From: Streptomyces rubrogriseus | Lineage (GTDB): Bacteria > Actinomycetota > Actinomycetes > Streptomycetales > Streptomycetaceae | NCBI RefSeq assembly: GCF_027947575.1 | Contig: NZ_CP116256.1 | Span: 3,658,001-3,722,000, forward strand | Direction: 5' to 3' | Length of the DNA stretch: 64,000 nt | Shown here: positions 1 through 64,000 of the stretch, one piece after another | Layout: every line of letters starts with the position of its first letter | Numbering within the stretch: the stretch's first letter is position 1 | Program-made: the position numbers and the translations under genes | The notes under the pieces: model-generated | Told to the model about the DNA's origin: nothing | Database searches by the model: none | What the model saw: the letters and a program-made list of their open reading frames with translations, nothing else

Positions 1-509
1 CGCGCGAAGATCCGGCCGAGGTAGACGCCGAACGGATTGAACAGCACCGGGATGAAGACCGCCCAGAAGGTGTTGACCAGGCCGGCCTCGGAGGCCATCA
101 GGTACAGCGGCAGCGCCAGCACGGTCTGCGGCACCATCACCGCCGCGAGGACCAGGCCGAACAGCTTCTCCTTGTGCCGGAAGCGGTACTTGTCGAAGGC
201 GTAGCCGCAGGCCACGCTCACCAGCGCGCCGACCGCGGCGCCGATCACCGCGTACAGCAGGCTGTTGACGTACCAGCGGCCGTACAGCCCGCCGTCCATG
301 GCGAAGACGTCCTTGAGGTTCTGCACGAGGGAGAAGTCGCTCAGGGACAGCAGGTCGCTGCTGAACAGCGCGTCGCGGTTCTTGGTCGAGGCCAGCACCA
401 GCCACAGCACCGGCAGCAGGGTGTAGAGGACGGAGACGGCGACGACCACGTTGACGGTGGCACGGCCCAGCAGCTTCGGGCGGAGCAGGGAGCTGTCGGT
501 GGCGCTCAT
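1..509 (-). CDS. Carbohydrate ABC transporter permease (MalG type), 3' end outside window
   Basis: This is one of two inner-membrane permease subunits of a sugar importer of the CUT1 type. About 169 residues are visible, starting MSATDSSLLRPKLL. A first membrane segment lies at about residues 18-40, followed by a long outer loop and further hydrophobic segments. The conserved EAA loop lies beyond the window edge. The ATG start overlaps the stop of the upstream permease gene by four bases (ATGA), which indicates translational coupling. The preceding genes are the second permease and the solute-binding lipoprotein, so the order is binding protein, permease, permease. The substrate cannot be told from the sequence. 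Confidence 0.9.
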   Translation of the reverse strand, partial: MSATDSSLLRPKLLGRATVNVVVAVSVLYTLLPVLWLVLASTKNRDALFSSDLLSLSDFSLVQNLKDVFAMDGGLYGRWYVNSLLYAVIGAAVGALVSVACGYAFDKYRFRHKEKLFGLVLAAVMVPQTVLALPLYLMASEAGLVNTFWAVFIPVLFNPFGVYLGRIFA

Positions 510-1492
510 CGGGCCTCCTCGGAGTCGGCGCGGCTGGTGAAGCGGGTGACGCCGTAGGACAGGGCGATGGTGCACACCAGCAGGACCACCGAGGCGGCCG
601 CCGCGAGGCTGTAGTTGTTGCGGGTGAAGGCCGCGTCGTAGATGTACATGCTGGGCGAGAAGCGCGAGTTGATCATCGGGGAGGACTGGCTGAGCAGCAT
701 CGGCTCGGTGAACAGCTGGAGCGCCCAGATCAGAGTGAAGATCGAGACCATCACGATGGAGGCGCGTACCAGCGGCGTCTTGACCTGGAGCGCCGTGCGC
801 ACCGGTCCGGCGCCGTCGACGACGGACGCCTCGATCACCTCGCGCGGCACGGCCTGGAGGGCGGCGTAGAAGACCACCATGTTGTAGCCGAGGTTGCTCC
901 ACAGGGCGATGTTCACGATGGACGGGACCACGGTGTGCACGCCCAGGAAGTCGATCGTGATGTCGCCCTTGGCGAACAGTTCGATCACCGGGCTGATGCC
1001 GGGCGTGTACAGGTAGAGCCAGATCAGTGCCGCGATGATGCCGGGCACCGCGTGCGGCAGGAACAGGCCGAGTTGGGCGAGGCCGCGCAGCCGGACCACG
1101 CCCGAGTCGAGGAGCAGGGCGAGGACGAGCGCGCCCAGGACCATCAGGGGGATGTAGATCAGGCAGTACAGGGCGACCGTGCCGAGCCCGCCGAGGAAGG
1201 TGGGGTCGGTGAGCACGGCCGCGTACGAGCGCAGCCCGACGAAGACCTGGCGCTCCGGACCGAAGCCGAGACCGGGCTGGTCGTCGCTGAAGAAGCTGAG
1301 GTAGACGGCGGTGCCGACGGGGATCAGGAAGACGGTGACCAGCAGGGCGAAGAACGGCGTCATGAGGACGCCGGCTGCGGTCAGTTGACGGCGCTTGGCC
1401 GCTCTGCGGGCACGCGGGCCCGAGTCGGAGGGTGCCGGGGAGGCGGCGCGGGCGGCGCCGGCCGGCACCCGTGCGCGGGTGGTGGTGGTCAT
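506..1492 (-). CDS. Carbohydrate ABC transporter permease (MalF/UgpA type)
   Basis: The 328-residue partner permease has about six membrane helices, beginning near residue 42 after a basic, Pro/Ala-rich cytoplasmic tail. The EAA signature that contacts the ATPase is visible at about residues 221-241 (EAS, then DGAG, then TP). The ATG start was chosen because it begins the MTTTTRARVP tail 26 bases after the binding-protein gene; an open frame continues upstream only as a shadow of that gene. No ATPase gene is in the operon. This is usual in Streptomyces, where a shared ATPase (MsiK) often serves CUT1 importers; that link is family knowledge, not seen here. Confidence 0.93.
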   Translation of the reverse strand: MTTTTRARVPAGAARAASPAPSDSGPRARRAAKRRQLTAAGVLMTPFFALLVTVFLIPVGTAVYLSFFSDDQPGLGFGPERQVFVGLRSYAAVLTDPTFLGGLGTVALYCLIYIPLMVLGALVLALLLDSGVVRLRGLAQLGLFLPHAVPGIIAALIWLYLYTPGISPVIELFAKGDITIDFLGVHTVVPSIVNIALWSNLGYNMVVFYAALQAVPREVIEASVVDGAGPVRTALQVKTPLVRASIVMVSIFTLIWALQLFTEPMLLSQSSPMINSRFSPSMYIYDAAFTRNNYSLAAAASVVLLVCTIALSYGVTRFTSRADSEEAR

Positions 1493-1518
1493 GGGTGTGT
1501 CACCTGCCTTTCGTCGGC

Positions 1519-2850
1519 TCAGGTGCTGTGCTGGGTGGTGGACAGGCCCAGGGCCTTGAGGTCGGGCATGGTGCCCTCCTGCGCGGTGCGCAGCGACTCG
1601 ACGAGGCTGCCCTGTCCGCCGCCGACCCGGGCGAAGGAGTCCTGCATGACCTTCTGGGTGGCGCTCATCCGCGGGCCCCAGAGCCACTGGTCGCCGATCT
1701 TCTCGGCCTCCTGCTCGAACAGGGTGTAGATGTCCTGACCGCCGTAGTACGAGCGGTCGAAGGCCTCGCGGCCCACCGCGACCAGGCCGGGGGCGGCCGG
1801 GTACTGGCTGCTGGTGCCGCTGGAGAGCCGGGCGCGCAGGGAGTCGGGGTGGGAGACCTGCCACTCGATGAACTCCATGGCGGCCTCCGGGTGCTTGCTG
1901 TCCTGGGTGATCGCGAAGGTCGAGCCGCCGTGCGTGCCGGTCGAGGGGCTGCCGGTGTCCCACTGCGGCAGCGGCGCGATCCGCCACTGGCCCTTCTGCC
2001 CCGGCCGCGCGTTCATCTGGGCGCCCGCGTCCCAGGCGCCGGTGAGCCGGGTGAGGACCAGTCCGTTGCCGATCTGCGCGTCGGACTGCCTGCTCTCGAC
2101 GGCGTTCATGAAGACGTCGTCCCGGTCGATCAGACCCTGCCAGTACTCGCCGACCCGCCGGGAGGGCGCGTCGGCGAGGGAGACGTTCCAGGCGCCCTTC
2201 GAGGTGTCGAACCACTGGGCGCCCGCCTGCCACGCGTAGCACGCGAACTGCGTCATCCCGTCGGTCGGGAAGAGCACCAGCCGGCGGTCCGGCGCCTTGC
2301 GGTGCACCGTCGCCGCCTGCTCGGCGAACTCGTCCCAGGTGCGGGCGACGTCGAGCCCGTAGCGGTCGAACAGGTCGGCGCGGTAGTGCATCACCATGGG
2401 TTCGACGTCCAGCGGCACGGCGAACACCCGGCGTTCGAAGGTGGTCAGGCCGAGCGCCTGCGGCAGCAGCTTGCGGCGCAGGCCGTCGCTCATCAGATCG
2501 GTGATGTCCCGGGCGACGCCGTCGATGGCGAACCCCGGGACCTGCGGGTACTCCAGGGTGGCGACGTCGGGCGCGTTCCCGGCCCGGGCGGCGTTGCTGA
2601 GCTTGGCGTAGCCGCCCTGGCCCCCGGAGGGGATCTGCTGGAACTCCACCTGGACGTTGCGGTGGGTGCGGTTGAACGCGTCGACCACTTCCTGGCTGCC
2701 GCGCAGGGCGGACCAGAAGGTGATGCGGGTGGTGGTGCCCGTGCGGGCCGACGATGCGCCGTTCCCCCCGCTGCAGGCGCTCGCGGCTCCTGCAAGGGGT
2801 AGGGCGGTCATCGCGGCGAGCACGGAGCGACGGCTGGGTCGTCCGGGCAT
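1519..2850 (-). CDS. Extracellular sugar-binding lipoprotein of an ABC importer
   Basis: This 443-residue family 1 solute-binding protein would capture the sugar outside the cell and deliver it to the two downstream permeases. The start MPGRPSRRSV gives a proper signal: a twin-arginine-like stretch (PSRRSVLAAM), a hydrophobic core, and a lipobox ending in Cys26 (ASAC), followed by a Ser/Gly-rich linker. An in-frame ATG 19 codons upstream would put a long basic extension before the signal and is less likely. It is the first gene of the importer operon and lies just below the divergence-like operator repeat at the end of the regulator gene. Confidence 0.93.
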   Translation of the reverse strand: MPGRPSRRSVLAAMTALPLAGAASACSGGNGASSARTGTTTRITFWSALRGSQEVVDAFNRTHRNVQVEFQQIPSGGQGGYAKLSNAARAGNAPDVATLEYPQVPGFAIDGVARDITDLMSDGLRRKLLPQALGLTTFERRVFAVPLDVEPMVMHYRADLFDRYGLDVARTWDEFAEQAATVHRKAPDRRLVLFPTDGMTQFACYAWQAGAQWFDTSKGAWNVSLADAPSRRVGEYWQGLIDRDDVFMNAVESRQSDAQIGNGLVLTRLTGAWDAGAQMNARPGQKGQWRIAPLPQWDTGSPSTGTHGGSTFAITQDSKHPEAAMEFIEWQVSHPDSLRARLSSGTSSQYPAAPGLVAVGREAFDRSYYGGQDIYTLFEQEAEKIGDQWLWGPRMSATQKVMQDSFARVGGGQGSLVESLRTAQEGTMPDLKALGLSTTQHST

Positions 2851-2961
2851 GGCGCCTCCGCGGCTCCTGCGGGTCCGCGGGGGTGCGGACACGACTCTTC
2901 GAGACACCGGAATCCTGAACGCCCCGCGTCAAACGGTCAATAGATCGATCAGAAGAAAATG

Positions 2962-2977
2962 AAACGCTCAAACGCTC
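2962..2977. promoter_or_regulatory. Operator-like direct repeat upstream of the sugar importer
   Basis: Two adjacent copies of AAACGCTC form a 16-bp direct repeat that ends at the stop codon of the regulator gene, about 110 bases upstream of the binding-protein start. A 13/16 match, AATCGCTCAAACGAAC, is found on the opposite strand just upstream of the regulator gene. DeoR-type winged helices often bind direct repeats, so this is a candidate binding site for the adjacent regulator. Confidence 0.55.
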
Positions 2978-4082
2978 ATTCGTCGAGCGGTTCGGCCGAC
3001 CGGTCCGTCGAACCCCGCACCATCAGCCGCGGCAGCAGCTCGACCCGCCGGCCCGGCTGCCGGCCGCCGGGTGCCTCGGCCAGCCGCTGGAGCAGCAGTT
3101 CCGCCGCCGCGTGACCGACCTCGGTCTTGGGCGGCGACACGGCCGTCAGCGGGGGCGCGGCGAGACCGGCCACGACGTCGTCGTACGCGACCACCGAGCA
3201 GTCCTCCGGCACCCGCACCCCCTCCTCGGCGAGCCGCTGGACGACCATCAGCGCGTCCACGTCGCCGTGCAGCACCATCGCGGTCGCGCCCACCTTGCGC
3301 ATCAGCGCCGGCGGCTCGGCCGTCTCGTCCGCCGAATACGGTCCGTCGGCCCCGGCCTCCGGCGCGACCAGCGTCCAGGCCCACCGCTCCACGAGGGGAT
3401 GCGCCCCGGCGATCTCCGTGAAGGCGGCACGCAGTGAACGGGCGGTGGGGCTGTCGTGCCGGGTGGCGATCACGATCCGCCGGTGCCCGAGTCCCACCAG
3501 GTGCTCCACCGCCAGGTGTGCGCCGTACCAGTGGTCCGAGCAGACCGAGTCCAGGGCGTGCAGCGCGCTGCCGCGCCACGGGCGGCGCTCCATCAGCACC
3601 GTCGGCACCCCGGTCCCGGCCAGCCACTCGTGGTCGGCCTCCTCGTCGGCCCGGCCCCGCCAGCGCGGTGCGATCAGCAGCCCGTCCGCGCCGTCCGCCA
3701 GCGCCCGCTCCACCAGCGGGCGTTCGGCGCCGGACGCCTGCGGCGCGAGGTGCAGGGCCATGCGCACCCCGGCCCGCTCCAGGACCGTCCGGGCCCCGTG
3801 CAGGGTCTCGGTCAGGTAGGAGTGCCGTACGGGCACCACCACGGCCACCCGGTCCCCGCCCGCCGGGACCGGATCGTGGGCCGTCTCCCGGGCCGGCAGC
3901 GTCGACCGCACGACACCGTGCCCGCGGCTCAGCCTGCCCTCGCGCGTCAGCTCCTCGACGTCCCGGCGCACGGTGACCACCGAGACCTGCAACTCGTCGG
4001 CGAGGTCACGCACCCGCGCGGTACCGCGCGCCTGGACCGCCGCCAGTATCCGCTGGCGCCTGAGATCGACCGGCTCCCGCAT
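2976..4082 (-). CDS. Transcriptional regulator: DeoR-type HTH fused to LacI-type sugar-binding domain
   Basis: The 368-residue protein has a DeoR-like winged helix at residues 5-58 (DLRRQRILAAVQ, then VSVVTVRRDVEEL). This is joined to a LacI/periplasmic-binding type effector domain from about residue 75 to 350. Such hybrids repress sugar-uptake operons and release DNA on binding the sugar. It lies upstream of the importer on the same strand. The ATG is followed directly by the HTH, so the start is well supported. Related operator-like sites flank the gene, which suggests autoregulation together with control of the importer. The inducing sugar is unknown. Confidence 0.9.
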   Translation of the reverse strand: MREPVDLRRQRILAAVQARGTARVRDLADELQVSVVTVRRDVEELTREGRLSRGHGVVRSTLPARETAHDPVPAGGDRVAVVVPVRHSYLTETLHGARTVLERAGVRMALHLAPQASGAERPLVERALADGADGLLIAPRWRGRADEEADHEWLAGTGVPTVLMERRPWRGSALHALDSVCSDHWYGAHLAVEHLVGLGHRRIVIATRHDSPTARSLRAAFTEIAGAHPLVERWAWTLVAPEAGADGPYSADETAEPPALMRKVGATAMVLHGDVDALMVVQRLAEEGVRVPEDCSVVAYDDVVAGLAAPPLTAVSPPKTEVGHAAAELLLQRLAEAPGGRQPGRRVELLPRLMVRGSTDRSAEPLDE

Positions 4083-4103
4083 CAGGTCTCCCCACCCGTG
4101 AAT

Positions 4104-4119
4104 GTTCGTTTGAGCGATT
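4104..4119. promoter_or_regulatory. Operator-like site upstream of the DeoR/LacI regulator
   Basis: Read on the minus strand the site is AATCGCTCAAACGAAC. It shares 13 of 16 bases with the AAACGCTC direct repeat upstream of the importer. It lies 22 bases upstream of the regulator start, where an autoregulatory operator would be expected. Confidence 0.5.
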
Positions 4120-4161
4120 CCGCGCCATCATAACGATCGCTCGCACCGGGTGCCGGTGTCC

Positions 4162-4464
4162 CTACGGTTCCGGGTCGGCGAGGAGGGGGCCCAGCGGGCC
4201 CAGGTCGAGGTTCAGGTCGGAGCGGCTCAGGCCGTGCTGGGCGCACAGGTCGTCCATGCGCTCGTCGAGCAGCATGAGCGCCGTGCCGAGCCGGTCCTCC
4301 TGCTCCGCGCTCAGCGTCCCCTCGTCGAAGCGGCGCACGGCCTGGCGTTCCATGAGCTGGCGCAGCAGTTCCACCACGGTGAGGACCAGCGCGGCCAGGT
4401 CGTTGGTCACCCGCTCGGGATCCAGGTCGAGGGCATGGGCGGCACGGTCGCGGGGCGCGGTCAC
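4162..4464 (-). CDS. gvpK: Gas vesicle protein GvpK
   Basis: The 100-residue protein matches the GvpK family, an accessory protein needed for gas-vesicle formation in other organisms. The core reads NDLAALVLTVVELLRQLMERQA, then an acidic segment (LSAEQEDRLG) and LLDERMDDLCAQHGL, mostly helical. It is the last gene of the gvp operon and its GTG start overlaps the stop of gvpS (GTGA), indicating coupling. The order gvpO-A-F-G-Y-Z-J-L-S-K is the one I recall for Streptomyces. Its exact role in Streptomyces, which are not known to float, is unclear. Confidence 0.95.
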   Translation of the reverse strand: MTAPRDRAAHALDLDPERVTNDLAALVLTVVELLRQLMERQAVRRFDEGTLSAEQEDRLGTALMLLDERMDDLCAQHGLSRSDLNLDLGPLGPLLADPEP

Positions 4465-4709
4465 AGCGGCCCGCTGTCCGGCCAGGGAGCGGGCACCCGC
4501 TCGTTCACGGACGACAGCAGCGCGTGCAGGGAGATCCGCACCAGGGGCACGTCCGCGATGGCCAGGACCAGGTCGCCGCTGACCACGACCCCGGTCGCCA
4601 GCACCCGGTCCAGCAGGTCGACCAGGGGCACACCGACCGGTGCGCAGGCCTCCGGTCCGCCCCAGGGCACGGGAGCGGGGCCCGGCGTACGGGTGTCCGG
4701 GACGGTCAT
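4461..4709 (-). CDS. gvpS: Gas vesicle structural-family protein GvpS
   Basis: This 82-residue member of the GvpA/GvpJ fold carries the hallmark LVDLLDRVLATGVVVSGDLV followed by VPLVRISLHALL at residues 29-66. The family forms or nucleates the gas-vesicle shell. A Pro-rich N-terminal tail of about 27 residues precedes the core. The ATG start overlaps the stop of gvpL (ATGA), and its own stop overlaps the gvpK start. Its position between gvpL and gvpK identifies it as gvpS rather than the main shell protein gvpA. Confidence 0.92.
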   Translation of the reverse strand: MTVPDTRTPGPAPVPWGGPEACAPVGVPLVDLLDRVLATGVVVSGDLVLAIADVPLVRISLHALLSSVNERVPAPWPDSGPL

Positions 4710-5548
4710 GAAGGGGTCTCCTGGTCCGGGGCCGGCCGCGGGTCCTCGTCCCAGCGGGCGAAGGAGTACGGGATCCACGGGCCCGAGGCCTCCACCCGCA
4801 CGCCCGGAAGCGGCCGGTCGGCGGTGAACCGCGCCAGGGCGGCGGTGAAGTCGGCGCGCCGAGCGTCCTCCACCAGGTAGGCGACGTTGAGCAGTTGCGG
4901 GTCTCGACGGCCCGTCAGCCGCTCGCTCTGCGGGCGGTGCCGCGTCGCGGCGACCGCGTGGGACCGCAGTGCCGCGTCGACGGCCTCCGCCTCGGCCAGC
5001 GCCCTGCCGTGCGCACCCTGCCGCTCCCGCCGCCGTGCGCTGGCCCGGCTGAGGTAGGCGCGGCCACCGCTGCCCGGCCCGGCGCGGGTACCGGCGTCCG
5101 CGGGGGCCTCGGGCGCGGCCTCGGAGGCGTGCACCTTCACCGCCCACTCCGTACGGTCCCGGAGACGCGCGAGCAGCGTGTCCAGCACCGGCCGCCGGGC
5201 GGCCACCGCCAGCTCCGCGGTCCGGTCGCCGCGGTACAGGGTCGCCATCGGCAGCGGCACGACGGGGCCCCGCCCGGCCGCGGCCTCGACGCCCCGGTGA
5301 TGGGCGCGGGCGCAGCGCTCCAGGTCCTCGGGCCGGTTGAGACGCTCGGTCAGCGCCTCCTCGCCGAACAGGGCGGCGGGGACGTCCTGCACGACCAGGC
5401 ACAGGTCGCCCGCGCGCAGCACGCGCAGCGCGCCGCCCTCCTCGTGCCCCCTCGCCGCGGCCAGCCCCGCGGGGTCCGGCGGGGTCCGGGTGACGGCGAA
5501 CGCGCACACCAGTGCGGGGGCCGCCGGTCCGGCGGCGGACGCGCTCAT
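4706..5548 (-). CDS. gvpL: Gas vesicle protein GvpL (GvpL/GvpF family)
   Basis: The 280-residue GvpL/F-family protein is a paralogue of GvpF in the same operon. Family members are accessory proteins that bind the shell protein during assembly. Visible family features include LVCAFAVTR near the N terminus, VVPLPMATLY in the middle and LLNVAYLVEDARRADFTAALARF near the C terminus. An Ala/Gly/Arg-rich insertion lies at roughly residues 140-170. The start MSASAAGPAAPALV was chosen because it follows gvpJ with an ATGA overlap; longer in-frame extensions run through gvpJ and are implausible. Confidence 0.93.
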   Translation of the reverse strand: MSASAAGPAAPALVCAFAVTRTPPDPAGLAAARGHEEGGALRVLRAGDLCLVVQDVPAALFGEEALTERLNRPEDLERCARAHHRGVEAAAGRGPVVPLPMATLYRGDRTAELAVAARRPVLDTLLARLRDRTEWAVKVHASEAAPEAPADAGTRAGPGSGGRAYLSRASARRRERQGAHGRALAEAEAVDAALRSHAVAATRHRPQSERLTGRRDPQLLNVAYLVEDARRADFTAALARFTADRPLPGVRVEASGPWIPYSFARWDEDPRPAPDQETPS

Positions 5549-5889
5549 CGCACCGCTCCCGTCGTCTCCCCGGCCGCCCCCTCCAGGGCGTCCAGACGCT
5601 CCCGCAGCCGCGCGTTCTCCTCGGCGAGCGCGTCCCGCGCGGCCCGGGACGACAGCGCGGGGTCGGTCTCCCACCAGTCGATGCCCGCCTTCTTCGCGGT
5701 GTCCACGGAGGCGATGAACAACCGCAGCCTGATCGTCAGCAGTTCGATGTCGAGCAGGTCGATCTTGATGTCGCCGGCGATGACGATGCCTTTGTCGAGG
5801 ACGCGTTCGAGGAGGTCGGCCAGGCTCCCGGAGGGCGGCCCGTAGGGCTCGGTCTCCTGGCCCGGGTACCGGTGGTCGAGGTCGGTCAC
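5545..5889 (-). CDS. gvpJ: Gas vesicle protein GvpJ
   Basis: The 114-residue GvpA-fold protein has the core LADLLERVLDKGIVIAGDIKIDLLDIELLTIRLRLFIASV at about residues 23-62. A helical C-terminal extension rich in Glu and Arg (AEENARLRERLDALEG) looks like a short coiled coil. That extension and its place between gvpZ and gvpL identify it as gvpJ, a minor shell or initiation component in other systems. The start is GTG, preceded by GGGGAG at good spacing on the minus strand. Its stop overlaps gvpL. Confidence 0.93.
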   Translation of the reverse strand: MTDLDHRYPGQETEPYGPPSGSLADLLERVLDKGIVIAGDIKIDLLDIELLTIRLRLFIASVDTAKKAGIDWWETDPALSSRAARDALAEENARLRERLDALEGAAGETTGAVR

Positions 5890-5913
5890 CGCGTACTCCC
5901 CGCGGCGGCGTCG

Positions 5914-6906
5914 TCAGCGACGCCGACGGGCACGTTCCTCGTCCTCGTCCTCGTCGTCATCCTCGTCCTGGTCCTCGTCGTCGTACTCGTCGCCGTCCTC
6001 GTCCGCATACGGCTCCTCCTCGTCCGGCTCCTCCTCGTCGTACTCACCAGCCTCGTCTTCCTCGTCGTCCTCGTACTCGTCCGCCGCGTCCTCGTCCTCC
6101 TCCAGCGCCTCCTCGTGGCTCTTGACGACCTCTCCGTCGCGGATCTCGCCGCGCCAGCCCTCGATCTCCTCGGCGTCCGCCATGGTCACGTGCCGCGCGA
6201 AGTGCTTCAGATCCAGCCGCAGCCGCCGGCCCTGGGCGCGCCAGAGGTTGCCGGTCTTCTCGAAGAAGCCCGCCGGGTAGTACTCGACGACCACGACGAC
6301 ACGGGTCAGCCGGGGCGCCAGCTCGTGGAAGGTGACGACTCCGTTGGTACTGCCCTTGGCGCCCTCGGAGGTCCAGACGATCCGCTGGTCGGGGATCTGC
6401 TCCTGGACGGTCGCCTTCCAACTGCGGGTCGAGAAGGCGATCTTGGCTGTCCAGTCCGTGGTCACCTCGTCGTGGGGGCTGACGCTCTGCACGCCCTTGG
6501 TGAAGTCGCTGAAGTCCTGGAGCTGCGTCCACTGGTCGTAGACGGTGCGCAGGGGGACGCCGATGTCCACGGTCTCCATGATGTGCGTCGCCTTGACGCT
6601 GCCGCCGCCCTTGGAGCTGCCGGATCCGCCCTTGGAGCCACCGGATCCGCCGTTGGAACCACCGGATCCGCTCTTGGAACCGTCGGACCCGTTCCGAGAA
6701 CCACCGGAACCGCCCTTGGAACCACCGGTCCCACCCTTGGCGCCACCGCCGTCGGCCGACTCGGTCAGGCGGTCGGTCAGCGAGCCGAGCCGGTCCCCCG
6801 CCCTGCCGACGAGTCCGTGCCCCGCGGCGGACAGGTAGCCGCCCAGGGCGTCCTTGAGGTCGCCGAGCGGGGACGGTCCGCCGTCGCCCTTCCGGTCGGG
6901 GGTCAT
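5914..6906 (-). CDS. gvpZ: Gas-vesicle-cluster SRPBCC protein GvpZ
   Basis: The 330-residue protein has three parts. An N-terminal helical segment covers residues 1-48. A Gly/Ser/Lys repeat linker covers about residues 50-105. A START/SRPBCC (polyketide cyclase/dehydrase-like) domain covers about residues 108-245 (TVYDQWTQLQDFSDFTKGV, then RVVVVVEYYPAGFFEKTG). The C-terminal 75 residues are extremely acidic, made almost wholly of Asp and Glu with Tyr, and end in a basic ARRRR. SRPBCC domains bind hydrophobic ligands; the role in gas vesicles is unknown. The ATG start overlaps the gvpY stop by four bases. Both low-complexity regions look intrinsically disordered. Confidence 0.88.
   Translation of the reverse strand: MTPDRKGDGGPSPLGDLKDALGGYLSAAGHGLVGRAGDRLGSLTDRLTESADGGGAKGGTGGSKGGSGGSRNGSDGSKSGSGGSNGGSGGSKGGSGSSKGGGSVKATHIMETVDIGVPLRTVYDQWTQLQDFSDFTKGVQSVSPHDEVTTDWTAKIAFSTRSWKATVQEQIPDQRIVWTSEGAKGSTNGVVTFHELAPRLTRVVVVVEYYPAGFFEKTGNLWRAQGRRLRLDLKHFARHVTMADAEEIEGWRGEIRDGEVVKSHEEALEEDEDAADEYEDDEEDEAGEYDEEEPDEEEPYADEDGDEYDDEDQDEDDDEDEDEERARRRR
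6604..6745. repeat. In-frame degenerate tandem repeat encoding a Gly-Ser-Lys linker in gvpZ
   Basis: Repeated units containing CCACCGGATCC and close variants encode GGSGGS/GGSKGGS modules between the N-terminal helix and the SRPBCC domain of GvpZ. Unit length is about 12-21 bases. The repeats stay in frame, so this is a variable-length protein linker rather than a CRISPR array or mobile element. Confidence 0.75.
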
Positions 6907-7454
6907 GCCCGCTCACCCCCGCGCCGGGCGGCCGGACCGGCCGTCCGCTTCCCCGGCGCCGCCTTCTTGGCGGCCGTCTTCTTCGCGGCCTTCTTCACGG
7001 GCGGTGCCGCCTTGCGCGGAGCGGCCTTCTTGGCCGTCTTCCGGGGCGCTGCCGGCGCGGGCCGCCGGTCTTCGGCCCGGTCCTCCTCGTCGAAGTAGGC
7101 GTCCTCGTCCCAGGTCTCGTCGCCGCCGTCGTCCCGTCGGCCCTCGCCGGTGAGTACGTCGGTACGGTCGCGGAGCGTGTCCGCGAGGGTGGTGAGCCGC
7201 CGGTTCGCCGCGGCGGTGACGGCCGCGCGTCCGGCGGTCAGCAGCTCGCCCCGGACCTGGTCGGTCAACTCCTGGAACTGCGGCGCACGTTGCAGACTGC
7301 CCAGCCCCTGGCCGAGTACCTGGCCGGGGGAGAGGCCGACACGTCGGCCCACCAGGTAGGAGCCGACCGCGAAGGCGAGTTTGGCCTTCTTGGTGCGCCC
7401 CAGGAGATAGCCGCCCGCCACGGCAGCCGCCATGGCCGTCCTGCTGTCGTTCAT
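6903..7454 (-). CDS. gvpY: Gas-vesicle-cluster protein GvpY
   Basis: The 183-residue protein begins MNDSRTAMAAAVAGGYLLGRTKKAKLAFAVGSYLVGRR, a Gly/Ala-rich amphipathic or membrane-associated segment. A helical middle region and a Lys/Ala/Pro-rich tail from about residue 135 (KKAAPRKAAPPVKKAAKKTA) resemble histone H1-like tails. In Streptomyces clusters the gene at this place, between gvpG and gvpZ, is called gvpY; no biochemical function is known. The start ATG overlaps the gvpG stop, and its stop overlaps the gvpZ start. The basic tail could pair with the very acidic tail of GvpZ; that is inference. Confidence 0.85.
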   Translation of the reverse strand: MNDSRTAMAAAVAGGYLLGRTKKAKLAFAVGSYLVGRRVGLSPGQVLGQGLGSLQRAPQFQELTDQVRGELLTAGRAAVTAAANRRLTTLADTLRDRTDVLTGEGRRDDGGDETWDEDAYFDEEDRAEDRRPAPAAPRKTAKKAAPRKAAPPVKKAAKKTAAKKAAPGKRTAGPAARRGGERA

Positions 7455-7729
7455 AGGTGTCGTCTCCGCGCTTGATTCGTAGGGGTCGTAGGACCGGTGG
7501 ACCCGGCCGGGCGTTCGAGGAGGGTGAGGAGGCGCTCCTCCTCCCGTTCGAAGGCCGCCTCGTCGATGGCGCCGTCGTCCAGGGCCCGGTTGAGTGCGGC
7601 CAGCCGCGCCTGTACGGCGCGTGGGTCGTGGGCCTGGCGCCTGGCCTCCTGGAGCAGGTGGTCGGCGATCCACGCCGTGCCGCGCACCGGCGCGAGGGGC
7701 AGCAGGAGGAGACCGCTCACGATGCCCAC
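7451..7729 (-). CDS. gvpG: Gas vesicle protein GvpG
   Basis: The 92-residue GvpG-family accessory protein starts with a hydrophobic segment (GIVSGLLLLPLAPVRGTAWIADHLLQEA). It continues with the family's LARLNRALDDGAIDEAAFEREEERLL-like helical region, in which two short acidic helices resemble a short-C-terminal-domain (SHOCT-like) motif. The start is GTG. The gene lies four bases downstream of gvpF and overlaps gvpY, consistent with a single operon. Confidence 0.9.
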   Translation of the reverse strand: MGIVSGLLLLPLAPVRGTAWIADHLLQEARRQAHDPRAVQARLAALNRALDDGAIDEAAFEREEERLLTLLERPAGSTGPTTPTNQARRRHL

Positions 7730-7733
7730 GCCG

Positions 7734-8519
7734 TCACCGGCCGGCCGGTGCCGCGGGGCGCGGGTCGACGAAGCTGTAACAGGGCAGGGGACCGGTCACG
7801 CTGAGGGCCAGCCGGTCGCCGCGGTCCCGGGCCAGTGCCGCCACCGCCTCCCTGAACCGCGGTTCGTCGGCCGAGCGGAGCAGGAACGACGCGCTGAGCA
7901 CCTGCTCGTCGTCGGTCGCGCCCTGGACCGTACGGACGGCGAGCGGGGACAGCCGGTCGACGACCTCCCGGGCCGCGCGCCGTGCCTCGCGGCGCACACC
8001 GAGGGCGATCGCCTCGCCCAGCCGGACGTTGGCCTCGTAGTCCGGCCGGCGCCGGGTCCGCAGCGCCAGGGTCCGCAGCCTGTCGTCCCGGCGCACCAGA
8101 TCGGCGAAGTGGCCGGGGACCACCGTCCCCTTGACGTTGAGTTCCACGCACCCCCGTACGCCGTCGAGCTGCGCCGTCAGGTGGGCCGCGTCGGAACGCA
8201 GTTGGGAGAGCAGGGCGTCGGTGCGCGGGCTGAGGACCGCGAACCGCATGGGCAGCACCGGTCCCTGCGCCGCCAGTTCGTCCAGGACGGACTGGTGGGC
8301 CATCAGGTCACGGCGCCGGGGCCGCAGCCGCGGGGGCGCGGCCGACACCGCGGCGCTCAGCCCGGACTCCGTCAGCAGCCGTACCGGGGCGCCCTCGACG
8401 CCCGCGGAGCGCGGGGTGCGTACTCCGGCCGGGGTGATGCCGTAGACGTACAGGGCCTGCGGTACCGGGGCCGCCTCGGGAGCGGATCCGGGGGCCCTGG
8501 TGGTGGCGGGCGCGGTCAT
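7734..8519 (-). CDS. gvpF: Gas vesicle protein GvpF
   Basis: The 261-residue GvpL/F-family protein has a Pro/Ala-rich N-terminal tail. This is followed by ALYVYGITPAGV, the conserved VLPMRFAVLSPRTDALLSQL segment and the C-terminal SASFLLRSADEPRFREAVAAL and GPLPCYSFV motifs. GvpF lies on the gas-facing surface in cyanobacteria and is an assembly factor. Its ATG start overlaps the gvpA stop, so it is translated directly after the main shell protein. Confidence 0.94.
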   Translation of the reverse strand: MTAPATTRAPGSAPEAAPVPQALYVYGITPAGVRTPRSAGVEGAPVRLLTESGLSAAVSAAPPRLRPRRRDLMAHQSVLDELAAQGPVLPMRFAVLSPRTDALLSQLRSDAAHLTAQLDGVRGCVELNVKGTVVPGHFADLVRRDDRLRTLALRTRRRPDYEANVRLGEAIALGVRREARRAAREVVDRLSPLAVRTVQGATDDEQVLSASFLLRSADEPRFREAVAALARDRGDRLALSVTGPLPCYSFVDPRPAAPAGR

Positions 8520-9028
8520 CGGTCCTCCTCCTCGGTGCGCCGGCGGGAGCGGGAACGGGGGCGGTCGTCCTCGTCGCGGGGGCGCGCGGCGGGCCGGCTG
8601 CGGGGCCGCCGCGTGCTCCGGCCGCGCTCGGTGCCCGAGCGGGGACGGTCCTCCGCCTCCTCCGGCTCCTCCTCGTGTTCGTGCTCGGGCGCGAGGACGT
8701 CGCGCACCTTGTCCGTCAGGGAGCGCGCCGTCCGCCTGGCACCGGCCCGGCCCACGGTCTTGGCCACCGGGCTGCCGAACATCTCGGGCACGGTCTTGGA
8801 ACGCACGTCGTGCTCCAGGTCCAGCCGGTTGCAGGCCTCGGCGAACCGGAGGTAGGTGTCGACGCTCGCGACCACGATGCGTGCGTCCACCTTCAGGATC
8901 TCGATGCCGACGAGGGAGACGCGCACGAAGACGTCGATCACCATGCCGCGGTCGAGGATGAGTTCGAGGACGTCGTAGAGGGTTCCGGCGCGGGGCGCGC
9001 AGACGACCTCGTCGTCGTAGGTGATCAT
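8516..9028 (-). CDS. gvpA: Major gas vesicle shell protein GvpA with long charged tail
   Basis: The conserved shell core is at residues 16-65 (TLYDVLELILDRGMVIDVFVRVSLVGIEILKVDARIVVASVDTYL), the helix-strand-strand-helix unit that builds the vesicle wall. The family norm is about 70 residues; here the protein is 170 residues. The second half is a tail very rich in Glu, then in Arg/Asp/Pro/Ser (about residues 112-170), probably disordered. The ATG start has a good AAGGACC-like ribosome site, and the stop overlaps gvpF. The tail would face the cytosol if the core assembles normally. Confidence 0.93.
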   Translation of the reverse strand: MITYDDEVVCAPRAGTLYDVLELILDRGMVIDVFVRVSLVGIEILKVDARIVVASVDTYLRFAEACNRLDLEHDVRSKTVPEMFGSPVAKTVGRAGARRTARSLTDKVRDVLAPEHEHEEEPEEAEDRPRSGTERGRSTRRPRSRPAARPRDEDDRPRSRSRRRTEEEDR

Positions 9029-9064
9029 GGGGTGGTCCTTCCGGGTGCGGGCCTCACGGTCCGC

Positions 9065-9382
9065 TCACTGGTCCTGGGCCCCGCGCCGGTAGCGCGCGAT
9101 CCTGCGGTACTGGAGCAGGTCGCCCGCCGGGTCCAGCTCGACCTCGTAGGTGGCGAGCAGACTGGTGGTGTCGGGGATGCGCGCCACCTCCAGCACGTCC
9201 ACGTTGACGATCCAGCCGCCGTCCTCGCCCCGGCACACCGCGGAGACCCCTTCGAGGTGGTGCCGGATCAGCTCGGACAGCGCGTCGGCGGCGCGCCGGG
9301 CTGCGTCCCGGGCGTCGCGCACGCCGCGCTCGCGCGTGGCGGTGGAAGTGGAGCGGCGCCGTCGCTCGCCAGGTTCTGTCAT
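9065..9382 (-). CDS. gvpO: Gas vesicle protein GvpO
   Basis: The 105-residue first gene of the gvp operon belongs to the GvpO family. A basic N-terminal tail is followed by a helical region (AADALSELIRHHLEGVSAVCRG) and a beta-rich half (GGWIVNVDVLEVARIPDTTSLLATYEVELD, then YRRIARYRRG). In haloarchaea GvpO affects gas-vesicle expression and stability; the role here is unknown. The region immediately upstream is the end of a methyltransferase gene on the same strand with only 42 bases between, so the operon promoter may lie within that gene or further up. Confidence 0.9.
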   Translation of the reverse strand: MTEPGERRRRSTSTATRERGVRDARDAARRAADALSELIRHHLEGVSAVCRGEDGGWIVNVDVLEVARIPDTTSLLATYEVELDPAGDLLQYRRIARYRRGAQDQ

Positions 9383-9424
9383 GAGCCCACTGTGACCGTG
9401 GAACCCCGCTCCTGGCGTGCTCGG

Positions 9425-10078
9425 TTACCCCATCCGGGGCTGCCCCGGGCGCCGGCAGTGCAGGAAGAGGTGCGGCTCCGGCCGCGCGTCGGGGTGGGCC
9501 GGGGTGAACATCGACGCCTCCTGCGCCAGCACCTCCAGCCCGGCCTCCTCGGCCAGGGCGGTCAGCTCCTGCGCGGGGAAACTGGTCACACGCACCGGCT
9601 GACCCATGAAGGTGGCGTCGACGCCCTCCACGTCCAGCGGCACGGTGGCCAGGACCAGATGTCCCCCGGGCTTCAGCAGCCGCACCAGTCGCCGGACGAG
9701 GTCCTTCTGTTCCGCCCGGTCGAGCTGGAGCAGCGAGAAGTACACGCAGACGGCGTCGAACGACTCGTCCGCCAGCGGTACGTCACGGATGTCGGCGCAC
9801 CGGAACGTGGCGGCGGGCACCTGCCGTGCGGCCAGCTCCACCATGACGGGGGAGATGTCGACGCCCAGCACCTCGTGCCCGGCGCCCGCGAGGATCTCGG
9901 CGGTGGGCCGTCCCGTGCCGCTGCCCACGTCCAGCACCCGGCTGCCCGGCGCGAGCCGTGCCAGCAGCCACTCCAGCGACCGGCGGTGCGTCTTCGACGC
10001 GGCGAACGCCTTCTCGTACTCGACGCCCAGCGCGTCGAACGCGGCGGCCGCCCGGGGGTGTTCCTGGTCGTCGGTCAC
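9425..10078 (-). CDS. Class I SAM-dependent methyltransferase
   Basis: The 217-residue Rossmann-fold methyltransferase has motif I VLDVGSGTG at residues 48-56. Motif II-like GHEVLGVDISP follows, then an acidic ADIRDVPLADESFDAV segment and a post-motif LLKPGGHLVLATVP. The GTG start was chosen because GAAGGGACC lies just upstream on the minus strand; an in-frame ATG 14 codons earlier lacks this. The substrate is unknown. It is followed by the gvp operon on the same strand, but nothing in the sequence links it to gas vesicles. Confidence 0.85.
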   Translation of the reverse strand: MTDDQEHPRAAAAFDALGVEYEKAFAASKTHRRSLEWLLARLAPGSRVLDVGSGTGRPTAEILAGAGHEVLGVDISPVMVELAARQVPAATFRCADIRDVPLADESFDAVCVYFSLLQLDRAEQKDLVRRLVRLLKPGGHLVLATVPLDVEGVDATFMGQPVRVTSFPAQELTALAEEAGLEVLAQEASMFTPAHPDARPEPHLFLHCRRPGQPRMG

Positions 10079-10187
10079 GACGGTCGGTCCCTTCGGTGCG
10101 GTGAGCCGGTGCCCAGGCATCGTTCCACCGGGAGCGAGCCGCCGACAAGGGGCCCTTCGGGCGACGGCGCGAACCGTCGGACATCCC

Positions 10188-10985
10188 CTAGCCGCCCCCG
10201 TCCCCCGCCGTTCCCGGCTCGGCCGCCCGGCGGTGTACGGCGGCCTTGACGCGGTCGGGCAGCACCTTGGCAGCCACCCCCTGGGCCTTGGTCCTCGCCG
10301 AGCCGGTGACCAGCTTCCCGCGGCCCTTCATGACGGCGTCGAACGCCTGCCGGGCGACCTGCGCCGGGTCGTCCTTGGGCATGGCGCCGACCTTGGTGTC
10401 CAACATGCCGGCCCGCCGGAAGAAGTCGGTCTCGGTCGGCCCCGGCATGAAGGAGGTGACCGTGACACCGGTGTCCGCGACCTCCTCCTGGAGGGCCTGC
10501 GCGAAGGACTGCACGAACGACTTCGACGCGTTGTAGACCGACTGGAAGGAGCCCGGCATCGTCGCCGCGACCGAGGACGTGAACATGAGCCGGCCCACCC
10601 CGCGCGCCACCATGTCCCGCAGGAGCGGCTTGGTGAGCCGCACGGTGGAGGTCACGTCGAGGTCGATGACCGCCTGGTCGTCCGCGAGGTCGGTGTCGAC
10701 GAAGGCGCCGCCCTGCCCGACCCCGGCGTTGAGGGCCGCCACGTCCACCGCGAGCCCGGTGAGGGCGGCGACCAGGTGGTCCACACCGTCGGGGTTCCTG
10801 AGGTCCGCGCGCACGGCCCGCACCTGGACGCCCGTCTCCCGCAGCCGCCGGGCGGCGTGCTCCAGCCGTTCGTCCTCGGCGTTGACCACGAGGTCGTAGC
10901 CGTGCTCCGCGAACAAGGCGGCCAGCTCGTACCCGATTCCGCTGGACGCCCCGGTGACCAGGGCGAGCGGCCTGCTGCCGTCCAT
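10188..10985 (-). CDS. Short-chain dehydrogenase/reductase
   Basis: The 265-residue classical SDR has the NAD(P)-binding TGASSGIG motif at residues 11-18. It also shows a structural NAG motif (LNAG) near residue 85, a catalytic Ser in MFTSSVAAT, and the YxxxK pair at about Tyr151 and Lys155. The start MDGSRPLALV places the glycine motif at the normal distance from the N terminus. The C-terminal part (TETDFFRRAGML, then KAAVHRRAAEPG) resembles DltE/YqjQ-type SDRs. The substrate is unknown. The next gene upstream on this strand is a TetR regulator. Confidence 0.88.
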   Translation of the reverse strand: MDGSRPLALVTGASSGIGYELAALFAEHGYDLVVNAEDERLEHAARRLRETGVQVRAVRADLRNPDGVDHLVAALTGLAVDVAALNAGVGQGGAFVDTDLADDQAVIDLDVTSTVRLTKPLLRDMVARGVGRLMFTSSVAATMPGSFQSVYNASKSFVQSFAQALQEEVADTGVTVTSFMPGPTETDFFRRAGMLDTKVGAMPKDDPAQVARQAFDAVMKGRGKLVTGSARTKAQGVAAKVLPDRVKAAVHRRAAEPGTAGDGGG

Positions 10986-11081
10986 GGTTCCTCCGTCCTC
11001 GGCGCACCCGCGCCCCTGAGGACCGCCGGGTGCCCCGATCCGGGCCGTCGCACCCGCACGGTCCACCACGGGGCGGACCGC

Positions 11082-11666
11082 TCACCGCGGACGGGCCCCG
11101 GCAAGGGCCAGGTCCACCAGCCCCCGTACGAGCACGTCGTCCAGCGGCGCCCCGCTGAGCAGCACCCGCACGAACAGCGGACCGCTGACCGCCTCGATCA
11201 GCAGCCCGGCGTCCGTCCCCGCGGCCAGCTCGCCGCGCTCGACGCCCCGCCGCACCATCACCACGGCGCGGTCCAGACGCTCGCTCCAGTACGGGCCGCG
11301 CCGGTCCTCCAGGGTGTCGTCGTGCTCGACGCTCAGCCGCAGCAGCGCCCGGCCCTGCGGGGTGCCCAGCAGGCGGGCCAGGGCGGAGAAGAACGCCAGC
11401 AGGTCGTCCCGGACCCACCCGGTGTCCGGGACCGGCAGCGCGGCGTCCAGCTCCGTCGTCAGCGCGTCCAGGATCAGGTTCTCCCGCGTGCCCCACCGCC
11501 GGTACACGGAGGTCTCGTGCACCCCGGCCGCGCGCGCCACGGCGCCGACCGTCGCGCCCGCCAGGCCCCGGCTCGACAGCAGCTCCACCGTGGCCGCCAG
11601 TACGGCCTGCCGCATGCGCTCCCCGCGGCGGCGCAGGGGCGGGGCGGGGGGTTCCGGTGAGCTCAT
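11082..11666 (-). CDS. TetR family transcriptional regulator
   Basis: The 194-residue protein has an N-terminal TetR helix-turn-helix at about residues 14-60 (RQAVLAATVELLSSRGLAGATVGAVARAAGVHETSVYRRW). A helical ligand domain with a TetR_C-like segment follows (RRGVERGELAAGTDAGLLIEAVSGPLFVRVLL). It is divergent from the alcohol dehydrogenase gene, with 114 bases between them that hold GCAAGT repeats and a short inverted repeat. The likely target is therefore the dehydrogenase and its own gene. The ligand is unknown. Confidence 0.9.
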   Translation of the reverse strand: MSSPEPPAPPLRRRGERMRQAVLAATVELLSSRGLAGATVGAVARAAGVHETSVYRRWGTRENLILDALTTELDAALPVPDTGWVRDDLLAFFSALARLLGTPQGRALLRLSVEHDDTLEDRRGPYWSERLDRAVVMVRRGVERGELAAGTDAGLLIEAVSGPLFVRVLLSGAPLDDVLVRGLVDLALAGARPR

Positions 11667-11680
11667 CGGGCCAGCGTAAA

Positions 11681-11718
11681 GCAAGTGGGGTTGCATTGGG
11701 TGTACGGTTAACGCAAGT
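11681..11718. promoter_or_regulatory. Candidate TetR operator between tetR and alcohol dehydrogenase
   Basis: The interval contains GCAA-N6-TTGC as a short inverted repeat and a second GCAAGT 32 bases downstream of the first, about three helical turns away. It is the only clear symmetry in the divergent intergenic region. Assignment to the adjacent regulator is inference. Confidence 0.4.
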
Positions 11719-11780
11719 CGACCTGCGATGGACCGCTGGGGACCGTCCAGAGGTCGCCGCCGCACCGAGGAGGTCCTGTC

Positions 11781-12794
11781 ATGGCGCAGATGCTCGCCGC
11801 CCGCCTGCACGTCCCGAGCCGCACGCTGCGGCTCGAAGAGGTGCCCCGCCCGCAGCCGGGCCCGGGGGAGGTGCTGGTCAAGGTCGAGGCGGCCGGCGTC
11901 TGCCTGTCCGACGTGCACCTCATCGACGGCACCCTCACCCCGCTCCTCCTGCGGGGCGACACGGTCACCCTCGGCCACGAGGTCTCCGGCACCGTCGCCG
12001 AGACCGGGGCGGGCGTCACCGCCTGGTCGCCGGGGCAGCGGGTGGTGCTGCACGCCGGTGAGCAGCGGGACGGCGTCACCTACACCCGCGGCGTCGACTA
12101 CGACGGCGGCTGGGCCGAGTACGCCCTCTCCGCCGCCGACGCCATGACGCCGCTGCCGGACGCCATCCCCTTCGAACAGGGCGCGATCATCCCGGACGCC
12201 GTGTCCACCCCGTGGGGCGCGATCACCGAGACCGGGGAGGTCCGGCCCGCCGAGGCGGTCGGCGTGTGGGGCGTCGGCGGCCTCGGCGTCCACGCCGTGC
12301 AACTGCTCCGGGCGATCGGTGCCTGCCCGGTGGTGGCCGTCGACCCCAACCCCGTCGCCCGCGAACGGGCCCTGGCCGCGGGCGCCGACCTGGCCCTGGA
12401 CGCCGCCGACCCGGAGCTGAGGCAGACGGTGCGTGCGGCGACGGGCGGCGCGGGGCTCGCCGCCGCCTTCGACTTCGCGGGCGTGCCGCCGGTGCGGGAG
12501 CAGGCGGTCTCCGTCCTCGCGCCCAAGGGGCGGCTGGTCCTGGCCGGTCTGACCGACAAGCCGCTCACCGTCACGGACGGGACCCGGTTCAGCTACCTCC
12601 AGCAGCGCATCCTCGGCCACTACGGCTCCGACATGCCGGTGGCCCTGCCGCAGCTCCTGCGGCTGATCCAGGGCGGACGGCTGGACTTCTCCGGGTCCGT
12701 CAGCGGAGTGCTGCCGCTGGCCGAGGCCGCCGAAGCGGTCGCCCGGCTGGAGAAGAAGGAGGGCGACCCGATCCGGCTGGTGCTGCGCCCGTGA
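11781..12794 (+). CDS. Zinc-type alcohol dehydrogenase (MDR superfamily)
   Basis: The 337-residue medium-chain dehydrogenase keeps the catalytic-zinc residues Cys41 (GVCLSDVH) and the His66-Glu67 pair (LGHEVSG). The coenzyme-binding GVWGVGGLG is at residues 161-169. The four-cysteine structural-zinc lobe is absent: that region reads HAGEQRDGVTYTRGVDYDGG. This is seen in some single-zinc MDR members. The ATG is preceded by GAGGAGG. It is divergent from the TetR gene and followed by a strong hairpin terminator, so it forms a single-gene transcript. The substrate is unknown. Confidence 0.9.
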   Translation: MAQMLAARLHVPSRTLRLEEVPRPQPGPGEVLVKVEAAGVCLSDVHLIDGTLTPLLLRGDTVTLGHEVSGTVAETGAGVTAWSPGQRVVLHAGEQRDGVTYTRGVDYDGGWAEYALSAADAMTPLPDAIPFEQGAIIPDAVSTPWGAITETGEVRPAEAVGVWGVGGLGVHAVQLLRAIGACPVVAVDPNPVARERALAAGADLALDAADPELRQTVRAATGGAGLAAAFDFAGVPPVREQAVSVLAPKGRLVLAGLTDKPLTVTDGTRFSYLQQRILGHYGSDMPVALPQLLRLIQGGRLDFSGSVSGVLPLAEAAEAVARLEKKEGDPIRLVLRP

Positions 12795-12837
12795 GGTGAG
12801 GGAAAGCTGAGAATCCCAGCGGCGTTTGAACGCTCCG

Positions 12838-12869
12838 GCCCCCGGTTCCGTATGGAGCCGGGGGCATTT
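12838..12869 (+). terminator. Hairpin terminator after alcohol dehydrogenase
   Basis: A 12-bp stem (GCCCCCGGTTCC pairing with GGAGCCGGGGGC, one G-U pair) closes a GTAT loop and is followed by ATTTC. Confidence 0.75.
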
Positions 12870-12903
12870 CACGTCCGAGTCCGTCACGACACAGGAGCAC
12901 GCC

Positions 12904-15009
12904 TTGGGACACAACAGGCGCAGACGCCCGACCGGGGCGCGGCGCGCGACCTTCGGAGCGGTCGCGCTGATACTGGGGGGCAGCGGACTGGTGGCCGTGA
13001 ACGTCTTCGCCTCCGCGACCGAGTCCGGCAACGCCGCCGTTCCGCTGGGCGGTTCCGGAGTCGCGGCCACCGTCGACTGCCCCGATCCGACCGAGCGGCT
13101 CACCGACGTTCCGGAGCAGGCCAGGCCGGCGGTGGACACCGAACTCGCCCAGCTCGACGAGCAGATCGCCGCCGCCTACCGCGGGCTTCAGGAAGCCGCC
13201 CGCACCGCGGACGACGGCACGCTCGACGAGGGTGCGATCCTCGACCCGCTCGAGAAGGAACGCGCGGCGACGATCGAGCGCATCGCCGCCGCCATCGACC
13301 AGGCGGGCCACCGCCCCGAGGGTCTGGACGACCTGGCCGAGTGCACCCTGCGCCGCACCGGGATCGCGCCGGCGGACGCGGGGACCGGCAGCCCGGACCG
13401 GCAGGGGCAGGAGCAGGGACAAGGCCAGGGCCCGGAGCAGGAAGAAGGCCAGGAGCAGGGGCAGCAGGACGGCAAGGGCGAGGCGCCCGGTGACGGGCAG
13501 CAGCAGCCCGGCAACGGCGGACAGGCCGGCAACGGCCCCGTGGCGGCGGACTACGTCGACATCGAATCCGTCCGGCCCAACGCCGTGCGAGCGCCCCGGC
13601 AGCAGAAGGCCTCGACCGGCTCCTTCGCCACCAGGTGCGGAGTCAACGCCGAGGGCCTGTTCAACTCGGACAACCTGATCGCCGCCCCCGGCGTCGGCAA
13701 CGGCGCCCACCACTTCCACGACTACGTCGGCAACCAGGCCAACAACGCCCTGGCCAGTGACGAGGATTTGGCCGCGGGCGACACGAGCTGCGCCGACCAG
13801 GGCGACAAGTCCTCGTACTACTGGCCCGTGCTGCGGCTCCAGAACGGCACCGACGAACAGGACGCCCAGTCGCCGGGCGGCGGCATCGAGGGCAACGCGG
13901 GCGAGATCGTCACGCCCGCCGAGGTCACGCTGACGTTCCAGGGCAACGAGCGCGGCGAGGTCACGGAGATGCCGCGGCTGCTGCGCATCATCACCGGCGA
14001 CGCCAAGGCGTTCGTCAACGGCAACACCAACGCGAACGCGTCCTGGAGCTGCACCGGCTTCGAGGACCGGCAGTTGAAGGACAAGTACCCGCTGTGCCCC
14101 TCGGGCAGCGACGTGGTGCGCACCTTCACCTTCCAGAGCTGCTGGGACGGACGCAACATCGACAGCGCCAACCACCGCACCCACATGGCCTTCGCCGCCG
14201 CCGACGGCAGTTGCCCGGAGGGATTCCGGGCCGTTCCGCGACTGGTGCAGCGGGTTGTCTACGACGTGGCCGCGCCCAGCCTGGAGGACGGCGGCCGGAC
14301 CGTACCGCTGTTCGCCGTGGACTCCTTCCCCGAGCAGCTGCACAAGCCGGTCACCGATCACAGCGACTTCATCAACGTCTTCGACGAGAACCTGATGCGC
14401 GAGATGGTCGAGTGCATCAACTCCGGTCGTGAGTGCGGTCCGGACACACCTCCGGGGTCCGAGCCGGGCCAGGGCGGGGAACAGCCCGGCGGGAACGACG
14501 GAGAACAGCCCGGCGACGACGACGGGCAGACCGCCGAGCCCCCGGCCGAACAGACCGCCACGGCCTCGGCCCCCGCGGACACCGGCCAGGACGGCCAGGA
14601 CGGCCAGGACGGGCAGGACGGGCAGACGGGCGGGAAGGACGCCGGGAAGGACGCCGGGAAGGCCCCGGGGCAGAACGCGAGGCACGACGAGCAGCAGAAC
14701 GAGGGGCAGAACGAGGGGCAGAACGAGCAGCAGAACGACGGCCGCACCGGCGGGGACGAGCCCGCGCCCCCGGCCGAGGGCCAGGACGCCGGTGCATCCG
14801 CGAGCGCCGAGCCCAGGGCCGCGACGACACCCGCCGACGCCCCGAACGACGTGAGCGGCACCGGGTCCGCACCCGCACCCGCACCGCAGGCTCAGGGCGG
14901 GCTCGCCGAGACGGGTTCCGGACTCGGGCTCTGGCCCGCGGCGGTCGGCGGCGTGCTCTTCGCCGGGGGCTGCGTGCTGCTGCTCCGTTCCAGGCGGCGC
15001 ACGCCGTAA
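12904..15009 (+). CDS. Secreted DUF1996 protein with class E-type sortase signal
   Basis: The 701-residue exported protein starts at a TTG placed six bases after AGGAG; the ATG 26 codons upstream lacks a ribosome site and lies in the preceding terminator region. An Arg-rich stretch and hydrophobic segment at residues 1-36 form the signal. A helical spacer follows, then a Gln/Gly/Glu-rich stretch at about 155-212. The DUF1996 domain lies at about 213-510 with conserved HHFHDYVG and CPEGFRAVPRL. A long Gln/Asn/Asp/Gly low-complexity region leads to LAETG at 667-671, a membrane helix and an RSRRRTP tail. LAxTG is the Streptomyces class E sortase signal, so the protein should be wall-anchored. 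DUF1996 function is unknown. Confidence 0.88.
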   Translation: MGHNRRRRPTGARRATFGAVALILGGSGLVAVNVFASATESGNAAVPLGGSGVAATVDCPDPTERLTDVPEQARPAVDTELAQLDEQIAAAYRGLQEAARTADDGTLDEGAILDPLEKERAATIERIAAAIDQAGHRPEGLDDLAECTLRRTGIAPADAGTGSPDRQGQEQGQGQGPEQEEGQEQGQQDGKGEAPGDGQQQPGNGGQAGNGPVAADYVDIESVRPNAVRAPRQQKASTGSFATRCGVNAEGLFNSDNLIAAPGVGNGAHHFHDYVGNQANNALASDEDLAAGDTSCADQGDKSSYYWPVLRLQNGTDEQDAQSPGGGIEGNAGEIVTPAEVTLTFQGNERGEVTEMPRLLRIITGDAKAFVNGNTNANASWSCTGFEDRQLKDKYPLCPSGSDVVRTFTFQSCWDGRNIDSANHRTHMAFAAADGSCPEGFRAVPRLVQRVVYDVAAPSLEDGGRTVPLFAVDSFPEQLHKPVTDHSDFINVFDENLMREMVECINSGRECGPDTPPGSEPGQGGEQPGGNDGEQPGDDDGQTAEPPAEQTATASAPADTGQDGQDGQDGQDGQTGGKDAGKDAGKAPGQNARHDEQQNEGQNEGQNEQQNDGRTGGDEPAPPAEGQDAGASASAEPRAATTPADAPNDVSGTGSAPAPAPQAQGGLAETGSGLGLWPAAVGGVLFAGGCVLLLRSRRRTP

Positions 15010-15030
15010 CGGTTCCGGAGCCGCATGAGC

Positions 15031-15063
15031 GCGGGTGGGCGGGGCCGTTCCCCGCCCACCCGC
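15031..15063 (+). terminator. Strong hairpin terminator after the DUF1996 gene
   Basis: A perfect 14-bp stem (GCGGGTGGGCGGGG and its complement) closes a five-base loop 21 bases after the stop codon. Confidence 0.8.
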
Positions 15064-15129
15064 CGTTTGGCTCATTCGGGATGTTGCCAATTTCCGCACC
15101 CGGGCGCAGCCTGGTCTTCGAACAGACCT

Positions 15130-15143
15130 TGGGAGCGCTCCCA
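15130..15143. promoter_or_regulatory. CebR box (cellulose-utilisation operator)
   Basis: TGGGAGCGCTCCCA is a perfect 14-bp palindrome. It is identical to the canonical operator of CebR, the LacI-family repressor of cellulose/cellobiose genes in Streptomyces. It sits 56 bases upstream of the LPMO start, a position suited to blocking transcription. The identity of the motif is established knowledge; binding at this copy is inferred. Confidence 0.88.
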
Positions 15144-15199
15144 TGCATGCTTGCGAGTCCCTGTTCTCCCCGTCCCCCCACGTGGAAGAAGGACGCCTC

Positions 15200-15886
15200 A
15201 TGATTTGTCATGATCGCGCCAAGTGTGAACTCGCCGGCAGGACCCGACGGGCGACGACCCTCGTCGTCAGCACCTTGGCCGCGGTCCTGCTCACCCTGAT
15301 CCCCTGGAGCGGCACCGCCGTCGCCCACGGCTCGGTCGTCGACCCCGCCTCCCGCAACTACGGCTGCTGGGAACGCTGGGGCGACGACTTCCAGAACCCG
15401 GCCATGGCCGACGAGGACCCCATGTGCTGGCAGGCGTGGCAGGACAACCCCAACGCCATGTGGAACTGGAACGGCCTGTACCGCAACGGCTCGGCCGGCG
15501 ACTTCGAGGCGGTCGTCCCCGACGGCCAGCTCTGCAGCGGAGGCCGGACCGAGAGCGGACGCTACAACTCCCTCGACGCCGTGGGCCCGTGGCAGACCAC
15601 GGACGTCACCGACGACTTCACCGTCAAGCTCCACGACCAGGCCAGCCACGGTGCCGACTACTTCCTGGTCTATGTCACCAAACAGGGCTTCGACCCCGCC
15701 ACCCAGGCCCTGACCTGGGGAGACCTCCAGCAGGTCGCGCGCACGGGCAGCTACGGGCCCAGTCAGAACTACGAAATCCCGGTGAGCACCTCGGGACTGA
15801 GCGGCCGGCACGTCGTCTACACGATCTGGCAGGCCTCGCACATGGACCAGACCTACTTCCTGTGCAGCGACGTCGACTTCGGCTGA
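15200..15886 (+). CDS. Secreted AA10 lytic polysaccharide monooxygenase
   Basis: The 228-residue precursor has a signal peptide ending AVA, so the mature protein begins at His43 (HGSVVDPASR), the copper-coordinating N-terminal histidine. The second brace histidine is His150 (QASHGADYF), and the conserved aromatic near the copper site is in the C-terminal CSDVDF. Cysteines and NWNG typical of AA10 are present; there is no carbohydrate-binding module. AA10 enzymes oxidatively cleave chitin or cellulose outside the cell. A CebR box upstream argues for cellulose. The ATG was chosen for its GAAGGA site eight bases upstream. Confidence 0.95.
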   Translation: MICHDRAKCELAGRTRRATTLVVSTLAAVLLTLIPWSGTAVAHGSVVDPASRNYGCWERWGDDFQNPAMADEDPMCWQAWQDNPNAMWNWNGLYRNGSAGDFEAVVPDGQLCSGGRTESGRYNSLDAVGPWQTTDVTDDFTVKLHDQASHGADYFLVYVTKQGFDPATQALTWGDLQQVARTGSYGPSQNYEIPVSTSGLSGRHVVYTIWQASHMDQTYFLCSDVDFG

Positions 15887-15910
15887 CCCGCGCCACTCCC
15901 GTCCCCCCAC

Positions 15911-15940
15911 CCCCGCCGGGCGCGCCCGCGTCCGGCGGGG
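15911..15940 (+). terminator. Hairpin after the LPMO gene
   Basis: CCCCGCCGG pairs with CCGGCGGGG across a 12-base loop, 24 bases after the stop codon. Confidence 0.6.
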
Positions 15941-16003
15941 ACACCGGCCGTGACCGTCGGCCGAAGCGCTCCGCGACCGTCCCCGGTGCGGTATACGTCC
16001 CCC

Positions 16004-17692
16004 ATGGACTACTACGACCTGGGCCGCCACGGGCGCCCGGTGACGACCTCGTCGCCCGAGGCCCAGCGGTGGTTCGACCGTGGGCTGGTGTGGACGTACG
16101 CCTTCCACCACGAGGAGGCGGTCGCCTGTTTCGAGGCCGCCGTCGCGGCGGACCCGGACTGCGCCATGGCCCACTGGGGCATCGCCCACGCACTCGGCCC
16201 CAACTACAACAAGCCGTGGGAGGCCTTCGACGCCGAGGAGCTGACCCGGACCGTCGACCGCACCCACGCCGCCGTCGAACGCGCCCACGCCATGGCCGGC
16301 CGGGCCACGGCGGTCGAGCGGGCCCTGATCGGCGCCCTGCGCGCCCGCTACCCGCAGGCGAGCGCCGTCGAGGACTGCTCGGTGTGGAACGCGCCGTACG
16401 CCGACGGCATGCGCGCCGTGTACGAACTGGCCCCCGACGACCTCGACGTGGCGACCCTCTACGCGGACGCCCTGATGAACCTGACCCCCTGGCAGCTGTG
16501 GGACCTGCGCACCGGGCTGCCGGCGGAGGGCGCGCGCACCATGGCGGCGAAGGAGGTGCTGGACCGTGCCCTGGCCGCGGAGGGGGGCCGAGACCACCCC
16601 GGCGTCGTGCACCTCTACATCCACCTGATGGAGATGTCGCCCACCCCCGAGGCGGCCCTCGCGGTCGCCGACCGGCTGCGCGGCCTGGTCCCGGACGCGG
16701 GGCACCTGCTGCACATGCCCTCCCACCTCGAAGTGCTGTGCGGCGACTACCGCCGCGTGGTGTCGGACAACGAGGCCGCGATCGCCGCCGACGAGAAGTG
16801 CCTCGCACGGTCGGGGGCGATGAACTTCTACACCCTCTACCGCGCGCACAACCACCACTTCAAGATCTACGGCGCGATGTTCCTCGGGCAGTACGAGGTC
16901 GCCCTGGACGCCGCGGCCCGCCTGGAGGCGTCCGTACCCGAGGAACTGCTGCGGGTGGAGAGCCCTCCCATGGCCGACTGGCTCGAGGCCTTCCTGGCCA
17001 TGCGGGTGCACGTCCTGATCCGGTTCGGCCGCTGGGCGGACGTCCTCGCCCTGCCGCTGCCGGACGACCCGCGCCTGTACTGCGTGACGACCGCGATGCT
17101 GCACTACGCCCGCGGCGTCGCCCTCTCGGCGACCGGCCGGGTCGCGGAGGCGGAGACCGAACGCGATCTGTTCCGGGCGGCGGTCGACCGGGTGCCCGGG
17201 TCCCGCACGCTGTTCAACAACACCTGCGCCGACATCCTCGCCATCGCCTCCGCCATGCTCGACGGCGAGCTGGAGTACCGCAGGGGCGACCACACCGCCG
17301 CCTTCGCCGCCCTGGAGCGTTCCATCGAGCTGGACGACAACCTGCCCTACGACGAACCCTGGGGCTGGATGCAGCCCACCCGGCACGCCTACGGCGCCCT
17401 GCTCCTGGAACAGGGCCGGACCGCCGAGGCCGAGGCGGTCTACCGGGCCGACCTGGGCCTGGACGACACCCTGCCCCGCCCGCTCCAGCACCCCAACAAC
17501 GTCTGGGCCCTGCACGGACTCCACGAGTGCCTGGTACGGCTCGGCAGGGCGGGGGAGGCGCGGATCGTGGCACAGCAGCTGCGGTTCGCCGCCGCCCTGG
17601 CGGACGTGCCGGTCGAGGCGTCCTGCTTCTGCCGCCTCGAGACCGCCCCGGCCGCCGGTGGCGACGCGGGCTGCTGTGCCACCGACCACTGA
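16004..17692 (+). CDS. Tetratricopeptide-repeat protein
   Basis: The 562-residue soluble protein has helical repeats throughout, for example EAVACFEAAVAADPDCAMAHWGIAHAL near the start and RTAEAEAVYRADLGLDD near the end, matching TPR units. It has no signal peptide or membrane segment. A Cys-rich end (ASCFCRLE, then GCCATDH) might bind metal. The ATG was chosen because GTATACG lies only a few bases upstream with no ribosome site, suggesting a nearly leaderless mRNA; an in-frame ATG 18 codons earlier would place that element inside the coding region. It converges on terD. Function unknown; TPR proteins usually mediate protein contacts. Confidence 0.82.
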   Translation: MDYYDLGRHGRPVTTSSPEAQRWFDRGLVWTYAFHHEEAVACFEAAVAADPDCAMAHWGIAHALGPNYNKPWEAFDAEELTRTVDRTHAAVERAHAMAGRATAVERALIGALRARYPQASAVEDCSVWNAPYADGMRAVYELAPDDLDVATLYADALMNLTPWQLWDLRTGLPAEGARTMAAKEVLDRALAAEGGRDHPGVVHLYIHLMEMSPTPEAALAVADRLRGLVPDAGHLLHMPSHLEVLCGDYRRVVSDNEAAIAADEKCLARSGAMNFYTLYRAHNHHFKIYGAMFLGQYEVALDAAARLEASVPEELLRVESPPMADWLEAFLAMRVHVLIRFGRWADVLALPLPDDPRLYCVTTAMLHYARGVALSATGRVAEAETERDLFRAAVDRVPGSRTLFNNTCADILAIASAMLDGELEYRRGDHTAAFAALERSIELDDNLPYDEPWGWMQPTRHAYGALLLEQGRTAEAEAVYRADLGLDDTLPRPLQHPNNVWALHGLHECLVRLGRAGEARIVAQQLRFAAALADVPVEASCFCRLETAPAAGGDAGCCATDH

Positions 17693-17749
17693 CGCCGTCC
17701 GGCCGCTCCCCGGCCCAGGGCCGGAGGCGGAGCCGATGACGGAGACGGA

Positions 17750-18325
17750 TCAGACGTTGACGCCGAAGTCCGCGGCGATCCCGGCCAGACCCGAGGCGTA
17801 GCCCTGCCCGACCGCGCGGAACTTCCACTCGGCGCCGTGCCGGTACAGCTCGCCGAAGACCATCGCGGTCTCGGTCGAGGCGTCCTCGGACAGGTCGTAG
17901 CGGGCGAGTTCCTGGTTGTTGGCCTGGTTGACGACCCGGATGAAGGCGTTGCGGACCTGGCCGAAGCTCTGGCCGCGGTTCTCCGCGTCGTGGATCGAGA
18001 CGGGGAAGACGACCCGGTCCACCTCGGCCGGGACCCCGGCCAGGTTCACCTTGACCGCCTCGTCGTCGCCCTCGCCCTCGCCGGTGAGGTTGTCGCCGGT
18101 GTGCTCGACCGAGCCGTCGGGGCTGGTGAGGTTGTTGTAGAAGACGAAGTGCCGGTCCGAGAGCACCTTGCCCGACGTGTCCAGGAGCAGCGCGGAGGCG
18201 TCGAGGTCGTAGTCGGTGCCGGTCGTGGTGCGCACGTCCCAGCCCAGACCCACCAGCACGGCGGTCAGGCCGGGCGCCTCCTTGCTGAGCGAGACGTTGC
18301 CGCCCTTGGCCAGGGAAACTCCCAC
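17750..18325 (-). CDS. terD: TerD family calcium-binding stress protein
   Basis: The 191-residue TerD protein shows the family pattern [71 protein letters not shown] and RFxR-type endings ([21 protein letters not shown]). Acidic residues in the DLDAS and GEGDDE loops are the calcium sites of the family. Such proteins belong to the tellurite-resistance/stress system; many Streptomyces copies are not linked to tellurite. The GTG start has AAGGAG at good spacing. It is divergent from the BlaI-type gene and shares its operator region. Confidence 0.95.
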
Positions 18326-18379
18326 TGCGTTCTCCTTCGTCGCGTCCGTCGTGTTCCGTGTGTGCGTGCCAGCGTTCAA

Positions 18380-18395
18380 TCTACAACACTGTAGA
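18380..18395. promoter_or_regulatory. BlaI-type operator between terD and blaI-like gene
   Basis: TCTACA-N4-TGTAGA is a perfect inverted repeat in an otherwise GC-rich region. The TACA/TGTA core is that recognised by BlaI/MecI repressors. It lies between the divergent terD and blaI-like genes. A TACGAT -10-like hexamer follows 14 bases later toward the regulator gene. Confidence 0.65.
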
Positions 18396-18454
18396 AGAAA
18401 GCTTTCTATACGATGTCGCTCCGGAAGACGATCGGCGGCGGAAGGAGGCGGGCC

Positions 18455-18841
18455 GTGACGGATGACCGGCGTCCGCGGCGACGGGGGCAGGGTGAGCTGG
18501 AGGCGCTGGTGCTGTCCGCGCTGCGCGAGGCGGACGGGCCCGCGACGGCCGGCTGGGTGCAGGAGCGCCTCGGCGGTGACCTCGCCTACACCACGGTGAT
18601 CACGATCCTGACCCGGCTCCTGGAGAAGGGTGCCGTGAGCCGCGAGCGGGCCGGCCGGTCCTTCGCCTGGACGCCCGCCGCCGACCAGGCGGGACTGGCC
18701 GCCCGGAAGATGCGCAAGGTCCTGGACGCCGAGAGCGACCGGGAAGCCGTGCTGGCCAGCTTCGTCACCGGCCTCGACCCCGACGACGAACGGCTGCTGC
18801 GCGAAGTGCTGGGGCACGCGCGTGCCGCGGAGGACGGCTGA
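18455..18841 (+). CDS. BlaI/MecI/CopY family transcriptional repressor
   Basis: The 128-residue protein has a winged helix at about residues 10-70 ([27 protein letters not shown], then [22 protein letters not shown]) and a dimerising helical tail. BlaI-type repressors are inactivated by proteolysis triggered by a partner membrane peptidase. That partner is the next gene, six bases downstream. The GTG start is chosen over an ATG 14 codons upstream because AAGGAGG lies six bases before it. An inverted repeat in the divergent promoter region is the likely site for autoregulation. Confidence 0.9.
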
Positions 18842-18847
18842 CGCCGC

Positions 18848-19780
18848 ATGGGAGTCTTCGTCTTCCTGCCCCTGGTCCTGCCGCTGACGGCGTGGCCGAT
18901 CGCCAGGCTGGCCGAGCAGCACCTGCACCCGCGCACCGCGACCGGGCTGCTCACCGCCGTCGCCGTCGTGATGGCCCTGTGCAGCACGCTGTGCCTGGCC
19001 CTGGTGATGGTGGTCGGCACCGCGCAACTGCCGGGCAACCCGCTGCCCGACGGCTGGTCGGACCCGGAGGTGCGGGCGGCGGTGCCCTACGACGAGGTCG
19101 TCGGCAAGGCGGCGATCCCCGCGCTGTGCGCCGTGGTCGCGGCATCGGCGCGGACCCTGTGGCGGCACCGCAGGGTGCGCCGTGCCGCCCACCGCGCACT
19201 GGCCGGACTGCCGGACACCGGGGTGGCCGTGCTGCCGGACGACGTGCCCTACGCGTACGCGCTGCCCGGCGGACACCGCGACCGCGTGGTGGTGAGCACC
19301 GCCCTGCTCGACTGCCTCGAACCGGGGGAGCGGCGCGCGCTGTTCGCCCACGAACGCGCCCACCTCGCCGGCCGGCACCACCGCTTCCTGCTCGCCGTAC
19401 GGCTGGCCGCGCTGGCCAACCCGTTCCTGCGCCCGCTCAGGACCGCCGTGTCCTACACGGCGGAGCGGTGGGCGGACGAGGCGGCCGCACGGACGGTCGG
19501 CGACCGGCGGACGGTCGCGACCGCGATCGGCAAGGCGGCCCTGGTCTCCCGCGGCACACCCGTCGCCACCCTCGCCGGTCTCGCGGCGCCCGGCCCGGTG
19601 CCGCGCCGGGTGGCGGCCCTGCTCGGGCCCGCCCCCGCGGTCCGCACCTGGCCCCCGGTCTTCACCTCGGTGGGTCTGGCGGCGTGGGCGGCGGCCGCCG
19701 GAACCGCCGTCTCGGCGATGTCGTCCGCGAATGCCGCCGTCACGATGTTCCTCATCCTGCGGGCCGCGACGCCGTTCTGA
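18848..19780 (+). CDS. M56 family membrane metallopeptidase (BlaR1-like)
   Basis: The 310-residue membrane protein has hydrophobic helices at about 3-18, 35-57 and 88-103, and another near the C terminus. The zinc motif HERAH is at His168-His172 in a cytosolic segment, as in the M56 family. It lacks the beta-lactam-sensing domain of true BlaR1, so the signal is unknown. It presumably cleaves or inactivates the BlaI-like repressor encoded immediately upstream. Streptomyces carries many such BlaI/M56 pairs without beta-lactamase genes. Confidence 0.9.
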
Positions 19781-19794
19781 CCGGTCCTCACTCC

Positions 19795-19821
19795 TTGACG
19801 GGTGTTGACGGGTGTTGACGG
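19795..19821. repeat. Tandem 10-bp repeat in the gap before the fasciclin gene
   Basis: TTGACGGGTG occurs twice in full and once in part (TTGACGG), head to tail, just after the M56 gene. A 10-bp period places the TTGAC motif on the same face of the helix. It may be a multi-site operator or stacked -35 elements. The rest of this 317-base gap holds a SigK-type promoter and an imperfect CACTCGATCGGGTG palindrome. Confidence 0.6.
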
Positions 19822-19884
19822 GCCGGAAGTCTCGCAGGCCACGGAAGTGCCGCCGCTTCTTCTTCACTCGATCGGGTGAGCGAC

Positions 19885-19912
19885 CAATCCGGGCCGGGGC
19901 CCGCTCCGGATT
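19885..19912 (+). promoter_or_regulatory. SigK-type promoter of the fasciclin lipoprotein gene
   Basis: CCAATCC and CCGGAT are separated by exactly 15 bases. The same boxes and spacing occur upstream of sigK and of the FAD-oxidoreductase locus in this window; all three also share the extended GCTCCGGATT. Mycobacterial SigK promoters are recalled as CCATCC and CCGAAT, closely similar. The 5' untranslated region would be about 180 bases. Confidence 0.78.
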
Positions 19913-20097
19913 CCCCGTGTGAGGGAAGAACCGAGACCGTGCCGGCAGCGAACCGGCGGCTGACCCCGGAACCGGGTCGGCCGGCCGCCACGTAACGGCA
20001 CCGCGTACTCGGCGGCCCGCCGCACACCACTTCAGCTCCGCGTCACGACTTCGCGCCAACGCAGCCTTTGCGCTGCCCGTTTTCAGGGAGATCGTCC

Positions 20098-20757
20098 ATG
20101 AACGCCCGTATCCGCCGCTCCGCCGTCGCCGTCGTCGCGGCCGCCGTCCTGCCCTTGTCCCTGGCCGCCTGTTCCGACGACGGCGACAGCGGTTCCTCGG
20201 ACTCCGCGCAGGCGGCGTCGTCCGCCCCCGCGGCGACCGACGACCAGCCGGCCGACAGCTCCGGCGACATGGCGGGCTCCGACGAGCCGTTCGGCCCGGC
20301 CTGTTCCACGGTGCCGAAGGAGGGCGCCGGTTCCTTCGACGGCATGGCCAAGGACCCGGTCGCCACGGCCGCCTCGAACAATCCGGCCCTGTCCACGCTG
20401 GTGTCGGCGGTGAAGCAGGCCGGTCTCGTCGACACGCTCAACAACGCCGAGAACATCACCGTGTTCGCGCCCACCAACGACGCCTTCGCCAAGATTCCGA
20501 AGGCCGACCTGGACAAGGTCCTCAACGACAAGGAGATGCTCACCAACATCCTGACCTACCACGTCGTGGGCCAGAAGCTCGCGCCCGAGGACCTGGCGAA
20601 CGGCTCCTTCGAGACCCTGCAGAAGTCCAAGCTCACCACCTCGGGCTCGGACGAGTCCTACCAGGTCAACGACTCCGCCAAGGTCGTCTGCGGCAACGTG
20701 AAGACCGCCAACGCCAACGTCTACATCATCGACACCGTCCTCATGCCGAAGAGCTGA
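20098..20757 (+). CDS. Fasciclin-domain lipoprotein (MPT83-like)
   Basis: The 219-residue lipoprotein has a signal with lipobox LAAC ending at Cys25, and a Ser/Asp/Ala-rich spacer to about residue 75. One fasciclin (FAS1) domain covers about residues 90-218 ([58 protein letters not shown]). FAS1 domains mediate adhesion. The arrangement matches mycobacterial MPT83, whose gene is controlled by SigK. Here a SigK-type promoter lies upstream, and the sigK gene is about 6 kb away. The ATG has AGGGAG seven bases before it. Confidence 0.93.
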
Positions 20758-20798
20758 GGCGCGAGCGGGCGTGGCGGCCCGAGGGCCGGGGGAGCGGG

Positions 20799-20816
20799 TC
20801 GGGCCATGGCCCGCCC
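20799..20816 (+). terminator. Possible hairpin after the fasciclin gene
   Basis: CGGGCCATGGCCCG is a perfect palindrome within a GC-only stretch about 40 bases after the stop. It could act as a terminator. Apart from it the 261-base gap up to the flavodoxin-like gene shows no gene. Confidence 0.35.
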
Positions 20817-21018
20817 CCCGGCGGGGTGAGGGGGCCGGGCGGAACCGGCCCCTGGGCGGCGTACGCCGTCCGAGAAGGCGTTCCGCCCGGTCGAACCCGG
20901 GTCCGTCCGCCGGGGCGACGGCGAGATCACGCGTACCGGCGCGGCCGGACCGCCCGCACGTGCGCTTCCCGGGAGCTGCCGGGCAAGCAGCCGGCCCGAG
21001 CGGCCGCCCGGGGCGTGC

Positions 21019-21474
21019 TCAGTCGTCCATCAGCCCGGCGGCGAGCGTGGCCCCCAGCTCCCAGCAGGCCTCCAGGTCGGCCTTGCCGGGCTCCCCCGTC
21101 GCGTTCACCGCGGGCGCCGCACGCTGCCAGCCGAGCCCGGTCGTGACCGACTCGATGCCGCGCACCGCGCCCGTGGTGTCGCTGCCCCCGTGCACGTAGT
21201 AGCCGAAGGGACGGCCGCGCGTTTCCTCCAGGCACGGGTAGTAGACCTGGTCGAAGAAGTGCTTGAGCGCACCGGACATGTAACCGAGGTTGGCCGGGGT
21301 GCCCAGCAGGTACCCGTCGGCCTCCAGCACGTCCACGGCCGTGGCCGCCAGCGCCGCCCGCCGGACCACCCGCACCCCTTCGATCTCGGGCGCGGTCGCC
21401 CCGGACACGACGGACTCCAGCATCGCCTGGCAGTTCGGCGACGGCGTGTGATGCACGATCAGCAAAGTGGCCAC
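21019..21474 (-). CDS. Flavodoxin-like NAD(P)H-dependent reductase family protein
   Basis: The 151-residue protein has a flavodoxin-like fold. The N-terminal strand ATLLIVHHTPSPNCQAM is a phosphate-binding-loop region. ADGYLLGTPANLGYMSGALKHFFDQVYY corresponds to the conserved FMN-contact loop, and FGYYVHGGSDTTGAV to a third loop. The protein probably binds FMN and reduces an unknown acceptor. The GTG start places the first strand at residue 2; an ATG 12 codons upstream with a Gly/Arg-rich extension is an alternative. It lies 75 bases downstream of the ABC-F gene on the same strand. Confidence 0.82.
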   Translation of the reverse strand: MATLLIVHHTPSPNCQAMLESVVSGATAPEIEGVRVVRRAALAATAVDVLEADGYLLGTPANLGYMSGALKHFFDQVYYPCLEETRGRPFGYYVHGGSDTTGAVRGIESVTTGLGWQRAAPAVNATGEPGKADLEACWELGATLAAGLMDD

Positions 21475-21549
21475 ACCGGCAGCCTGCCGCCCGGCACCCC
21501 CCGACCGCAAACGGACACCATGGCGCCCGGGAGGTCCGCCGCCGACGGC

Positions 21550-23184
21550 CTACTCCTCCGGCGCCCCCGTCTCCGTCAGCTCTCCCTCGGTCAGCCGCAG
21601 CCAGCGGTCGACGCCGATCTCGCGCAGGAACCGCCGGTCGTGACTGACGACCACGAACGCACCCCGGTAGGAGTTCAGGGCGCTTTCCAACTGGCCCACG
21701 CCGACCAGGTCGAGGTTGTTCGTCGGCTCGTCCAGGAGCAGCAGGTGCGGCGCCGGTTCCGCGCACAGCACGCAGGCCAGCGTGGCCCGCAGCCGCTCGC
21801 CGCCGGAGAGCAGGCCGACCGGCAGGTGGGCGCGCGCACCCCGGAAGAGGAAGCGGGCGAGGAGGTTCATCCGCTCGGCCTCCGGCCGGCGCGGGGCGTA
21901 GGCGGCGAAGTTCTCGGCGACGGTGCGCTCGTCGTCCAGCAGGTCCAGCCGCTGGGAGAGGTAGGCGACCCGCCCGTCGGCGCGCCTGATGTCGCCGCCC
22001 TCCGGATCCAGGTCGCCGTCGACCAGGCGCAGCAGCGTGCTCTTGCCCGTGCCGTTGGCCCCGGTCAGCGCGATCCGCTCCGGGCCCCGGACCGTCAGGT
22101 CGACGCCCCGGTCCCCGAACACGTCCCTGTCGCCGAGCCGGATCCGCAGCCGCTCACCGAGGAAGAGGGTGCGTCCGGCGGGTACCCGGGTCTCGGGCAG
22201 GTCCAGCGTGATGCGCTGCTCCTCGCGCAGCGACCGCTCCGCCTCGTCCAGCCGTGCCTTCGCCTCACCGACCCGGTTGGCGTGGGTCTGCCCCGCCCGT
22301 CCCGCGGACTCCTGCGCCCCGCGCTTCATGTTGCCCGCGAAGATCCGGGGCAGCCCGGCGTTCTTGAGGTTGCGGGCGGCGTTGCTCGCCCGGCGGTCGG
22401 CGCGCTCGCGGGCCTGCTGCAACTCCCGCTTCTCCCGCTTCAGCTCCTGCTCGGCGTTGCGGACGTTCTTCTCGGCCACGTCCTGCTCGGCACGGACGGC
22501 CTCCTCGTACGCGGTGAAGTTGCCGCCGTGGAAGCGCAGCTCACCGCGGTCGAGCTCGGCGATGCGCTCCATGCGGTCGAGCAGCTCCCGGTCGTGGCTG
22601 ACCAGCAGCAGGCAGCCGTTGTAGTCCATCAGGACGTCCTGGAGCCTGCCGCGGGCCGCCACGTCGAGGTTGTTGGTGGGCTCGTCGAGGAGGAGCACGT
22701 CGGGCCGCTTCAGCAGTTGGGCGGCGAGTCCGAGGGAGACGATCTGGCCACCGCTCAGCGTGCTCAGCCGCCGGTCCGGGGCGAGGGCGCCGAGACCGAG
22801 GCGGTCGAGCTGGGCGCGGGTGCGCTCCTCGATGTCCCAGTCGTCGCCGATGGTGGCGAAGTGCTCCTCGGACACGTCACCGGACTCCACGGCGTCGATG
22901 GCCCGGATCACGGCGTCGACGCCGAGGACCTCGGCCACGGTGAGGCCACCCGTCAGGGGCAGGGCCTGCGGCAGGTGGCCGAGGACGCCGGAGACCGTGA
23001 CGGAGCCGCCGGTGGGCCGCAGCTCACCGGCGATCAGCTTGAGCAGGGTGGACTTCCCGGCACCGTTGGGGGCCACCAGGCCGGTGCGGCCCACGCCCAC
23101 GGTGAACGACAGATTCTGGAAGACGGGGGTGTCGTCGGGCCAGGAGAAGGACAGGTCGGAGCAGCGGACAGCGGCGTCGGACAT
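21550..23184 (-). CDS. ABC-F protein, probable antibiotic-resistance type ribosome protector
   Basis: The 544-residue cytosolic protein has two ABC ATPase domains and no membrane segments. Walker A motifs are GLVAPNGAGKST and ALTGANGTGKST; signature and Walker B sequences are LSGGQ with LLLDEPTNNLD and LSGGERL with LLLDEPTNNLD. The interdomain linker (about residues 225-310) is a charged helical hairpin whose tip would reach the peptidyl-transferase centre. Such proteins displace drugs such as lincosamides, pleuromutilins or streptogramins A from the ribosome. S. coelicolor encodes a comparable resistance ABC-F in this part of its chromosome. The start MSDAAVRCSDLSFSW follows a roughly 195-base leader containing a short ORF. 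Confidence 0.92.
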   Translation of the reverse strand: MSDAAVRCSDLSFSWPDDTPVFQNLSFTVGVGRTGLVAPNGAGKSTLLKLIAGELRPTGGSVTVSGVLGHLPQALPLTGGLTVAEVLGVDAVIRAIDAVESGDVSEEHFATIGDDWDIEERTRAQLDRLGLGALAPDRRLSTLSGGQIVSLGLAAQLLKRPDVLLLDEPTNNLDVAARGRLQDVLMDYNGCLLLVSHDRELLDRMERIAELDRGELRFHGGNFTAYEEAVRAEQDVAEKNVRNAEQELKREKRELQQARERADRRASNAARNLKNAGLPRIFAGNMKRGAQESAGRAGQTHANRVGEAKARLDEAERSLREEQRITLDLPETRVPAGRTLFLGERLRIRLGDRDVFGDRGVDLTVRGPERIALTGANGTGKSTLLRLVDGDLDPEGGDIRRADGRVAYLSQRLDLLDDERTVAENFAAYAPRRPEAERMNLLARFLFRGARAHLPVGLLSGGERLRATLACVLCAEPAPHLLLLDEPTNNLDLVGVGQLESALNSYRGAFVVVSHDRRFLREIGVDRWLRLTEGELTETGAPEE

Positions 23185-23310
23185 GAAGACGACCTCGTGG
23201 CGGTGAGGGGCAGCGAACAGAGCTCTGCCCGGAAAGGCGGAACGGGAAAAGGGGACGACGAAGGGGCCACTGCGACGGCGCTCGAACACGCCCGCTGCGG
23301 CCTACCGGAA

Positions 23311-23325
23311 CCGGGTCTCACCCGG
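23311..23325 (-). promoter_or_regulatory. Small hairpin overlapping the uORF stop in the ABC-F leader
   Basis: CCGGGT and ACCCGG pair across a three-base loop, with the uORF stop codon in the hairpin. A ribosome stalled on the uORF would keep it open. It may be one arm of an attenuator, but the rest of the leader was not folded. Confidence 0.4.
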
Positions 23326-23347
23326 AGATGTCGTCGTCACCCACCAT
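23318..23347 (-). CDS. Nine-codon upstream ORF (MVGDDDISG) in the ABC-F leader
   Basis: An ATG with a strong GAGGGAG ribosome site eight bases upstream opens a nine-residue frame, MVGDDDISG, followed by TGA. It lies about 135 bases upstream of the ABC-F start on the same strand. Short translated leaders of this kind control many resistance ABC-F genes by ribosome-mediated attenuation. The peptide itself is probably only a sensor of stalled translation. Confidence 0.6.
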   Translation of the reverse strand: MVGDDDISG

Positions 23348-23388
23348 GTCCGCGACTCCCTCGCTGCGCGATCAACGTCGCCACCAGC

Positions 23389-24149
23389 CTAGCAGCCGGG
23401 CTCCCGCACCGGCCCGCGTGCCGCGTCGGACGAGGCGGGCGGCGCCGACCGCAGCACCGTCGGCCCGTCCGCCGAGAGGGCCCGGGCGAACAGCTCGCAG
23501 GGCGCCGCTTCCGGGGCGAGCAGGTGGGCCACCGCCGCGGTCGCGGTGCGGTGCCAGCGGGCGCGGTGACGCAGCATGGCGTGGTCGCCGTTCTCCAGCA
23601 GCAGCATGCCCGCCCGGGCCCCGGCGGCCCGGGCCCGGGCGACGTAGGCGGCCGACTCGCCGGGATCGGTGACGCGGTCCCGGCCGCCGTGCAGCACGAG
23701 AAGGGCCCGGTCCCGGAGCTGGGCGACGGGCTCCCCGGCGGGCACCAGGGCGCGAGCGCCACCACGCCGCGTACCGGGCCGGCGTCCGCCGCGCGCAGGG
23801 CCGCCCGGCCGCCCATGGAGTGACCGAGCAGCACCACCGGCACGTCGCCGACGAGGCCGTGCAGCTCGGCGAGGGCCCGCCGGGCGTCCCGCAGGGGGTC
23901 CTCGGCGGCGCCGTTCCAGCCTCGGTTGCGGTAGCGGACCTGGCCGAGGAGGACGTCGTCGCGGCCGGTGGCCGCCTCCAGCGCCCGCAGGAACGGGTGC
24001 ATCCGCAGCGCCGCGAGCTGCCAGGGGCGCGCCGCGCTGCGGCTCTCCGCCCGGCCGCCGTGCAGCACCAGCACGGCCGCGCGCGTCCGGGGCGGCCGGC
24101 GCCTCACCCGCAGTGCCCCTGCCCTCGACGGATCGTCCTCCGCGCCCAT
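23389..24149 (-). pseudogene. Alpha/beta hydrolase split by a one-base frameshift
   Basis: The first part starts MGAEDDPSRAG and holds AAVLVLHGGRAESR, the nucleophile elbow GHSMGG and VVALAPWCP. The family's second half (RALLVLHGGRDRVTDPGESAAYVARARAAG with catalytic Asp, then LLLENGDHAMLRHR with catalytic His) is in another frame. The break is at about position 23740, where one base appears lost in a GC run after APWCP. Both halves together would make a normal hydrolase of about 250 residues. It could be a real mutation or a sequencing error. Confidence 0.8.
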
Positions 24150-24250
24150 GCCGGCCCCTTCCCTTCCGCTTCCTTCATCTCCCCGCAACCTGTGATCCGT
24201 TGCCGTGCCGCCCCGGGACCGGCGGTCGCCGAAACGGTCCTCGACGCCGT

Positions 24251-24278
24251 CCAATCCGCCCACCCCACGGCTCCGGAT
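24251..24278 (+). promoter_or_regulatory. SigK-type promoter of the FAD-oxidoreductase locus
   Basis: CCAATCC-N15-CCGGAT lies 44 bases upstream of the FAD-oxidoreductase start. Over 31 bases it matches the sigK promoter at 23 or more positions, including CGGCTCCGGATTAC. The promoter is intact although the genes it serves are broken. Confidence 0.8.
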
Positions 24279-24322
24279 TACCCACGCAAGTGTCGATCAC
24301 AGTGGGGTGGAGGTACAGCGAA

Positions 24323-25207
24323 ATGCCGCGAGCGTCAGGCGAGGGAGCACGTCGCACGGCCGTCGTCGGCAGTGGAGTGGCGGGACTGACCGCCGCGTAC
24401 GTACTGGGCCGCCAACACCGCGTCACCCTCTACGAGGCCGACGACCGCCTCGGCGGGCACGCCCACACCCACGACCTGACGGCGCCCGACGGCCGTGTCC
24501 ACCGGGTCGACTCGGGCTTCATCGTGCACAACCACCGCACTTACCCGAACCTGTTGCGCCTCTTCGACGAACTCGGGGTCGCCACCCAGGAGTCGGAGAT
24601 GAGCGTGTCGGTACGGTGCGAGGGCTGCGGCATGGAGTACGCCGGTGCTCGCGGCCCCGCCGGACTGCTCGCCCGCCCGCGCAACGCCCTGCACGGTCCC
24701 TACCTGCGCATGCTCGCCCAGGTGCCGCGGTTTCACCGCGCCGCCCGCAGGTTGCTCACCGAGGACGCCGACCGGGCCCTGACACTCGGCGGGTTCCTGG
24801 ACCGCGAGGGCTTCTCGCCGTAATTCCGCGCCCACTTCATGACGCCCGTCGTCTCCGCCGCCTGGTCCTGCGACGCCGCCACGGCCCTGCGCTACCCGGC
24901 CGCCCACCTGTTCCGCTTCCTGCACCACCACGGCATGCTCGCCGTCGGCGGCTCCCCGGTCTTGCGCACGGTCACCGGCGGCTCCCGCTCCTACGTCGAC
25001 CGGATCGCCGAGCGGCTGCCCGACGTGCGCACCGCCACCCCGGTCCGCACGGTGACCCGGCACGCGGACGGCGTGGACGTCACCGCCGCCGACGGCACCA
25101 CCGACACCTACGACCACCTGGTGATCGCCGTCCACCCCGACCAGGCACTGGAACTGCTCGCCGATCCGACGCCCGGCGAGAAGGAGGTCCTCGGCGCCTT
25201 CCGGTAG
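24323..25207 (+). pseudogene. FAD-dependent oxidoreductase fragment with in-frame stop and lost 3' end
   Basis: The reading frame starts MPRASGEGARRTAVVGSGVAGLTAAYVLG, a dinucleotide-binding motif, followed by YEADDRLGGHAHTHDL, typical of the NAD(P)/FAD-binding family (Rv0449c-like in mycobacteria). After residue 166 a TAA interrupts ...REGFSP | FRAHFMTPVV...; the flanks continue in the same frame, so a single change such as TAC to TAA explains it. The second segment runs to ...KEVLGAF-R and stops, about 130-150 residues before the family's normal end. The missing part coincides with a junction to DUF1295 sequence, indicating a deletion. Confidence 0.85.
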
Positions 25208-25213
25208 CGGCGG

Positions 25214-25851
25214 CCGGGCAGGGCGACCCCGGACGCCGGACGCTGGTGGCGGCCCTGACCGGCGTATGGGGTCTGCGGCTGGCCGCGCACATCGCCCGGC
25301 GCGGCCGGGGCCACGGCGAGGACCCGCGCTACGACGCGATGCTGGCCAAGGCCCGCGGCAACCGGAACCTCTACGCCCTGCGCATGGTCTACCTGCTCCA
25401 GGGCGCCCTGGTGTGGCTGGTGTCGCTGCCGGTGCAGGCCGCCTCGTACGGGCCGGGGCCCCCGTCGGTCCTGGCCTGGGCCGGAGCGGTCGTGTGGACG
25501 GTCGGGCTGGCCTTCGAGGCCGTGGGGGACGCCCAGTTGGCCCGGTTCAAGGCCGACCCCGCCCACCGGGGTCGCGTCATGGACCGCGGACGGTGGAGCT
25601 GGACCCGGCACCCCAACTACTTCGGCGACTTCTGCGTCTGGTGGGGCCTGTTCCTGATCGCCTGCGACGCGGGCCCCGCGGCCGCCGCGGTGTCCGTCGT
25701 CTCCCCGCTGGTGATGAGCTTCCTGCTGATCGGCGGCAGCGGGAAGCGGCTGCTCGAGCGGCACATGGCGGACCGGCCGGGTTGGGCCGAGTACGCGGCG
25801 CGCACCAGTGGCTTCTTCCCACGGCCGCCGCGCCGGTCCCGGTCCGCGTAG
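25214..25851 (+). pseudogene. DUF1295 (steroid 5-alpha-reductase-like) membrane protein, N-terminally truncated
   Basis: An open frame of about 205 residues matches the C-terminal three quarters of DUF1295 proteins. It contains WGLRLAAHIARRGRGHGEDPRY, several membrane helices, RVMDRGRWSWTRHPNYFGDFCVWWGLF and a GGSGKRLLERHMADRPGWAEYAARTSGFFP ending. The first 60 or so residues and a start with a ribosome site are absent. Sequence recognisable as DUF1295 (GDPGRRTLVAAL) begins within about ten bases of the end of the FAD-oxidoreductase fragment. A GTG near 25246 might still allow translation. In mycobacteria this gene follows a DUF1365 gene and a cyclopropane-synthase-like gene, both missing here. 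Confidence 0.83.
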
Positions 25852-25891
25852 GGCTCGGCCGGCGGGGGTGGGGGCCGCGGCCCCCACCCCG

Positions 25892-26644
25892 TCAGGCCGG
25901 CATGCCCAGCAGCGCGATCGGGTCGGAGGTCGGCTGCTTCGAACCGCCGGCCGGCTCGACCGTGATGCCCACACCCGCCGCACCGTCGACGGCGCCGTCC
26001 ATCAGCACCGCCTGACTGGTGCTGCCGGGATCCATCAGGCCCGCCGAGCGCATCGTGCCGTGGTCGTCGAACCAGAGCTGGTACACCTTGCCCCGCGGCG
26101 GCTCGGCCATGCCGGAGGCCAGGAAGACCGCCCGGTCCTGGCGTTCGGAGACGACCAGCGTGCCGCTCGCCCCGTCCGCCAGCCGCGCCGTGCGGGACTC
26201 GGCGTCCGGCGCGGTCAGCACCCCGGCGAGGGTCTCGGCCCGCCGCTCGGCCTGCGCGGCCCGCTGCCCGGCGTCCTGGGCCCGCTCGTACTGCCACACC
26301 GCCGTGCCGCCGAGCCCCGCCGCGGCTGCCACGCAGGCCGCCAGCGCCCACCTGGCCAGGCCGCGTCCCCGGGACGCGACGCGGCGTGCCTTCTCCGCCG
26401 TGCCACCGCCCGGCGGGACCTGGCGCACCGTGGTGACGCGGTGCAGCACCCGGTCCCTGAGCGCGGGAGCGGGGGCGACCGTCGCGGCCAGCCCCAGCCG
26501 GGCCGTCGCGGCGGCGAACTCCAGGGCCTCCTGCTCGCAGGTGGCGCAGCCCGCCAGATGGCGTTCGAAGGCCGCCCGCTCGTAGTCGGGCAGCGCGTGC
26601 AGGGCGTAGGCGCCCGTCAGGCTGTGCAGGTCCTCGGTGCGCAT
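25892..26644 (-). CDS. rskA: Anti-sigma factor RskA (zinc-associated type)
   Basis: The 250-residue membrane protein has a cytosolic anti-sigma domain at residues 1-90 with the HxxxCxxC motif (His29, Cys33, Cys36). One membrane helix follows at about 95-116. The extracytosolic RskA domain (VVSERQDRAVFLASGM, then KVYQLWFDDHGTMRSAGLM) resembles mycobacterial RskA. It holds SigK inactive until regulated proteolysis. Its ATG overlaps the sigK stop; a GTG one codon earlier is an alternative. It converges on the DUF1295 remnant. Confidence 0.92.
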   Translation of the reverse strand: MRTEDLHSLTGAYALHALPDYERAAFERHLAGCATCEQEALEFAAATARLGLAATVAPAPALRDRVLHRVTTVRQVPPGGGTAEKARRVASRGRGLARWALAACVAAAAGLGGTAVWQYERAQDAGQRAAQAERRAETLAGVLTAPDAESRTARLADGASGTLVVSERQDRAVFLASGMAEPPRGKVYQLWFDDHGTMRSAGLMDPGSTSQAVLMDGAVDGAAGVGITVEPAGGSKQPTSDPIALLGMPA

Positions 26645-27228
26645 CACGCGCTCACCCCCAGGCAGTCACGGAGCCGGATGAGACCGTCGCGCAGCCGCGT
26701 CTTGACCGTGCCGAGCGGCAGCGCGAGCGCCTCGGCCACCTGCCGGTAGGTCAGGCCGCGGTAGTAGGCGAGGGTCACGGACTGGCGCTGGATGTCGGTC
26801 AGGGTGCGCAGACAGCGCCGCACCTGCTCCCGCTCCAGACGGGACTCCACCTGCTCGGTCACCTCGTCGTACTCGGGTGTCCGGTCGAGCAGCGCCGCCC
26901 TGTGGTCACGGGCCGCGGCGGCCTCCACCGACCGCACCCGGTCCACGGCCCGCCGGTGGGCCAGGGTCAGGACCCAGTTGATCACCGTGCCGCGCTCCGG
27001 ACGGTAGCGGGGCGCCGTGCGCCACACCTCCACCAGCACCTCCTGCGCGACCTCCTCCGACTGCGCCTGGTCGCGCAGCACCGCCCGGACGACCCCCAGC
27101 ACGGACCCCGCCACCGCGTCGTACACGGCGGCGAAGGAGTCCTCATCGCCCAGGGCAACCTCCCGGATCAACTGCTGCAGATCGGGCTGGGACGATGGAT
27201 TTCTGCCGATGTGTACGGCTTCCTTCAC
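26644..27228 (-). CDS. sigK: ECF RNA polymerase sigma factor, SigK type
   Basis: The 194-residue ECF sigma factor has region 2 at about residues 22-90 (AVYDAVAGSVLGVVRAVL, then SEEVAQEVLVEVWRTAPRYRPERG). Region 4 is at about 138-190 (TDIQRQSVTLAYYRGLTYRQVAEALALPLGTVKTRLRDGLIRLRDCL). The GTG start is preceded by GGAG at eight bases. The partner anti-sigma gene follows with an overlap. A promoter with the same boxes and spacing as those of two other loci in this window lies 48 bases upstream, so the gene is probably autoregulated. The SigK assignment rests on the RskA partner and the conserved neighbourhood. Confidence 0.92.
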   Translation of the reverse strand: MKEAVHIGRNPSSQPDLQQLIREVALGDEDSFAAVYDAVAGSVLGVVRAVLRDQAQSEEVAQEVLVEVWRTAPRYRPERGTVINWVLTLAHRRAVDRVRSVEAAAARDHRAALLDRTPEYDEVTEQVESRLEREQVRRCLRTLTDIQRQSVTLAYYRGLTYRQVAEALALPLGTVKTRLRDGLIRLRDCLGVSA

Positions 27229-27276
27229 GACGGTTGCTCCAAAGAATGCGCGACGGGCGGGGGATGTCCCCGCGTA

Positions 27277-27304
27277 ATCCGGAGCCGCGCGGCCTGCGGA
27301 TTGG
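27277..27304 (-). promoter_or_regulatory. SigK-type promoter of sigK-rskA
   Basis: On the minus strand CCAATCC and CCGGAT are separated by 15 bases and followed by the sigK start 48 bases downstream. It is nearly identical to the promoter at the FAD-oxidoreductase locus, which supports autoregulation. Confidence 0.8.
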
Positions 27305-27431
27305 TCGCGGGCCGCGCGAAGTCGCGGTGATCTCGTCAAAAGCACACCCTCCCACGGGCCACAGGGGTACAGTGGCCGCGTTCGCGTTCGATCGTGCTCC
27401 ACAGGAGCGGGAAGACAGGGAGGTGAGGTTG

Positions 27432-27509
27432 ATGACCGTGCTCGACGCCGTCCTTCGCGATGCCCGGATGTCCCTCGTGGTCTCCCTCGCGTCCCGAGCG
27501 GCGGCCTGA
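27432..27509 (+). CDS. Possible 25-residue leader peptide upstream of GNAT gene
   Basis: A short frame (MTVLDAVLRDARMSLVVSLASRAAA) starts at an ATG preceded by GGGAGGTGAGG, a strong ribosome site, and ends 47 bases before the GNAT start. The GNAT ATG itself has no clear ribosome site, so translation of the short frame might influence it. No run of one amino acid typical of amino-acid attenuators is seen. It could also be a small protein of its own or a chance frame. The surrounding 328-base gap otherwise holds only the sigK promoter. Confidence 0.4.
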   Translation: MTVLDAVLRDARMSLVVSLASRAAA

Positions 27510-27556
27510 CCCCGCCTCCCACGAACGCAACCCGAGAAACGGATTCTCATTCCGCC

Positions 27557-28090
27557 ATGTCCTCTTCCAGTTCTTCTTCCGGTTCTTCCTGGAACACCCG
27601 CGCCGAGACCGGCGCCGACGTCCCCGTCATCCGTGACATCGTCCGGGCCGCCTTCCCCACAGCGGAGGAAGCCGCCCTCGTCGACGCGCTGCGCGCCGAC
27701 GCCGGGGCGTGGATCGTGGGTCTGTCCCTCGTCGCGGTGGACGGCACCGACCGGCCCGTGGGGCACGCCCTGATGACCCGCTGCCACATCGGGGACAGTC
27801 CGGCACTGTGCCTGGCGCCCGTCGCGGTCCGGCCCGAGCACCAGAACAGCGGTGCCGGCGCGGCCGCGGTCCGGGCCGCGCTCGTGGCTGCCGGGCGCCT
27901 CGGCGAGCACCACGTCGTCGTCCTCGGACACCCGGAGTACTACCCCCGCTTCGGCTTCGGCAGGGCCTCCGCCCACGGCATCCGGCTGAGCATCGACGTC
28001 CCGGACGAGGCCCTGATGGCCCTCACCCTGGACGCCGCCCACCCGCTGCCCGCCGGAACCGTCCGGTACGCGGCCCCGTTCGGCATCTGA
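27557..28090 (+). CDS. GNAT family N-acetyltransferase
   Basis: The 177-residue protein begins with a Ser-rich tail (about 12 residues). It continues as a GNAT domain: VIRDIVRAAFPTAEEAALVDALRADAG, the acetyl-CoA-binding VRPEHQNSGAGAAAVRAALVAA in place of the usual Q/RxxGxG/A, and HHVVVLGHPEYYPRFGFGRASAHGI. The last pattern is typical of the YhbS-like N-acetyltransferases. The acceptor is unknown. The start is uncertain because no ribosome site precedes the ATG. A strong terminator follows. Confidence 0.85.
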   Translation: MSSSSSSSGSSWNTRAETGADVPVIRDIVRAAFPTAEEAALVDALRADAGAWIVGLSLVAVDGTDRPVGHALMTRCHIGDSPALCLAPVAVRPEHQNSGAGAAAVRAALVAAGRLGEHHVVVLGHPEYYPRFGFGRASAHGIRLSIDVPDEALMALTLDAAHPLPAGTVRYAAPFGI

Positions 28091-28098
28091 TCCGTCAC

Positions 28099-28137
28099 GC
28101 CGGGTGGCGGCGGGAGCCTCTTCCGCCGCCACCCGGC
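28099..28137 (+). terminator. Hairpin terminator after the GNAT gene
   Basis: A perfect 15-bp stem (GCCGGGTGGCGGCGG and complement) closes a nine-base loop and is followed by ATTTCC. Confidence 0.8.
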
Positions 28138-28191
28138 ATTTCCTCGACGCAACCCCTTGACCCGACGCCCGCGGTCCTTCACATTACTCGT

Positions 28192-28217
28192 TAATGCGCA
28201 TTAGGTAATGCGCATTA
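28192..28217. promoter_or_regulatory. Tandem LacI-type operators upstream of the regulator gene
   Basis: TAATGCGCATTA, a perfect 12-bp palindrome with the central CG typical of LacI-family operators, occurs twice separated by two bases. An imperfect ATTA-N5-TAAT precedes them. The sites are AT-rich in a GC-rich background and lie about 40 bases upstream of the LacI-type gene, so they are probably its autoregulatory operators. Confidence 0.75.
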
Positions 28218-28255
28218 ACAGCTCCCGACAGAGCGACGGAGCAAGGAGAGGAGCG

Positions 28256-29365
28256 GTGGTGGCGAAGGAAGCCGCAGGGCGGGCGAGGCCGGGGAGGGCC
28301 CCCGCGCCGCCCGGTCGGCGGGCCCGGCCGAGGCAGGCCGAGGTGGCCAGGCTCGCCGGCGTCTCGCAGGCGACGGTGTCCCTGGTGCTGTCCGGGCGCG
28401 ACCTCGCCACGGGCCGGCCGATCTCGGCGGAGACCCGGGCCAAGGTCCTGGACGCCGCCCACAGCCTCGGCTACGTCCCCGACCCGGCGGCCAGCCGGCT
28501 CGCCGCCGCCCGCAACAACCTGCTCGGCGTCTTCAGCTTCACCGCGACGTTCCCGACCGACGTCCGGCACTCGTACTACCCGTTCCTCGTCGGCGTGGAG
28601 CAGGAAGCCGCGGCGCAGGGCTACGACCTGGTGCTGTTCACCGGTTCGAGCACCGGGGGAGCGGGCGCCGGCGGTGCGGGCGCCCTCAACCGCGTACGGC
28701 TGGCGGACGGCTGCCTCTTCCTGGGCCGCCACGCCCCCTCGGACGAGCTGCGCCGACTGGTCGCCGACGACTTCCCCGTCGTCCACGTCGGCCGGCGCGA
28801 CGAGCCGGAGGGCCTCGCCTGGGTGGGCGCCGACTACGTCAGCGCCAGCCGCGAGGTCGTCACCGCGCTCGCCGGGCTCGGTCACCGGCGCGTGCTCCTC
28901 GTCCGCGAGGACGACGACGCGCCCGCCTCCACCGACCGTGAACGCGGCTTCCTGGAGGGGCTCGCGGCGAGTGGTCTGCCCGCCGGACCCGAAGCCCTCT
29001 TCCGCTCCGGCGACCCGCGCGGCGACCTCACCGCCGACCGGGTCCGAGCCTGGGTGGCCGACGGCGTCACCGCCTTCGTCGCCGAGGAGACCGACACCGG
29101 CGCCGCCTGGCGGGCGCTGCGCGCCGCCGTCGACGCGGCGGGCCTCGACTGCCCCGGCCAGGTGTCGCTCGCGCTGCTCGGCAGCCCGCCCGCCGACCTC
29201 GCCGACGGACCGGAGCCGATGGGTTTCGACATCCCGCGCCCGGCGCTCGGCGCGGAGGCCGTACGGCTGCTCGCCACCCGCATCGCGGGCGGTCCCGCCG
29301 AGGGCACCCTCGTCGCCTGCGCCTTCAGGGCGGGCGCGACCGCCGGCCCACCGGCCGTCCCCTGA
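28256..29365 (+). CDS. LacI family transcriptional regulator
   Basis: The 369-residue protein has a LacI HTH at about residues 26-48 (RQAEVARLAGVSQATVSLVLSG) with a hinge (VPDPAASRLAAARNNLLGVF). A periplasmic-binding-type effector domain extends to the C terminus. The start is GTG, preceded by AAGGAG at seven bases; an ATG 16 codons upstream lies inside the operator and was rejected. The gene heads a locus on the same strand: FAD oxidoreductase, HyuA-like protein, HExxH protein, transporter and secreted hydrolase. The inducer is unknown, probably a carbohydrate-derived compound. Confidence 0.9.
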   Translation: MVAKEAAGRARPGRAPAPPGRRARPRQAEVARLAGVSQATVSLVLSGRDLATGRPISAETRAKVLDAAHSLGYVPDPAASRLAAARNNLLGVFSFTATFPTDVRHSYYPFLVGVEQEAAAQGYDLVLFTGSSTGGAGAGGAGALNRVRLADGCLFLGRHAPSDELRRLVADDFPVVHVGRRDEPEGLAWVGADYVSASREVVTALAGLGHRRVLLVREDDDAPASTDRERGFLEGLAASGLPAGPEALFRSGDPRGDLTADRVRAWVADGVTAFVAEETDTGAAWRALRAAVDAAGLDCPGQVSLALLGSPPADLADGPEPMGFDIPRPALGAEAVRLLATRIAGGPAEGTLVACAFRAGATAGPPAVP

Positions 29366-29412
29366 ACCCACCCCACCCACAGAACCGACCGCACCACCCA
29401 AGGAGCAGCAGC

Positions 29413-31011
29413 GTGATACCGGAACCCGACATCCTCGTCGTCGGCGGCGGCCTCGGCGGCGTCGCCGCGGCCCTCGCAGCCTGCCGGGCCGGCCGCAGTG
29501 TCGTCCTGACCGAGGAGACGGACTGGATCGGCGGCCAGCTCACCAGCCAGGCCGTGCCGCCCGACGAGCACCCGTGGGTCGAACAGTTCGGCACCACCGC
29601 CACCTACCGACGACTGCGCGAGGGCATCCGGCAGTACTACCGCCAGTGGTACCCGCTGCGCGCCGAGGCCGCCGCCCTCACCGACCTCAACCCCGGCGCC
29701 GGCCGGGTCAGCAAGCTCTGCCACGAGCCGCGCGTCGCCCTCGCCGTCCTGGAGGGCATGCTCGCCCCGCACCGGGCGGCCGGACGCCTCACCGTCCTCA
29801 CCGAGCACCGTCCGGTGGCCGCCGAGACCGACAACGATGTCGTACGGGCCGTCACCCTGGAGGACCTCCGCTACGGCACCCGCCGCACCGTCCCCGCCCG
29901 CTACGTCCTGGACGCCACCGAGACCGGCGAACTGCTGCACCTGGCCGGCGTCGAGCACGTCAACGGCGCCGAGTCGCGGGCCGAGTTCGACGAACCGCAC
30001 GCCCCCGACCAGGCCCAGCCGGGCAACCAGCAGGGCATCACCGTCTGCTTCGCCCTCTCCCACCACGAGGGCGAGGACCACACCATCGACCGTCCCGCCG
30101 ACTACGACTTCTGGCGCGACTACAAGCCCGACTTCTGGCCGGGACCGCTGCTCGGCTTCGAGGCCCCCGACCCGCGCACCCTGGAACCGGTGCCGCGCAC
30201 CTTCGAACCCAACCCCGACCTCGACCCGCTGGCCGTCAGCGCCGACCAGAGCGCGGACGCGGGCGACAAGGAACTGTGGGGCTTCCGCCGCATCCTCGCC
30301 CGCAAGCTGCACACCGACGGCGCCTTCGACTCCGACATCACCCTCGTCAACTGGCCGCTCAACGACTACTGGCTCAAGCCCTACATCGGTCAGGAGGCCG
30401 AAGCCCTGCGCGAGGCACGGCAGTTGTCCCTGTCGGTGCTGTACTGGCTGCAGACCGAGGCGCCCCGCACCGACGGCGGCACCGGCTTCCCCGGACTGCG
30501 CCCGCGCCCCGACGTGACGGGCACCGCCGACGGCCTCGCCAAGGCGGCCTACGTCCGCGAGTCGCGCCGGATCAAGGCCGTCACCACCGTCACCGAGCAC
30601 GACGTCTCCATCGACCTGCTCGGGCCCTACGGCCGCACCCGCCACCGCGACTCCGTGGGCGTCGGCAACTACCGCATCGACCTGCACCCCTCCACCGGCG
30701 GCGACGGCTACGTCGACATCGGCTCCGTCCCCTTCGAGATACCGCTCGGCGCGCTCGTGCCGCGCCGGGTGCGCAACCTGCTGCCGGCCGGCAAGAACCT
30801 GGGCACCACCCACATCACCAACGGCTGCTACCGCCTGCACCCGGTGGAGTGGAACGTCGGCGAGGTCGCCGGAGCCCTCGCCGCCCACTGCCTCGCCGAG
30901 GACGTCGAGCCGCACCAGGTGCAGGCCGAGGACAAGCGGTTCGAGGAGTTCGCCAGGGTGCTCGACCACGACGGCGTACAGCGTCACTGGCCCGACGTCA
31001 GGGGCTACTGA
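29413..31011 (+). CDS. FAD-dependent oxidoreductase (FAD_oxidored family)
   Basis: The 532-residue protein starts with a dinucleotide-binding motif at residues 7-30 (ILVVGGGLGGVAAALAACRAGRSVVLTEETDWIGGQLTSQ). It ends with the family's RVRNLLPAGKNLGTTHITNGCYRLHPVEWNVGEVAGALAAHCL, where a second FAD contact is expected. Proteins of this family are often found in polysaccharide or sugar-acid loci, but the substrate is not known. It starts at GTG with AAGGAG nearby. A hairpin separates it from the HyuA-like gene, so downstream genes may be expressed at a lower level. Confidence 0.87.
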   Translation: MIPEPDILVVGGGLGGVAAALAACRAGRSVVLTEETDWIGGQLTSQAVPPDEHPWVEQFGTTATYRRLREGIRQYYRQWYPLRAEAAALTDLNPGAGRVSKLCHEPRVALAVLEGMLAPHRAAGRLTVLTEHRPVAAETDNDVVRAVTLEDLRYGTRRTVPARYVLDATETGELLHLAGVEHVNGAESRAEFDEPHAPDQAQPGNQQGITVCFALSHHEGEDHTIDRPADYDFWRDYKPDFWPGPLLGFEAPDPRTLEPVPRTFEPNPDLDPLAVSADQSADAGDKELWGFRRILARKLHTDGAFDSDITLVNWPLNDYWLKPYIGQEAEALREARQLSLSVLYWLQTEAPRTDGGTGFPGLRPRPDVTGTADGLAKAAYVRESRRIKAVTTVTEHDVSIDLLGPYGRTRHRDSVGVGNYRIDLHPSTGGDGYVDIGSVPFEIPLGALVPRRVRNLLPAGKNLGTTHITNGCYRLHPVEWNVGEVAGALAAHCLAEDVEPHQVQAEDKRFEEFARVLDHDGVQRHWPDVRGY

Positions 31012-31033
31012 ACGACCCCGCGCGGCGCGAGTT

Positions 31034-31063
31034 CGGGCGGGGCAGCACCACCTGCCCCGCCCG
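31034..31063 (+). terminator. Hairpin between the FAD oxidoreductase and HyuA-like genes
   Basis: CGGGCGGGGCAG pairs perfectly with CTGCCCCGCCCG across a six-base loop. It has no following T-run, so it may be a partial terminator or an RNA-processing site within the locus. Confidence 0.55.
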
Positions 31064-31110
31064 GTGACCGCCCGCGCGTGGACCGACCCAGCACAAGGAG
31101 GTGCCCGGAC

Positions 31111-33240
31111 ATGACCACCCACCGCATCCGCGTCGGCATCGACGTGGGCGGAACCTTCACCGACGCCGTGGCGGTCGACGCCACGACGCTCCGGCTCGTG
31201 GGCCAGGTGAAGGTCCCCACGAGCCACCATCACGAGGACGGTGTCGCACACGGCATCGTCGAAGCGCTCGACCGGCTGCTGACACAGACCGGACACGCAC
31301 CCGCCGACGTGGCCTTCCTGGCACACGGCACGACCCAGGCTACCAACGCCCTGCTGGAGGGTGACGTCGCCACCGTCGGCCTGCTCGGCATCGGCACCGG
31401 TGGTGGGACGTACTTCACCCGCCGGCTCGCCACCCTCGCCAAGCTCGAACTCACCCCCGGCAAACGGCTCCCGCTGCACTACGCGCACGTGTCCGACCCC
31501 GAGGACGCCCCCGCCGTACGGGCCGCCGTCGAACAGCTCACGGCGGCGGGCGCCCAGGCCCTGGTCGCCAGCGAGCCCTTCGGCGTCGACCGGCCCGAGG
31601 GCGAGGAGGCGGTCGCCGACGCGGCCCGCGCCACCGGGCTGCCGACCACAGCCGCGCACGAGATCACCTCCCTGTACGGGCTGCGCAAGCGCACCCGCAC
31701 CGCCGTCGTCAACGCGGCGATCCTGCCGCGCATGCTGGCCACCGCCGACCTCGTCGACGCCTCCATCACCAAGGCGGGCGTCACCGCCCCGCTGATGGTG
31801 ATGCGCTGCGACGGGGGAGTGATGTCCCTGGACGAGATGCGGCGCAGGCCCCTGCTGACCGTGCTGTCCGGGCCGGCCGCCGGGGTGGCCGGCGCGCTCA
31901 TGCAGGAACGCGTCAGCGAGGGCGTGTTCCTGGAGACCGGCGGCACCTCGACCGACATCAGCGTCGTCAAGCGCGGCAAGGTCGCGGTACGGCACGCCGT
32001 GCTGCTCGGCCGGACCTCCTACCTCAACGCCCTGGACGTCCGCACCGTCGGCGTCGGCGGCGGCTCCATGGTCCGGGTCTCCGGCGGCCGGGTCACCGGC
32101 ACCGGACCGCGCAGCGCGCACATCGCCGGGCTGCCGTACGCCTGTTACGCCGACCCGGCCGACCTGCGGGACGCGAAGCTGACCACCATCAGTCCGCTGC
32201 CCGGCGACCCCGCCGACTACGCCGTCCTGGACGCGGCCGGCGGCCGGTTCGCCCTCACCATGACCTGCGCCGCCAACGCGCTCGGCCGAGTCCCCGAGGG
32301 CGACTTCGCCCACGCCGACCCCGACACCGCCCGCGCCGCGCTGGCCCCGCTCGCCGCCGCCCTCGGCACCGACGTGGACACCGCGGCCGCCCGGCTCCTG
32401 GACGCGGGCACCGACCAGGTGAAGTCCGTCGTGGACGACCTCGTACGCGAGTACCGGCTGGACACGGACACCGCCGTCCTGGTCGGCGGGGGCGGCGGCG
32501 CGGCGTCGGTCACCCCGCACCTGGCCGCCCGCACCGACATGACCGGCCGCATCGCGCAGCACAGCGAGGTCATCAGCCCCATCGGCGTCGCCCTCGCGCT
32601 GGTCCGCGAACAGGTCGAGCGGATCGTGCCGGGCGCCACCCAGGAGCAGATCCTCGCCGTCCGCGCCGAGGCCGAGCGCGCCGTGGTCGAACAGGGCGCC
32701 GCCGCTGACGGCGTCGAGGTCGAGGTCACCGTCGACCCGCAGACCAACGTCGTACGCGCCATCGCCACCGGCGCCACCGAACTGCGCACCCAGGACCGGG
32801 CCCACCGCGCCGACGACGCCGAACGCCTGCGACTGGCCGCCACCAGCCTCAAGACCGACCCGTCGAAGGTGCACGTCCTCGCGGGCACCCCGGCCCACAC
32901 CGTGTACGGCACCGAGGTCCACCGACGCTTCCGGCCCGTCCGCCACCCGGTGCGGGTGGTCGACGCCGATGGGGTCGTCCGGCACCACGCGCCGGACGCC
33001 CGGGTCGAGGCGACCACCGTCGCCGCCGCCCCCGAGGTACTCGCCAAGCTGGTCACCGAGAACACCTCCTACGGCGACGGAGGCGTCCGTGCCCCCGCCG
33101 TACGGCTGCTGCTCGGCTCCCGGATCGCCGACCTCTCCGGCGTCCTGGACCCGCAGCCGCTGCTCGCCCTCGCCCGCAGCGAACTGCGCTCCCGCGCCGC
33201 CGACGAACCGGTGGTCGCCGTACTGGAGGTGCGCGAATGA
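31111..33240 (+). CDS. Hydantoinase/oxoprolinase subunit A (HyuA) family protein
   Basis: The 709-residue protein has the Hydant_A_N domain (RVGIDVGGTFTDAVAVD at residues 5-21, FLAHGTTQATNALLEG) with its ASKHA-type ATP site. The Hydantoinase_A domain follows (GLRKRTRTAVVNAAILPRML, GPAAGVAGALMQE, ETGGTSTDISVV). Family members use ATP to open lactam or hydantoin rings or to carboxylate ketones, usually with a HyuB partner. No HyuB is encoded here; the next gene is a small HExxH protein overlapping its stop. The ATG has AAGGAGG ten bases upstream. Confidence 0.9.
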   Translation: MTTHRIRVGIDVGGTFTDAVAVDATTLRLVGQVKVPTSHHHEDGVAHGIVEALDRLLTQTGHAPADVAFLAHGTTQATNALLEGDVATVGLLGIGTGGGTYFTRRLATLAKLELTPGKRLPLHYAHVSDPEDAPAVRAAVEQLTAAGAQALVASEPFGVDRPEGEEAVADAARATGLPTTAAHEITSLYGLRKRTRTAVVNAAILPRMLATADLVDASITKAGVTAPLMVMRCDGGVMSLDEMRRRPLLTVLSGPAAGVAGALMQERVSEGVFLETGGTSTDISVVKRGKVAVRHAVLLGRTSYLNALDVRTVGVGGGSMVRVSGGRVTGTGPRSAHIAGLPYACYADPADLRDAKLTTISPLPGDPADYAVLDAAGGRFALTMTCAANALGRVPEGDFAHADPDTARAALAPLAAALGTDVDTAAARLLDAGTDQVKSVVDDLVREYRLDTDTAVLVGGGGGAASVTPHLAARTDMTGRIAQHSEVISPIGVALALVREQVERIVPGATQEQILAVRAEAERAVVEQGAAADGVEVEVTVDPQTNVVRAIATGATELRTQDRAHRADDAERLRLAATSLKTDPSKVHVLAGTPAHTVYGTEVHRRFRPVRHPVRVVDADGVVRHHAPDARVEATTVAAAPEVLAKLVTENTSYGDGGVRAPAVRLLLGSRIADLSGVLDPQPLLALARSELRSRAADEPVVAVLEVRE

Positions 33241-33869
33241 CCGTCAAGGACGCCCCCGCGCGGGCGGATCTCGCCGCCACCGACGACATCGGGTGGGCGG
33301 TGCGGCTGCTGGCCGCCACCCCGACCCACGAGCACCGCGACCCGGAGCTGCTGCGCCGGTGGGCGCGGGCGGCCGACGCGTTCGGCTCCGCCCTCGCACC
33401 CGTCGCGTGCGAGGCGCGGATCGTGGAGCGCGACGGCGGACTGGAACTCGGGCTGCTCGCCCGGTACACCTCCAGACCGCCCACCGTCGAGCTGTACACC
33501 GACACCATCGACCTCGCCGAACGGGTCGTCGACGCCCGCGGCTGGCGCGACTGGTACCCGCCCGGCTCCGTGCGGGCGGCCGCCCTCGCCCACGAGGCGG
33601 TGCACGTCCACCTCCACCACGGCCCCGCCAAGGCCGCACTGAAGCGCGCCCTGGGCCACAGCGCCCTGCGCCTGGGCCGGCTGCGCGTTTCCGGCCACGT
33701 CGCCGGGGCCGAGGAGGTGGCCGCGCACGCCTACGCCCGCACCGTCTGCGGACTCGGCCGCAGCCCCCTGCTGCTGACCGCCGCCCTGGCCGCCGAGGCC
33801 GAGGCCCGGTCCGGCTCCGCGAACGGGAGCAACCCACCACCCGCACGTGACGCAAGAAGAGAGAACTGA
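33237..33869 (+). CDS. Uncharacterised protein with HExxH motif
   Basis: The 210-residue soluble protein is not of a family I recognise. It carries HEAVH at residues 119-123 (ALAHEAVHVHLHHGP) in a predicted helix, the zinc-binding pattern of metallopeptidases. Glu159 and Glu160 lie about 40 residues later and could supply a third ligand as in gluzincins. Additional histidines flank the motif. Its ATG overlaps the stop of the HyuA-like gene (ATGA) and the transporter gene begins three bases after its stop, so it is a coupled operon member. It might be a peptidase, a hydrolase or a HyuA partner. Confidence 0.7.
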   Translation: MTVKDAPARADLAATDDIGWAVRLLAATPTHEHRDPELLRRWARAADAFGSALAPVACEARIVERDGGLELGLLARYTSRPPTVELYTDTIDLAERVVDARGWRDWYPPGSVRAAALAHEAVHVHLHHGPAKAALKRALGHSALRLGRLRVSGHVAGAEEVAAHAYARTVCGLGRSPLLLTAALAAEAEARSGSANGSNPPPARDARREN

Positions 33870-33872
33870 CCC

Positions 33873-35153
33873 ATGGGTGTCGTCATCCTCCTCGTCATGG
33901 CGGCCGGCGTCGCCGCGATGCTCACCCGCAAGCTCCCCACCGCCTTCGCGCTGGTGCTGCTGGCCGTGGTCATCGCCTTCCTCTCCGGCGCGCCCCTGAC
34001 GGGCAAGAACAGCGTCCTGGACACGGTGCTCCAGGAGGGCGCCCCGGCGCTCGCGGCGACGATGGTCGCCATCATCCTCGGCTCCTGGCTCGGCAAGCTG
34101 CTCGACGAGACCGGCATCGCCGGCACCCTCGTCCGCAAGATCGTCGAGTTCGGCGGCGACCGGCCCACCGTCGTGGCCCTCGGTGTCCTCGCCGTCTCCG
34201 CACTCGTCGGCACCGTCACCGGATCGGCGCCGGCCGCGATGCTGGCCGGGATCATCGGCATCCCCGCGATGGTCGCGGTCGGCGTGCCCAAGGTGACCGC
34301 CGCGGGCACGGTGCTGATGGGCATCGCGGTCGGCGTCCCCTTCGAACTGCCGGTCTGGCAGTTCTTCTCCACCGCGCTCGACCTGCCGGTCGACACCGTC
34401 CGCGGCTTCATGGTGAAGCTCTTCCCGTTCGCCCTGGTCGCCGCCGTCGCCTACGTCGTGATCGAGAACCGGCGGCGCGGCACCGAGCACGCCTGGTCCC
34501 TCAAGTCGGTCTCCGCGCGCCCGGCCCCGCGCCGCGAACGCCTCGGCGACGCCCCCTGGTACGCGCTGCTCGCCCCGGTGATCCCGCTGGTCCTGGCCCT
34601 CGGCCTGGAAGTGGCCATCATCCCGTCGATGCTGGCCGGTGTGCTCTACGCGCTGGTCACCACCACCCGGCCCGGCGAGATGAACAAGCGGCTGCTGCGC
34701 ACCCTGTACGGCGGCTTCGAGGTGGCCGCGCCGCCGCTCGCCCTGTTCGTGGCGATCGGCATCCTGCTCGCCGCCGTCAAACTCCCCGGCGCGGTGGACG
34801 CGCTGGAGCCGCTGATGAAGGCGGTCAGCCCGCAGAACCCGGTGCTGTTCGTCATCGTCTTCACCGTGCTGGTGCCGCTGTGCCTGTACCGCGGCCCGCT
34901 CAACGTGTTCGGGCTCGGCGCGGGCATCGCGGGCGTCCTCATCGCCACCGGCATCTACCCGGCCGTCGCCGTCCTCGGCATGGCCACCTCGTACAACCAG
35001 GTCTTCGGCGTCGCCGACCCGACCAGCACCCAGACCGTGTGGGCCGCGCAGTACGCGGGCGTCAGCCCGCAGCAGGTCATGGTCCGCACCCTGCCCTACG
35101 TGTGGCTGGTCGCCCTCGGCGGCATGTGCGTCACCGCCGCCCTGTACCTGTGA
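33873..35153 (+). CDS. Multi-pass organic-anion transporter (ion transporter superfamily)
   Basis: The 426-residue membrane protein has about 11-12 helices. It begins MGVVILLVMAAGVAAMLTRKLPTAFALVLLAVVIAF and contains re-entrant-loop-like Gly/Ala/Ser segments (GTVTGSAPAAMLAGIIGIPAMVAVGVPK and GVLIATGIYPAVAVLGMATSYNQVFGVADPTSTQT), as in the CitMHS/GntP/DcuC ion transporter superfamily. It probably imports a carboxylated substrate for the neighbouring enzymes. Lack of charged residues in helices and the paired loops support a secondary transporter rather than a channel. The specific substrate is unknown. Confidence 0.8.
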   Translation: MGVVILLVMAAGVAAMLTRKLPTAFALVLLAVVIAFLSGAPLTGKNSVLDTVLQEGAPALAATMVAIILGSWLGKLLDETGIAGTLVRKIVEFGGDRPTVVALGVLAVSALVGTVTGSAPAAMLAGIIGIPAMVAVGVPKVTAAGTVLMGIAVGVPFELPVWQFFSTALDLPVDTVRGFMVKLFPFALVAAVAYVVIENRRRGTEHAWSLKSVSARPAPRRERLGDAPWYALLAPVIPLVLALGLEVAIIPSMLAGVLYALVTTTRPGEMNKRLLRTLYGGFEVAAPPLALFVAIGILLAAVKLPGAVDALEPLMKAVSPQNPVLFVIVFTVLVPLCLYRGPLNVFGLGAGIAGVLIATGIYPAVAVLGMATSYNQVFGVADPTSTQTVWAAQYAGVSPQQVMVRTLPYVWLVALGGMCVTAALYL

Positions 35154-35193
35154 CACATCCGTACGTGTGACACCCCCTCACCCAGGAGTCGAC

Positions 35194-36198
35194 ATGCACG
35201 AGCCGCACCTCGACCGCCGTCTCTTCCTGAAGGGCACGGCCGTCACCGGCGCCGCCCTCGCTCTGGGCGCCACCGCCGTGCCCACCGCCTCCGCCGCACC
35301 CGGCGGCTTCCCCGAGTACACCTACGTCCGCACCCTGCTGACGCCGTCCAAGCTCGCCTACAACCCCACCGGCGAGATCATCTTCCCGACCGTCCGAGGC
35401 GTCTACGACCGGCTGCCCGCGAGCGGCCGGCTGGGCCGCTACTACCTCTACTACGCCCCGCACGACGCCCCGGGCGGCATCTGCCTGGCCTACGGCGACT
35501 CGCTGGAGGGCCCCTTCACGGAGTACCCGGACAACCCGATCGTCTCCAACAAGTGGTCGCCGCACTACTCCGTCAGCCACGTCTCCTCGCCGCACGTGAT
35601 GTGGCACGCCGGGCGGAAGGAGATGTGGCTGTACTTCCACGGCGAGAACACCACGACCAGGCTCGCCCGCTCCACCGACGGCATCCACTTCACCTACGAC
35701 AAGGTCGTGCTGAACACCTCGATGCTGCCGTCCGGCACCACCGAGACCTCCTACGCGCGGGTCTTCCCGCACGAACTGACCTCGCGCGGCGCGCACTACG
35801 TCATGGTCTTCATGGTCAACAACACCACCAACCACCGTGACATCGGCTGGGGCTGGTCCGCCGACGGCCGCACCTGGACGTTCGCCCAGGAGCCCCTGGT
35901 GCGCCACGGCGACGTCGGCGCGGTCAACGTCGGCGGCCCGCACCTGCTGCACCGGAACAACAGCACGTACGTCGTCTACAACAAGGACAAGGAGAGCGGC
36001 GGCGACCTGATGATCACCGAGGTCGGCAACGACTTCTCCCGACGCGACCACCTCGGGGTCTTCTACAACTCCCGCTCCTCGGCACCGGAGAACGGCCGCG
36101 CGGCCTCCCCGTCCTTCGGCACCGACCGCGGCGTCCCGTACATGATCTACGAGGCGGGGGAGCGGCTGGCCGGTTCGATCGCGATGGCCCGCGGCTGA
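35194..36198 (+). CDS. Tat-exported GH43-like five-bladed beta-propeller protein
   Basis: The 334-residue protein has a twin-arginine signal (DRRLFLKGTAVTGAALALG) with cleavage near AxA about residue 37. The rest is beta-rich with repeated blades typical of glycoside hydrolase 43/62/32/68 folds (YYLYYAPHDAPGGICLAYGDSLEGPFTEY, HVMWHAGRKEMWLYFHGENTTTRLARSTDGIHF, YVVYNKDKESGGDLMITEV). Catalytic residues could not be assigned with certainty. It would act outside the cell on a polysaccharide or glycoside feeding the locus. It is the last gene of the operon and is followed by a very strong hairpin. Confidence 0.8.
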   Translation: MHEPHLDRRLFLKGTAVTGAALALGATAVPTASAAPGGFPEYTYVRTLLTPSKLAYNPTGEIIFPTVRGVYDRLPASGRLGRYYLYYAPHDAPGGICLAYGDSLEGPFTEYPDNPIVSNKWSPHYSVSHVSSPHVMWHAGRKEMWLYFHGENTTTRLARSTDGIHFTYDKVVLNTSMLPSGTTETSYARVFPHELTSRGAHYVMVFMVNNTTNHRDIGWGWSADGRTWTFAQEPLVRHGDVGAVNVGGPHLLHRNNSTYVVYNKDKESGGDLMITEVGNDFSRRDHLGVFYNSRSSAPENGRAASPSFGTDRGVPYMIYEAGERLAGSIAMARG

Positions 36199-36221
36199 CC
36201 CCGGTACGCCGCCGCACACGG

Positions 36222-36262
36222 CAGCGGGGCCGTACGTCCGGATCGGACGTACGGCCCCGCTG
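36222..36262. terminator. Very strong bidirectional terminator
   Basis: A perfect 19-bp stem with a GAT loop (CAGCGGGGCCGTACGTCCG and its complement) lies between the convergent hydrolase and MFS genes. Confidence 0.9.
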
Positions 36263-36279
36263 TCTTCCCGCCGGGTGCC

Positions 36280-37893
36280 TCAGGCGACGGGCGCCGGGTC
36301 CTTTTCGGTCGGCGCGGCGGGGCCCTCGCCGGACTCCTCGGCCAGGCGCTCCATGCCGCTGGTGGTCTTCAGCGGCTTCTCCTTGATGAACACGACGGCG
36401 ACCAGCGCGAGCACCGCGAACGGCGTGGCGACGAGGAACAGGTCGGCCGTGGCGACGGCGTAGGCGTGCTCGATGATCGTCCGCAGCGGGCCGGGCAGCG
36501 TGGACATGTCCGGGACGCTGCCCTCGCCGGAGCCACCGCCACCGGGGGCGGTGATACCGGCGTCGCCGAGTCCCTTGGCCGTCTCGTCGGCGACCCGGTT
36601 GGCGAGGATCGCGCCGAGGACGCTGACGCCGATGGTGCCGCCCATGCTGCGGAAGAACGACAGCACGGAGGTCGCGGCGCCCAGGTCGGCGGCGGGCACG
36701 TCGTTCTGGGCGGCCAGCACCAGGTTCTGCATCAGCATGCCGACGCCGACACCCAGGATCGCCATGTAGAGGCTGAGCAGGCCGAAGTTGGTCTTCGCGT
36801 CGATCGTGGCCAGCAGGGCGAGGCCGACGGCCATGATGAACGCGCCCGCGACCAGGTACCGCTTCCACTTGCCGGTCCGGCTGATCACCTGTCCGGCGAC
36901 GGTGGAGGACACCAGCAGGCCGAGGATCATGGGCAGGCTCATCAGACCCGCGACGGTCGGCGACTTGCCCAGGGAGATCTGGAAGTACTGCGAGAGGAAG
37001 ACGGTCCCGCCGAACATGGCGACACCGACCAGGAGGCTGGCGACGGTGGTCAGGGTGACCGTGCGGTTCCTGAAGATGCCGAGCGGGATGACCGGCTCGG
37101 CGGTGCGGGCCTCGACGAACACCGCCGCGACCAGCAGCAGTACGCCGCCGCCCGTGAGGACACCGGTCTGCCAGGACGCCCAGTCGAACTCGTTGCCGGC
37201 CAGCGACACCCAGATGAGCAGGGCGCAGACACCGGCGACGATCAGGAAGGCGCCGAGCCAGTCGATGCGCACCTCGCGCTTGACCGTGGGCAGTCGCAGG
37301 GTGCGCTGGAGCAGGGCGATGGCGAGCAGCGCGAACGGCACGCCGATGAAGAAGCACCAGCGCCAGCCCAGCCACGAGGTGTCCACCAGGACACCGCCGA
37401 CCAGCGGTCCGGCCACGGTGCCCACGGCGAAGACGGCACCGAAGATGCCGGCGTACTTGCCCAGCTGGCGGGGCGGGATGACGGAGGCCATCACGACCTG
37501 CGCGAGCGCGGTCAGACCGCCCGCGCCGATGCCCTGCACGACCCGGCTGAAGATCAGCAGCCCGACCCCGTGCGAGAAGCCGGCCAGCAGCGAGCCGACC
37601 ACGAACATGCTCAGCGACAGCTGGAGCAGCAGCTTCTTGTTGAAGAGGTCGGACAGCTTGCCCCACAGGGGCACCGTCGCGGTCATCGCGAGCAGCTCGG
37701 AGGTGACGACCCACGTGTACGACGACTGGCTGGCGCCCAGGTCGGCGATGATCGTGGGCAGCGCGTTGGCCACGACGGTGCCGGCCAGGATCGCGACGAA
37801 CATGCCGGCCATCAGGCCCGACATGGCCTGGAGTATCTGCCGGTGGGTCATCGAGGTGGGAGGCGCGTCGGCGGGCGCCTGGGTAGCGGTCAC
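36280..37893 (-). CDS. MFS drug efflux transporter (DHA2, 14 helices)
   Basis: The 537-residue membrane protein belongs to the EmrB/QacA group. It has 14 predicted helices, motif A-like GKLSDLFNKKLLL between helices 2 and 3, motif C-like GIFGAVFAVGTVAGPLVGG in helix 5, and a Gly-rich outer loop (APGGGGSGEGSVPDM) near the end. It exports toxic compounds using the proton gradient. The GTG start has AAAGAGAT at good spacing. It is downstream of a TetR gene on the same strand, with 53 bases between; that regulator is the likely repressor of the pair. Confidence 0.93.
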   Translation of the reverse strand: MTATQAPADAPPTSMTHRQILQAMSGLMAGMFVAILAGTVVANALPTIIADLGASQSSYTWVVTSELLAMTATVPLWGKLSDLFNKKLLLQLSLSMFVVGSLLAGFSHGVGLLIFSRVVQGIGAGGLTALAQVVMASVIPPRQLGKYAGIFGAVFAVGTVAGPLVGGVLVDTSWLGWRWCFFIGVPFALLAIALLQRTLRLPTVKREVRIDWLGAFLIVAGVCALLIWVSLAGNEFDWASWQTGVLTGGGVLLLVAAVFVEARTAEPVIPLGIFRNRTVTLTTVASLLVGVAMFGGTVFLSQYFQISLGKSPTVAGLMSLPMILGLLVSSTVAGQVISRTGKWKRYLVAGAFIMAVGLALLATIDAKTNFGLLSLYMAILGVGVGMLMQNLVLAAQNDVPAADLGAATSVLSFFRSMGGTIGVSVLGAILANRVADETAKGLGDAGITAPGGGGSGEGSVPDMSTLPGPLRTIIEHAYAVATADLFLVATPFAVLALVAVVFIKEKPLKTTSGMERLAEESGEGPAAPTEKDPAPVA

Positions 37894-37946
37894 GGCATCT
37901 CTTTCGTGTGGTGGGGTCCTGAGGGGTCGCGAGCCCGGCGCGGAGG

Positions 37947-38579
37947 CTACGCGGAGGGTGCCGGGAGACCGGCGGCGAGGAGGGTGAACACCTCGTGGAA
38001 GACGTCGAGGAAGGCGGCTTCCTCCTGGTGGGCGGACCAGTGGTCCATGCTGGTGCGCACCGCGGCGCCCGCCACCGCGGCCAGCAGTCGCGGGTAGAGC
38101 CCCGGCCCGTCCCCGCCCGGGTCGCCGTCCCCGCGCAGGCGCAGGGCGATGGCGTCCGCCAGGTCGGCCTCGGCCGCCATGTGGGCCCCGACGCCGCGCG
38201 CCAGGAGGTGCGGTGAGGCGTGCAGGACCTCGGCGTGCAGCCGCCACAGCTCGTGCTGCTGTTCCGCCTCGGCCAGCTCCGCCGCCATGGCCTCGCGCAG
38301 GGCTGCCAGCGGGGAGAGATCGGCCGGTGCTTCCAGGACGGCGCGCCGCATGCGTGCGCCCGCGTCCGCGTCGATGACCACGAAGGCCTCGTCGCGGCTG
38401 TCGAAGTAGTTGAAGAAGGTGCGCACGGATACCCCGGCCGCGGCGCTGATCGCCTCGACGGTGACCTTCTCCGCCCCGTGTTCGGCGGCGAGACGCACCG
38501 CGGCTTCGGCCAGAGCGGCACGGGTGGCCCGCTTCTTCCGCTCCCGCAGACCGCCCCCCGCGGCACCCTTCTCCGACAT
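37947..38579 (-). CDS. TetR family regulator of the MFS pump
   Basis: The 210-residue protein has a TetR HTH at about residues 12-58 (ATRAALAEAAVRLAAEHGAEKVTVEAISAAAGVSVRTFFNYF) and a helical ligand domain. The NYFDSRDEAF pattern after the HTH is common in regulators of efflux pumps. Two ATGs three codons apart are possible; the downstream one is used because the upstream one lies inside the operator. Two copies of a TTGCAT-type inverted repeat at the promoter suggest autoregulation and co-regulation of the MFS gene. Confidence 0.9.
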   Translation of the reverse strand: MSEKGAAGGGLRERKKRATRAALAEAAVRLAAEHGAEKVTVEAISAAAGVSVRTFFNYFDSRDEAFVVIDADAGARMRRAVLEAPADLSPLAALREAMAAELAEAEQQHELWRLHAEVLHASPHLLARGVGAHMAAEADLADAIALRLRGDGDPGGDGPGLYPRLLAAVAGAAVRTSMDHWSAHQEEAAFLDVFHEVFTLLAAGLPAPSA

Positions 38580-38582
38580 AAG

Positions 38583-38614
38583 TTGCATGGTATGCAAAGA
38601 TGCACGACATGCAA
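38583..38614. promoter_or_regulatory. Tandem TetR operators
   Basis: TTGCAT-GGT-ATGCAA is a perfect inverted repeat. A second, degenerate copy, ATGCAC-GAC-ATGCAA, lies with its centre 17 bp away. Both overlap the start region of the tetR gene. Confidence 0.7.
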
Positions 38615-38618
38615 AATT

Positions 38619-38654
38619 GGCGGGCGCCGACCCCGTAAGGGATCGGCGCCCGCC
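38619..38654 (-). terminator. Hairpin terminator after the rhodanese gene
   Basis: GGCGGGCGCCGA pairs perfectly with its complement across a 12-base loop. On the minus strand it is followed by AATTTT, and it separates the rhodanese gene from tetR. Confidence 0.82.
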
Positions 38655-38668
38655 GTCGTCGGTGCGGC

Positions 38669-39253
38669 TCAGGCGGCCAGTCGGGCCAGCGTCTCCTCGA
38701 AGGAGGCGACGTCCCCGGTGGGCCGGTTGTGGGGCAGCCGGGCCAGTGCCGCGGCCATGCCGCAGGTGTTGGTCACTCCGGAGAAGACCAGTCCCGCGCC
38801 TATCGCGCCGGACAGCCAGTGCGCGGGCCGCCAGAAGCGTCCGGCCACGAAGCCGGCGGCGACGAGCGACCCGGCCGCGAGGCGCACCTGCCGGTCCATG
38901 GGCCACGGTGTACGTGCCCCGGCCGGACGCTCGACGGGATGACCGGCCGCCGCCCAGGCGCTCGTGCCGCCGTCGAGCGTGGCCGCCGCCACGTTCCGCG
39001 CCGCCAGCCGGGCGCAGCCCTTGGCGGACCGGTTCCCGGAGGCGCACACGAGCAGCAGCGGCCCGCGCGCGGCGGCCGCAGCCAGGGTGTCGGCGGCCTC
39101 GTCGAGGCGCTCCAGCGGAACGTTGTGGGCGCCGGGCAGGTGGCCGCCGGAGAATTCGCCGGGGGAGCGGACGTCGACGACGGTGAACTCGGCCAGGCGG
39201 GCCGCCGCCTGCCCGGTGGTCAGCGCGGTGGCGGTTGCTGCGGGGGTGATCAC
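38669..39253 (-). CDS. Rhodanese-DUF2892 membrane protein (YgaP-like)
   Basis: The 194-residue protein has an N-terminal rhodanese domain at residues 10-110 with the persulfide-carrying Cys70 in LLLVCASGNRSAKG. A DUF2892 domain with two membrane helices follows at about 125-190. This layout is that of YgaP, a membrane sulfurtransferase. The GTG start is preceded by an AAGG-containing site. It is divergent from the CstR-like repressor gene across an ATACCC-N4-GGGTAT operator, so persulfide stress probably induces it. Confidence 0.9.
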   Translation of the reverse strand: MITPAATATALTTGQAAARLAEFTVVDVRSPGEFSGGHLPGAHNVPLERLDEAADTLAAAAARGPLLLVCASGNRSAKGCARLAARNVAAATLDGGTSAWAAAGHPVERPAGARTPWPMDRQVRLAAGSLVAAGFVAGRFWRPAHWLSGAIGAGLVFSGVTNTCGMAAALARLPHNRPTGDVASFEETLARLAA

Positions 39254-39295
39254 GGAGCGAGACCTTTCTCGTTGTTCGTCCCCCCGCGAGGTAGG

Positions 39296-39311
39296 ATACC
39301 CGCGGGGGTAT
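39296..39311. promoter_or_regulatory. CstR/CsoR-type operator, copy 1
   Basis: ATACCC-GCGG-GGGTAT is a perfect inverted repeat between the divergent rhodanese and CstR-like genes. Related sites lie upstream of the MBL-rhodanese gene. The pattern is that known for the CsoR/CstR family. Confidence 0.8.
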
Positions 39312-39325
39312 GTGGGGTTCGGTGA

Positions 39326-39629
<304 letters not shown>

Positions 39630-39631
<2 letters not shown>

Positions 39632-39661
39632 CGCCGGCGGGCTCGCCGGGCGGCCGGCGTC
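39630..39661. terminator. Bidirectional hairpin between cstR-like and TSUP genes
   Basis: GACGCCGGC pairs with GCCGGCGTC across a 14-base loop between the convergent genes. The left arm begins at the repressor stop codon. Confidence 0.6.
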
Positions 39662-39684
39662 GGTGGGTCGGCGGGATCGGCGGG

Positions 39685-40428
39685 TCACAGTACCGCCGAC
39701 ACGCCCATCGCCACGGCCACGGCGAGCAGCACGGCGCCGAAGACGCGCCGCAGCGTCCCGGCGGAGACCTTCGCGGCCAGCCGCCTGCCGTCCCACGCGC
39801 CGAGGACCGCGGCCGCCAGGAACGGCAGGAGCAGCGTGAGGTCCAGGTGTACGGAGGAGTACGCCCGGGCGGCCAGGGCCACCAGCGCGTTCGCCCCGAC
39901 CACCAGCAGACTCGTGCCCACCGCCGCGCTCATCGGCACCGCGAGGACGGTCACCAGCGCCGGTACCGCCAGGAAGCCGCCGCCGACCCCGAGGAACCCG
40001 GTCACCGCACCGAGACCGGCCCCGGCCCCGGCCGCGCGCGTGCCCGACACGGTGCCGTTCTCGCGCGGCGCGCGGCGGCCCAGCATGTGCAGGCCCGCCA
40101 GTGCGGCCAGGGCGGCGAACAGCAGTGTCAGCACCGTCGCCGGGACCCGTGAGGACAGGGCGCCAGCCCCGGCGGCGGGCAGCACACCCGCGGCCGCGAA
40201 CAGCAGCCCGGCCCGCCACCGCACGGCCCCCGCCCTGGCGTGGGCCACCAGGGCGGTGACGGACGTGACGATCACGACGACGAGGCTCGCGGTGGTCGCC
40301 GCCGCCGGGGTGAAACCGAGCAGGTAGACGAGCGCGGGCACGGTGAGGATGCTGCCGCCCGCCCCCAGCGCGCCCAGGGACACGCCGGCCGCGGCGCCGG
40401 CGAGCAGCGCGAGGATCAGCGGCGTCAT
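39685..40428 (-). CDS. TSUP (TauE/SafE) family sulfite/sulfur-anion exporter
   Basis: The 247-residue membrane protein has about eight helices and the two family repeats beginning GAAAGVSLGALGAGGSILTVPALVYLLG and GAGLGAVTGFLGVGGGFLAVPALVTVL. TSUP carriers move sulfite, thiosulfate or sulfoacetate-type anions. Its ATG overlaps the stop of the MBL-rhodanese gene (ATGA). It would therefore be made together with that enzyme and likely exports the sulfite or thiosulfate produced from persulfides. Confidence 0.9.
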   Translation of the reverse strand: MTPLILALLAGAAAGVSLGALGAGGSILTVPALVYLLGFTPAAATTASLVVVIVTSVTALVAHARAGAVRWRAGLLFAAAGVLPAAGAGALSSRVPATVLTLLFAALAALAGLHMLGRRAPRENGTVSGTRAAGAGAGLGAVTGFLGVGGGFLAVPALVTVLAVPMSAAVGTSLLVVGANALVALAARAYSSVHLDLTLLLPFLAAAVLGAWDGRRLAAKVSAGTLRRVFGAVLLAVAVAMGVSAVL

Positions 40429-41810
40429 ACGGCGGTGGCGTCCGAGGGCGTCACGAGCGGGAGGCCCGCCCCGGCCGCCGCGGCGAAGCCGTCGTCGATC
40501 GCGACCACCTCGCGCCCGGCGGCGTCCAGCACGGACGCGGCGACCGCCGCGCGCATCCCGCCCGCGCAGTGCACCCACACCGTGCCCGGCGGCACCTCGT
40601 CCAGGCGCCGGTGGATCTCGTGCACGGGCAGGTGCACGCTGCCCCGGACCCACCCGTGGGCGCGTTCCGCGGCCCGCCGTACGTCGAGGACCACCATGTC
40701 GTCCGCGCCGTCCCGCCGCGCCGCGGCCAGCTCGGCGAAGGTGGCGCGCCGGAACGAGGCCGGCCGCTCCCCCTCGGCGACCCAGTCGGCCGGGGAGCCC
40801 ACCGCCGCCGCGGCCGGGCGGTCGATGCCCACCCGGGCCAGCTCGCGCTGGGCGCGGGCCAGGTCGTCGGCGCCGTGCGCGAGCAGCGTCACCGGCCTGC
40901 CCCAGGGGATCAGCCAGGCCAGGTAGGTCGCGAGCTGTCCGTCGGCCTCGAAGTTGAGCGACCCGGCGACGTGCCCGGCGGCGAAGGCCACCCGGGAGCG
41001 CAGGTCCACGACCCACTCGCCCGCGGCCAGGCGCCGGGCTATCTCGTCCGCGTCCGCGCGGCGGGGCTCGGTCAGGTCCAGGGGAGCGGGGCCGTCGCTG
41101 TTCACCGGCGCCATGTGGGCGTAGTAGGCGGGCACGTCGTCCAGCCCGGCCAGCAGCTCGCCGACGAAGGTCTCCACGTCCTGGACGAGCGCCGGGTTGG
41201 CGGCCCTCTCGGCACCGATCGTGCTGTGCTCGCCGCCTGCGGCGGTGGAGGAGCAGAAGCTGCCGAAGCCGTGCGTGGGCAGCACGCTCACCGCGTCCTC
41301 GAGCCGGTCCGCGAGACGGTGCGCGGAGGCGTGCTGCGCGCGGGCCAGCTCCTCGGTCAGCCGGGGCTCCACGAGGTCGGGCCGGCCCACGGTGCCGATC
41401 AGCAGCGAACCGCCGGTGAAGGCGGCCACGGCCCGCCCCGCCTCCTCGAGGACGTACGAAGTGTGGTGCGGGGTGTGGCCCGGGGTGGCCACCGCGCGCA
41501 GCTCCAGCCCCGCGTCGACCGGCTCCACGTCGCCGTCGGCCACCGCGACGCGCGCGTACGCCACCTCGGCCCCGGCCGGCACCAGATAGCGCGCGCCGGT
41601 GAGGCGGGCCAGCTCCAGACCGCCCGTGACGTAGTCGTTGTGGACGTGGGTCTCGGCGACGACGGCGATCCGCACCCCGCGCCGGGCGGCCGCGGCGATG
41701 ACACGGTCGATGTCCCGCGGCGGGTCCACGACCACGGCCGCCTCGGGACCGCCCGCCAGATAGCTGCGGTTGCCCAGTGACTCGGTCTCCAGGACGTCGA
41801 CAAAGAACAC
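40425..41810 (-). CDS. MBL-fold persulfide dioxygenase-like protein with two rhodanese domains
   Basis: The 461-residue protein has an ETHE1/Blh-type metallo-beta-lactamase domain at residues 1-250. Its metal motif is HVHND (His55, His57, Asp59); a further metal histidine is in TPGHTPHH. A first rhodanese domain at about 260-355 lacks a catalytic cysteine ([11 protein letters not shown]). A second at about 370-450 has Cys415 ([11 protein letters not shown]). The enzyme probably oxidises persulfides to sulfite and transfers sulfur. The GTG start has AAGGAG nearby. Two CstR-type operators lie just upstream. Confidence 0.9.
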
Positions 41811-41830
41811 GGCACGCTCTCCTTCCGGAA

Positions 41831-41846
41831 TTACCCCCTGGGGTAT
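41831..41846. promoter_or_regulatory. CstR/CsoR-type operator, copy 2
   Basis: TTACCC-CCTG-GGGTAT lies 20 bases upstream of the MBL-rhodanese start. It differs from the perfect form by one base. Confidence 0.72.
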
Positions 41847-41869
41847 CTCTTCCGGCCACCGTAACAGAT

Positions 41870-41885
41870 ATACCCAGGGGGGTAT
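41870..41885. promoter_or_regulatory. CstR/CsoR-type operator, copy 3
   Basis: ATACCC-AGGG-GGGTAT is a perfect inverted repeat 39 bp centre to centre from copy 2, so two repressor tetramers could bind this promoter. Confidence 0.77.
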
Positions 41886-41986
41886 CGAGGGGCCCTCTTG
41901 CCGTCTGCTCACGCCGTCCACCCGCGCGGTCGCGGGCCGAGTGCGCCGCCGCTGCGGGACCGTGCCGCAACGTTCGGGCAACTCCG

Positions 41987-42011
41987 GTGTACGTCGCCGA
42001 AGTTGGGGTAT
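41987..42011 (+). promoter_or_regulatory. SigB-type promoter upstream of phosphoketolase
   Basis: GTGT-N15-GGGTAT fits the S. coelicolor SigB consensus, recalled as GNNT-N14-16-GGGTAC/T. It has the same -35 and spacing as the promoter before sigB in this window (GTGT-N15-GGGTAG). It points toward the phosphoketolase gene with a leader of about 250 bases. Confidence 0.62.
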
Positions 42012-42139
42012 CCGGTGCGTCGGCACGGTCGACACCGGGGTCGGCGCCGGTGACGGCCGTGCTGTTCTCGTCACGCACCGCCGCCCGCCGCCCCGCGGCA
42101 CCTCCTCTCCGTCGCCCGGCGGCCCCGGCGCTCCGTGAC

Positions 42140-42168
42140 CCGTTCGGAACACCACGTGACCCGAACGG
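42140..42168. promoter_or_regulatory. Inverted repeat in the phosphoketolase leader
   Basis: CCGTTCGG and CCGAACGG form an 8-bp inverted repeat across 13 bases, about 100 bases upstream of the start codon. It could be an operator or an mRNA stem-loop. The rest of this 458-base gap holds the CstR-type sites and the SigB-type promoter. Confidence 0.35.
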
Positions 42169-42268
42169 CCCTCTCGGGTACCCGCCCGGTCGGCGCAGGG
42201 TTGGGATGTGCACGGGCACCCCGTGCCCGCGCGCCCCGACCGGCTGTCCCGACACGGAAGGACCACCG

Positions 42269-44659
42269 ATGTCCGTCGACACGCAGCAGGCGCCCCCCGA
42301 GCCCACGGACGAGGAGCTCGCCGGCCTGGACGCCCACTGGCGCGCCGCGAACTACCTCGCCGTCGGCCAGATCTACCTGATGGCCAACCCCCTGCTGGCC
42401 GAACCCCTGCGCCCCGAGCACGTCAAGCCGCGCCTGCTCGGCCACTGGGGCACCTCACCCGGCCTCAACATGGTCCACACCCACCTCAACCGGGTGATCA
42501 AGGCCCGCGACCTCGACGCCCTGTGCGTCTGGGGCCCCGGCCACGGAGGACCCGCCGTCCTGGCCAACGCGTGGCTGGAGGGCTCGTACACCGAGACCTA
42601 CCCGGACATCACCAGGGACGCGGCCGGCATGGCCCGGCTGTTCAAGCAGTTCTCCTTCCCCGGCGGCGTACCGAGCCACGTCGCGCCCGAGACGCCGGGC
42701 TCCATCCACGAGGGCGGCGAGCTGGGCTACGCGCTCTCGCACGCCTACGGCGCCGCCTTCGACCACCCGGACCTGGTGGTCGCCTGCGTGATCGGCGACG
42801 GCGAGGCGGAGACCGGGCCGCTGGCGACGTCCTGGCACTCCAACAAGTTCCTCGACCCGGTGCACGACGGCGCCGTCCTGCCGATCCTGCACCTCAACGG
42901 CTACAAGATCGCCAACCCGACGGTGCTCGCCCGCCTCCCCGAGGGCGAGCTGGACGAACTCCTGCGCGGCTACGGCCACGACCCCGTCCACGTCACCGGC
43001 GACGACCCGGCCGCCGTGCACCGCGCGACGGCCCGCGCCATGGACACCGCCCTCGACCGCATCGCCGCGATCCAGCGGGCCGCCCGCGAGGAGGGGGCCA
43101 CCGGCCGTCCCCGCTGGCCGATGATCGTCCTGCGCACCCCGAAGGGCTGGACCGGCCCCGCCGAGGTCGACGGACTGCCCGTGGAGAACACCTGGCGCGC
43201 CCATCAGGTGCCCCTGTCGGCCGTACGGACCAACCCCGAGCACCTCGCGCAGCTGGAGCGGTGGCTGCGCTCCTACCGCCCCGAGGAACTGTTCGACGAC
43301 GCGGGAGCGCCGCGGCCCGCCGTCCTCGCCGCGATCCCCGAGGGGCCCCGCCGCCTCGGCGCCACCCCGTACGCCAACGGCGGCCTCCTGCTGCGCGAAC
43401 TGCCCGTGCCCCCGCTGGAGAAGTACGCCGTGCCCGTCGAGGAGCCCGGCGCGAGCACGCACGAGCCCACCCGGGTCCTCGGCGACCTGCTCCGGGACGT
43501 CATGGACGCCACCACCGACCGGCGCGACTTCCGCCTCGTCGGCCCCGACGAGACCGCCTCCAACCGCCTCCAGGCCGTCTACGCCGCCAGCGGCAAGGCC
43601 TGGCAGGAGCGGACGCTGCCCGTCGACCAGGACCTGGACCGGCACGGCCGCGTGATGGAGATCCTGTCCGAACACACCTGCCAGGGCTGGCTGGAGGGCT
43701 ACCTCCTCACCGGCAGGCACGGACTGTTCTCCTGCTACGAGGCCTTCGTCCACATCGTCGACTCGATGGTCAACCAGCACGTCAAATGGCTGCGCGTCAC
43801 CCGCCGCCTGCCCTGGCGCGCGCCCATCGCCTCCCTCAACTACCTGCTCACCTCCCACGTGTGGCGCCAGGACCACAACGGCTTCTCCCACCAGGACCCC
43901 GGCTTCGTCGACCACATCCTCAACAAGAGCCCCGAAGCCGTACGGGTCTACCTGCCGCCGGACGCCAACACCCTGCTCTCCGTGGCCGACCACGCCCTGC
44001 GCAGCCGCGACTACGTCAACGTGATCGTGGCCGGCAAACAGCCCTGCTTCGACTGGCTGACCATGGACCAGGCCAAGGCGCACTGCGCGCGCGGCGCCGG
44101 CATCTGGGACTGGGCCGGCACCGAGGACGGCAGCCGCGAACCCGACGTGGTGCTCGCCTGCGCGGGCGACGTACCGACCCAGGAGATCCTGGCCGCCGCC
44201 CAGCTGATCCGCCACCACCTGCCGGAACTCGCCGTGCGCGTGGTCAACGTCGTCGACATCGCCCGCCTGCTGCCCAGCGGGGAACACCCGCACGGCATGA
44301 GCGACTTCGAGTACGACGGCCTGTTCACCGCCGACCGGCCGGTGATCTTCGCCTACCACGGCTACCCCTGGCTGATCCACCGGCTCGCCTACCGGCGCAC
44401 CGGCCACGCCCATCTGCACGTGCGCGGCTACAAGGAGATCGGGACCACCACCACGCCGTTCGACATGGTGGTCGGCAACGACCTGGACCGCTACCGCCTC
44501 GTCATGGACGTCATCGACCGCGTGCCCGGCCTCGCGGTGCGCGCGGCGGCCCTGCGGCAGCGGATGGAGGACGTCCGGCAGCGGCACCACGACTGGATCC
44601 GCGAACACGGTGTGGACCTGCCCGAGGTCGCCGACTGGACCTGGGAGACGCCGCGGTGA
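42269..44659 (+). CDS. xfp: Xylulose-5-phosphate/fructose-6-phosphate phosphoketolase
   Basis: The 796-residue thiamine-diphosphate enzyme splits xylulose 5-phosphate or fructose 6-phosphate with phosphate, giving acetyl phosphate plus an aldose phosphate. Family signatures are [39 protein letters not shown], the diphosphate-binding [21 protein letters not shown], and [24 protein letters not shown]. The length is normal. The ATG follows GGAAGGACC. A SigB-type promoter about 250 bases upstream suggests stress induction. Its stop overlaps the GTG start of the GH65 gene (GTGA), so the two are translationally coupled. Confidence 0.96.
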
Positions 44660-47031
44660 CCGCGACCCCGTCGACCTGGGACTACGACCACTACGACGCC
44701 GCCGAGGAACGGCTGCGCGAGTCCCTGTGCACCCTCGGCAACGGCTACTTCGCCACCCGCGGCGCGCTGCCCGAGTGCGCCGCGGACGACGTGCACTACC
44801 CGGGCACCTACGTGGCGGGCTGCTACAACCGGCTCACCTCCACCGTCGCGGGGCGCGAGGTCGAGAACGAGGACATGGTCAACCTCCCCAACTGGCTGCC
44901 GCTGCGCTTCAGGCCCGTCGGCGGGGACTGGCTCACACCGGACACCGCCGAGGTGCTCGACCACCGGCAGACCGTGCACCTGGACTCAGGCGTCCTGGAG
45001 CGCCTCACCCGCTTCGGCCTCGACGGGGAGCGCGTGCTGTCCGTGCGCCAGCTGCGGCTGGTGCACATGGCCGACCCCCACCTCGCCGCCCTGCGCACCG
45101 AGTTCACCGCCGAGGGCGGCCCGGTCGACCTGGAGGTGGAGGCGGCTCTCGACGGCGGCGTCACCAACTCCGGGGTGCCGCGCTACCGGGACCTCGACGG
45201 CCACCACCTCACGCACGTGCACACCGGCAGCGCCGACGACGACACGGTGTGGCTGCGCTGCCGGACCCGCACCTCGGACATCCGGACCGGCATGGCCGCC
45301 CGCACCACCGCGGACGCGCCGGTCACCGCGGCCCGCGAGCACCTGTGCGTCACCCAGCGCGTCACCCTGCGCGCCGAACCGGGCCGCACCGCCACCGTCG
45401 ACAAGGTCGTCGCCCTGCACACCTCGCGCGACCCGGCGATCAGCGACCCGCTCCAGGCCGCCGTCGACCGGGTGGCCGAGGCTCCCGGCTTCGACGACCT
45501 GCTGGTGACGCACCGCACCGCCTGGGGCCAGCTGTGGCGCCGCGCCGAACTGGAGGTGCCCGGCGAGGCGGGCAGCATCCTGCGCCTGCACCTCTTCCAC
45601 GTACTCCAGACCCTCTCGCCGCACACCGCCGACCTGGACGTGGGCGTACCGGCCCGCGGACTGCACGGCGAGGCCTACCGCGGCCACGTCTTCTGGGACG
45701 AGCTGTTCGTCCTGCCCTACCTGAACCTGCACTTCCCCGAGGTGTCCCGGGCCCTGCTGCACTACCGGCACCGCCGCCTGGAAAGGGCCCGCTCCGCGGC
45801 CCGCGCGATCGGCAGGCGCGGCGTGCTCTACCCCTGGCAGAGCGGCAGCGACGGCCGCGAGGAGACCCAGCAACTGCACCTCAACCCGCGCTCGGGGCGC
45901 TGGCTCCCCGACCACTCGCACCTCCAGCACCACGTGGGCTCCGCCATCGCGTACAACGTGTGGCAGTACTGCGAGGCCAGCGGCGACGCCGAGTTCCTGC
46001 ACACCAAGGGCGCCGAGATGCTGCTGCAGATCGCGCGCTTCTGGGCCGACTCCGCCACCTGGGACGAACGCCTCGGGCGGCACCGCATCCGGGGCGTGGT
46101 CGGCCCCGACGAGTACCACGAGGCCTACCCCGGCGCCGACCGGCCGGGGCTCGACGACAACGCCTACACCAACGTCACCGCCGCCTGGGTCCTCTCCCGC
46201 ACCCTCCGCGTCCTGGACGACCTGCCCGAGCCCCGCCGCCGCGAACTCGGCGAGCGCACCGCGCTGGACGACGCGGAGCTGGAACAGTGGGACAGCGTCT
46301 CCCGCACCCTGCACGTCCCCTTCCACGAGGGCGTCGTCAGCCAGTTCGAGGGGTACGGCGACCTCGCCGAACTGGACTGGGAGGGCTACCGCGACCGGTA
46401 CGGCGACATCCGGCGCCTCGACCGACTCCTGGAGGCCGAGAACGACAGCGTCAACAACTACCAGGCCTCCAAACAGGCCGACGTCCTCATGCTCGGCTAC
46501 CTGTTCTCCCCGGCCGAACTCCGGTCGCTGTTCCGGCGCCTGGGCTACACCCTCGACGAGCGGACCTGGCAGCGCACCGTCGACCACTACCTGGCCCGCA
46601 CCAGCCACGGGTCCACCCTCAGTGGACTCGTCCACGGCTGGATCCTGGCCCGGGCCCGCCGCGCCGAGGCCTGGGACTACTTCCAGGAGGCGCTCAAGGG
46701 CGACGTCGCCGACCTCCAGGGCGGCACCACGGGCGAGGGCATCCACCTCGGCGCCATGGCCGGCACCCTCGACCTCGTCCAGCGGGGCCTGACCGGCCTG
46801 GAGACCCGCGCGGGCGCCCTGTGGCTGGACCCGGTGCCGCTGCCGGAGCTGTCGTCGTACGGGTTCTCCGTGCGCTACCAGGGCCACTGGGGCGTGCGGT
46901 TCCGGCTGGAGCACGGCCGGCTGGAGATCGCCGTGCCCGCGGCCGGACCGCTGCCGATCGACGTCCGGCTGCCGGACCGCGAGGTGCGTCTCCAGCCGGG
47001 GGACACCTGCCGGCTGGTGCTGCCGGACTGA
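44656..47031 (+). CDS. Glycoside hydrolase family 65 disaccharide phosphorylase
   Basis: The 791-residue protein has the GH65 layout. An N-terminal beta domain begins [15 protein letters not shown], and a helical (alpha/alpha)6 barrel includes [19 protein letters not shown] and the catalytic-acid motif [10 protein letters not shown] (Glu486). A C-terminal beta domain follows. GH65 phosphorylases split trehalose, maltose, kojibiose or nigerose with phosphate; specificity cannot be told here. Coupling to phosphoketolase suggests the released sugar phosphates feed that enzyme. No beta-phosphoglucomutase gene, often found beside GH65, is present. Confidence 0.92.
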
Positions 47032-47056
47032 CCGGGCCCGCCCGTCGGCCGGTCAG
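47028..47056. terminator. Bidirectional hairpin spanning both stop codons
   Basis: CTGACCGG pairs with CCGGTCAG across a 13-base loop. The arms include the stop codons of the convergent GH65 and secreted-protein genes. Confidence 0.65.
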
Positions 47057-47511
47057 CCGGGCAAGGGGTAGCTCACCGTGCGCGGGGACCCGTCCGGCCT
47101 GCCGTCGGTGTAGGTCAGGGTGATCCGGGTGAAGTGCGACTGGCCCGTGCCCTGTTCGCCGCCCGTCGGCATGTCGAGCCGCACGGTCACCGGGTAGGAG
47201 TGGAAGGCGCCCGCGGCACAGTAGGGGTCGCAGTCGTTGACGGCGTTGGTGCCCCGGCCCACAGCGGCCTGCGCGTCCCAGCGGAACCAGCGCAGGGAGA
47301 CCAGTCGGCTGTTTCCGTCCCCGCAGGCGAGCACGTACGCCTCCGGCCCGATCTCCGGCTGCCCGGAGCAGTCCACCAGCACCGGATCCTGCGTCTGCCG
47401 GGTCTGTGCCGCGGGCTGCGCCGACGGCGCGGCGGAGGCCGTGCCCAGCGGTACTGCGAGCGCGGCGGCGGCACAGAGTGTGACCGCTGCCCTCATCGGG
47501 TTCCTGCCCAT
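47053..47511 (-). CDS. Small secreted protein of unknown function
   Basis: The 152-residue precursor has a signal peptide (MRAAVTLCAAAALAVPLGTASA). The mature part of about 120 residues has four cysteines (VDCSGQP, LACGDGN, NDCDPYCAAG), two likely disulfides, and many aromatic and Gly residues, with no recognised domain. The upstream ATG (MGRNPMRAAV) has GGGAG nearby; a second ATG five codons later is possible. The cysteines and size suggest a stable extracellular protein. The 284 bases upstream, shared with a divergent small gene, show no clear promoter. Confidence 0.75.
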   Translation of the reverse strand: MGRNPMRAAVTLCAAAALAVPLGTASAAPSAQPAAQTRQTQDPVLVDCSGQPEIGPEAYVLACGDGNSRLVSLRWFRWDAQAAVGRGTNAVNDCDPYCAAGAFHSYPVTVRLDMPTGGEQGTGQSHFTRITLTYTDGRPDGSPRTVSYPLPG

Positions 47512-47795
47512 GTCTGCTCCCGCCGTCTCGGGGTCGCTTGTCTCCGCTTGCCCCTTTTCTCCGTTCCGACCGTACGACCGTGTTCGTGAACGCACCACTC
47601 GTACGGAGCAGCGGCCGGGCCCCCGAGGGCGCGGACCTGCGCGTCGGCCGGGCCGTCCGGTTCGTGCGACAAGACGCCGATTGCATCCCCCGTGTGGTCC
47701 TCCCGGCGGTCCGCAACCGTCGTCCGCGCCCCGGTGTCTCATGCCGTCAAGAACGGCGACCCGACCGGGCGCCCCCTCACGTGGAGGACCGCGGT

Positions 47796-48080
47796 ATGCA
47801 CCCGACGACTGTTCCGACCGCCGCCGCCCCGACGCACTCGCGCTCCCGGGACACGGGCGGCGACTTCCTGCTCCAGCCGCCCGACCCCGCCCGGCGCGTC
47901 ACCTGCCGCGTCGACCCCGTCGACCTGCGCCGCCTCGACCTGCTCGCCCTGCTGACCGCCGCCGGGATCGCGCCCTCCGCCGGGGACCGGGCCGCCATCG
48001 AGCAGCTCAGTGTGCTCCCCGGAAGCGTGCACACGGCGCTGCACCGTTGGCTGGAGCAGGCGTACGGGTTCTGCCGCTGA
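47796..48080 (+). CDS. Small hypothetical protein
   Basis: The 94-residue protein has a Thr/Ala/Pro-rich start and a helical second half (DPVDLRRLDLLALLTAAGIAPSAGDRAAIEQLS, then HTALHRWLEQAYGFCR). No membrane segment or known domain is visible. The ATG is preceded by GTGGAGG at suitable spacing, which supports that it is a real gene. It ends 11 bases from the stop of the convergent arginine deiminase gene. Function unknown. Confidence 0.6.
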   Translation: MHPTTVPTAAAPTHSRSRDTGGDFLLQPPDPARRVTCRVDPVDLRRLDLLALLTAAGIAPSAGDRAAIEQLSVLPGSVHTALHRWLEQAYGFCR

Positions 48081-48091
48081 GTGCGCGGAGG

Positions 48092-49354
48092 TCAGAAGTC
48101 GACGGGGTCGCGCACCAGCGGACACGTCATGCAGTGACCCCCGCCGCGCCCCCGGCCCAGTTCCGCGCCCACGATGGTGACGACCTCCACCCGGGCCTCG
48201 CGCAGCAGCGCGTTGGTGAGGGTGTTGCGGTCGTAGGTGAACACCACGCCGGGCTCCACCGCGACGGCGTTGTTGCCGCTGTCCCACTGCTGGCGCTCGG
48301 AGGCGTAGGCGTCGCCGCCCGTCTCCACCACCCGCAGCTTCGGCAGCCCGAGAGCCTTGGCGACGACGTCGACGAAGGGCGTCGACCCCTCGTCGACCAC
48401 GTCGAACCCGGGGGCCCGGTCGCCGGGCCGCAGCGAGAAGGTGTGCACCGCGTCCATGATGCGGGGGTAGAGGGTCACCACGTCGCGGTCGGCGAAGGTG
48501 AAGACCGTGTCCAGGTGCATGGCGGACCGCAGCTTCGGCATCCCGGCGACGACGACGTGCTCGGCGGCCCCGCTGCGGAACAGCGCGGCGGCGACCTGGG
48601 TGACGGCCTGCCGGGAGGTGCGCTCGCTCATGCCCATGAGGACGACCCCGTTGCCCACCGGCATGATGTCGCCGCCCTCGAAGGTGGCCTGGCCCCAGTC
48701 CCGCTCGGGGTCGCCCCACCACACCTTCGAGCCCTTGAAGTCGGGGTGGAAGGTGTAGATCGCCTTCATCAGCAGCGTCTCGTCGTGCCGCGCGGACCAG
48801 TACAGCGGGTTGAGGGTGAGACCGCCGTACAGCCAGCAGGTGGTGTCGCGCGTGTACAGGGTGTTCGGCAGCGGCGGCATCAGGTACTCGCGGGCGCCGG
48901 TGGACTCGCGGGCCAGCGCGAGGTGCGGGGAGCGGAAGTCCTCGGGCAGGTCACTGGTGGCGAGCCCGCCGACGAGGTACTCGGCGAGTTCCCTCGGCGA
49001 GAGGGTCTCCAGGTAGGCGCGGGTGGCGTCGATGAGGCCGATGCCGACCTGGTTGGCGACGATCTTGCGGTCCAGGAGCCACGCCTTGGCCTCCGGGATC
49101 GCCATGATCTGCGCCAGCAGATCGTGCAGCTCCACCACCTCCACCCCGCGCCGGCGCAGTTCACCGACGAAGGCGGCATGGTCGCGCTGGGCGTTCTCCA
49201 CCCACATGACGTCGTCGAAGAGCAGCTCGTCGGAGTTGGTCGGAGTCAGCCGCCGGTGCGCAAGACCGGGGGAGCACACCAGGACCTTGCGCAGCCTGCC
49301 GACCTCGGAATGGACGCCGAGCGCGGGACTCACGGCGCTCTCGTTGCTGGTCAC
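48092..49354 (-). CDS. arcA: Arginine deiminase
   Basis: The 420-residue enzyme hydrolyses arginine to citrulline and ammonia, the first step of the arginine deiminase pathway. Conserved features are [10 protein letters not shown] near the start, the substrate-binding [35 protein letters not shown] and [12 protein letters not shown], the last containing a catalytic His/Asp. The nucleophile Cys408 is in GGGHCMTCP. The start is GTG with AGGAGG just upstream. The downstream arginine/ornithine antiporter gene is badly deleted. No ornithine carbamoyltransferase or carbamate kinase gene lies nearby. Confidence 0.95.
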
Positions 49355-49411
49355 ACGGCCTCCTGGAGGGATGCGTACGAGCGGGGGAGGGGGACGGGGA
49401 AGGGGGTCAGG

Positions 49412-49816
49412 TCACAGGCTGATCCACCCGGCCACCAGGGCGAGGAGGCCGACCGCCGCGCCGGTCACGGACACGGCCAGGACGACCGGTTCCCCGGGCG
49501 AGAACAGCCTGCGGCCCTGCTCCCGGCGGGCCATCACGAACAGGCCCCTGGCGTACGCGTACACGCCCGCGTCGAGGTCGGGTCTGCGCACGGCGAGGGA
49601 CTGGAAGACGAAGGCCAGCGTCAGCATGCCGGTGCCCGCGATCGCCCAGGCGATCGGCGCGCCCGCGACCCCGGTCTCCTCGGCGAAGCGCCCCGGCAGC
49701 GAGAACACCCCGGCGCCCACCATCGACCCGACGACCATGGAGGTCAGGGTGAACAGACCCACCTTCGCGGCGGGCGGGGCTGCGCTGTCGACGTCGGAAG
49801 CAGCGGCCTGCGACAT
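49412..49816 (-). pseudogene. arcD: Arginine/ornithine antiporter (arcD) with large in-frame internal deletion
   Basis: The 134-residue frame joins the N-terminal part of an APC-family antiporter to its extreme C terminus. The N-terminal part is KVGLFTLTSMVVGSMVGAGVFSLPGRFAEETG, helices 1 and 2 to about residue 90 (DAGVYAYA). The C-terminal part is FVMARREQGRRLFSPGEP plus the last helix. Full-length members have roughly 470 residues and 12-13 helices, so about 330 residues are missing without a frameshift. With only three helices it cannot be a normal transporter. The ribosome site and signal regions are intact. It lies just upstream of arcA on the same strand, as expected for the arc pair. 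Confidence 0.85.
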
Positions 49817-49889
49817 GCCGTCCCTCCGGATGGCCGATCGATTGTGACCACTGTGCAACATGTGGTGGCTTGGGGCATCTTGTTCGCGG

Positions 49890-50654
49890 TCAGCCGTGCA
49901 GGGCGAGGTACGGGGCGAGCGCGAGCAACGTCGTGATCAGGGCGTACTTCAGATGGCGGGTGGGCAGCGCGTGCGCGATCCGCCAGCCCAGCAGCACCCC
50001 CGCCAGCTCGGGAACCCCGACCAGCACCGCCAGCGGCCAGTCGACGGCCCCCTGGGCCAGGTAACCCACGGTGCCCACACCGGCGATGACGACGGACTGC
50101 GCCTGCGCCGAGGCGAGGGACTCCAGCACGGGGACGCCCAGCGCCACCAGCAGGGGGACGGTGAGCATCGGTCCGCCGATGCCGACCACCCCGGCCGCGA
50201 CGGCCACCGCGCAGCCCATCCCCGCCACCACCACCGTCGGCGGGTGGGCCCGCGAGGCGGCCGGACGGCGGTGCTCGCGGAACCACACCAGGCCCGCCAC
50301 GCCCGCCACGAACACGCCGAGCACCAGCCCGAACATCCGCTTGGACACATACGAGTTGACCAGGACGCCGAGCGGGGTCCCGGCGACCGCGCTCACCGCG
50401 AGGACCAGCGCCGTGCGCCGGGTCCCGGGCTCGCGCAACTGCCCGGAGCGGGTGTAGGCGGCGGTCGCGAGGATCCCGGTGGCGACATGGGTGACGATGG
50501 CCGTCCCGGCCACTTGCGCCGGTGTCAGGCCGGTGAGGGCGAACAGACCGATCGTGGGCAGCACACCGCCCGGCCCGACGGCGGTGATACCCACCCCGCC
50601 GACCAGTCCCAGCAGCCCCAGGGCCACCAGTACGGGCACACTCGCACCGGCCAT
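49890..50654 (-). CDS. TSUP (TauE/SafE) family transporter
   Basis: The 254-residue membrane protein has about eight helices and the TSUP repeats (GLVGGVGITAVGPGGVLPTIGLFALTGL, then GVVGIGGPMLTVPLLVALGVPVLESLASAQAQS). The cargo is unknown, probably a sulfur or organic anion. The start MAGASVPVL lies 13 bases after the stop of the GntR-type regulator gene on the same strand, so the regulator probably controls it. It is unrelated in position to the sulfide locus TSUP gene. Confidence 0.88.
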   Translation of the reverse strand: MAGASVPVLVALGLLGLVGGVGITAVGPGGVLPTIGLFALTGLTPAQVAGTAIVTHVATGILATAAYTRSGQLREPGTRRTALVLAVSAVAGTPLGVLVNSYVSKRMFGLVLGVFVAGVAGLVWFREHRRPAASRAHPPTVVVAGMGCAVAVAAGVVGIGGPMLTVPLLVALGVPVLESLASAQAQSVVIAGVGTVGYLAQGAVDWPLAVLVGVPELAGVLLGWRIAHALPTRHLKYALITTLLALAPYLALHG

Positions 50655-50667
50655 CACCGGCCTCCTC

Positions 50668-51438
50668 TCACGGGGTCCGCGGCCCACCACGACGCAGCGT
50701 GGCGCGCAGGGCCATCCGGTCCGCGCGGATCCGGATCGACTCCGCGTCCACCGGCCGGCCGTCCGCCAGCCGGGTCAGCCGCTCCAGGGCGAACACCGCC
50801 GCCCCGGGCTCGATCCCCAGCAGCCGTGCCGTACCGGGGTCCGCGTTGACCGCGTGCACGGCCACCTCGGCGCGCCCGAGCCGGGCGCCCGCGGCCTCCT
50901 CGATCAGGCCGAACACGTCCCGGTCCCGCAGGTCGCCGGCGAGCACGGCACGGCCGACGTCGGCGGTCAGATAGCTGGTGTCCAACGACAGCGGCAGCCC
51001 GTCCAGCCGGCGCAGCCGCTCCACGTACACACCGCCCGCCCCGGCCGGAAGCTCCAGCCGGGCGGCGATCGCGTCGGGCAGCGCGGGCACCTCCACCGCG
51101 ACCCGCACCTCGTTGGTCACGGTGCCGCGGCCGGTCAGCTCCTCGGCCAGCCCCGTCAGCCGGTCGAGACCGTGCCCGTACTTCGGCAGCAGCACCGTCG
51201 TCCCGACCCCGCGCCGCCGGGTGATCAGGCCCTCCTCGCGCAGCAGGGCCAGGGCGTCCCGCACCGCGTTGCGCGAGGCCCCGAACCGGCGGCCAAGGTC
51301 CCGCTCGTCGGGCAGCACGCCGTCGGCGAAGGCATCGTCCGTGATCTGCTGCCGCAGCGCGTCGGCCAGTGCCCGGGCCCGCTCGGCACGCGGCCGTCCC
51401 CCGTGGTGGTCCATGCCGCTCACGGTAACCCGAGTCAT
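50668..51438 (-). CDS. GntR family regulator (HutC/UTRA type)
   Basis: The 256-residue protein has a GntR winged helix at about residues 20-90 (ALRQQITDDAFADGVLPDERDLGRRFGASRNAVRDALALLREEGLITRRRGVGT). A UTRA effector domain follows at about 105-250 (GVYVERLRRLDGLPLSLDTSYL, then VFALERLTRLADGRPVDAESIRIRAD). The first ATG has no good ribosome site; TAACTT lies nine bases upstream and could be a -10 element of a near-leaderless transcript. A second ATG eight codons later is possible. It precedes the TSUP gene in an apparent two-gene operon. Confidence 0.88.
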   Translation of the reverse strand: MTRVTVSGMDHHGGRPRAERARALADALRQQITDDAFADGVLPDERDLGRRFGASRNAVRDALALLREEGLITRRRGVGTTVLLPKYGHGLDRLTGLAEELTGRGTVTNEVRVAVEVPALPDAIAARLELPAGAGGVYVERLRRLDGLPLSLDTSYLTADVGRAVLAGDLRDRDVFGLIEEAAGARLGRAEVAVHAVNADPGTARLLGIEPGAAVFALERLTRLADGRPVDAESIRIRADRMALRATLRRGGPRTP

Positions 51439-51538
51439 GTTTCGCCGAAGTTACGCCACCCCCATTGACCTGCGGAAACGACTGACCTGCGGGTTCGCGG
51501 GGAGCGCGGCGCACTTCGCCACCCGGGCCACGGCGCGC

Positions 51539-52402
51539 TCACTGCGCGGTGCGCAGATCCGCCCCGCGCCTGGCCAGGCTGAGGACACCCACGACGACCA
51601 GTGCCACCCCGAGCAGTTGCGGCACGACCCACCAGTCGCCGCGCACGTCCTCGCGGTAGAGGACCACGCCGAGCAGCAGGCTCACCGTCGCGTCGCCCAG
51701 GGTGAGGGCGGGCTGGGAGGCGACGAGCGGGCCGCCCTGCATGGCGTGCTCCAGCAGCAGCACGGCACACACCCCGGCCACGGCGAATCCGTAGGTCTGC
51801 CAGGCGGTGAAGAAGCCGACCACACCGTCGGAGTCCAGGGCGCGCATGGAGTCCTTCATCAGACCGGCCGTCAGCGCGTAGCACACCGCCGTGGCCGCGC
51901 CGAGGCAACCGGCACGGGCCTTGCCGACGGGGCGTTTGAGGCCCGCGGCGGCCAGCAGCACGGCCGCCCCGGCGCAGGCCACCAGGGCCGGTACCCAGCG
52001 GTCCAGGGGCACTTCGGCCTCGCCGCCCCCGGGCGCGGCCGAGGCGAGCGCGACACCCAAGCCCACGACCACCCCGCCCACGGCGAGCCACAAGACCTCC
52101 GGCAGCCGGTTGCCGGTCAGGAGCGAGGCCAGCAGCAGGGCCAGCGGAAGTTCCAGCACGAACAGGGGCTGGACGAGTGACAGCGGCCCCGTCGCCAGGG
52201 CCACCGCCTGCCCCACGCCGGCCACCACGACGGCCAGCATTCCGCCCAGCCACACGGGCCGCCGCAACAGGTCGAGGACGAGCCCGGGGCGGAATCCCCG
52301 GGACTGCGGCACGCTCAGCGCGGCGCGCCGTTGGAGCACGGTGGCCAGCGCGTTGCTGAACGCGGCGAGGAGTGCGAAGAGCACCGGCAGGACAACACCC
52401 AT
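51539..52402 (-). CDS. DMT superfamily transporter (EamA-like)
   Basis: The 287-residue membrane protein has about nine or ten helices arranged as two related halves. The first starts MGVVLPVLFALLAAFSNALATVLQRRAA and the second CLGAATAVCYALTAGLMKDSMRAL. The pattern LSLVQPLFVLELPLALLLA and LTLGDATVSLLLGVVLYRED are typical of DMT carriers. The substrate is unknown. It stands alone on its strand, with no terminator recognised. Confidence 0.87.
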   Translation of the reverse strand: MGVVLPVLFALLAAFSNALATVLQRRAALSVPQSRGFRPGLVLDLLRRPVWLGGMLAVVVAGVGQAVALATGPLSLVQPLFVLELPLALLLASLLTGNRLPEVLWLAVGGVVVGLGVALASAAPGGGEAEVPLDRWVPALVACAGAAVLLAAAGLKRPVGKARAGCLGAATAVCYALTAGLMKDSMRALDSDGVVGFFTAWQTYGFAVAGVCAVLLLEHAMQGGPLVASQPALTLGDATVSLLLGVVLYREDVRGDWWVVPQLLGVALVVVGVLSLARRGADLRTAQ

Positions 52403-52521
52403 CCACCGATACTCGCCCCGAATCCCCCCGGCCGCGCGCCCGCGGCCCGGCGGGAACGGTGGGGGCGGCGGGGCGGCGCAGCTCGCGCTCGGCTCGCGTT
52501 CAGTTGTCGCTCAGCTCTCGC

Positions 52522-53394
52522 TCAGCTGTCGTTCCGTGTGGACTGAGCCCCGGCCGCGGGCTCCTGCTTCGGCTCGGACGCGGGGGCCTCGGTGGCGGTG
52601 TAGTAGACCGAGGTGCCCTGCTTGGTGCGCTGCGCCTGGTTCTTGGCGACGAGACCCTCGAGCGTGGTGCGCACGACCGTGGTCTTGACGGTGCGTCCGG
52701 AGTGGGCCTCGCTCAGCGCCGTGGTGACCTCGGCGGCGGACCGCGGTTCCCGCTGCCCGACGAGGTGCTCGCGCACCAGCTCCACCAGGGTGGGCTGGGC
52801 GGTGGCCCGCGCCGCCGCCTTCTTCGCCGCGGGCTTGCCGGCGGGCTTGGCGGCCGACTTGGCCGGTGCCGTGCTGACCGCGTCGGGCGCCGCCTTCGTG
52901 CCGGTCTTCGTGCTCGGCTTCGGGTCCGCCTTCGGGTCCGTCTTCGCGGTGGCCTTCGTGGTGGCCTTCGTGGTGGCCGTGGCGGTGGACTTCGTGGCCT
53001 TCTTCGCCTTCGGCTTCGAGGCGGGCTTGGCACCGGGCTTCGGGGCCGCGGCGCGCCTGGGCGCGGTGGTGGTCTTCCTGCCCCGCGTACGCCCGGCCGT
53101 CTCCGACTGCGGGGCGGCACTGCCGCGCGGCGCCGGCACGGTGGCCGCCCCGGTCGAGGAGGCCGACTCGGGCGCGGGCGCGGTCTGGGCCGGCTGCGGG
53201 GTGATGCCGAGGGCCTGCTGCATGTTCACGAGCAGGGCGTGGTCGTGCTGCAGCGCGGCCAGTTGCTGCTGGAGAGCCGTGATCTCCGTGCTGACACGTT
53301 CCTGCTCCTTGACGTTGCGCTCCAGGTCGTCGGTCACCTGGACGCTGTACTGCGAGGCCAGTTCCGTGGCGGACTGCATCGTGCTCTCGGACAT
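52522..53394 (-). CDS. Coiled-coil protein with histone H1-like Lys/Ala/Pro region and winged-helix C terminus
   Basis: The 290-residue protein has an N-terminal coiled coil at about residues 20-62 (VTDDLERNVKEQERVSTEITALQQQLAALQHDHALLV). About 120 residues rich in Lys, Ala, Pro and Thr follow (AAPKPGAKPASKPKAKKATK-like repeats), as in histone H1 tails. A folded C-terminal segment at about 205-270 (QPTLVELVREHLVGQREPRSAAEVTTALSEAHSGRTVKTTVVRTTLEGLVAKNQAQR) resembles a winged helix. It probably binds DNA. The start ATG has AAGGAG upstream. I do not recognise a named family. Confidence 0.8.
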   Translation of the reverse strand: MSESTMQSATELASQYSVQVTDDLERNVKEQERVSTEITALQQQLAALQHDHALLVNMQQALGITPQPAQTAPAPESASSTGAATVPAPRGSAAPQSETAGRTRGRKTTTAPRRAAAPKPGAKPASKPKAKKATKSTATATTKATTKATAKTDPKADPKPSTKTGTKAAPDAVSTAPAKSAAKPAGKPAAKKAAARATAQPTLVELVREHLVGQREPRSAAEVTTALSEAHSGRTVKTTVVRTTLEGLVAKNQAQRTKQGTSVYYTATEAPASEPKQEPAAGAQSTRNDS

Positions 53395-53549
53395 GGGGTT
53401 GACTCTCCTTGGTTCGCGGCCGTGAAGGCTGACGCGCAGCCCCCGGTTGTTGCCCTGTTCACTGCCGAGTCGGTATACCACGTATGGCCGCCCTCGTGGT
53501 ATGTGCCGCCGCAACCCCGTGTGTGTGTTCGGGCCGCGGAGCGCCTCGT

Positions 53550-53888
53550 TCACCCGCCCTCGGGCACCTCCACGACCTTGCCCTGCTCGTCGACGGTGTG
53601 TGTCTGCCAGTAGGTGTCCCACTTGTCACCGACGTGTTCCGGGACCTTGCCCTCGGGGTAGCGGGTGTAACCCTCGGGCGGCTCCTCGCCGTTGGGCACA
53701 CACGCGCTGCCGGTGCCCCCGACGGACAGCACCGGGTACTCACCGCCGCCGCAGGTGGCCTCCTCCATGGAGCAGCCGGTCAGGACGGCCGCGGCGGCGA
53801 CACAGGCCAGGACGAGACCGGGAACGGACCGCCGCATGCGGACGGGGGGCGTGGCCGCCGGCCGGTGAACCGGGTTGCTGGTACGCAC
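53550..53888 (-). CDS. SCO0607-type small lipoprotein
   Basis: The 112-residue lipoprotein has a signal with LTGC lipobox (about residue 39) and a short mature domain with further cysteines (ATCGGGEYPVLSVGGTGSACVPNGEEPPEGYTRYPEGKVPEHVGDKWDTYW). It matches what I recall as the SCO0607 lipoprotein family of Streptomyces; function unknown. The start is GTG with GGGAG upstream; an internal ATG at codon 18 would also give a signal peptide. It would be anchored to the outside of the membrane. Confidence 0.82.
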   Translation of the reverse strand: MRTSNPVHRPAATPPVRMRRSVPGLVLACVAAAAVLTGCSMEEATCGGGEYPVLSVGGTGSACVPNGEEPPEGYTRYPEGKVPEHVGDKWDTYWQTHTVDEQGKVVEVPEGG

Positions 53889-53961
53889 GGTTGACTCCCT
53901 GTGGGTGACTGGTGCGGCAAGCGTCCCCCGTCGGGGGGAAGCACCTCATGAGTACGGGTAC

Positions 53962-54936
53962 TCAATCGGACGAGCCGTATGACCCGTCGCGGCCGGCCAA
54001 CCGGTCCAGTCGGCGTGCGCTCGCCCGTGCCTCCCGCTCGGCCCCCGCGACGGCGTCCGCGGCCGTTCGGTGCCTCTCCCGCGCCGCCCGCCGTCCCCGC
54101 TCGGCCCGGTCGAGGTCGTCGCGGGTCTCGCGCAGCTTCTCTTCGGCGGCGGCCACCGTCTCGCGGATCCGGTCCAGTTCGTCGTCGGCCCGGTGGAGCG
54201 ACTCCTGCGCGCCGGTCTGCTCGGCGCGTGCGTCCCGCAGGTGTCCCGCGGCCCGCTCCGCCTCCCGCTCGGCCCGCTCCAGTTCCTCCCGCCGTCTCCG
54301 GCGCCGCTCGGCGAGTTCGTCCTTCGCCCGGGTTCCGGAGGCGGTGCGGGGCGACTTCGGGCGAGGCGCCGGTTCGGGTTCCGCGGTCCGCGCCGGTTCC
54401 GCCGGAGCCGTGCCCGAGGGGAAGTCCGCGGGCGGGGTCAGGGAGACCTCCAGGCGTCCCCCGGCCCACTGGTCGGCCGCGTCCGGGTCGGCGAGGACGG
54501 CGCGCAGGGTCGACTCCACCTCCCGCTGCGCCGCCTGGGACAGCCGGTGCCCGGCCTCACCGGCGAGCTGTGCGGCCTGCCGGGAGAGGGCGGCGACGAT
54601 GCGCCGGCGCTGTGCCGAGAGTTCCTTGAGTCCGGCGGCGTCCAGGGTGCGGTGTGCCTCGCGCAGTGCCTGCCCCAGTTCCAGGAAGCGCCGGGTCTCC
54701 TCCGGCCGGGAGCGGGTCAGGAGATTGGCCGCCCAGGCCGCGAGCGTGGGCCGGCGGGCGGCGTGGATACGACGGGCGTCCTCCTTCCGGCCGGCCGTTC
54801 TGGCGGCCGCGGCGCGTTCCTCACGGTGGGGGACGAAGGCGGACGGCGGCGTGCCGTAGAGCTCGTCCAGGATCTGCTCGACCCCTCCCGCGTCCGGTGC
54901 GCCGGTGTCCCGGCGACGCCCGCCCTTGCGCTGCAT
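53962..54936 (-). CDS. Coiled-coil protein of unknown function
   Basis: The 324-residue soluble, highly charged protein starts MQRKGGRRRDTGAPDAGGVEQILDELYGTPPSAFVPHREERAAAAR. The N-terminal 180 residues look helical and folded (RPTLAAWAANLLTRSRPEETRRFLELGQALREAHRTLD). A Pro/Ala linker and a long Glu/Arg coiled coil follow from about 215 to 315 (LAERRRRRREELERAEREAERAAGHLRDARAEQ...). The chosen ATG has GAGG upstream; an ATG 17 codons earlier lacks one. It lies upstream of the lipoprotein gene on the same strand, as I recall for SCO0608/SCO0607. Function unknown. Confidence 0.75.
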   Translation of the reverse strand: MQRKGGRRRDTGAPDAGGVEQILDELYGTPPSAFVPHREERAAAARTAGRKEDARRIHAARRPTLAAWAANLLTRSRPEETRRFLELGQALREAHRTLDAAGLKELSAQRRRIVAALSRQAAQLAGEAGHRLSQAAQREVESTLRAVLADPDAADQWAGGRLEVSLTPPADFPSGTAPAEPARTAEPEPAPRPKSPRTASGTRAKDELAERRRRRREELERAEREAERAAGHLRDARAEQTGAQESLHRADDELDRIRETVAAAEEKLRETRDDLDRAERGRRAARERHRTAADAVAGAEREARASARRLDRLAGRDGSYGSSD

Positions 54937-55048
54937 GACCTCGACCCTCCGTCGCCGCACACGACCATGCCCTCTGTCTACGTTCACGCGGTCCGCCCCG
55001 CGACCCGGGCGGGGCCCACCCGGGAACGGTGCCGGGCCGGCGGCGCGG

Positions 55049-55984
55049 TCAGCCGAAGGTGCGCCGGTAGGCGTGCGGGCTGACTCCGGTGGTGCGCTTG
55101 AAGCGGTCGCGGAAGGCGGTCGGCGAGCCGAAGCCGACCTGGGCGGCGATGCGTTCCACGGAGTGCTCCGTGGTCTCCAGCAGGTGCTGCGCCTGGCGGA
55201 CCCGGGCGCGGTGCAGCCACTGCAGCGGGGTGCTGCCGGTCTGCTCCCGGAAGCGGCGGATCAGCGTCCGCGTGCTCATCCCCGCGTGCGCGGCGATGTC
55301 GGCGAGGGACAGGTCGCGGGCGAGGTTCTCCCGCAGCCAGGTGAGCAGGGGTTCGAAGGCGGAGCCGCGCGGCACGGGCGGATAGTCGTGAACGATGAAC
55401 TGGGCCTGGCCGCCCTCGCGTTCCAGCGGCATCACCGACAGCCTGGCCGCGTGTGCGGCGACCGCCGAGCCGTAGTCCCGCCGGATCATGTGCAGGCACA
55501 GGTCGAGGCCCGCGGCGGCACCGGCCGAGGTGAGGATGCGGCCGTTGTCGACGTAGAGGACGTCCGGGTCGACGTCGACCTCCGGATGGGCGCGGGCCAG
55601 GGCCGCCGCGGCGGTCCAGTGGGTGGTGGCCCGCAGTCCGTCGAGCAGCCCGGTGGCCGCCAGCGGGAAGGTGCCGGAGCAGATGGAGGCGATCCGGGTG
55701 CCGTTCCCGGCCGCGGTGCGCAGCGCCTCGCGGACGGCCGGGGAGAGCGGGTCGGCGGCCGCCGTACCGGGCACGACGATGGTGTCCGCGTCCCGCAGTC
55801 CGTCCAGCCCCCAAGGGGCCCGCAGCGTGAACGCGCCGGCGTCGATCTCGGGGCGCTCGGCGCACACCCGGATCCGGTAGCCGGGACGGCCGTCGGGCAG
55901 CCGGGTACGGGAGAAGACCTCGATCGGGGTGGACAGGTCGAACGGGATCACCCGGTCCAGCGCGAGAACGGCGACGGTGTGCAT
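55049..55984 (-). CDS. GlxA family regulator (DJ-1/PfpI domain plus AraC HTH)
   Basis: The 311-residue protein has an N-terminal DJ-1/PfpI-like domain at about residues 3-175, with the nucleophile-elbow cysteine in ASICSGTFPLAATGLL. A C-terminal AraC HTH pair lies at about 205-305 (NLARDLSLADIAAHAGMSTRTLIRRFREQTGSTPLQWLHRARV, then VGFGSPTAFRDRFKRTTGVSPHAYRRTF). The GlxA group usually activates catabolic genes. It is divergent from the SGNH hydrolase gene, across a 196-base region with an AT-rich inverted repeat, so that gene is a candidate target. Confidence 0.92.
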   Translation of the reverse strand: MHTVAVLALDRVIPFDLSTPIEVFSRTRLPDGRPGYRIRVCAERPEIDAGAFTLRAPWGLDGLRDADTIVVPGTAAADPLSPAVREALRTAAGNGTRIASICSGTFPLAATGLLDGLRATTHWTAAAALARAHPEVDVDPDVLYVDNGRILTSAGAAAGLDLCLHMIRRDYGSAVAAHAARLSVMPLEREGGQAQFIVHDYPPVPRGSAFEPLLTWLRENLARDLSLADIAAHAGMSTRTLIRRFREQTGSTPLQWLHRARVRQAQHLLETTEHSVERIAAQVGFGSPTAFRDRFKRTTGVSPHAYRRTFG

Positions 55985-56103
55985 GGCCGGAAAGTACCTC
56001 CTCGCGGGCCGGTGACCGGTGGGCGTGGCGTTTTCCCGTCGAAAGCTGTCACTCCCGCCACAGGCGGCCGACCGAACCACCCGTCTATCACGCTAAGCAA
56101 TTT

Positions 56104-56120
56104 GCCTAATACAATTAGGC
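56104..56120. promoter_or_regulatory. AT-rich inverted repeat upstream of the SGNH hydrolase gene
   Basis: GCCTAAT-ACA-ATTAGGC is a perfect 7+3+7 inverted repeat in unusually AT-rich sequence 60 bases upstream of the hydrolase start. It looks like an operator for a dimeric repressor; the regulator is not known. Confidence 0.6.
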
Positions 56121-56180
56121 TAATGCACAATCGAAAAAGGAAGACGCTACGCAGCGAGACGCACCACCGCCGGAGGCGAC

Positions 56181-57374
56181 ATGCACACCACGGACGACTG
56201 GATCACCACGCCCCTCACCCGGGACCTGCTGCGGGGCGCCCTCGACGTGGAGCGCACCGAGCGCGGTCTGCTGCCCCACCGGCTGCCCGCCAGGGCCCGC
56301 GCGCAGAACAACGACGGCCAGCTGGCCATGGCCGAGTCCCAGCCCTCCGGCGTACGCCTGGCCCTGCGCACCCGCGCCACCGTCCTCGAACTGGACACCC
56401 TGCCCACCAAGCGGGTCTACGTCGGCGTCCCGCCACGTCCGGACGGCGTGTACGACCTGCTCGTCGACGGCCGTCCGGCGGGCCGCGGCACTGTCGTGGG
56501 CGGCAACACCCTGACCATCGACATGACCACCGGCGCCGCGGCCGTCGAACCCGGTGAGGTCGGCACCCTCCGCTTCGCGGACCTGCCCGAGGGCACCAAG
56601 GACATCGAGATCTGGCTGCCGCACAACGAGACCACCGAACTCGTCGCCCTGCGCACCGACGCCCCCGTCGAGCCCGCCCCCGACCCCGGCCGCCGGGTCT
56701 GGCTGCACCACGGCAGCTCGATCAGCCACGGCTCGGACGCCGCGAGCCCCACCACCACCTGGCCCGCCCTGGCGGCCTCCCTCGGCGGCGTCGAACTGAT
56801 CAATCTGGGTCTGGGCGGCAGCGCCCTGCTCGACCCGTTCACCGCACGGGCGATGCGCGACACCCCGGCCGATCTGATCAGCGTGAAGATCGGCATCAAC
56901 GTGGTCAACGCCGACCTCATGCGTCTGCGCGCCTTCGGCCCCGCCGTCCACGGCTTCCTCGACACCGTGCGGGAGGGCCACCCCACCGCCCCGCTGCTGG
57001 TCGTCTCGCCCATCCTGTGCCCCGTACAGGAGGACACCCCCGGTCCCCTCGCCCCCGACTTCTCGGGCCTCGCCGAGGGCCGGCTCCGGTTCGTCGCCAC
57101 GGGTGACCCGGCGGAGCGCGCGAGCGGGAAACTGACCCTGAACGTCATCCGTGACGAGCTGTCCCGGATCGTGTCGGAGCGGGCCGCCGACGACGAGAAC
57201 CTGTACTACCTCGACGGCCGCGAGCTCTACGGACAGGCCGACGCGGCGGACCTGCCCCTGCCGGACGACATCCACCCGGACGCCGCCACCCACCGCCTGA
57301 TCGGCGAACGCTTCGCCGAGCTGGCCTTCGCCGACCGGGGCGCCTTCGCCGACCGGGGCGCCTTCGGCGACTGA
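56181..57374 (+). CDS. SGNH/GDSL-family hydrolase
   Basis: The 397-residue cytosolic protein has an N-terminal beta-sandwich at about residues 40-165. An SGNH hydrolase domain follows, with the nucleophile Ser in LHHGSSISHGSDA (about residue 180), the oxyanion Gly in LGLGGSALLD, Asn in GINVVN, and the C-terminal Asp-His pair in PDDIHPDAATH. Such enzymes are esterases or deacetylases, often acting on acylated sugars. The last residues contain a short repeat (ADRGAF three times). The ATG has GGAGG six bases upstream. Substrate unknown. Confidence 0.88.
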   Translation: MHTTDDWITTPLTRDLLRGALDVERTERGLLPHRLPARARAQNNDGQLAMAESQPSGVRLALRTRATVLELDTLPTKRVYVGVPPRPDGVYDLLVDGRPAGRGTVVGGNTLTIDMTTGAAAVEPGEVGTLRFADLPEGTKDIEIWLPHNETTELVALRTDAPVEPAPDPGRRVWLHHGSSISHGSDAASPTTTWPALAASLGGVELINLGLGGSALLDPFTARAMRDTPADLISVKIGINVVNADLMRLRAFGPAVHGFLDTVREGHPTAPLLVVSPILCPVQEDTPGPLAPDFSGLAEGRLRFVATGDPAERASGKLTLNVIRDELSRIVSERAADDENLYYLDGRELYGQADAADLPLPDDIHPDAATHRLIGERFAELAFADRGAFADRGAFGD

Positions 57375-57438
57375 GCCGCACGGCCCGGCCTGCGCAATCC
57401 GGCCCGGTCTTCACGGCCCGGTCCTCGTGCGCCGGGGC

Positions 57439-58140
57439 TCAGGACCCGGCGACGACCGCGGCGAAACGCCGGGCCACCTCGCGCCAGACCGCCGCTGCGG
57501 CGGGCTCGTCGAGTTCCGCCCGGCGGGAAAGCTCCACCGGGTCCAGCCCCAGGGCCTCGAGCCTGGCCGCGTCCCACGACCTGACCCGGTCCGCCGTCGC
57601 CTCAGGGTGGAACTGCACGCCCCACGCCCGCTCGCCGACCCGGAACGCCTGGTACGGGCACCCCTCGCTCGACACGAGCCACGCCGCGCCGGGCGGCAGT
57701 GCGGTGACGGCGTCCACATGGTGCTCGATCGCCGTCACCCGCTCCGGCAGCCCGCCGAAGAGCGGATCGGCACCGGCCTCGGCGCGCACCGTCAACGGGG
57801 TGCTGCCGAACTCCGGCCGGCCGTGCTCACCACGCACCGTGCCCCCGGCGACCCGGGCGAGGAGCTGCCCGCCGAGGCAGATCCCGAAGACCGGGGCACC
57901 CCGGTCCACCGCCTCGGCGACCAGGGCCCGGGTGGGCGCGAGCCAGGGGGCGCGCACGTCGTCGTCGGGCAGGTAGCCACCGCCGAGCACCATGACGCCG
58001 TCGTGCTCCGGACGCCGGGGGAGGGCCCCACCGGCGTACGCGTGCACCACGTCCAGGGACACCCCGTCCGCGGTCAGCCAGTCACCGAACCGGCCCGCCC
58101 CACCGCCTCGATGGTTCTGCACCACCAAGAGCCGCGCCAT
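57439..58140 (-). CDS. Class I glutamine amidotransferase-like protein
   Basis: The 233-residue protein has a class I GATase fold with Cys88 in the nucleophile elbow GICLGGQLLA, and His and Glu of the triad in AWGVQFHPEATA. It is not fused to a synthetase domain, so it belongs to the GuaA-like stand-alone group and may act on gamma-glutamyl compounds. The start MARLLVVQNH is used; a GTG six codons upstream is an alternative because GGGGAG abuts the ATG. The stop is 64 bases from the convergent hydrolase gene. Confidence 0.85.
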   Translation of the reverse strand: MARLLVVQNHRGGGAGRFGDWLTADGVSLDVVHAYAGGALPRRPEHDGVMVLGGGYLPDDDVRAPWLAPTRALVAEAVDRGAPVFGICLGGQLLARVAGGTVRGEHGRPEFGSTPLTVRAEAGADPLFGGLPERVTAIEHHVDAVTALPPGAAWLVSSEGCPYQAFRVGERAWGVQFHPEATADRVRSWDAARLEALGLDPVELSRRAELDEPAAAAVWREVARRFAAVVAGS

Positions 58141-58185
58141 CTCCCCACCCCGCCCCACCTCGTCCGGACCCGGCGTCGCGCCGGC

Positions 58186-59307
58186 TCAGCGGCGCGCCAG
58201 GTACAGGGCCACGGCCTTGTGCAGCACCCTGTTCAGTGGATACTCCCACTCACCGAGGTACTCGACGGCCTGTCCGCCCGCGCCGACCTTGAACCGGAGC
58301 AGTCCCAGCAGGTGGTTGTCCTCGTCCAGGGTGTCGGTGATGCCGCGGAAGTCGTACACGGCCGCGCCCAGTTCACGGGCGTCGCACATCATCCGCCACT
58401 GGAGGGCGTTGTTGGGCTGCACCTCCCGCCGACGGACGGTGGAGGCGCCGTAGGAGTACCAGACGTGCTCGCCGACCGTCAGCATCGTGGCAGCGGCGAG
58501 CACCTCCCCGTCGTGATGGGCGAGGTACAGACGCATGCGGTCCGGGTCCTCGGCCGTCAGCGCCTGCCACATCCGCTGGAAGTAGGCGAGGGGACGCGGC
58601 GCGAACCGGTCCCGCCGGGCGGTCTCCACGTACAGCTCGTAGAAGGTGGGCAGGTCCTCCTGGTCACCCCGGACGACCTTGACACCGGCCTTGTCGGCCT
58701 TCTTGATGTTCCGCCGCCACTGCTGGTTGAAGCCGTTCTGGAGTTGCTCCAGGGACCGTCCGGCGAGCGGTACCTGGCAGACGTGGCGCGGCTGGCCCGC
58801 GGCGAAGCCGTCCGCGCCGCCCGGCTCGGTGCGCCGCCAGCCCATCCGCCGCAGCCGCTCGGCGAGGTCGTCGGCCCCGGGTTCGTGCTCGGTCGCCTCC
58901 ACGTCGCCCAGCCGCCGGGCCCCGGGGTCGGCGATCGCCGCCTTGACCGCGTCGGCGCTCCAGCGGCGCGCCACCACCGGCGGCCCCATCCGCACCGTGA
59001 ACGCGCCGCGTCCCCTCAGATGCGCGAGCATCGGCTCCAGCCACCGCTCCAGACCGTCCGCCGACCAGTCGATGACCGGCCCCTCGGGCAGATACGCCAG
59101 GTACCGCTTCAGGCGCGGCAGCGGCCGCAGCAGTACAAGACCGGCGCCGACCAGCTCGCCGCGCTCGTCGAACCATCCCAGGCTCTCCGCCCGCCAGTCC
59201 GGCTTCACGTCGCCCCAGGAGGGGACTTGGAGGTGGCTCACGGAAGGCCGGGCCGCGACGAAGCGCAGATGCTCCTCGCGGGTGATCGGCTGCAGACGAC
59301 AGCTCAT
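58186..59307 (-). CDS. FemAB-type peptidoglycan interpeptide ligase
   Basis: The 373-residue protein has two GNAT-like FemAB domains ([40 protein letters not shown], then [40 protein letters not shown]). A helical coiled-coil-like insertion lies between them ([19 protein letters not shown]). FemX in Streptomyces adds the first glycine of the lipid II cross-bridge from glycyl-tRNA; this may be that enzyme or a paralogue. The ATG lies 46 bases upstream of the amidotransferase gene's end of the strand, divergent from ku with 250 bases between. No promoter was assigned in that gap. Confidence 0.87.
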
Positions 59308-59557
59308 AAGGTGTCCCTCTGTTCGGCTTCGTTCGACGGTGCGACGGTGTGGCTGCTCAGCGGTGAGGCGGCCGGGACGCGGGCGCGCTCGCCGGCCCGC
59401 ACACCTCACAGGGAACAACGACGGACGCCGATCCGCGCGCTGTCGTCCGCCCGGCCACCCGGGTGCTCCGTCCGGCGCGCGGGGCCGCCCACCGGATGGC
59501 AGCGTGGCGGGACCGGGCGGTGCGACGGGCACGGACGGGACGGACGGAGCGGAGGCC

Positions 59558-60595
59558 ATGGCGCGGGCGATCTGGACGGGTGTGATCACCTTCGGGCTGG
59601 TCTCGGTGCCCGTGGGTCTGTTCACGGCGACCGAGGACCACACGGTCCACTTCCACCAGTTGCAGCGGGGCACCTCGGACCGGATCCGCAACCGGCGGGT
59701 CAACGAGCGCACCGGCAAGGAGGTCGGCGCCGAGGACATCGTCAAGGGCTACGAGGTGAGCGAGGGCGAATACGTCGTCGTGGAGCCCGAGGAACTCGAC
59801 GAGATCGCGCCGGGCCGCTCCCGCACCCTCGAGATCACCGACTTCGTGGACCTGGACCGGATCGACCCGGTCTACTTCGGCCGCACCTACTACCTCGCCC
59901 CGCGCGGCAAGGAGTACCTCAAGGTCTACGAGCTGCTGCGCACCGCGCTCGCGGACACCGGCAAGGCGGGGGTCGCCACCTTCGTCCTGCGCAACCGGCA
60001 GTACCTGACCGCGCTGCGCGCCGAGGACAGGGTCCTGCTGCTCCAGACGCTGCACTGGGCCGACGAGGTCCGCGACCCCGTCGAGGAGCTTCCGGAACTG
60101 CCGTCCGACCGGGTGGGCCGCGGCAAGGAGCTGGACATGGCGCTGCGGCTCATCGACGCCCTCAGCGGCGACTGGGAACCCGCCCGCTATCGCGACACCT
60201 ACCAGGACAAGGTCCGCGAGCTGGTCCGGGCCAAGGCCGAGGGCGAGGAGGTCGCCGTCGCCGAGGAGGCGCCCAAGGCCACCGACGTCGTCGACCTGAT
60301 GGAGGTCCTGCGCGGCAGCCTGGAGCAGGCGAAGGGCGCGGGCACGGGCGGCAAGCGGTCCGCCGGGTCGCGGAAGAAGGCCACCGCGCCCTCCCGCCGG
60401 ACCCCGCCCGAGCGGGACCGGTTGCGGGAGCTGAGCAAGGCCGAGCTGTACCGGCGGGCCACCGAACAGGACATCGCGGGCCGCTCGAGGATGAGCCGCC
60501 AGGAACTCGTCGACGCGCTCACCGACCGCGGCCACGGCCGCGGCAGGGAAAGCGGCAGCCGCGGCCGCCGGAAGAAGACGACGACCGCGGCCTGA
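59558..60595 (+). CDS. ku: Non-homologous end-joining protein Ku
   Basis: The 345-residue homodimeric DNA-end-binding protein starts [36 protein letters not shown]. It has the Ku core ([65 protein letters not shown]). A bacterial C-terminal extension rich in Lys/Arg ends in a SAP/Rho_N-like helix motif ([33 protein letters not shown]) and [10 protein letters not shown]. Ku binds broken ends and recruits a ligase such as LigD; no ligD is in the window. The ATG has GGAGG upstream. Confidence 0.96.
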
Positions 60596-60609
60596 GACCC
60601 GGGTCCTGC

Positions 60610-61455
60610 TCAGGTGGTGCTGAGCATGCCTTCGCGCAGTCGGGCGAGGAGTCGGGAGATGAGTCGGGAGACGTGCATCTGGGAGACGCCGAGGCGTTCG
60701 CCGATGTCCTTCTGGGTGAGTTCTTCGACGAACCGCCAGTGGATGATCTGCCGGTCGCGGTCGTCGAGTTCGGCGATCATGGGGGCGAGGGCGTGGAAGT
60801 CGTCGACCAGGGCGAGGGCGGCGTCGTCGGTGCCGATGAAGTCGGCGAGGGCGGATTCGCCGTCCTCGCTGCCGTTGATGGCCGCGTCCAGGGAGGCGGA
60901 GTTGTAGCCGTTGGCCGCGAGTCGGGCCTCGACGACCTCGTCCTCGGGCAGGCTCATGAGTTCCGAGAGTTCCTGGGTGGTGGGGGTGCGGCCGAGGCGG
61001 CTGCGCAGTTCCTCGGTGGCGCGGGCGAGCTGGACGCGTGCTTCCTGGAGGCGTCGGGGGACGTGTACGGCCCAGGAGGTGTCGCGGAAGAACCGCTTGA
61101 TCTCTCCGACGATGTACGGCACGGCGAAGGAGGTGAACTCGACTTCGCGGGTGAGTTCGAACCGGTCGATGGCCTTGATGAGGCCGATCATGCCGACCTG
61201 GACGATGTCCTCCATCTCTTCGGGGCCGCGGCTGCGGAAGCGGCCGGCCGCGAAGCGGACCAGGGACATGTTCATCTCGATGAGCGTGTTGCGTGCGTAC
61301 TGGTGCTCGGGGGTGCCTTCCTCCACCACGGTGAGCTGCTCGAAGAACAGCTTCGACAACTCCCGCGCGTCCCTGGGCGCCACCTTGGACGGGTCCGCGA
61401 TCTCCGGCATGTCCGTCGTGGCATGGTCGGTGGCTCGCGCGGTCGTCGTCGTCAT
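60610..61455 (-). CDS. sigB: General-stress RNA polymerase sigma factor SigB (SigF/SigB family)
   Basis: The 281-residue group 3 sigma factor has region 2 (NTLIEMNMSLVRFAAGRFRSRGPEEMEDIVQVGMIGLIKAIDRFELTREVEFTSFAVPYIVGEIKRFFRD), region 3, and region 4 (ELTQKDIGERLGVSQMHVSRLISRLLARLREGML). In S. coelicolor SigB governs osmotic stress and differentiation. The anti-sigma RsbA and antagonist RsbB genes lie upstream on the same strand. The start MTTTTARATD has GGGAGG nearby; an ATG 12 codons upstream is less likely. A SigB-type promoter upstream suggests autoregulation. Confidence 0.95.
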   Translation of the reverse strand: MTTTTARATDHATTDMPEIADPSKVAPRDARELSKLFFEQLTVVEEGTPEHQYARNTLIEMNMSLVRFAAGRFRSRGPEEMEDIVQVGMIGLIKAIDRFELTREVEFTSFAVPYIVGEIKRFFRDTSWAVHVPRRLQEARVQLARATEELRSRLGRTPTTQELSELMSLPEDEVVEARLAANGYNSASLDAAINGSEDGESALADFIGTDDAALALVDDFHALAPMIAELDDRDRQIIHWRFVEELTQKDIGERLGVSQMHVSRLISRLLARLREGMLSTT

Positions 61456-61514
61456 GATGTGCCCTCCCGGTGGATCGGTCGTCGTTGTCACCTTGTCGGC
61501 CGACGACCGATCGC

Positions 61515-61539
61515 CTACCCCGGGTCAGGCCTCGCACAC
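61515..61539 (-). promoter_or_regulatory. SigB-type promoter of sigB
   Basis: On the minus strand GTGT-N15-GGGTAG lies 60 bases upstream of the sigB start, in the gap between rsbA and sigB. S. coelicolor sigB is known to be autoregulated from a promoter in this place. The same boxes and spacing occur before the phosphoketolase gene. Confidence 0.7.
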
Positions 61540-61584
61540 CTGCCGGAGTACCGCAACTCTTGGCGCGGGGTCCGGACCGGTGCC

Positions 61585-62514
61585 TCAGACGCCCAGGTAG
61601 AAGCGGACCGCGGTGCCCTCGTCGGTCGTGTGAACCCGCACCAGATCGGCGACGTAGTGGACGAGCAGGAGGCCGCGGCCACCGATCTGCCCGTGCTCCG
61701 GGGGCCGTCGGCCGGCGAGCGGATCCGTGAGCCGTCCCGCGTCGCGGACCTCGCACACCACCTGCCCCGCCTCGGCCCAGACCGCCACCGTTCCGCTGCC
61801 GCCGCCGTGGACCACGCTGTTGGTGGTCAGCTCGGCCACCGCCAGTTCCGCGTCCTGCAGCCGCCGCCCGGACAGTCCGAGCGAGGCGGCCACGCCGACC
61901 GCGAAGCGGCGAGCCTCGGGCAGCTCCCCGGGCCCGAAGGCCAGGACGACGGCGTCGGGAGCGCCGCCGAGCGGCTCGTTGTAACGGGCCACGACCGCCG
62001 GCCAGTCGTAGCCCTCACTGACCCGCTCACTCCCCTCCGCGATGACCGTCGGGTGGGTGACCAGGGCGTCGGCCAGGACGTCCGCGGCCAGCCGGGTCTC
62101 GTCGTACGGGCACAGGATCGTCGCCCGGCGGCCCGCGAAGGCCGCGTTGATCAACGCCTCGTGCTGGGCGCACGCCGGATACTCGGCGGCGCTGCGCCCG
62201 GCCCAGACCGGCTCGCCGACGATCCGGACCCGTACCCGCGGGTGCGCGTCGGCGAACGCCCTCAGCACGCCCGGGATGATCCGCCCCGGATTGCGTCCGG
62301 CCTCGGTCATGTCCAGGAAGGTGACGTCCCGCGCGTCCGTGCCCAGTCCCGCCCGGACCAGCTCCAGGTTGGGGCCGGGCACGGCCACCGCCACCGGCTC
62401 GCCCGCGGCCAGCCCCTCCCGCACGAACGCCGCCGTCCGGTCGGTGTACTCGGCCTGCGAACGGTAGAACAGCGCCGGATGGATGAATGCCTCGTCGGCG
62501 GTCGCCGTGCTCAT
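61585..62514 (-). CDS. rsbA: Anti-sigma factor RsbA with MEDS and HATPase domains
   Basis: The 309-residue protein has an N-terminal MEDS domain at about residues 10-170 (FIHPALFYRSQAEYTDRTAAFVREGLAAGEPVAVAVPG). A C-terminal GHKL/HATPase_c kinase-like domain lies at about 195-305 (LQDAELAVAELTTNSVVHGGGSGTVAV with the N-box, then GQIGGRGLLLVHYVADLV). It binds and inactivates SigB, and is released when it binds the antagonist RsbB. The MEDS domain may sense a small molecule. Its ATG overlaps the rsbB stop. Confidence 0.92.
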   Translation of the reverse strand: MSTATADEAFIHPALFYRSQAEYTDRTAAFVREGLAAGEPVAVAVPGPNLELVRAGLGTDARDVTFLDMTEAGRNPGRIIPGVLRAFADAHPRVRVRIVGEPVWAGRSAAEYPACAQHEALINAAFAGRRATILCPYDETRLAADVLADALVTHPTVIAEGSERVSEGYDWPAVVARYNEPLGGAPDAVVLAFGPGELPEARRFAVGVAASLGLSGRRLQDAELAVAELTTNSVVHGGGSGTVAVWAEAGQVVCEVRDAGRLTDPLAGRRPPEHGQIGGRGLLLVHYVADLVRVHTTDEGTAVRFYLGV

Positions 62515-62864
62515 CGTGGCGCCACCTCGATCCGGTGCAGGGACGGCCAGAACAGCTCCAGTACCCGTGGCAGTTGCGGGGGCGGCCGCTCCACCACGAC
62601 GCGGCCGACGGGCAGGTTCATGGCCGTGACGGCCAGTGCCGCCACCCCGGCCACGTCGACGAACCGCACCGCCGACAGTTCCACGTAGGACACGTCCGTG
62701 TGCTGCCGGGACAGCTCGGTCAGGGCGGTCTCCCAGGAGAGTCTGGTGCTCACGTTGATCTCACCACTGGCCCGGATGCCCGGACGGCCGGACAGCGGAC
62801 CCACGTCCAGCAGGACACCGCCGCCCGTGCGGGCCGGGCCGCCCGCGGCGCCTGTGCCATCCAC
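62511..62864 (-). CDS. rsbB: Anti-anti-sigma factor RsbB (STAS domain)
   Basis: The 117-residue STAS-domain antagonist has the pattern PLSGRPGIRASGEINVSTRLSWETAL, then VSYVELSAVRFVDVAGVAALAVTAMNL. The Ser/Thr phosphorylation site expected in ...RFVDVAG... reads Asp-Val at the place where a Ser is usual, so the regulatory Ser may lie in LSAVRF or be absent. It would bind RsbA and free SigB. The GTG start has AAGGGG upstream; the stop overlaps rsbA (ATGA). Confidence 0.88.
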   Translation of the reverse strand: MDGTGAAGGPARTGGGVLLDVGPLSGRPGIRASGEINVSTRLSWETALTELSRQHTDVSYVELSAVRFVDVAGVAALAVTAMNLPVGRVVVERPPPQLPRVLELFWPSLHRIEVAPR

Positions 62865-63047
62865 ACTCGATCCCCTTCGGAACTCCGCCGGGCATACGTC
62901 GGCTGCCCGGGCACTTCTTCCGGCCAGGCAGCCTATCCCGATCGGGGCGTCGTACGCCGGTGAGGGGACAAACCGGCGACAGTCGGGCGGATCGGGGAAC
63001 ACGGCAGAGTGAGCGCGTCCTCGGAAGGTCGGAAGGGAAGACTGGGC

Positions 63048-63404
63048 ATGTTTGAAGCCGAGAACATTCGTGACTGGCGTGGCCTCGACGTCGTCGACTA
63101 CGACGGCCGCAAGATCGGGACCCTGGAGTCCATCTACTTCGACACCCTCACCGACCGGCCGGCTTTCGCCACGGTCACGATCGGTCTGCCGACCCGTCGG
63201 CGGCTCGTCTTCGTGCCGGTGGACAAGGCCACGGTCGGACCGTCCTACCTCAAGGTCACCTACGACAAATCCCTGGTCAAGGACGCCCCCGGGATCGACC
63301 CGGACGGTGAGCTGGCCGCCGAGGACGAGGGCGCGGTCTTCGCCCACTACCACCTGCCCCACGAGCCGGGCAGCCGCGGCGAACGCCGCCTCGGCCGCCG
63401 CTGA
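63048..63404 (+). CDS. PRC-barrel domain protein
   Basis: The 118-residue soluble protein has an N-terminal PRC-barrel (NIRDWRGLDVVDYDGRKIGTLESIYFDTLTDRPAFATVTIG, then RRLVFVPVDKATVGPSYLKVTYDK) and an acidic then basic tail. PRC-barrels bind RNA or proteins; members of this group are found beside stress sigma genes in Streptomyces, but no function is established. The ATG (MFEAENIRDW) is preceded by GGAAGGGAAG. It lies divergent from rsbB and converges on dpsA. Confidence 0.85.
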   Translation: MFEAENIRDWRGLDVVDYDGRKIGTLESIYFDTLTDRPAFATVTIGLPTRRRLVFVPVDKATVGPSYLKVTYDKSLVKDAPGIDPDGELAAEDEGAVFAHYHLPHEPGSRGERRLGRR

Positions 63405-63415
63405 AGGCCGTGGGG

Positions 63416-63443
63416 GGTGCTCGGGCCGCGCGGCCCGAGCACC
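63416..63443. terminator. Bidirectional hairpin between PRC-barrel gene and dpsA
   Basis: A 28-base perfect palindrome (arm GGTGCTCGGGCCGC) lies between the convergent stops. Confidence 0.85.
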
Positions 63444-63468
63444 GTCACCGCGGGCTCGGGCGGTCCGG

Positions 63469-64000
63469 CTACGCGACTTCCGCGCCGCGTGCCGCCGCCT
63501 CCGTCTCGGATGTCGCGCTGCCCGTCGCGAGGGTGCCGCCGGCGCTCTCGAGGTGCGCCCGCACGAACCACTGGAACTGCTCCAGGTCCCTGAGCTGACC
63601 GATCAGGAGGTCCTCCGTGGCCGGGTCGATCTTGCCGGCCTCCTCGACCGCCGCGCGCATGCCCTCGACCACGCCGGTGTACACGACGTCGAGCGCGCCG
63701 AGATGGGCGATGGCGTCCGCCCGTCCGATGGAGTAGTCGTCCCACTTCCGCTCGGCCACCAGCGCCCCGGGCGTGCCCTGGGCCACCCCGCCGAGCGCGG
63801 CGATGCGCTCCGCGACGTCGTCGGCCATCTCGCGCACCTGGTCGACCTGGGGGTCGATCATCTCGTGGACCGCGATGAAGTGCGGACCCACGACGTTCCA
63901 GTGCACGTGCTTGAGGGTCAGGTGCAGGTCGTTGAGGGCGTGCAGGCGCAGCCGCAGCACACCGATCAGCCGTCCGGCGGCCTCGCGCTCGATGCCGGGG
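63469..64000 (-). CDS. dpsA: Dps family DNA-binding/iron-storage protein, 5' end outside window
   Basis: At least 176 residues of a ferritin-like Dps protein are visible. They include the ferroxidase region HALNDLHLTLKHVHWNVVGPHFIAVHEMIDPQVDQVREMADDVAERIAALGG and the ERKWDDYSIGRADAIAHLGALDVVYTGVVEGMRA helix. A C-terminal tail rich in Ala, Glu and Thr follows. Dps dodecamers sequester iron and condense DNA under stress. In S. coelicolor DpsA is induced by osmotic stress through SigB and is encoded in the same order relative to rsbB, rsbA and sigB. The promoter lies beyond the window edge, so the start is not seen. Confidence 0.93.
   Translation of the reverse strand, partial: PGIEREAAGRLIGVLRLRLHALNDLHLTLKHVHWNVVGPHFIAVHEMIDPQVDQVREMADDVAERIAALGGVAQGTPGALVAERKWDDYSIGRADAIAHLGALDVVYTGVVEGMRAAVEEAGKIDPATEDLLIGQLRDLEQFQWFVRAHLESAGGTLATGSATSETEAAARGAEVA

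Follow-up and report, generated by a model that had tools for sequence, protein, structure and literature searches.

A 64,000-nucleotide stretch of the Streptomyces rubrogriseus genome, called the window here, very probably (about 0.8) houses the central part of a SigK-RskA regulon of the ECF19 type. Judged from its sequence, the regulon would comprise the sigK-rskA operon itself, a fasciclin gene, an FAD-oxidoreductase operon and a molybdopterin oxidoreductase (MOX) gene; the predicted members that are intact in this strain are sigK-rskA, fasciclin and MOX. Going by the family, RskA would retain SigK at the membrane until an envelope or redox signal frees it, a type of signal suggested by an invariant pair of cysteines in SigK. 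The released SigK would then transcribe its own operon and the fasciclin, FAD and MOX targets. The output may, less certainly, be protection against oxidative damage, perhaps driven by light, since the domains encoded by the FAD-DUF1365-Cfa operon of relatives are those of the furan-fatty-acid proteins UfaD/UfaO/UfaM of Rhodobacter.

An earlier note on this DNA had described three CCAATCC-N15-CCGGAT sites with a constant gap and a shared extension, and this was confirmed. The boxes are 15 bases apart and GCTCCGGATT is present at all three sites (Table 1); nowhere else does the 8,411,861-base genome match the pattern exactly. Letter composition predicts 0.002 exact matches per window and 0.28 per genome, and the pattern read backwards, used as a control, has no match in the genome. 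Seven one-mismatch matches lie elsewhere in the 8.41 Mb. In a survey of 150 genomes of the genus, 53 exact matches were found in 31 genomes, against one for the reversed pattern. Genome counts and reversed-pattern controls thus rule out chance for the exact sites. The weight rests on these sites only, because the window's count at up to three mismatches is not unusual (26, compared with 18 +/- 4.4 in shuffles, 7 of 100 shuffles being equally high). The core form CCAATCC-N16-CGGAT has exactly four matches in the genome, three in the window and one before the MOX gene, and at all four promoters the core boxes are perfect, with CGGAT as the -10 box.

Table 1. Features of the predicted SigK regulon in the window (positions are those of the window)
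Feature	Position	Strand	Basis
SigK-type promoter (-35 CCAATCC, N15, -10 CCGGAT) of fasciclin gene	19884..19911	+	exact motif
Fasciclin (FAS1) lipoprotein, 219 aa, signal peptide	20098..20757	+	PF02469, E 2.7e-35
Alpha/beta-hydrolase-like gene, divergent from FAD gene	23337..24149	-	one-base gap (frameshift) vs relatives
SigK-type promoter of FAD-oxidoreductase operon	24251..24278	+	exact motif
FAD-oxidoreductase pseudogene, UfaD-like by domain	24323..25206	+	sequence and Pfam
Deletion junction	25206..25207	.	3,900 bp absent vs relative L043
DUF1295 (steroid-reductase-like) remnant without N-terminus	25207..25851	+	Pfam and comparison with L043
rskA, anti-sigma factor, 250 aa, RskA_N and RskA_C domains	25892..26644	-	Pfam
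sigK, ECF19-type sigma factor, 194 aa, GTG start	26644..27228	-	Pfam and structure match
SigK-type promoter of sigK-rskA (putative autoregulation)	27277..27304	-	exact motif

By every sequence criterion tested, the sigma/anti-sigma pair is an ECF19 SigK with an AS19-1 anti-sigma factor (RskA). SigK consists of sigma regions 2 and 4 only (Pfam Sigma70_r2/r4), and its closest solved sigma factor is M. tuberculosis SigK (4nqw, E 7.9e-44; the next has 3.8e-20). Both conserved SigK cysteines align with those of the tuberculosis protein, and the pair is present in 131 of 131 SigK rows and 21 of 21 paralogue rows. The anti-sigma gene adjoins sigK, its start overlapping the sigK stop by one base, and its product matches PF22618 and PF10099. 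The AS19-1 helix motifs HTLAGAYALDAL and LDDERAAFERHL, as described in PMC7406223, are found in it as HSLTGAYALHAL and LPDYERAAFERHL. Pfam, the structure match and these motifs together support the kinship with the tuberculosis SigK/RskA pair that had been proposed.

The fasciclin gene, for a secreted adhesion-type lipoprotein, lies downstream of a SigK site (19884-20757), as in the mycobacterial regulon. The signal peptide of the product has a lipobox whose last residues are LAAC. Four TGFBI entries are its best matches among solved structures, followed by MPT70 (1nyo, E 1.4e-35, residues 66-218), the top bacterial match.

The FAD branch did not survive intact. Pfam bears out the earlier identification of a fasciclin lipoprotein, an FAD/amine-oxidoreductase domain and a sigK with an RskA-type anti-sigma factor, but the FAD gene is a pseudogene, which had been overlooked. 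It has an in-frame stop at 24821-24823 and has lost its last third, ending near Pfam position 268 of 443. Where the junction lies in this strain, the relative L043 has 3,900 bp holding the end of the FAD gene, a DUF1365 gene, two CMAS methyltransferases and the start of the DUF1295 gene. The FAD, DUF1365 and Cfa-type methyltransferase set of L043 is a domain-level match to UfaD, UfaO and UfaM, which produce furan fatty acids (PMC7380195), and the operon of the relatives is thus a predicted furan-fatty-acid gene set. The UfaD/UfaO/UfaM set is not found in the present genome, where the FAD gene is broken and no DUF1365 gene is left; with the in-frame stop and the 3.9-kb deletion, the lipid branch is dead in this strain. 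Homologues of the divergent hydrolase-like gene (58-68% identical) lie downstream of the motif in three other loci.

The earlier description as a three-promoter regulon claims more than functions in this strain, since one of the three loci is broken; and a fourth, intact promoter lies outside the window, 77 kb from the sigK promoter and upstream of the MOX gene. This core site begins 35 nt upstream of the MOX GTG. Across Streptomyces loci the MOX start falls a median of 7 nt past the -10 box, a distance compatible with a leaderless transcript.

The motif recurs near fasciclin and sigK genes throughout Streptomyces, where the earlier note had suggested searching. A site was defined as at least 10 of the 11 fixed bases within 400 nt upstream, with reversed boxes as the control, in 117 loci that are partly non-independent (L120 and L160 duplicate one record, and ten site sequences turn up twice). 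Sites were found upstream of 103 of 108 sigK genes, 43 of 51 FAD genes and 56 of 60 MOX genes. Of the 79 fasciclin genes, 21 have their own site and 50 more lie behind a site-bearing MOX gene, 71 in total. This leaves 5 sigK, 8 FAD, 4 MOX and 8 fasciclin genes without a site, the last number being 12 at 330 nt upstream and 8 at 400 nt with a slightly smaller locus set. The reversed boxes gave no match in any of the four gene classes. The comparison lends strong support to an ECF19 SigK regulon in the genus. The site sequences are diverse, with 97 distinct ones at sigK, 43 at FAD, 52 at MOX and 21 at fasciclin genes. Of 80 named Streptomyces sigK loci, 75 have 11 or more of the 13 motif bases upstream, and the best match has a spacer of 15 in 79 of the 80. 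Sixteen of the 150 genomes have core sites at a fasciclin or sigK gene or no more than 20 kb away, and every one of them belongs to the 17 whose SigK is at least 79% identical, counted among the matches listed; the count drew on the 63 SigK rows of that list with 67% identity or more.

Restriction of the motif to fasciclin-bearing units was considered and rejected: sigK, FAD, MOX and a few other genes are also fronted by it. Counting against the regulon reading, 53 of the 104 core-pattern matches and 22 of the 53 exact matches in the 150 genomes lie away from fasciclin and sigK genes. Four further families of the class also have a form of the motif, directly before genes of the kinds that make up the regulon. 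Its recurrence at sigK, FAD, and fasciclin or MOX-fasciclin genes in Streptomyces and these four families argues that the regulon is old and shared, in support of the ancient actinobacterial regulon that had been suggested.

The -10 box of the regulon members seems to have moved from CGAAT to CGGAT in this Streptomyces clade. CGAAT is found at most of the more distant SigK genes and in other families of the class (family f4 and others), and CGGAT jointly at sigK, FAD, MOX and fasciclin genes in this clade. At the middle base of the box, sigK agrees with the FAD, MOX, fasciclin or chaplin gene in 102 of 108 comparisons, and in the six disagreements the target always has G where sigK has A or T. 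This genome also encodes a paralogue, SigK2 (G000:C1:2362136), which is 63% identical to SigK. Promoters at or beside SigK2 orthologues read CCAATCC or CCCATCC-N16-CGAAT, with -35 box and spacing as for SigK. Exact -35 sites were found in 14 of 18 SigK2-clade loci, all with CGAAT and none with CGGAT.

One tentative explanation, to which we give somewhat less than an even chance, is that once Streptomyces carried two SigK-type factors the whole SigK regulon switched in concert to CGGAT, preventing cross-firing, while SigK2 kept CGAAT. In 58 of 60 SigK rows the -10 box has G where SigK2 is present and A where it is absent; the 60 exclude rows in which the box has T or was not recognised, and three genomes give two rows each. 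The two exceptions are L109, which has G but no SigK2, and G122, which has A together with SigK2. SigK2 was read as absent in 25 A-type genomes when only one of the best 21 candidates per genome matched at E <= 1e-40, in nine further rows from a separate search that left out L090, and in G065 and G053 because of where their second gene falls in the tree; L114, counted as SigK2, is 74% identical to the query. A sign test has no power here, because the tree holds only two independent pairs on supported branches, or four on all branches. Among 81 G-type, 34 A-type and 17 SigK2 rows, compared after setting aside L144 and L159, which are mixed, many positions differ and no SigK residue was singled out as explaining the change. 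If the explanation is true, this would be a natural and traceable rewiring of promoters across a whole regulon, insulating paralogous ECF sigma factors and readable across living species. A concerted -10 switch beside a paralogue with the old box amounts to a natural experiment on the orthogonality of duplicated sigma factors.

The same paralogue raises the question of whether a different ECF sigma factor, with SigK2 as the main candidate, reads the sites, SigK having a different or overlapping set of targets. The closeness of SigK2 and the -35 box and spacing of its orthologues' promoters would allow this, but its clade's sites are all CGAAT, and the targets here have CGGAT like sigK's own promoter. 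Moreover, many genomes without the second gene (for instance G126, G072 and G066, with one match at 1e-40) retain the sigK site, and fasciclin and FAD genes adjoin their site-bearing sigK. We consider this reading unlikely. That the sites are operators or other conserved DNA, such as a repressor site, is very improbable: their orientation and spacing are fixed, the two boxes lie at an ECF-like distance, the MOX start suits a leaderless transcript, and one site fronts the sigma gene itself.

The regulon could also be real but vestigial in this strain, with the FAD operon lost, the hydrolase frameshifted and the rest drifting. The stop, the deletion, the one-base gap in the hydrolase gene and the lack of DUF1365 elsewhere in the genome all fit such decay, but sigK, rskA, fasciclin and MOX retain open frames and all four promoters have perfect core boxes, and general decay is rather unlikely. 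A SigK regulon that has lost its lipid branch here but keeps sigK-rskA, fasciclin and MOX intact is the reading we prefer.

The earlier note held that this arrangement mirrors M. tuberculosis, which is true in part. The tuberculosis system (mpt70/mpt83/dipZ; Rv0449c-sigK-rskA) shares with this one the homologous sigma/anti-sigma pair, a fasciclin target and an FAD/DUF1365/Cfa/DUF1295 cluster beside sigK. The -35 box and spacing here match those of class-level relatives. The mycobacterial SigK -10 consensus is CGAAT, whereas all four sites here have CGGAT. Unlike in M. tuberculosis, MOX appears as a regulon member, and this strain's FAD cluster is disrupted. None of this genome's four sites has dipZ behind it, and just one further Streptomyces (G059, L146) showed a DipZ-like gene downstream of the motif. 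Autoregulation in M. tuberculosis runs via the Rv0449c promoter, the promoter just before sigK not being SigK-regulated (PMC7509140), whereas here a site stands immediately before sigK.

The target functions also resemble those of the R. sphaeroides RpoE-ChrR (ECF11) photooxidative regulon (ufaD/ufaO/ufaM, RSP_1409). Shared are an FAD desaturase-like protein, DUF1365, a Cfa-type methyltransferase (in this strain's relatives) and fasciclin, and among solved structures RpoE ranks second as a match to this SigK. The two systems differ in ECF group and anti-sigma type, ChrR needing zinc (PMC7406223), and MOX is not reported for the R. sphaeroides regulon in the parts of that literature consulted. 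A light or oxidative signal may be proposed from findings in other organisms. Photooxidative stress in R. sphaeroides raises fasciclin (RSP_1409), RSP_1090/1091 and cfaS (PMC7074977), and light induces mpk83/mpk70 in M. kansasii (PMC9861118). The redox enzyme and the predicted furan-fatty-acid operon, as co-targets, point to oxidative membrane damage. Against such a signal count the weakness of the M. kansasii mpk70/83 induction (3-6 fold), the lack of a dipZ response there (PMC9861118) and the fact that R. capsulatus, whose RpoE is nearer to SigK than that of R. sphaeroides, has no homologue of RSP_1090/1091 or of the fasciclin gene (PMC7074977). The stimuli of mycobacterial SigK-RskA, and hence the purpose of its fasciclin antigens, have been called obscure (PMC9861118). 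Streptomyces, a genus rich in harmless and tractable species that shares this regulon, makes this question testable. Culture-collection strains whose loci carry sigK, FAD, DUF1295 and fasciclin genes together include those of L042, L062 and L070.

No description of a Streptomyces SigK regulon was found in the titles and abstract openings searched, a limited part of the literature that does not establish its absence from print. This agrees with the earlier statement that none was known in the genus, but earlier work had reported that SigK sites are conserved among Actinobacteria (Veyrier 2008, as cited in PMC7509140). What appears new is the set of genes in Streptomyces, together with the concerted change of the -10 box and the testable hypothesis of insulation. 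The Streptomyces "SigK" SCO6520 shares only the name; it is unrelated and not an ECF, being a SigB-like group 3 sigma factor under BldG/SCO7328 control (PMC9205884).

The earlier note proposed a three-promoter SigK regulon, with CCAATCC-N15-CCGGAT upstream of sigK-rskA (an ECF19-type sigma factor and an RskA-type anti-sigma factor), of a FAD-oxidoreductase (FAD) locus and of a fasciclin lipoprotein gene. All three sites were found at those places, the first starting one base earlier than had been given, and they have GCTCCGGATT in common. They are the only exact matches in the single 8,411,861-base contig that makes up the genome; seven more sites match with one mismatch, and the reversed pattern has no match in that whole sequence. 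Across the genus, the exact motif was found 53 times in 31 of 150 genomes, against one match for the reversed pattern. Because the first base of CCGGAT varies among 80 sigK loci compared, the core was taken as CCAATCC-N16-CGGAT. This core has exactly four matches in the genome, and the -10 box of the fourth is followed after 7 bases by the start of a 532-aa protein with a molybdopterin oxidoreductase (MOX) domain (PF00174, E 1.8e-43). The same MOX directly precedes fasciclin in many relatives; here the two genes are 84 kb apart, and the promoter is kept at both.

Promoter sites and related features (window coordinates unless prefixed with the genome and contig, G000:C1)
Feature	Position	Strand	Basis
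CCAATCC-N15-CCGGAT site, fasciclin	19884-19911	+	pattern match
Hydrolase gene divergent from the FAD promoter	23337-24149		
CCAATCC-N15-CCGGAT site, FAD	24251-24278	+	pattern match
In-frame stop in the FAD gene	24821-24823		
CCAATCC-N15-CCGGAT site, sigK-rskA	27277-27304	-	pattern match
Fourth SigK-type site, MOX, outside the window	G000:C1:3762642-3762669 (fetched locus L142, 2143-2170)		core pattern match
SigK2 gene (fetched locus L141)	G000:C1:2362136-2362654		

Pfam domains in the window are Sigma70_r2/r4 in the sigK product, RskA_N and RskA_C in its partner, Fasciclin in the lipoprotein, and partial amine-oxidoreductase and partial DUF1295 domains at the FAD locus. The sigK gene begins with GTG at 27228 and overlaps, at its stop codon, the start of rskA. 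The solved structure nearest to SigK is M. tuberculosis SigK (4nqw, E 7.9e-44; the next is at 3.8e-20). For the fasciclin protein, multi-domain TGFBI entries come top, and the best bacterial structure is MPT70 (1nyo, E 1.4e-35).

Among the 80 sigK loci (79 Streptomyces and one Actinobacteria bacterium), 75 have at least 11 of the 13 motif bases upstream of sigK and 23 have all 13, with a spacer of 15 in 79 of the 80 best matches; 28 of 1,600 random 150-bp windows from the same loci reach 11 bases, a background that includes the true sites. The main count covered 117 loci, namely the window, the fourth-site locus, the 80 SigK loci and 35 from further genomes of the genus (116 contained at least one gene counted), and a site was defined as at least 10 of 11 fixed bases no more than 400 nt upstream. 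A site stands upstream of 103 of 108 sigK, 43 of 51 FAD and 56 of 60 MOX genes (97, 43 and 52 distinct site sequences) in loci that are partly non-independent, L120 and L160 being one record. Fasciclin has its own site in 21 of 79 cases, with 21 distinct sequences; 50 more lie behind a site-bearing MOX, and eight have neither. The same search of the 117 loci with reversed boxes found none for sigK, FAD, MOX or fasciclin. Between the -10 box and the gene start there are, at the median, 7 nt for MOX, a spacing that fits leaderless messages, against 33 nt for sigK, 52 nt for FAD and 153 nt for fasciclin.

The middle base of the -10 box changes in concert: within a locus, sigK and the remaining promoters agreed in 102 of 108 comparisons (sigK/target G/G 73, A/A 29, A/G 4, T/G 2). 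Among SigK genes of the genus that are less similar (roughly 65-79% identity), most are preceded by CCAATCC- or CCCATCC-N16-CGAAT and a few by no recognisable box; fasciclin and FAD adjoin these genes where a longer stretch was fetched. On a SigK tree of 116 rows, including a random 45 from the 80-locus set, the base at the gene's own promoter requires at least four changes. Most G rows, the window among them, fall into a single clade of 50 rows (SH-aLRT 85); the G rows L107, L117 and L119 lie outside it on unresolved branches. CGAAT is probably the older state, because it fronts the same gene families in other families of the class, where it has matches in 78 of 296 genomes; in 9 of 30 inspected loci, from four of those families, it is immediately upstream of fasciclin, MOX, FAD, DipZ or SigK genes, and the remaining 21 have none of these directly behind it.

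This genome, like many others in the genus, also has the SigK paralogue SigK2, 63% identical to SigK. Of 18 SigK2-clade loci fetched, 14 have a recognisable site, always CGAAT, at the gene or next to it; unlike most fetched orthologues, the copy in this genome has no recognisable CGAAT promoter. SigK2 is present in the source genome for 23 of 24 CGGAT SigK rows, against 1 of 36 CGAAT rows. Two genomes within the CGGAT clade that are without SigK2, G059 and G103, have CGAAT at sigK and CGGAT at the targets, and the counter-case is L109, the sister row of G103, which is CGGAT without SigK2. The switch may be an insulation of duplicated sigma factors, as these patterns suggest, a hypothesis rather than a result because there are only two to four independent changes.

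The promoter upstream of the FAD gene is intact in this strain, and the gene is broken. The window matches S. hyderabadensis (L043) at 95.3% identity as far as 25206 and at 91.4% from 25207 onwards. At this junction it lacks 3,900 bp of L043 sequence, which contain the last part of the FAD gene, DUF1365, two CMAS-family methyltransferases and the beginning of DUF1295. The FAD gene also carries an in-frame stop. A genome-wide search found no DUF1365, and no match across the junction was found in 30 other genomes, 18 from the genus and 12 from the order. The divergent hydrolase gene shows a one-base gap when compared with a relative; either the decay reaches beyond the FAD operon or the gap is a sequencing error.

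Gene content, promoter conservation and the concerted base change are direct observations on these genomes. From what is known of the family, RskA inhibits SigK and in mycobacteria can activate it too, according to passages of PMC7509140. A redox or envelope signal would release SigK, a step supported by the SigK cysteine pair, which is invariant (131 of 131). The FAD-DUF1365-Cfa lipid operon of relatives shares its FAD, DUF1365 and methyltransferase domains with UfaD, UfaO and UfaM, respectively, which an excerpt of PMC7380195 describes as makers of furan fatty acids. In R. sphaeroides these lipid genes and a fasciclin gene go up under photooxidative stress, and R. capsulatus is without homologues of the fasciclin and RSP_1090/1091 genes, though its RpoE is closer to SigK (both from sections of PMC7074977). 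Parts of two other papers describe a modest light-driven rise of the fasciclin genes mpk83 and mpk70 in M. kansasii (PMC9861118) and, in a UV-exposed actinobacterium, an RskA that drops and then recovers (PMC8965627). Because the Ufa domains combine with the R. sphaeroides, M. kansasii and UV data, the best guess at the signal, at about even odds, would be an oxidative or light-driven membrane response.

Conservation of SigK sites among Actinobacteria has already been stated (Veyrier 2008, as cited in a passage of PMC7509140). A literature search on fasciclin and ECF sigma factors in Streptomyces found no paper making that link; what is new is the set of Streptomyces targets, MOX among them, together with the concerted -10 switch alongside a paralogue and this strain's loss of its lipid branch.

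Further targets were sought by clustering the reading frames downstream of sites. Hydrolases homologous to the one adjoining the window FAD gene lie behind sites in three loci. Chaplins are surface proteins of aerial hyphae; a chaplin-like protein (Pfam ChpA-C, E 1.7e-28) lies behind a site in two clustered loci, and in L139 the site adjoins another chaplin-like gene. In one genome, G059 (L146), a site precedes a DipZ-like protein with DsbD_TM and thioredoxin-like domains in Pfam, which recalls the mycobacterial mpt83-dipZ-mpt70 triad in the account excerpted from PMC9861118. In other Streptomyces, genes of these two kinds have the motif in front of them in L146, L139, L148 and L113, and there are hints that the regulon is larger and extends to aerial-hypha surface proteins.

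Repeated exact copies with identical spacers were also seen far from sigK and fasciclin in two other genomes (G069:C1:302841, 307511 and 340204; G096:C6:1029318 and 1043627) and may belong to a repeated element or gene family. In G013, G014, G061, G063, G102 and G110 a near-identical CCAATCC...GATGCGGAT string turns up again, probably as a chance match within conserved coding sequence; matches of this type account for part of the unexplained motif sites.
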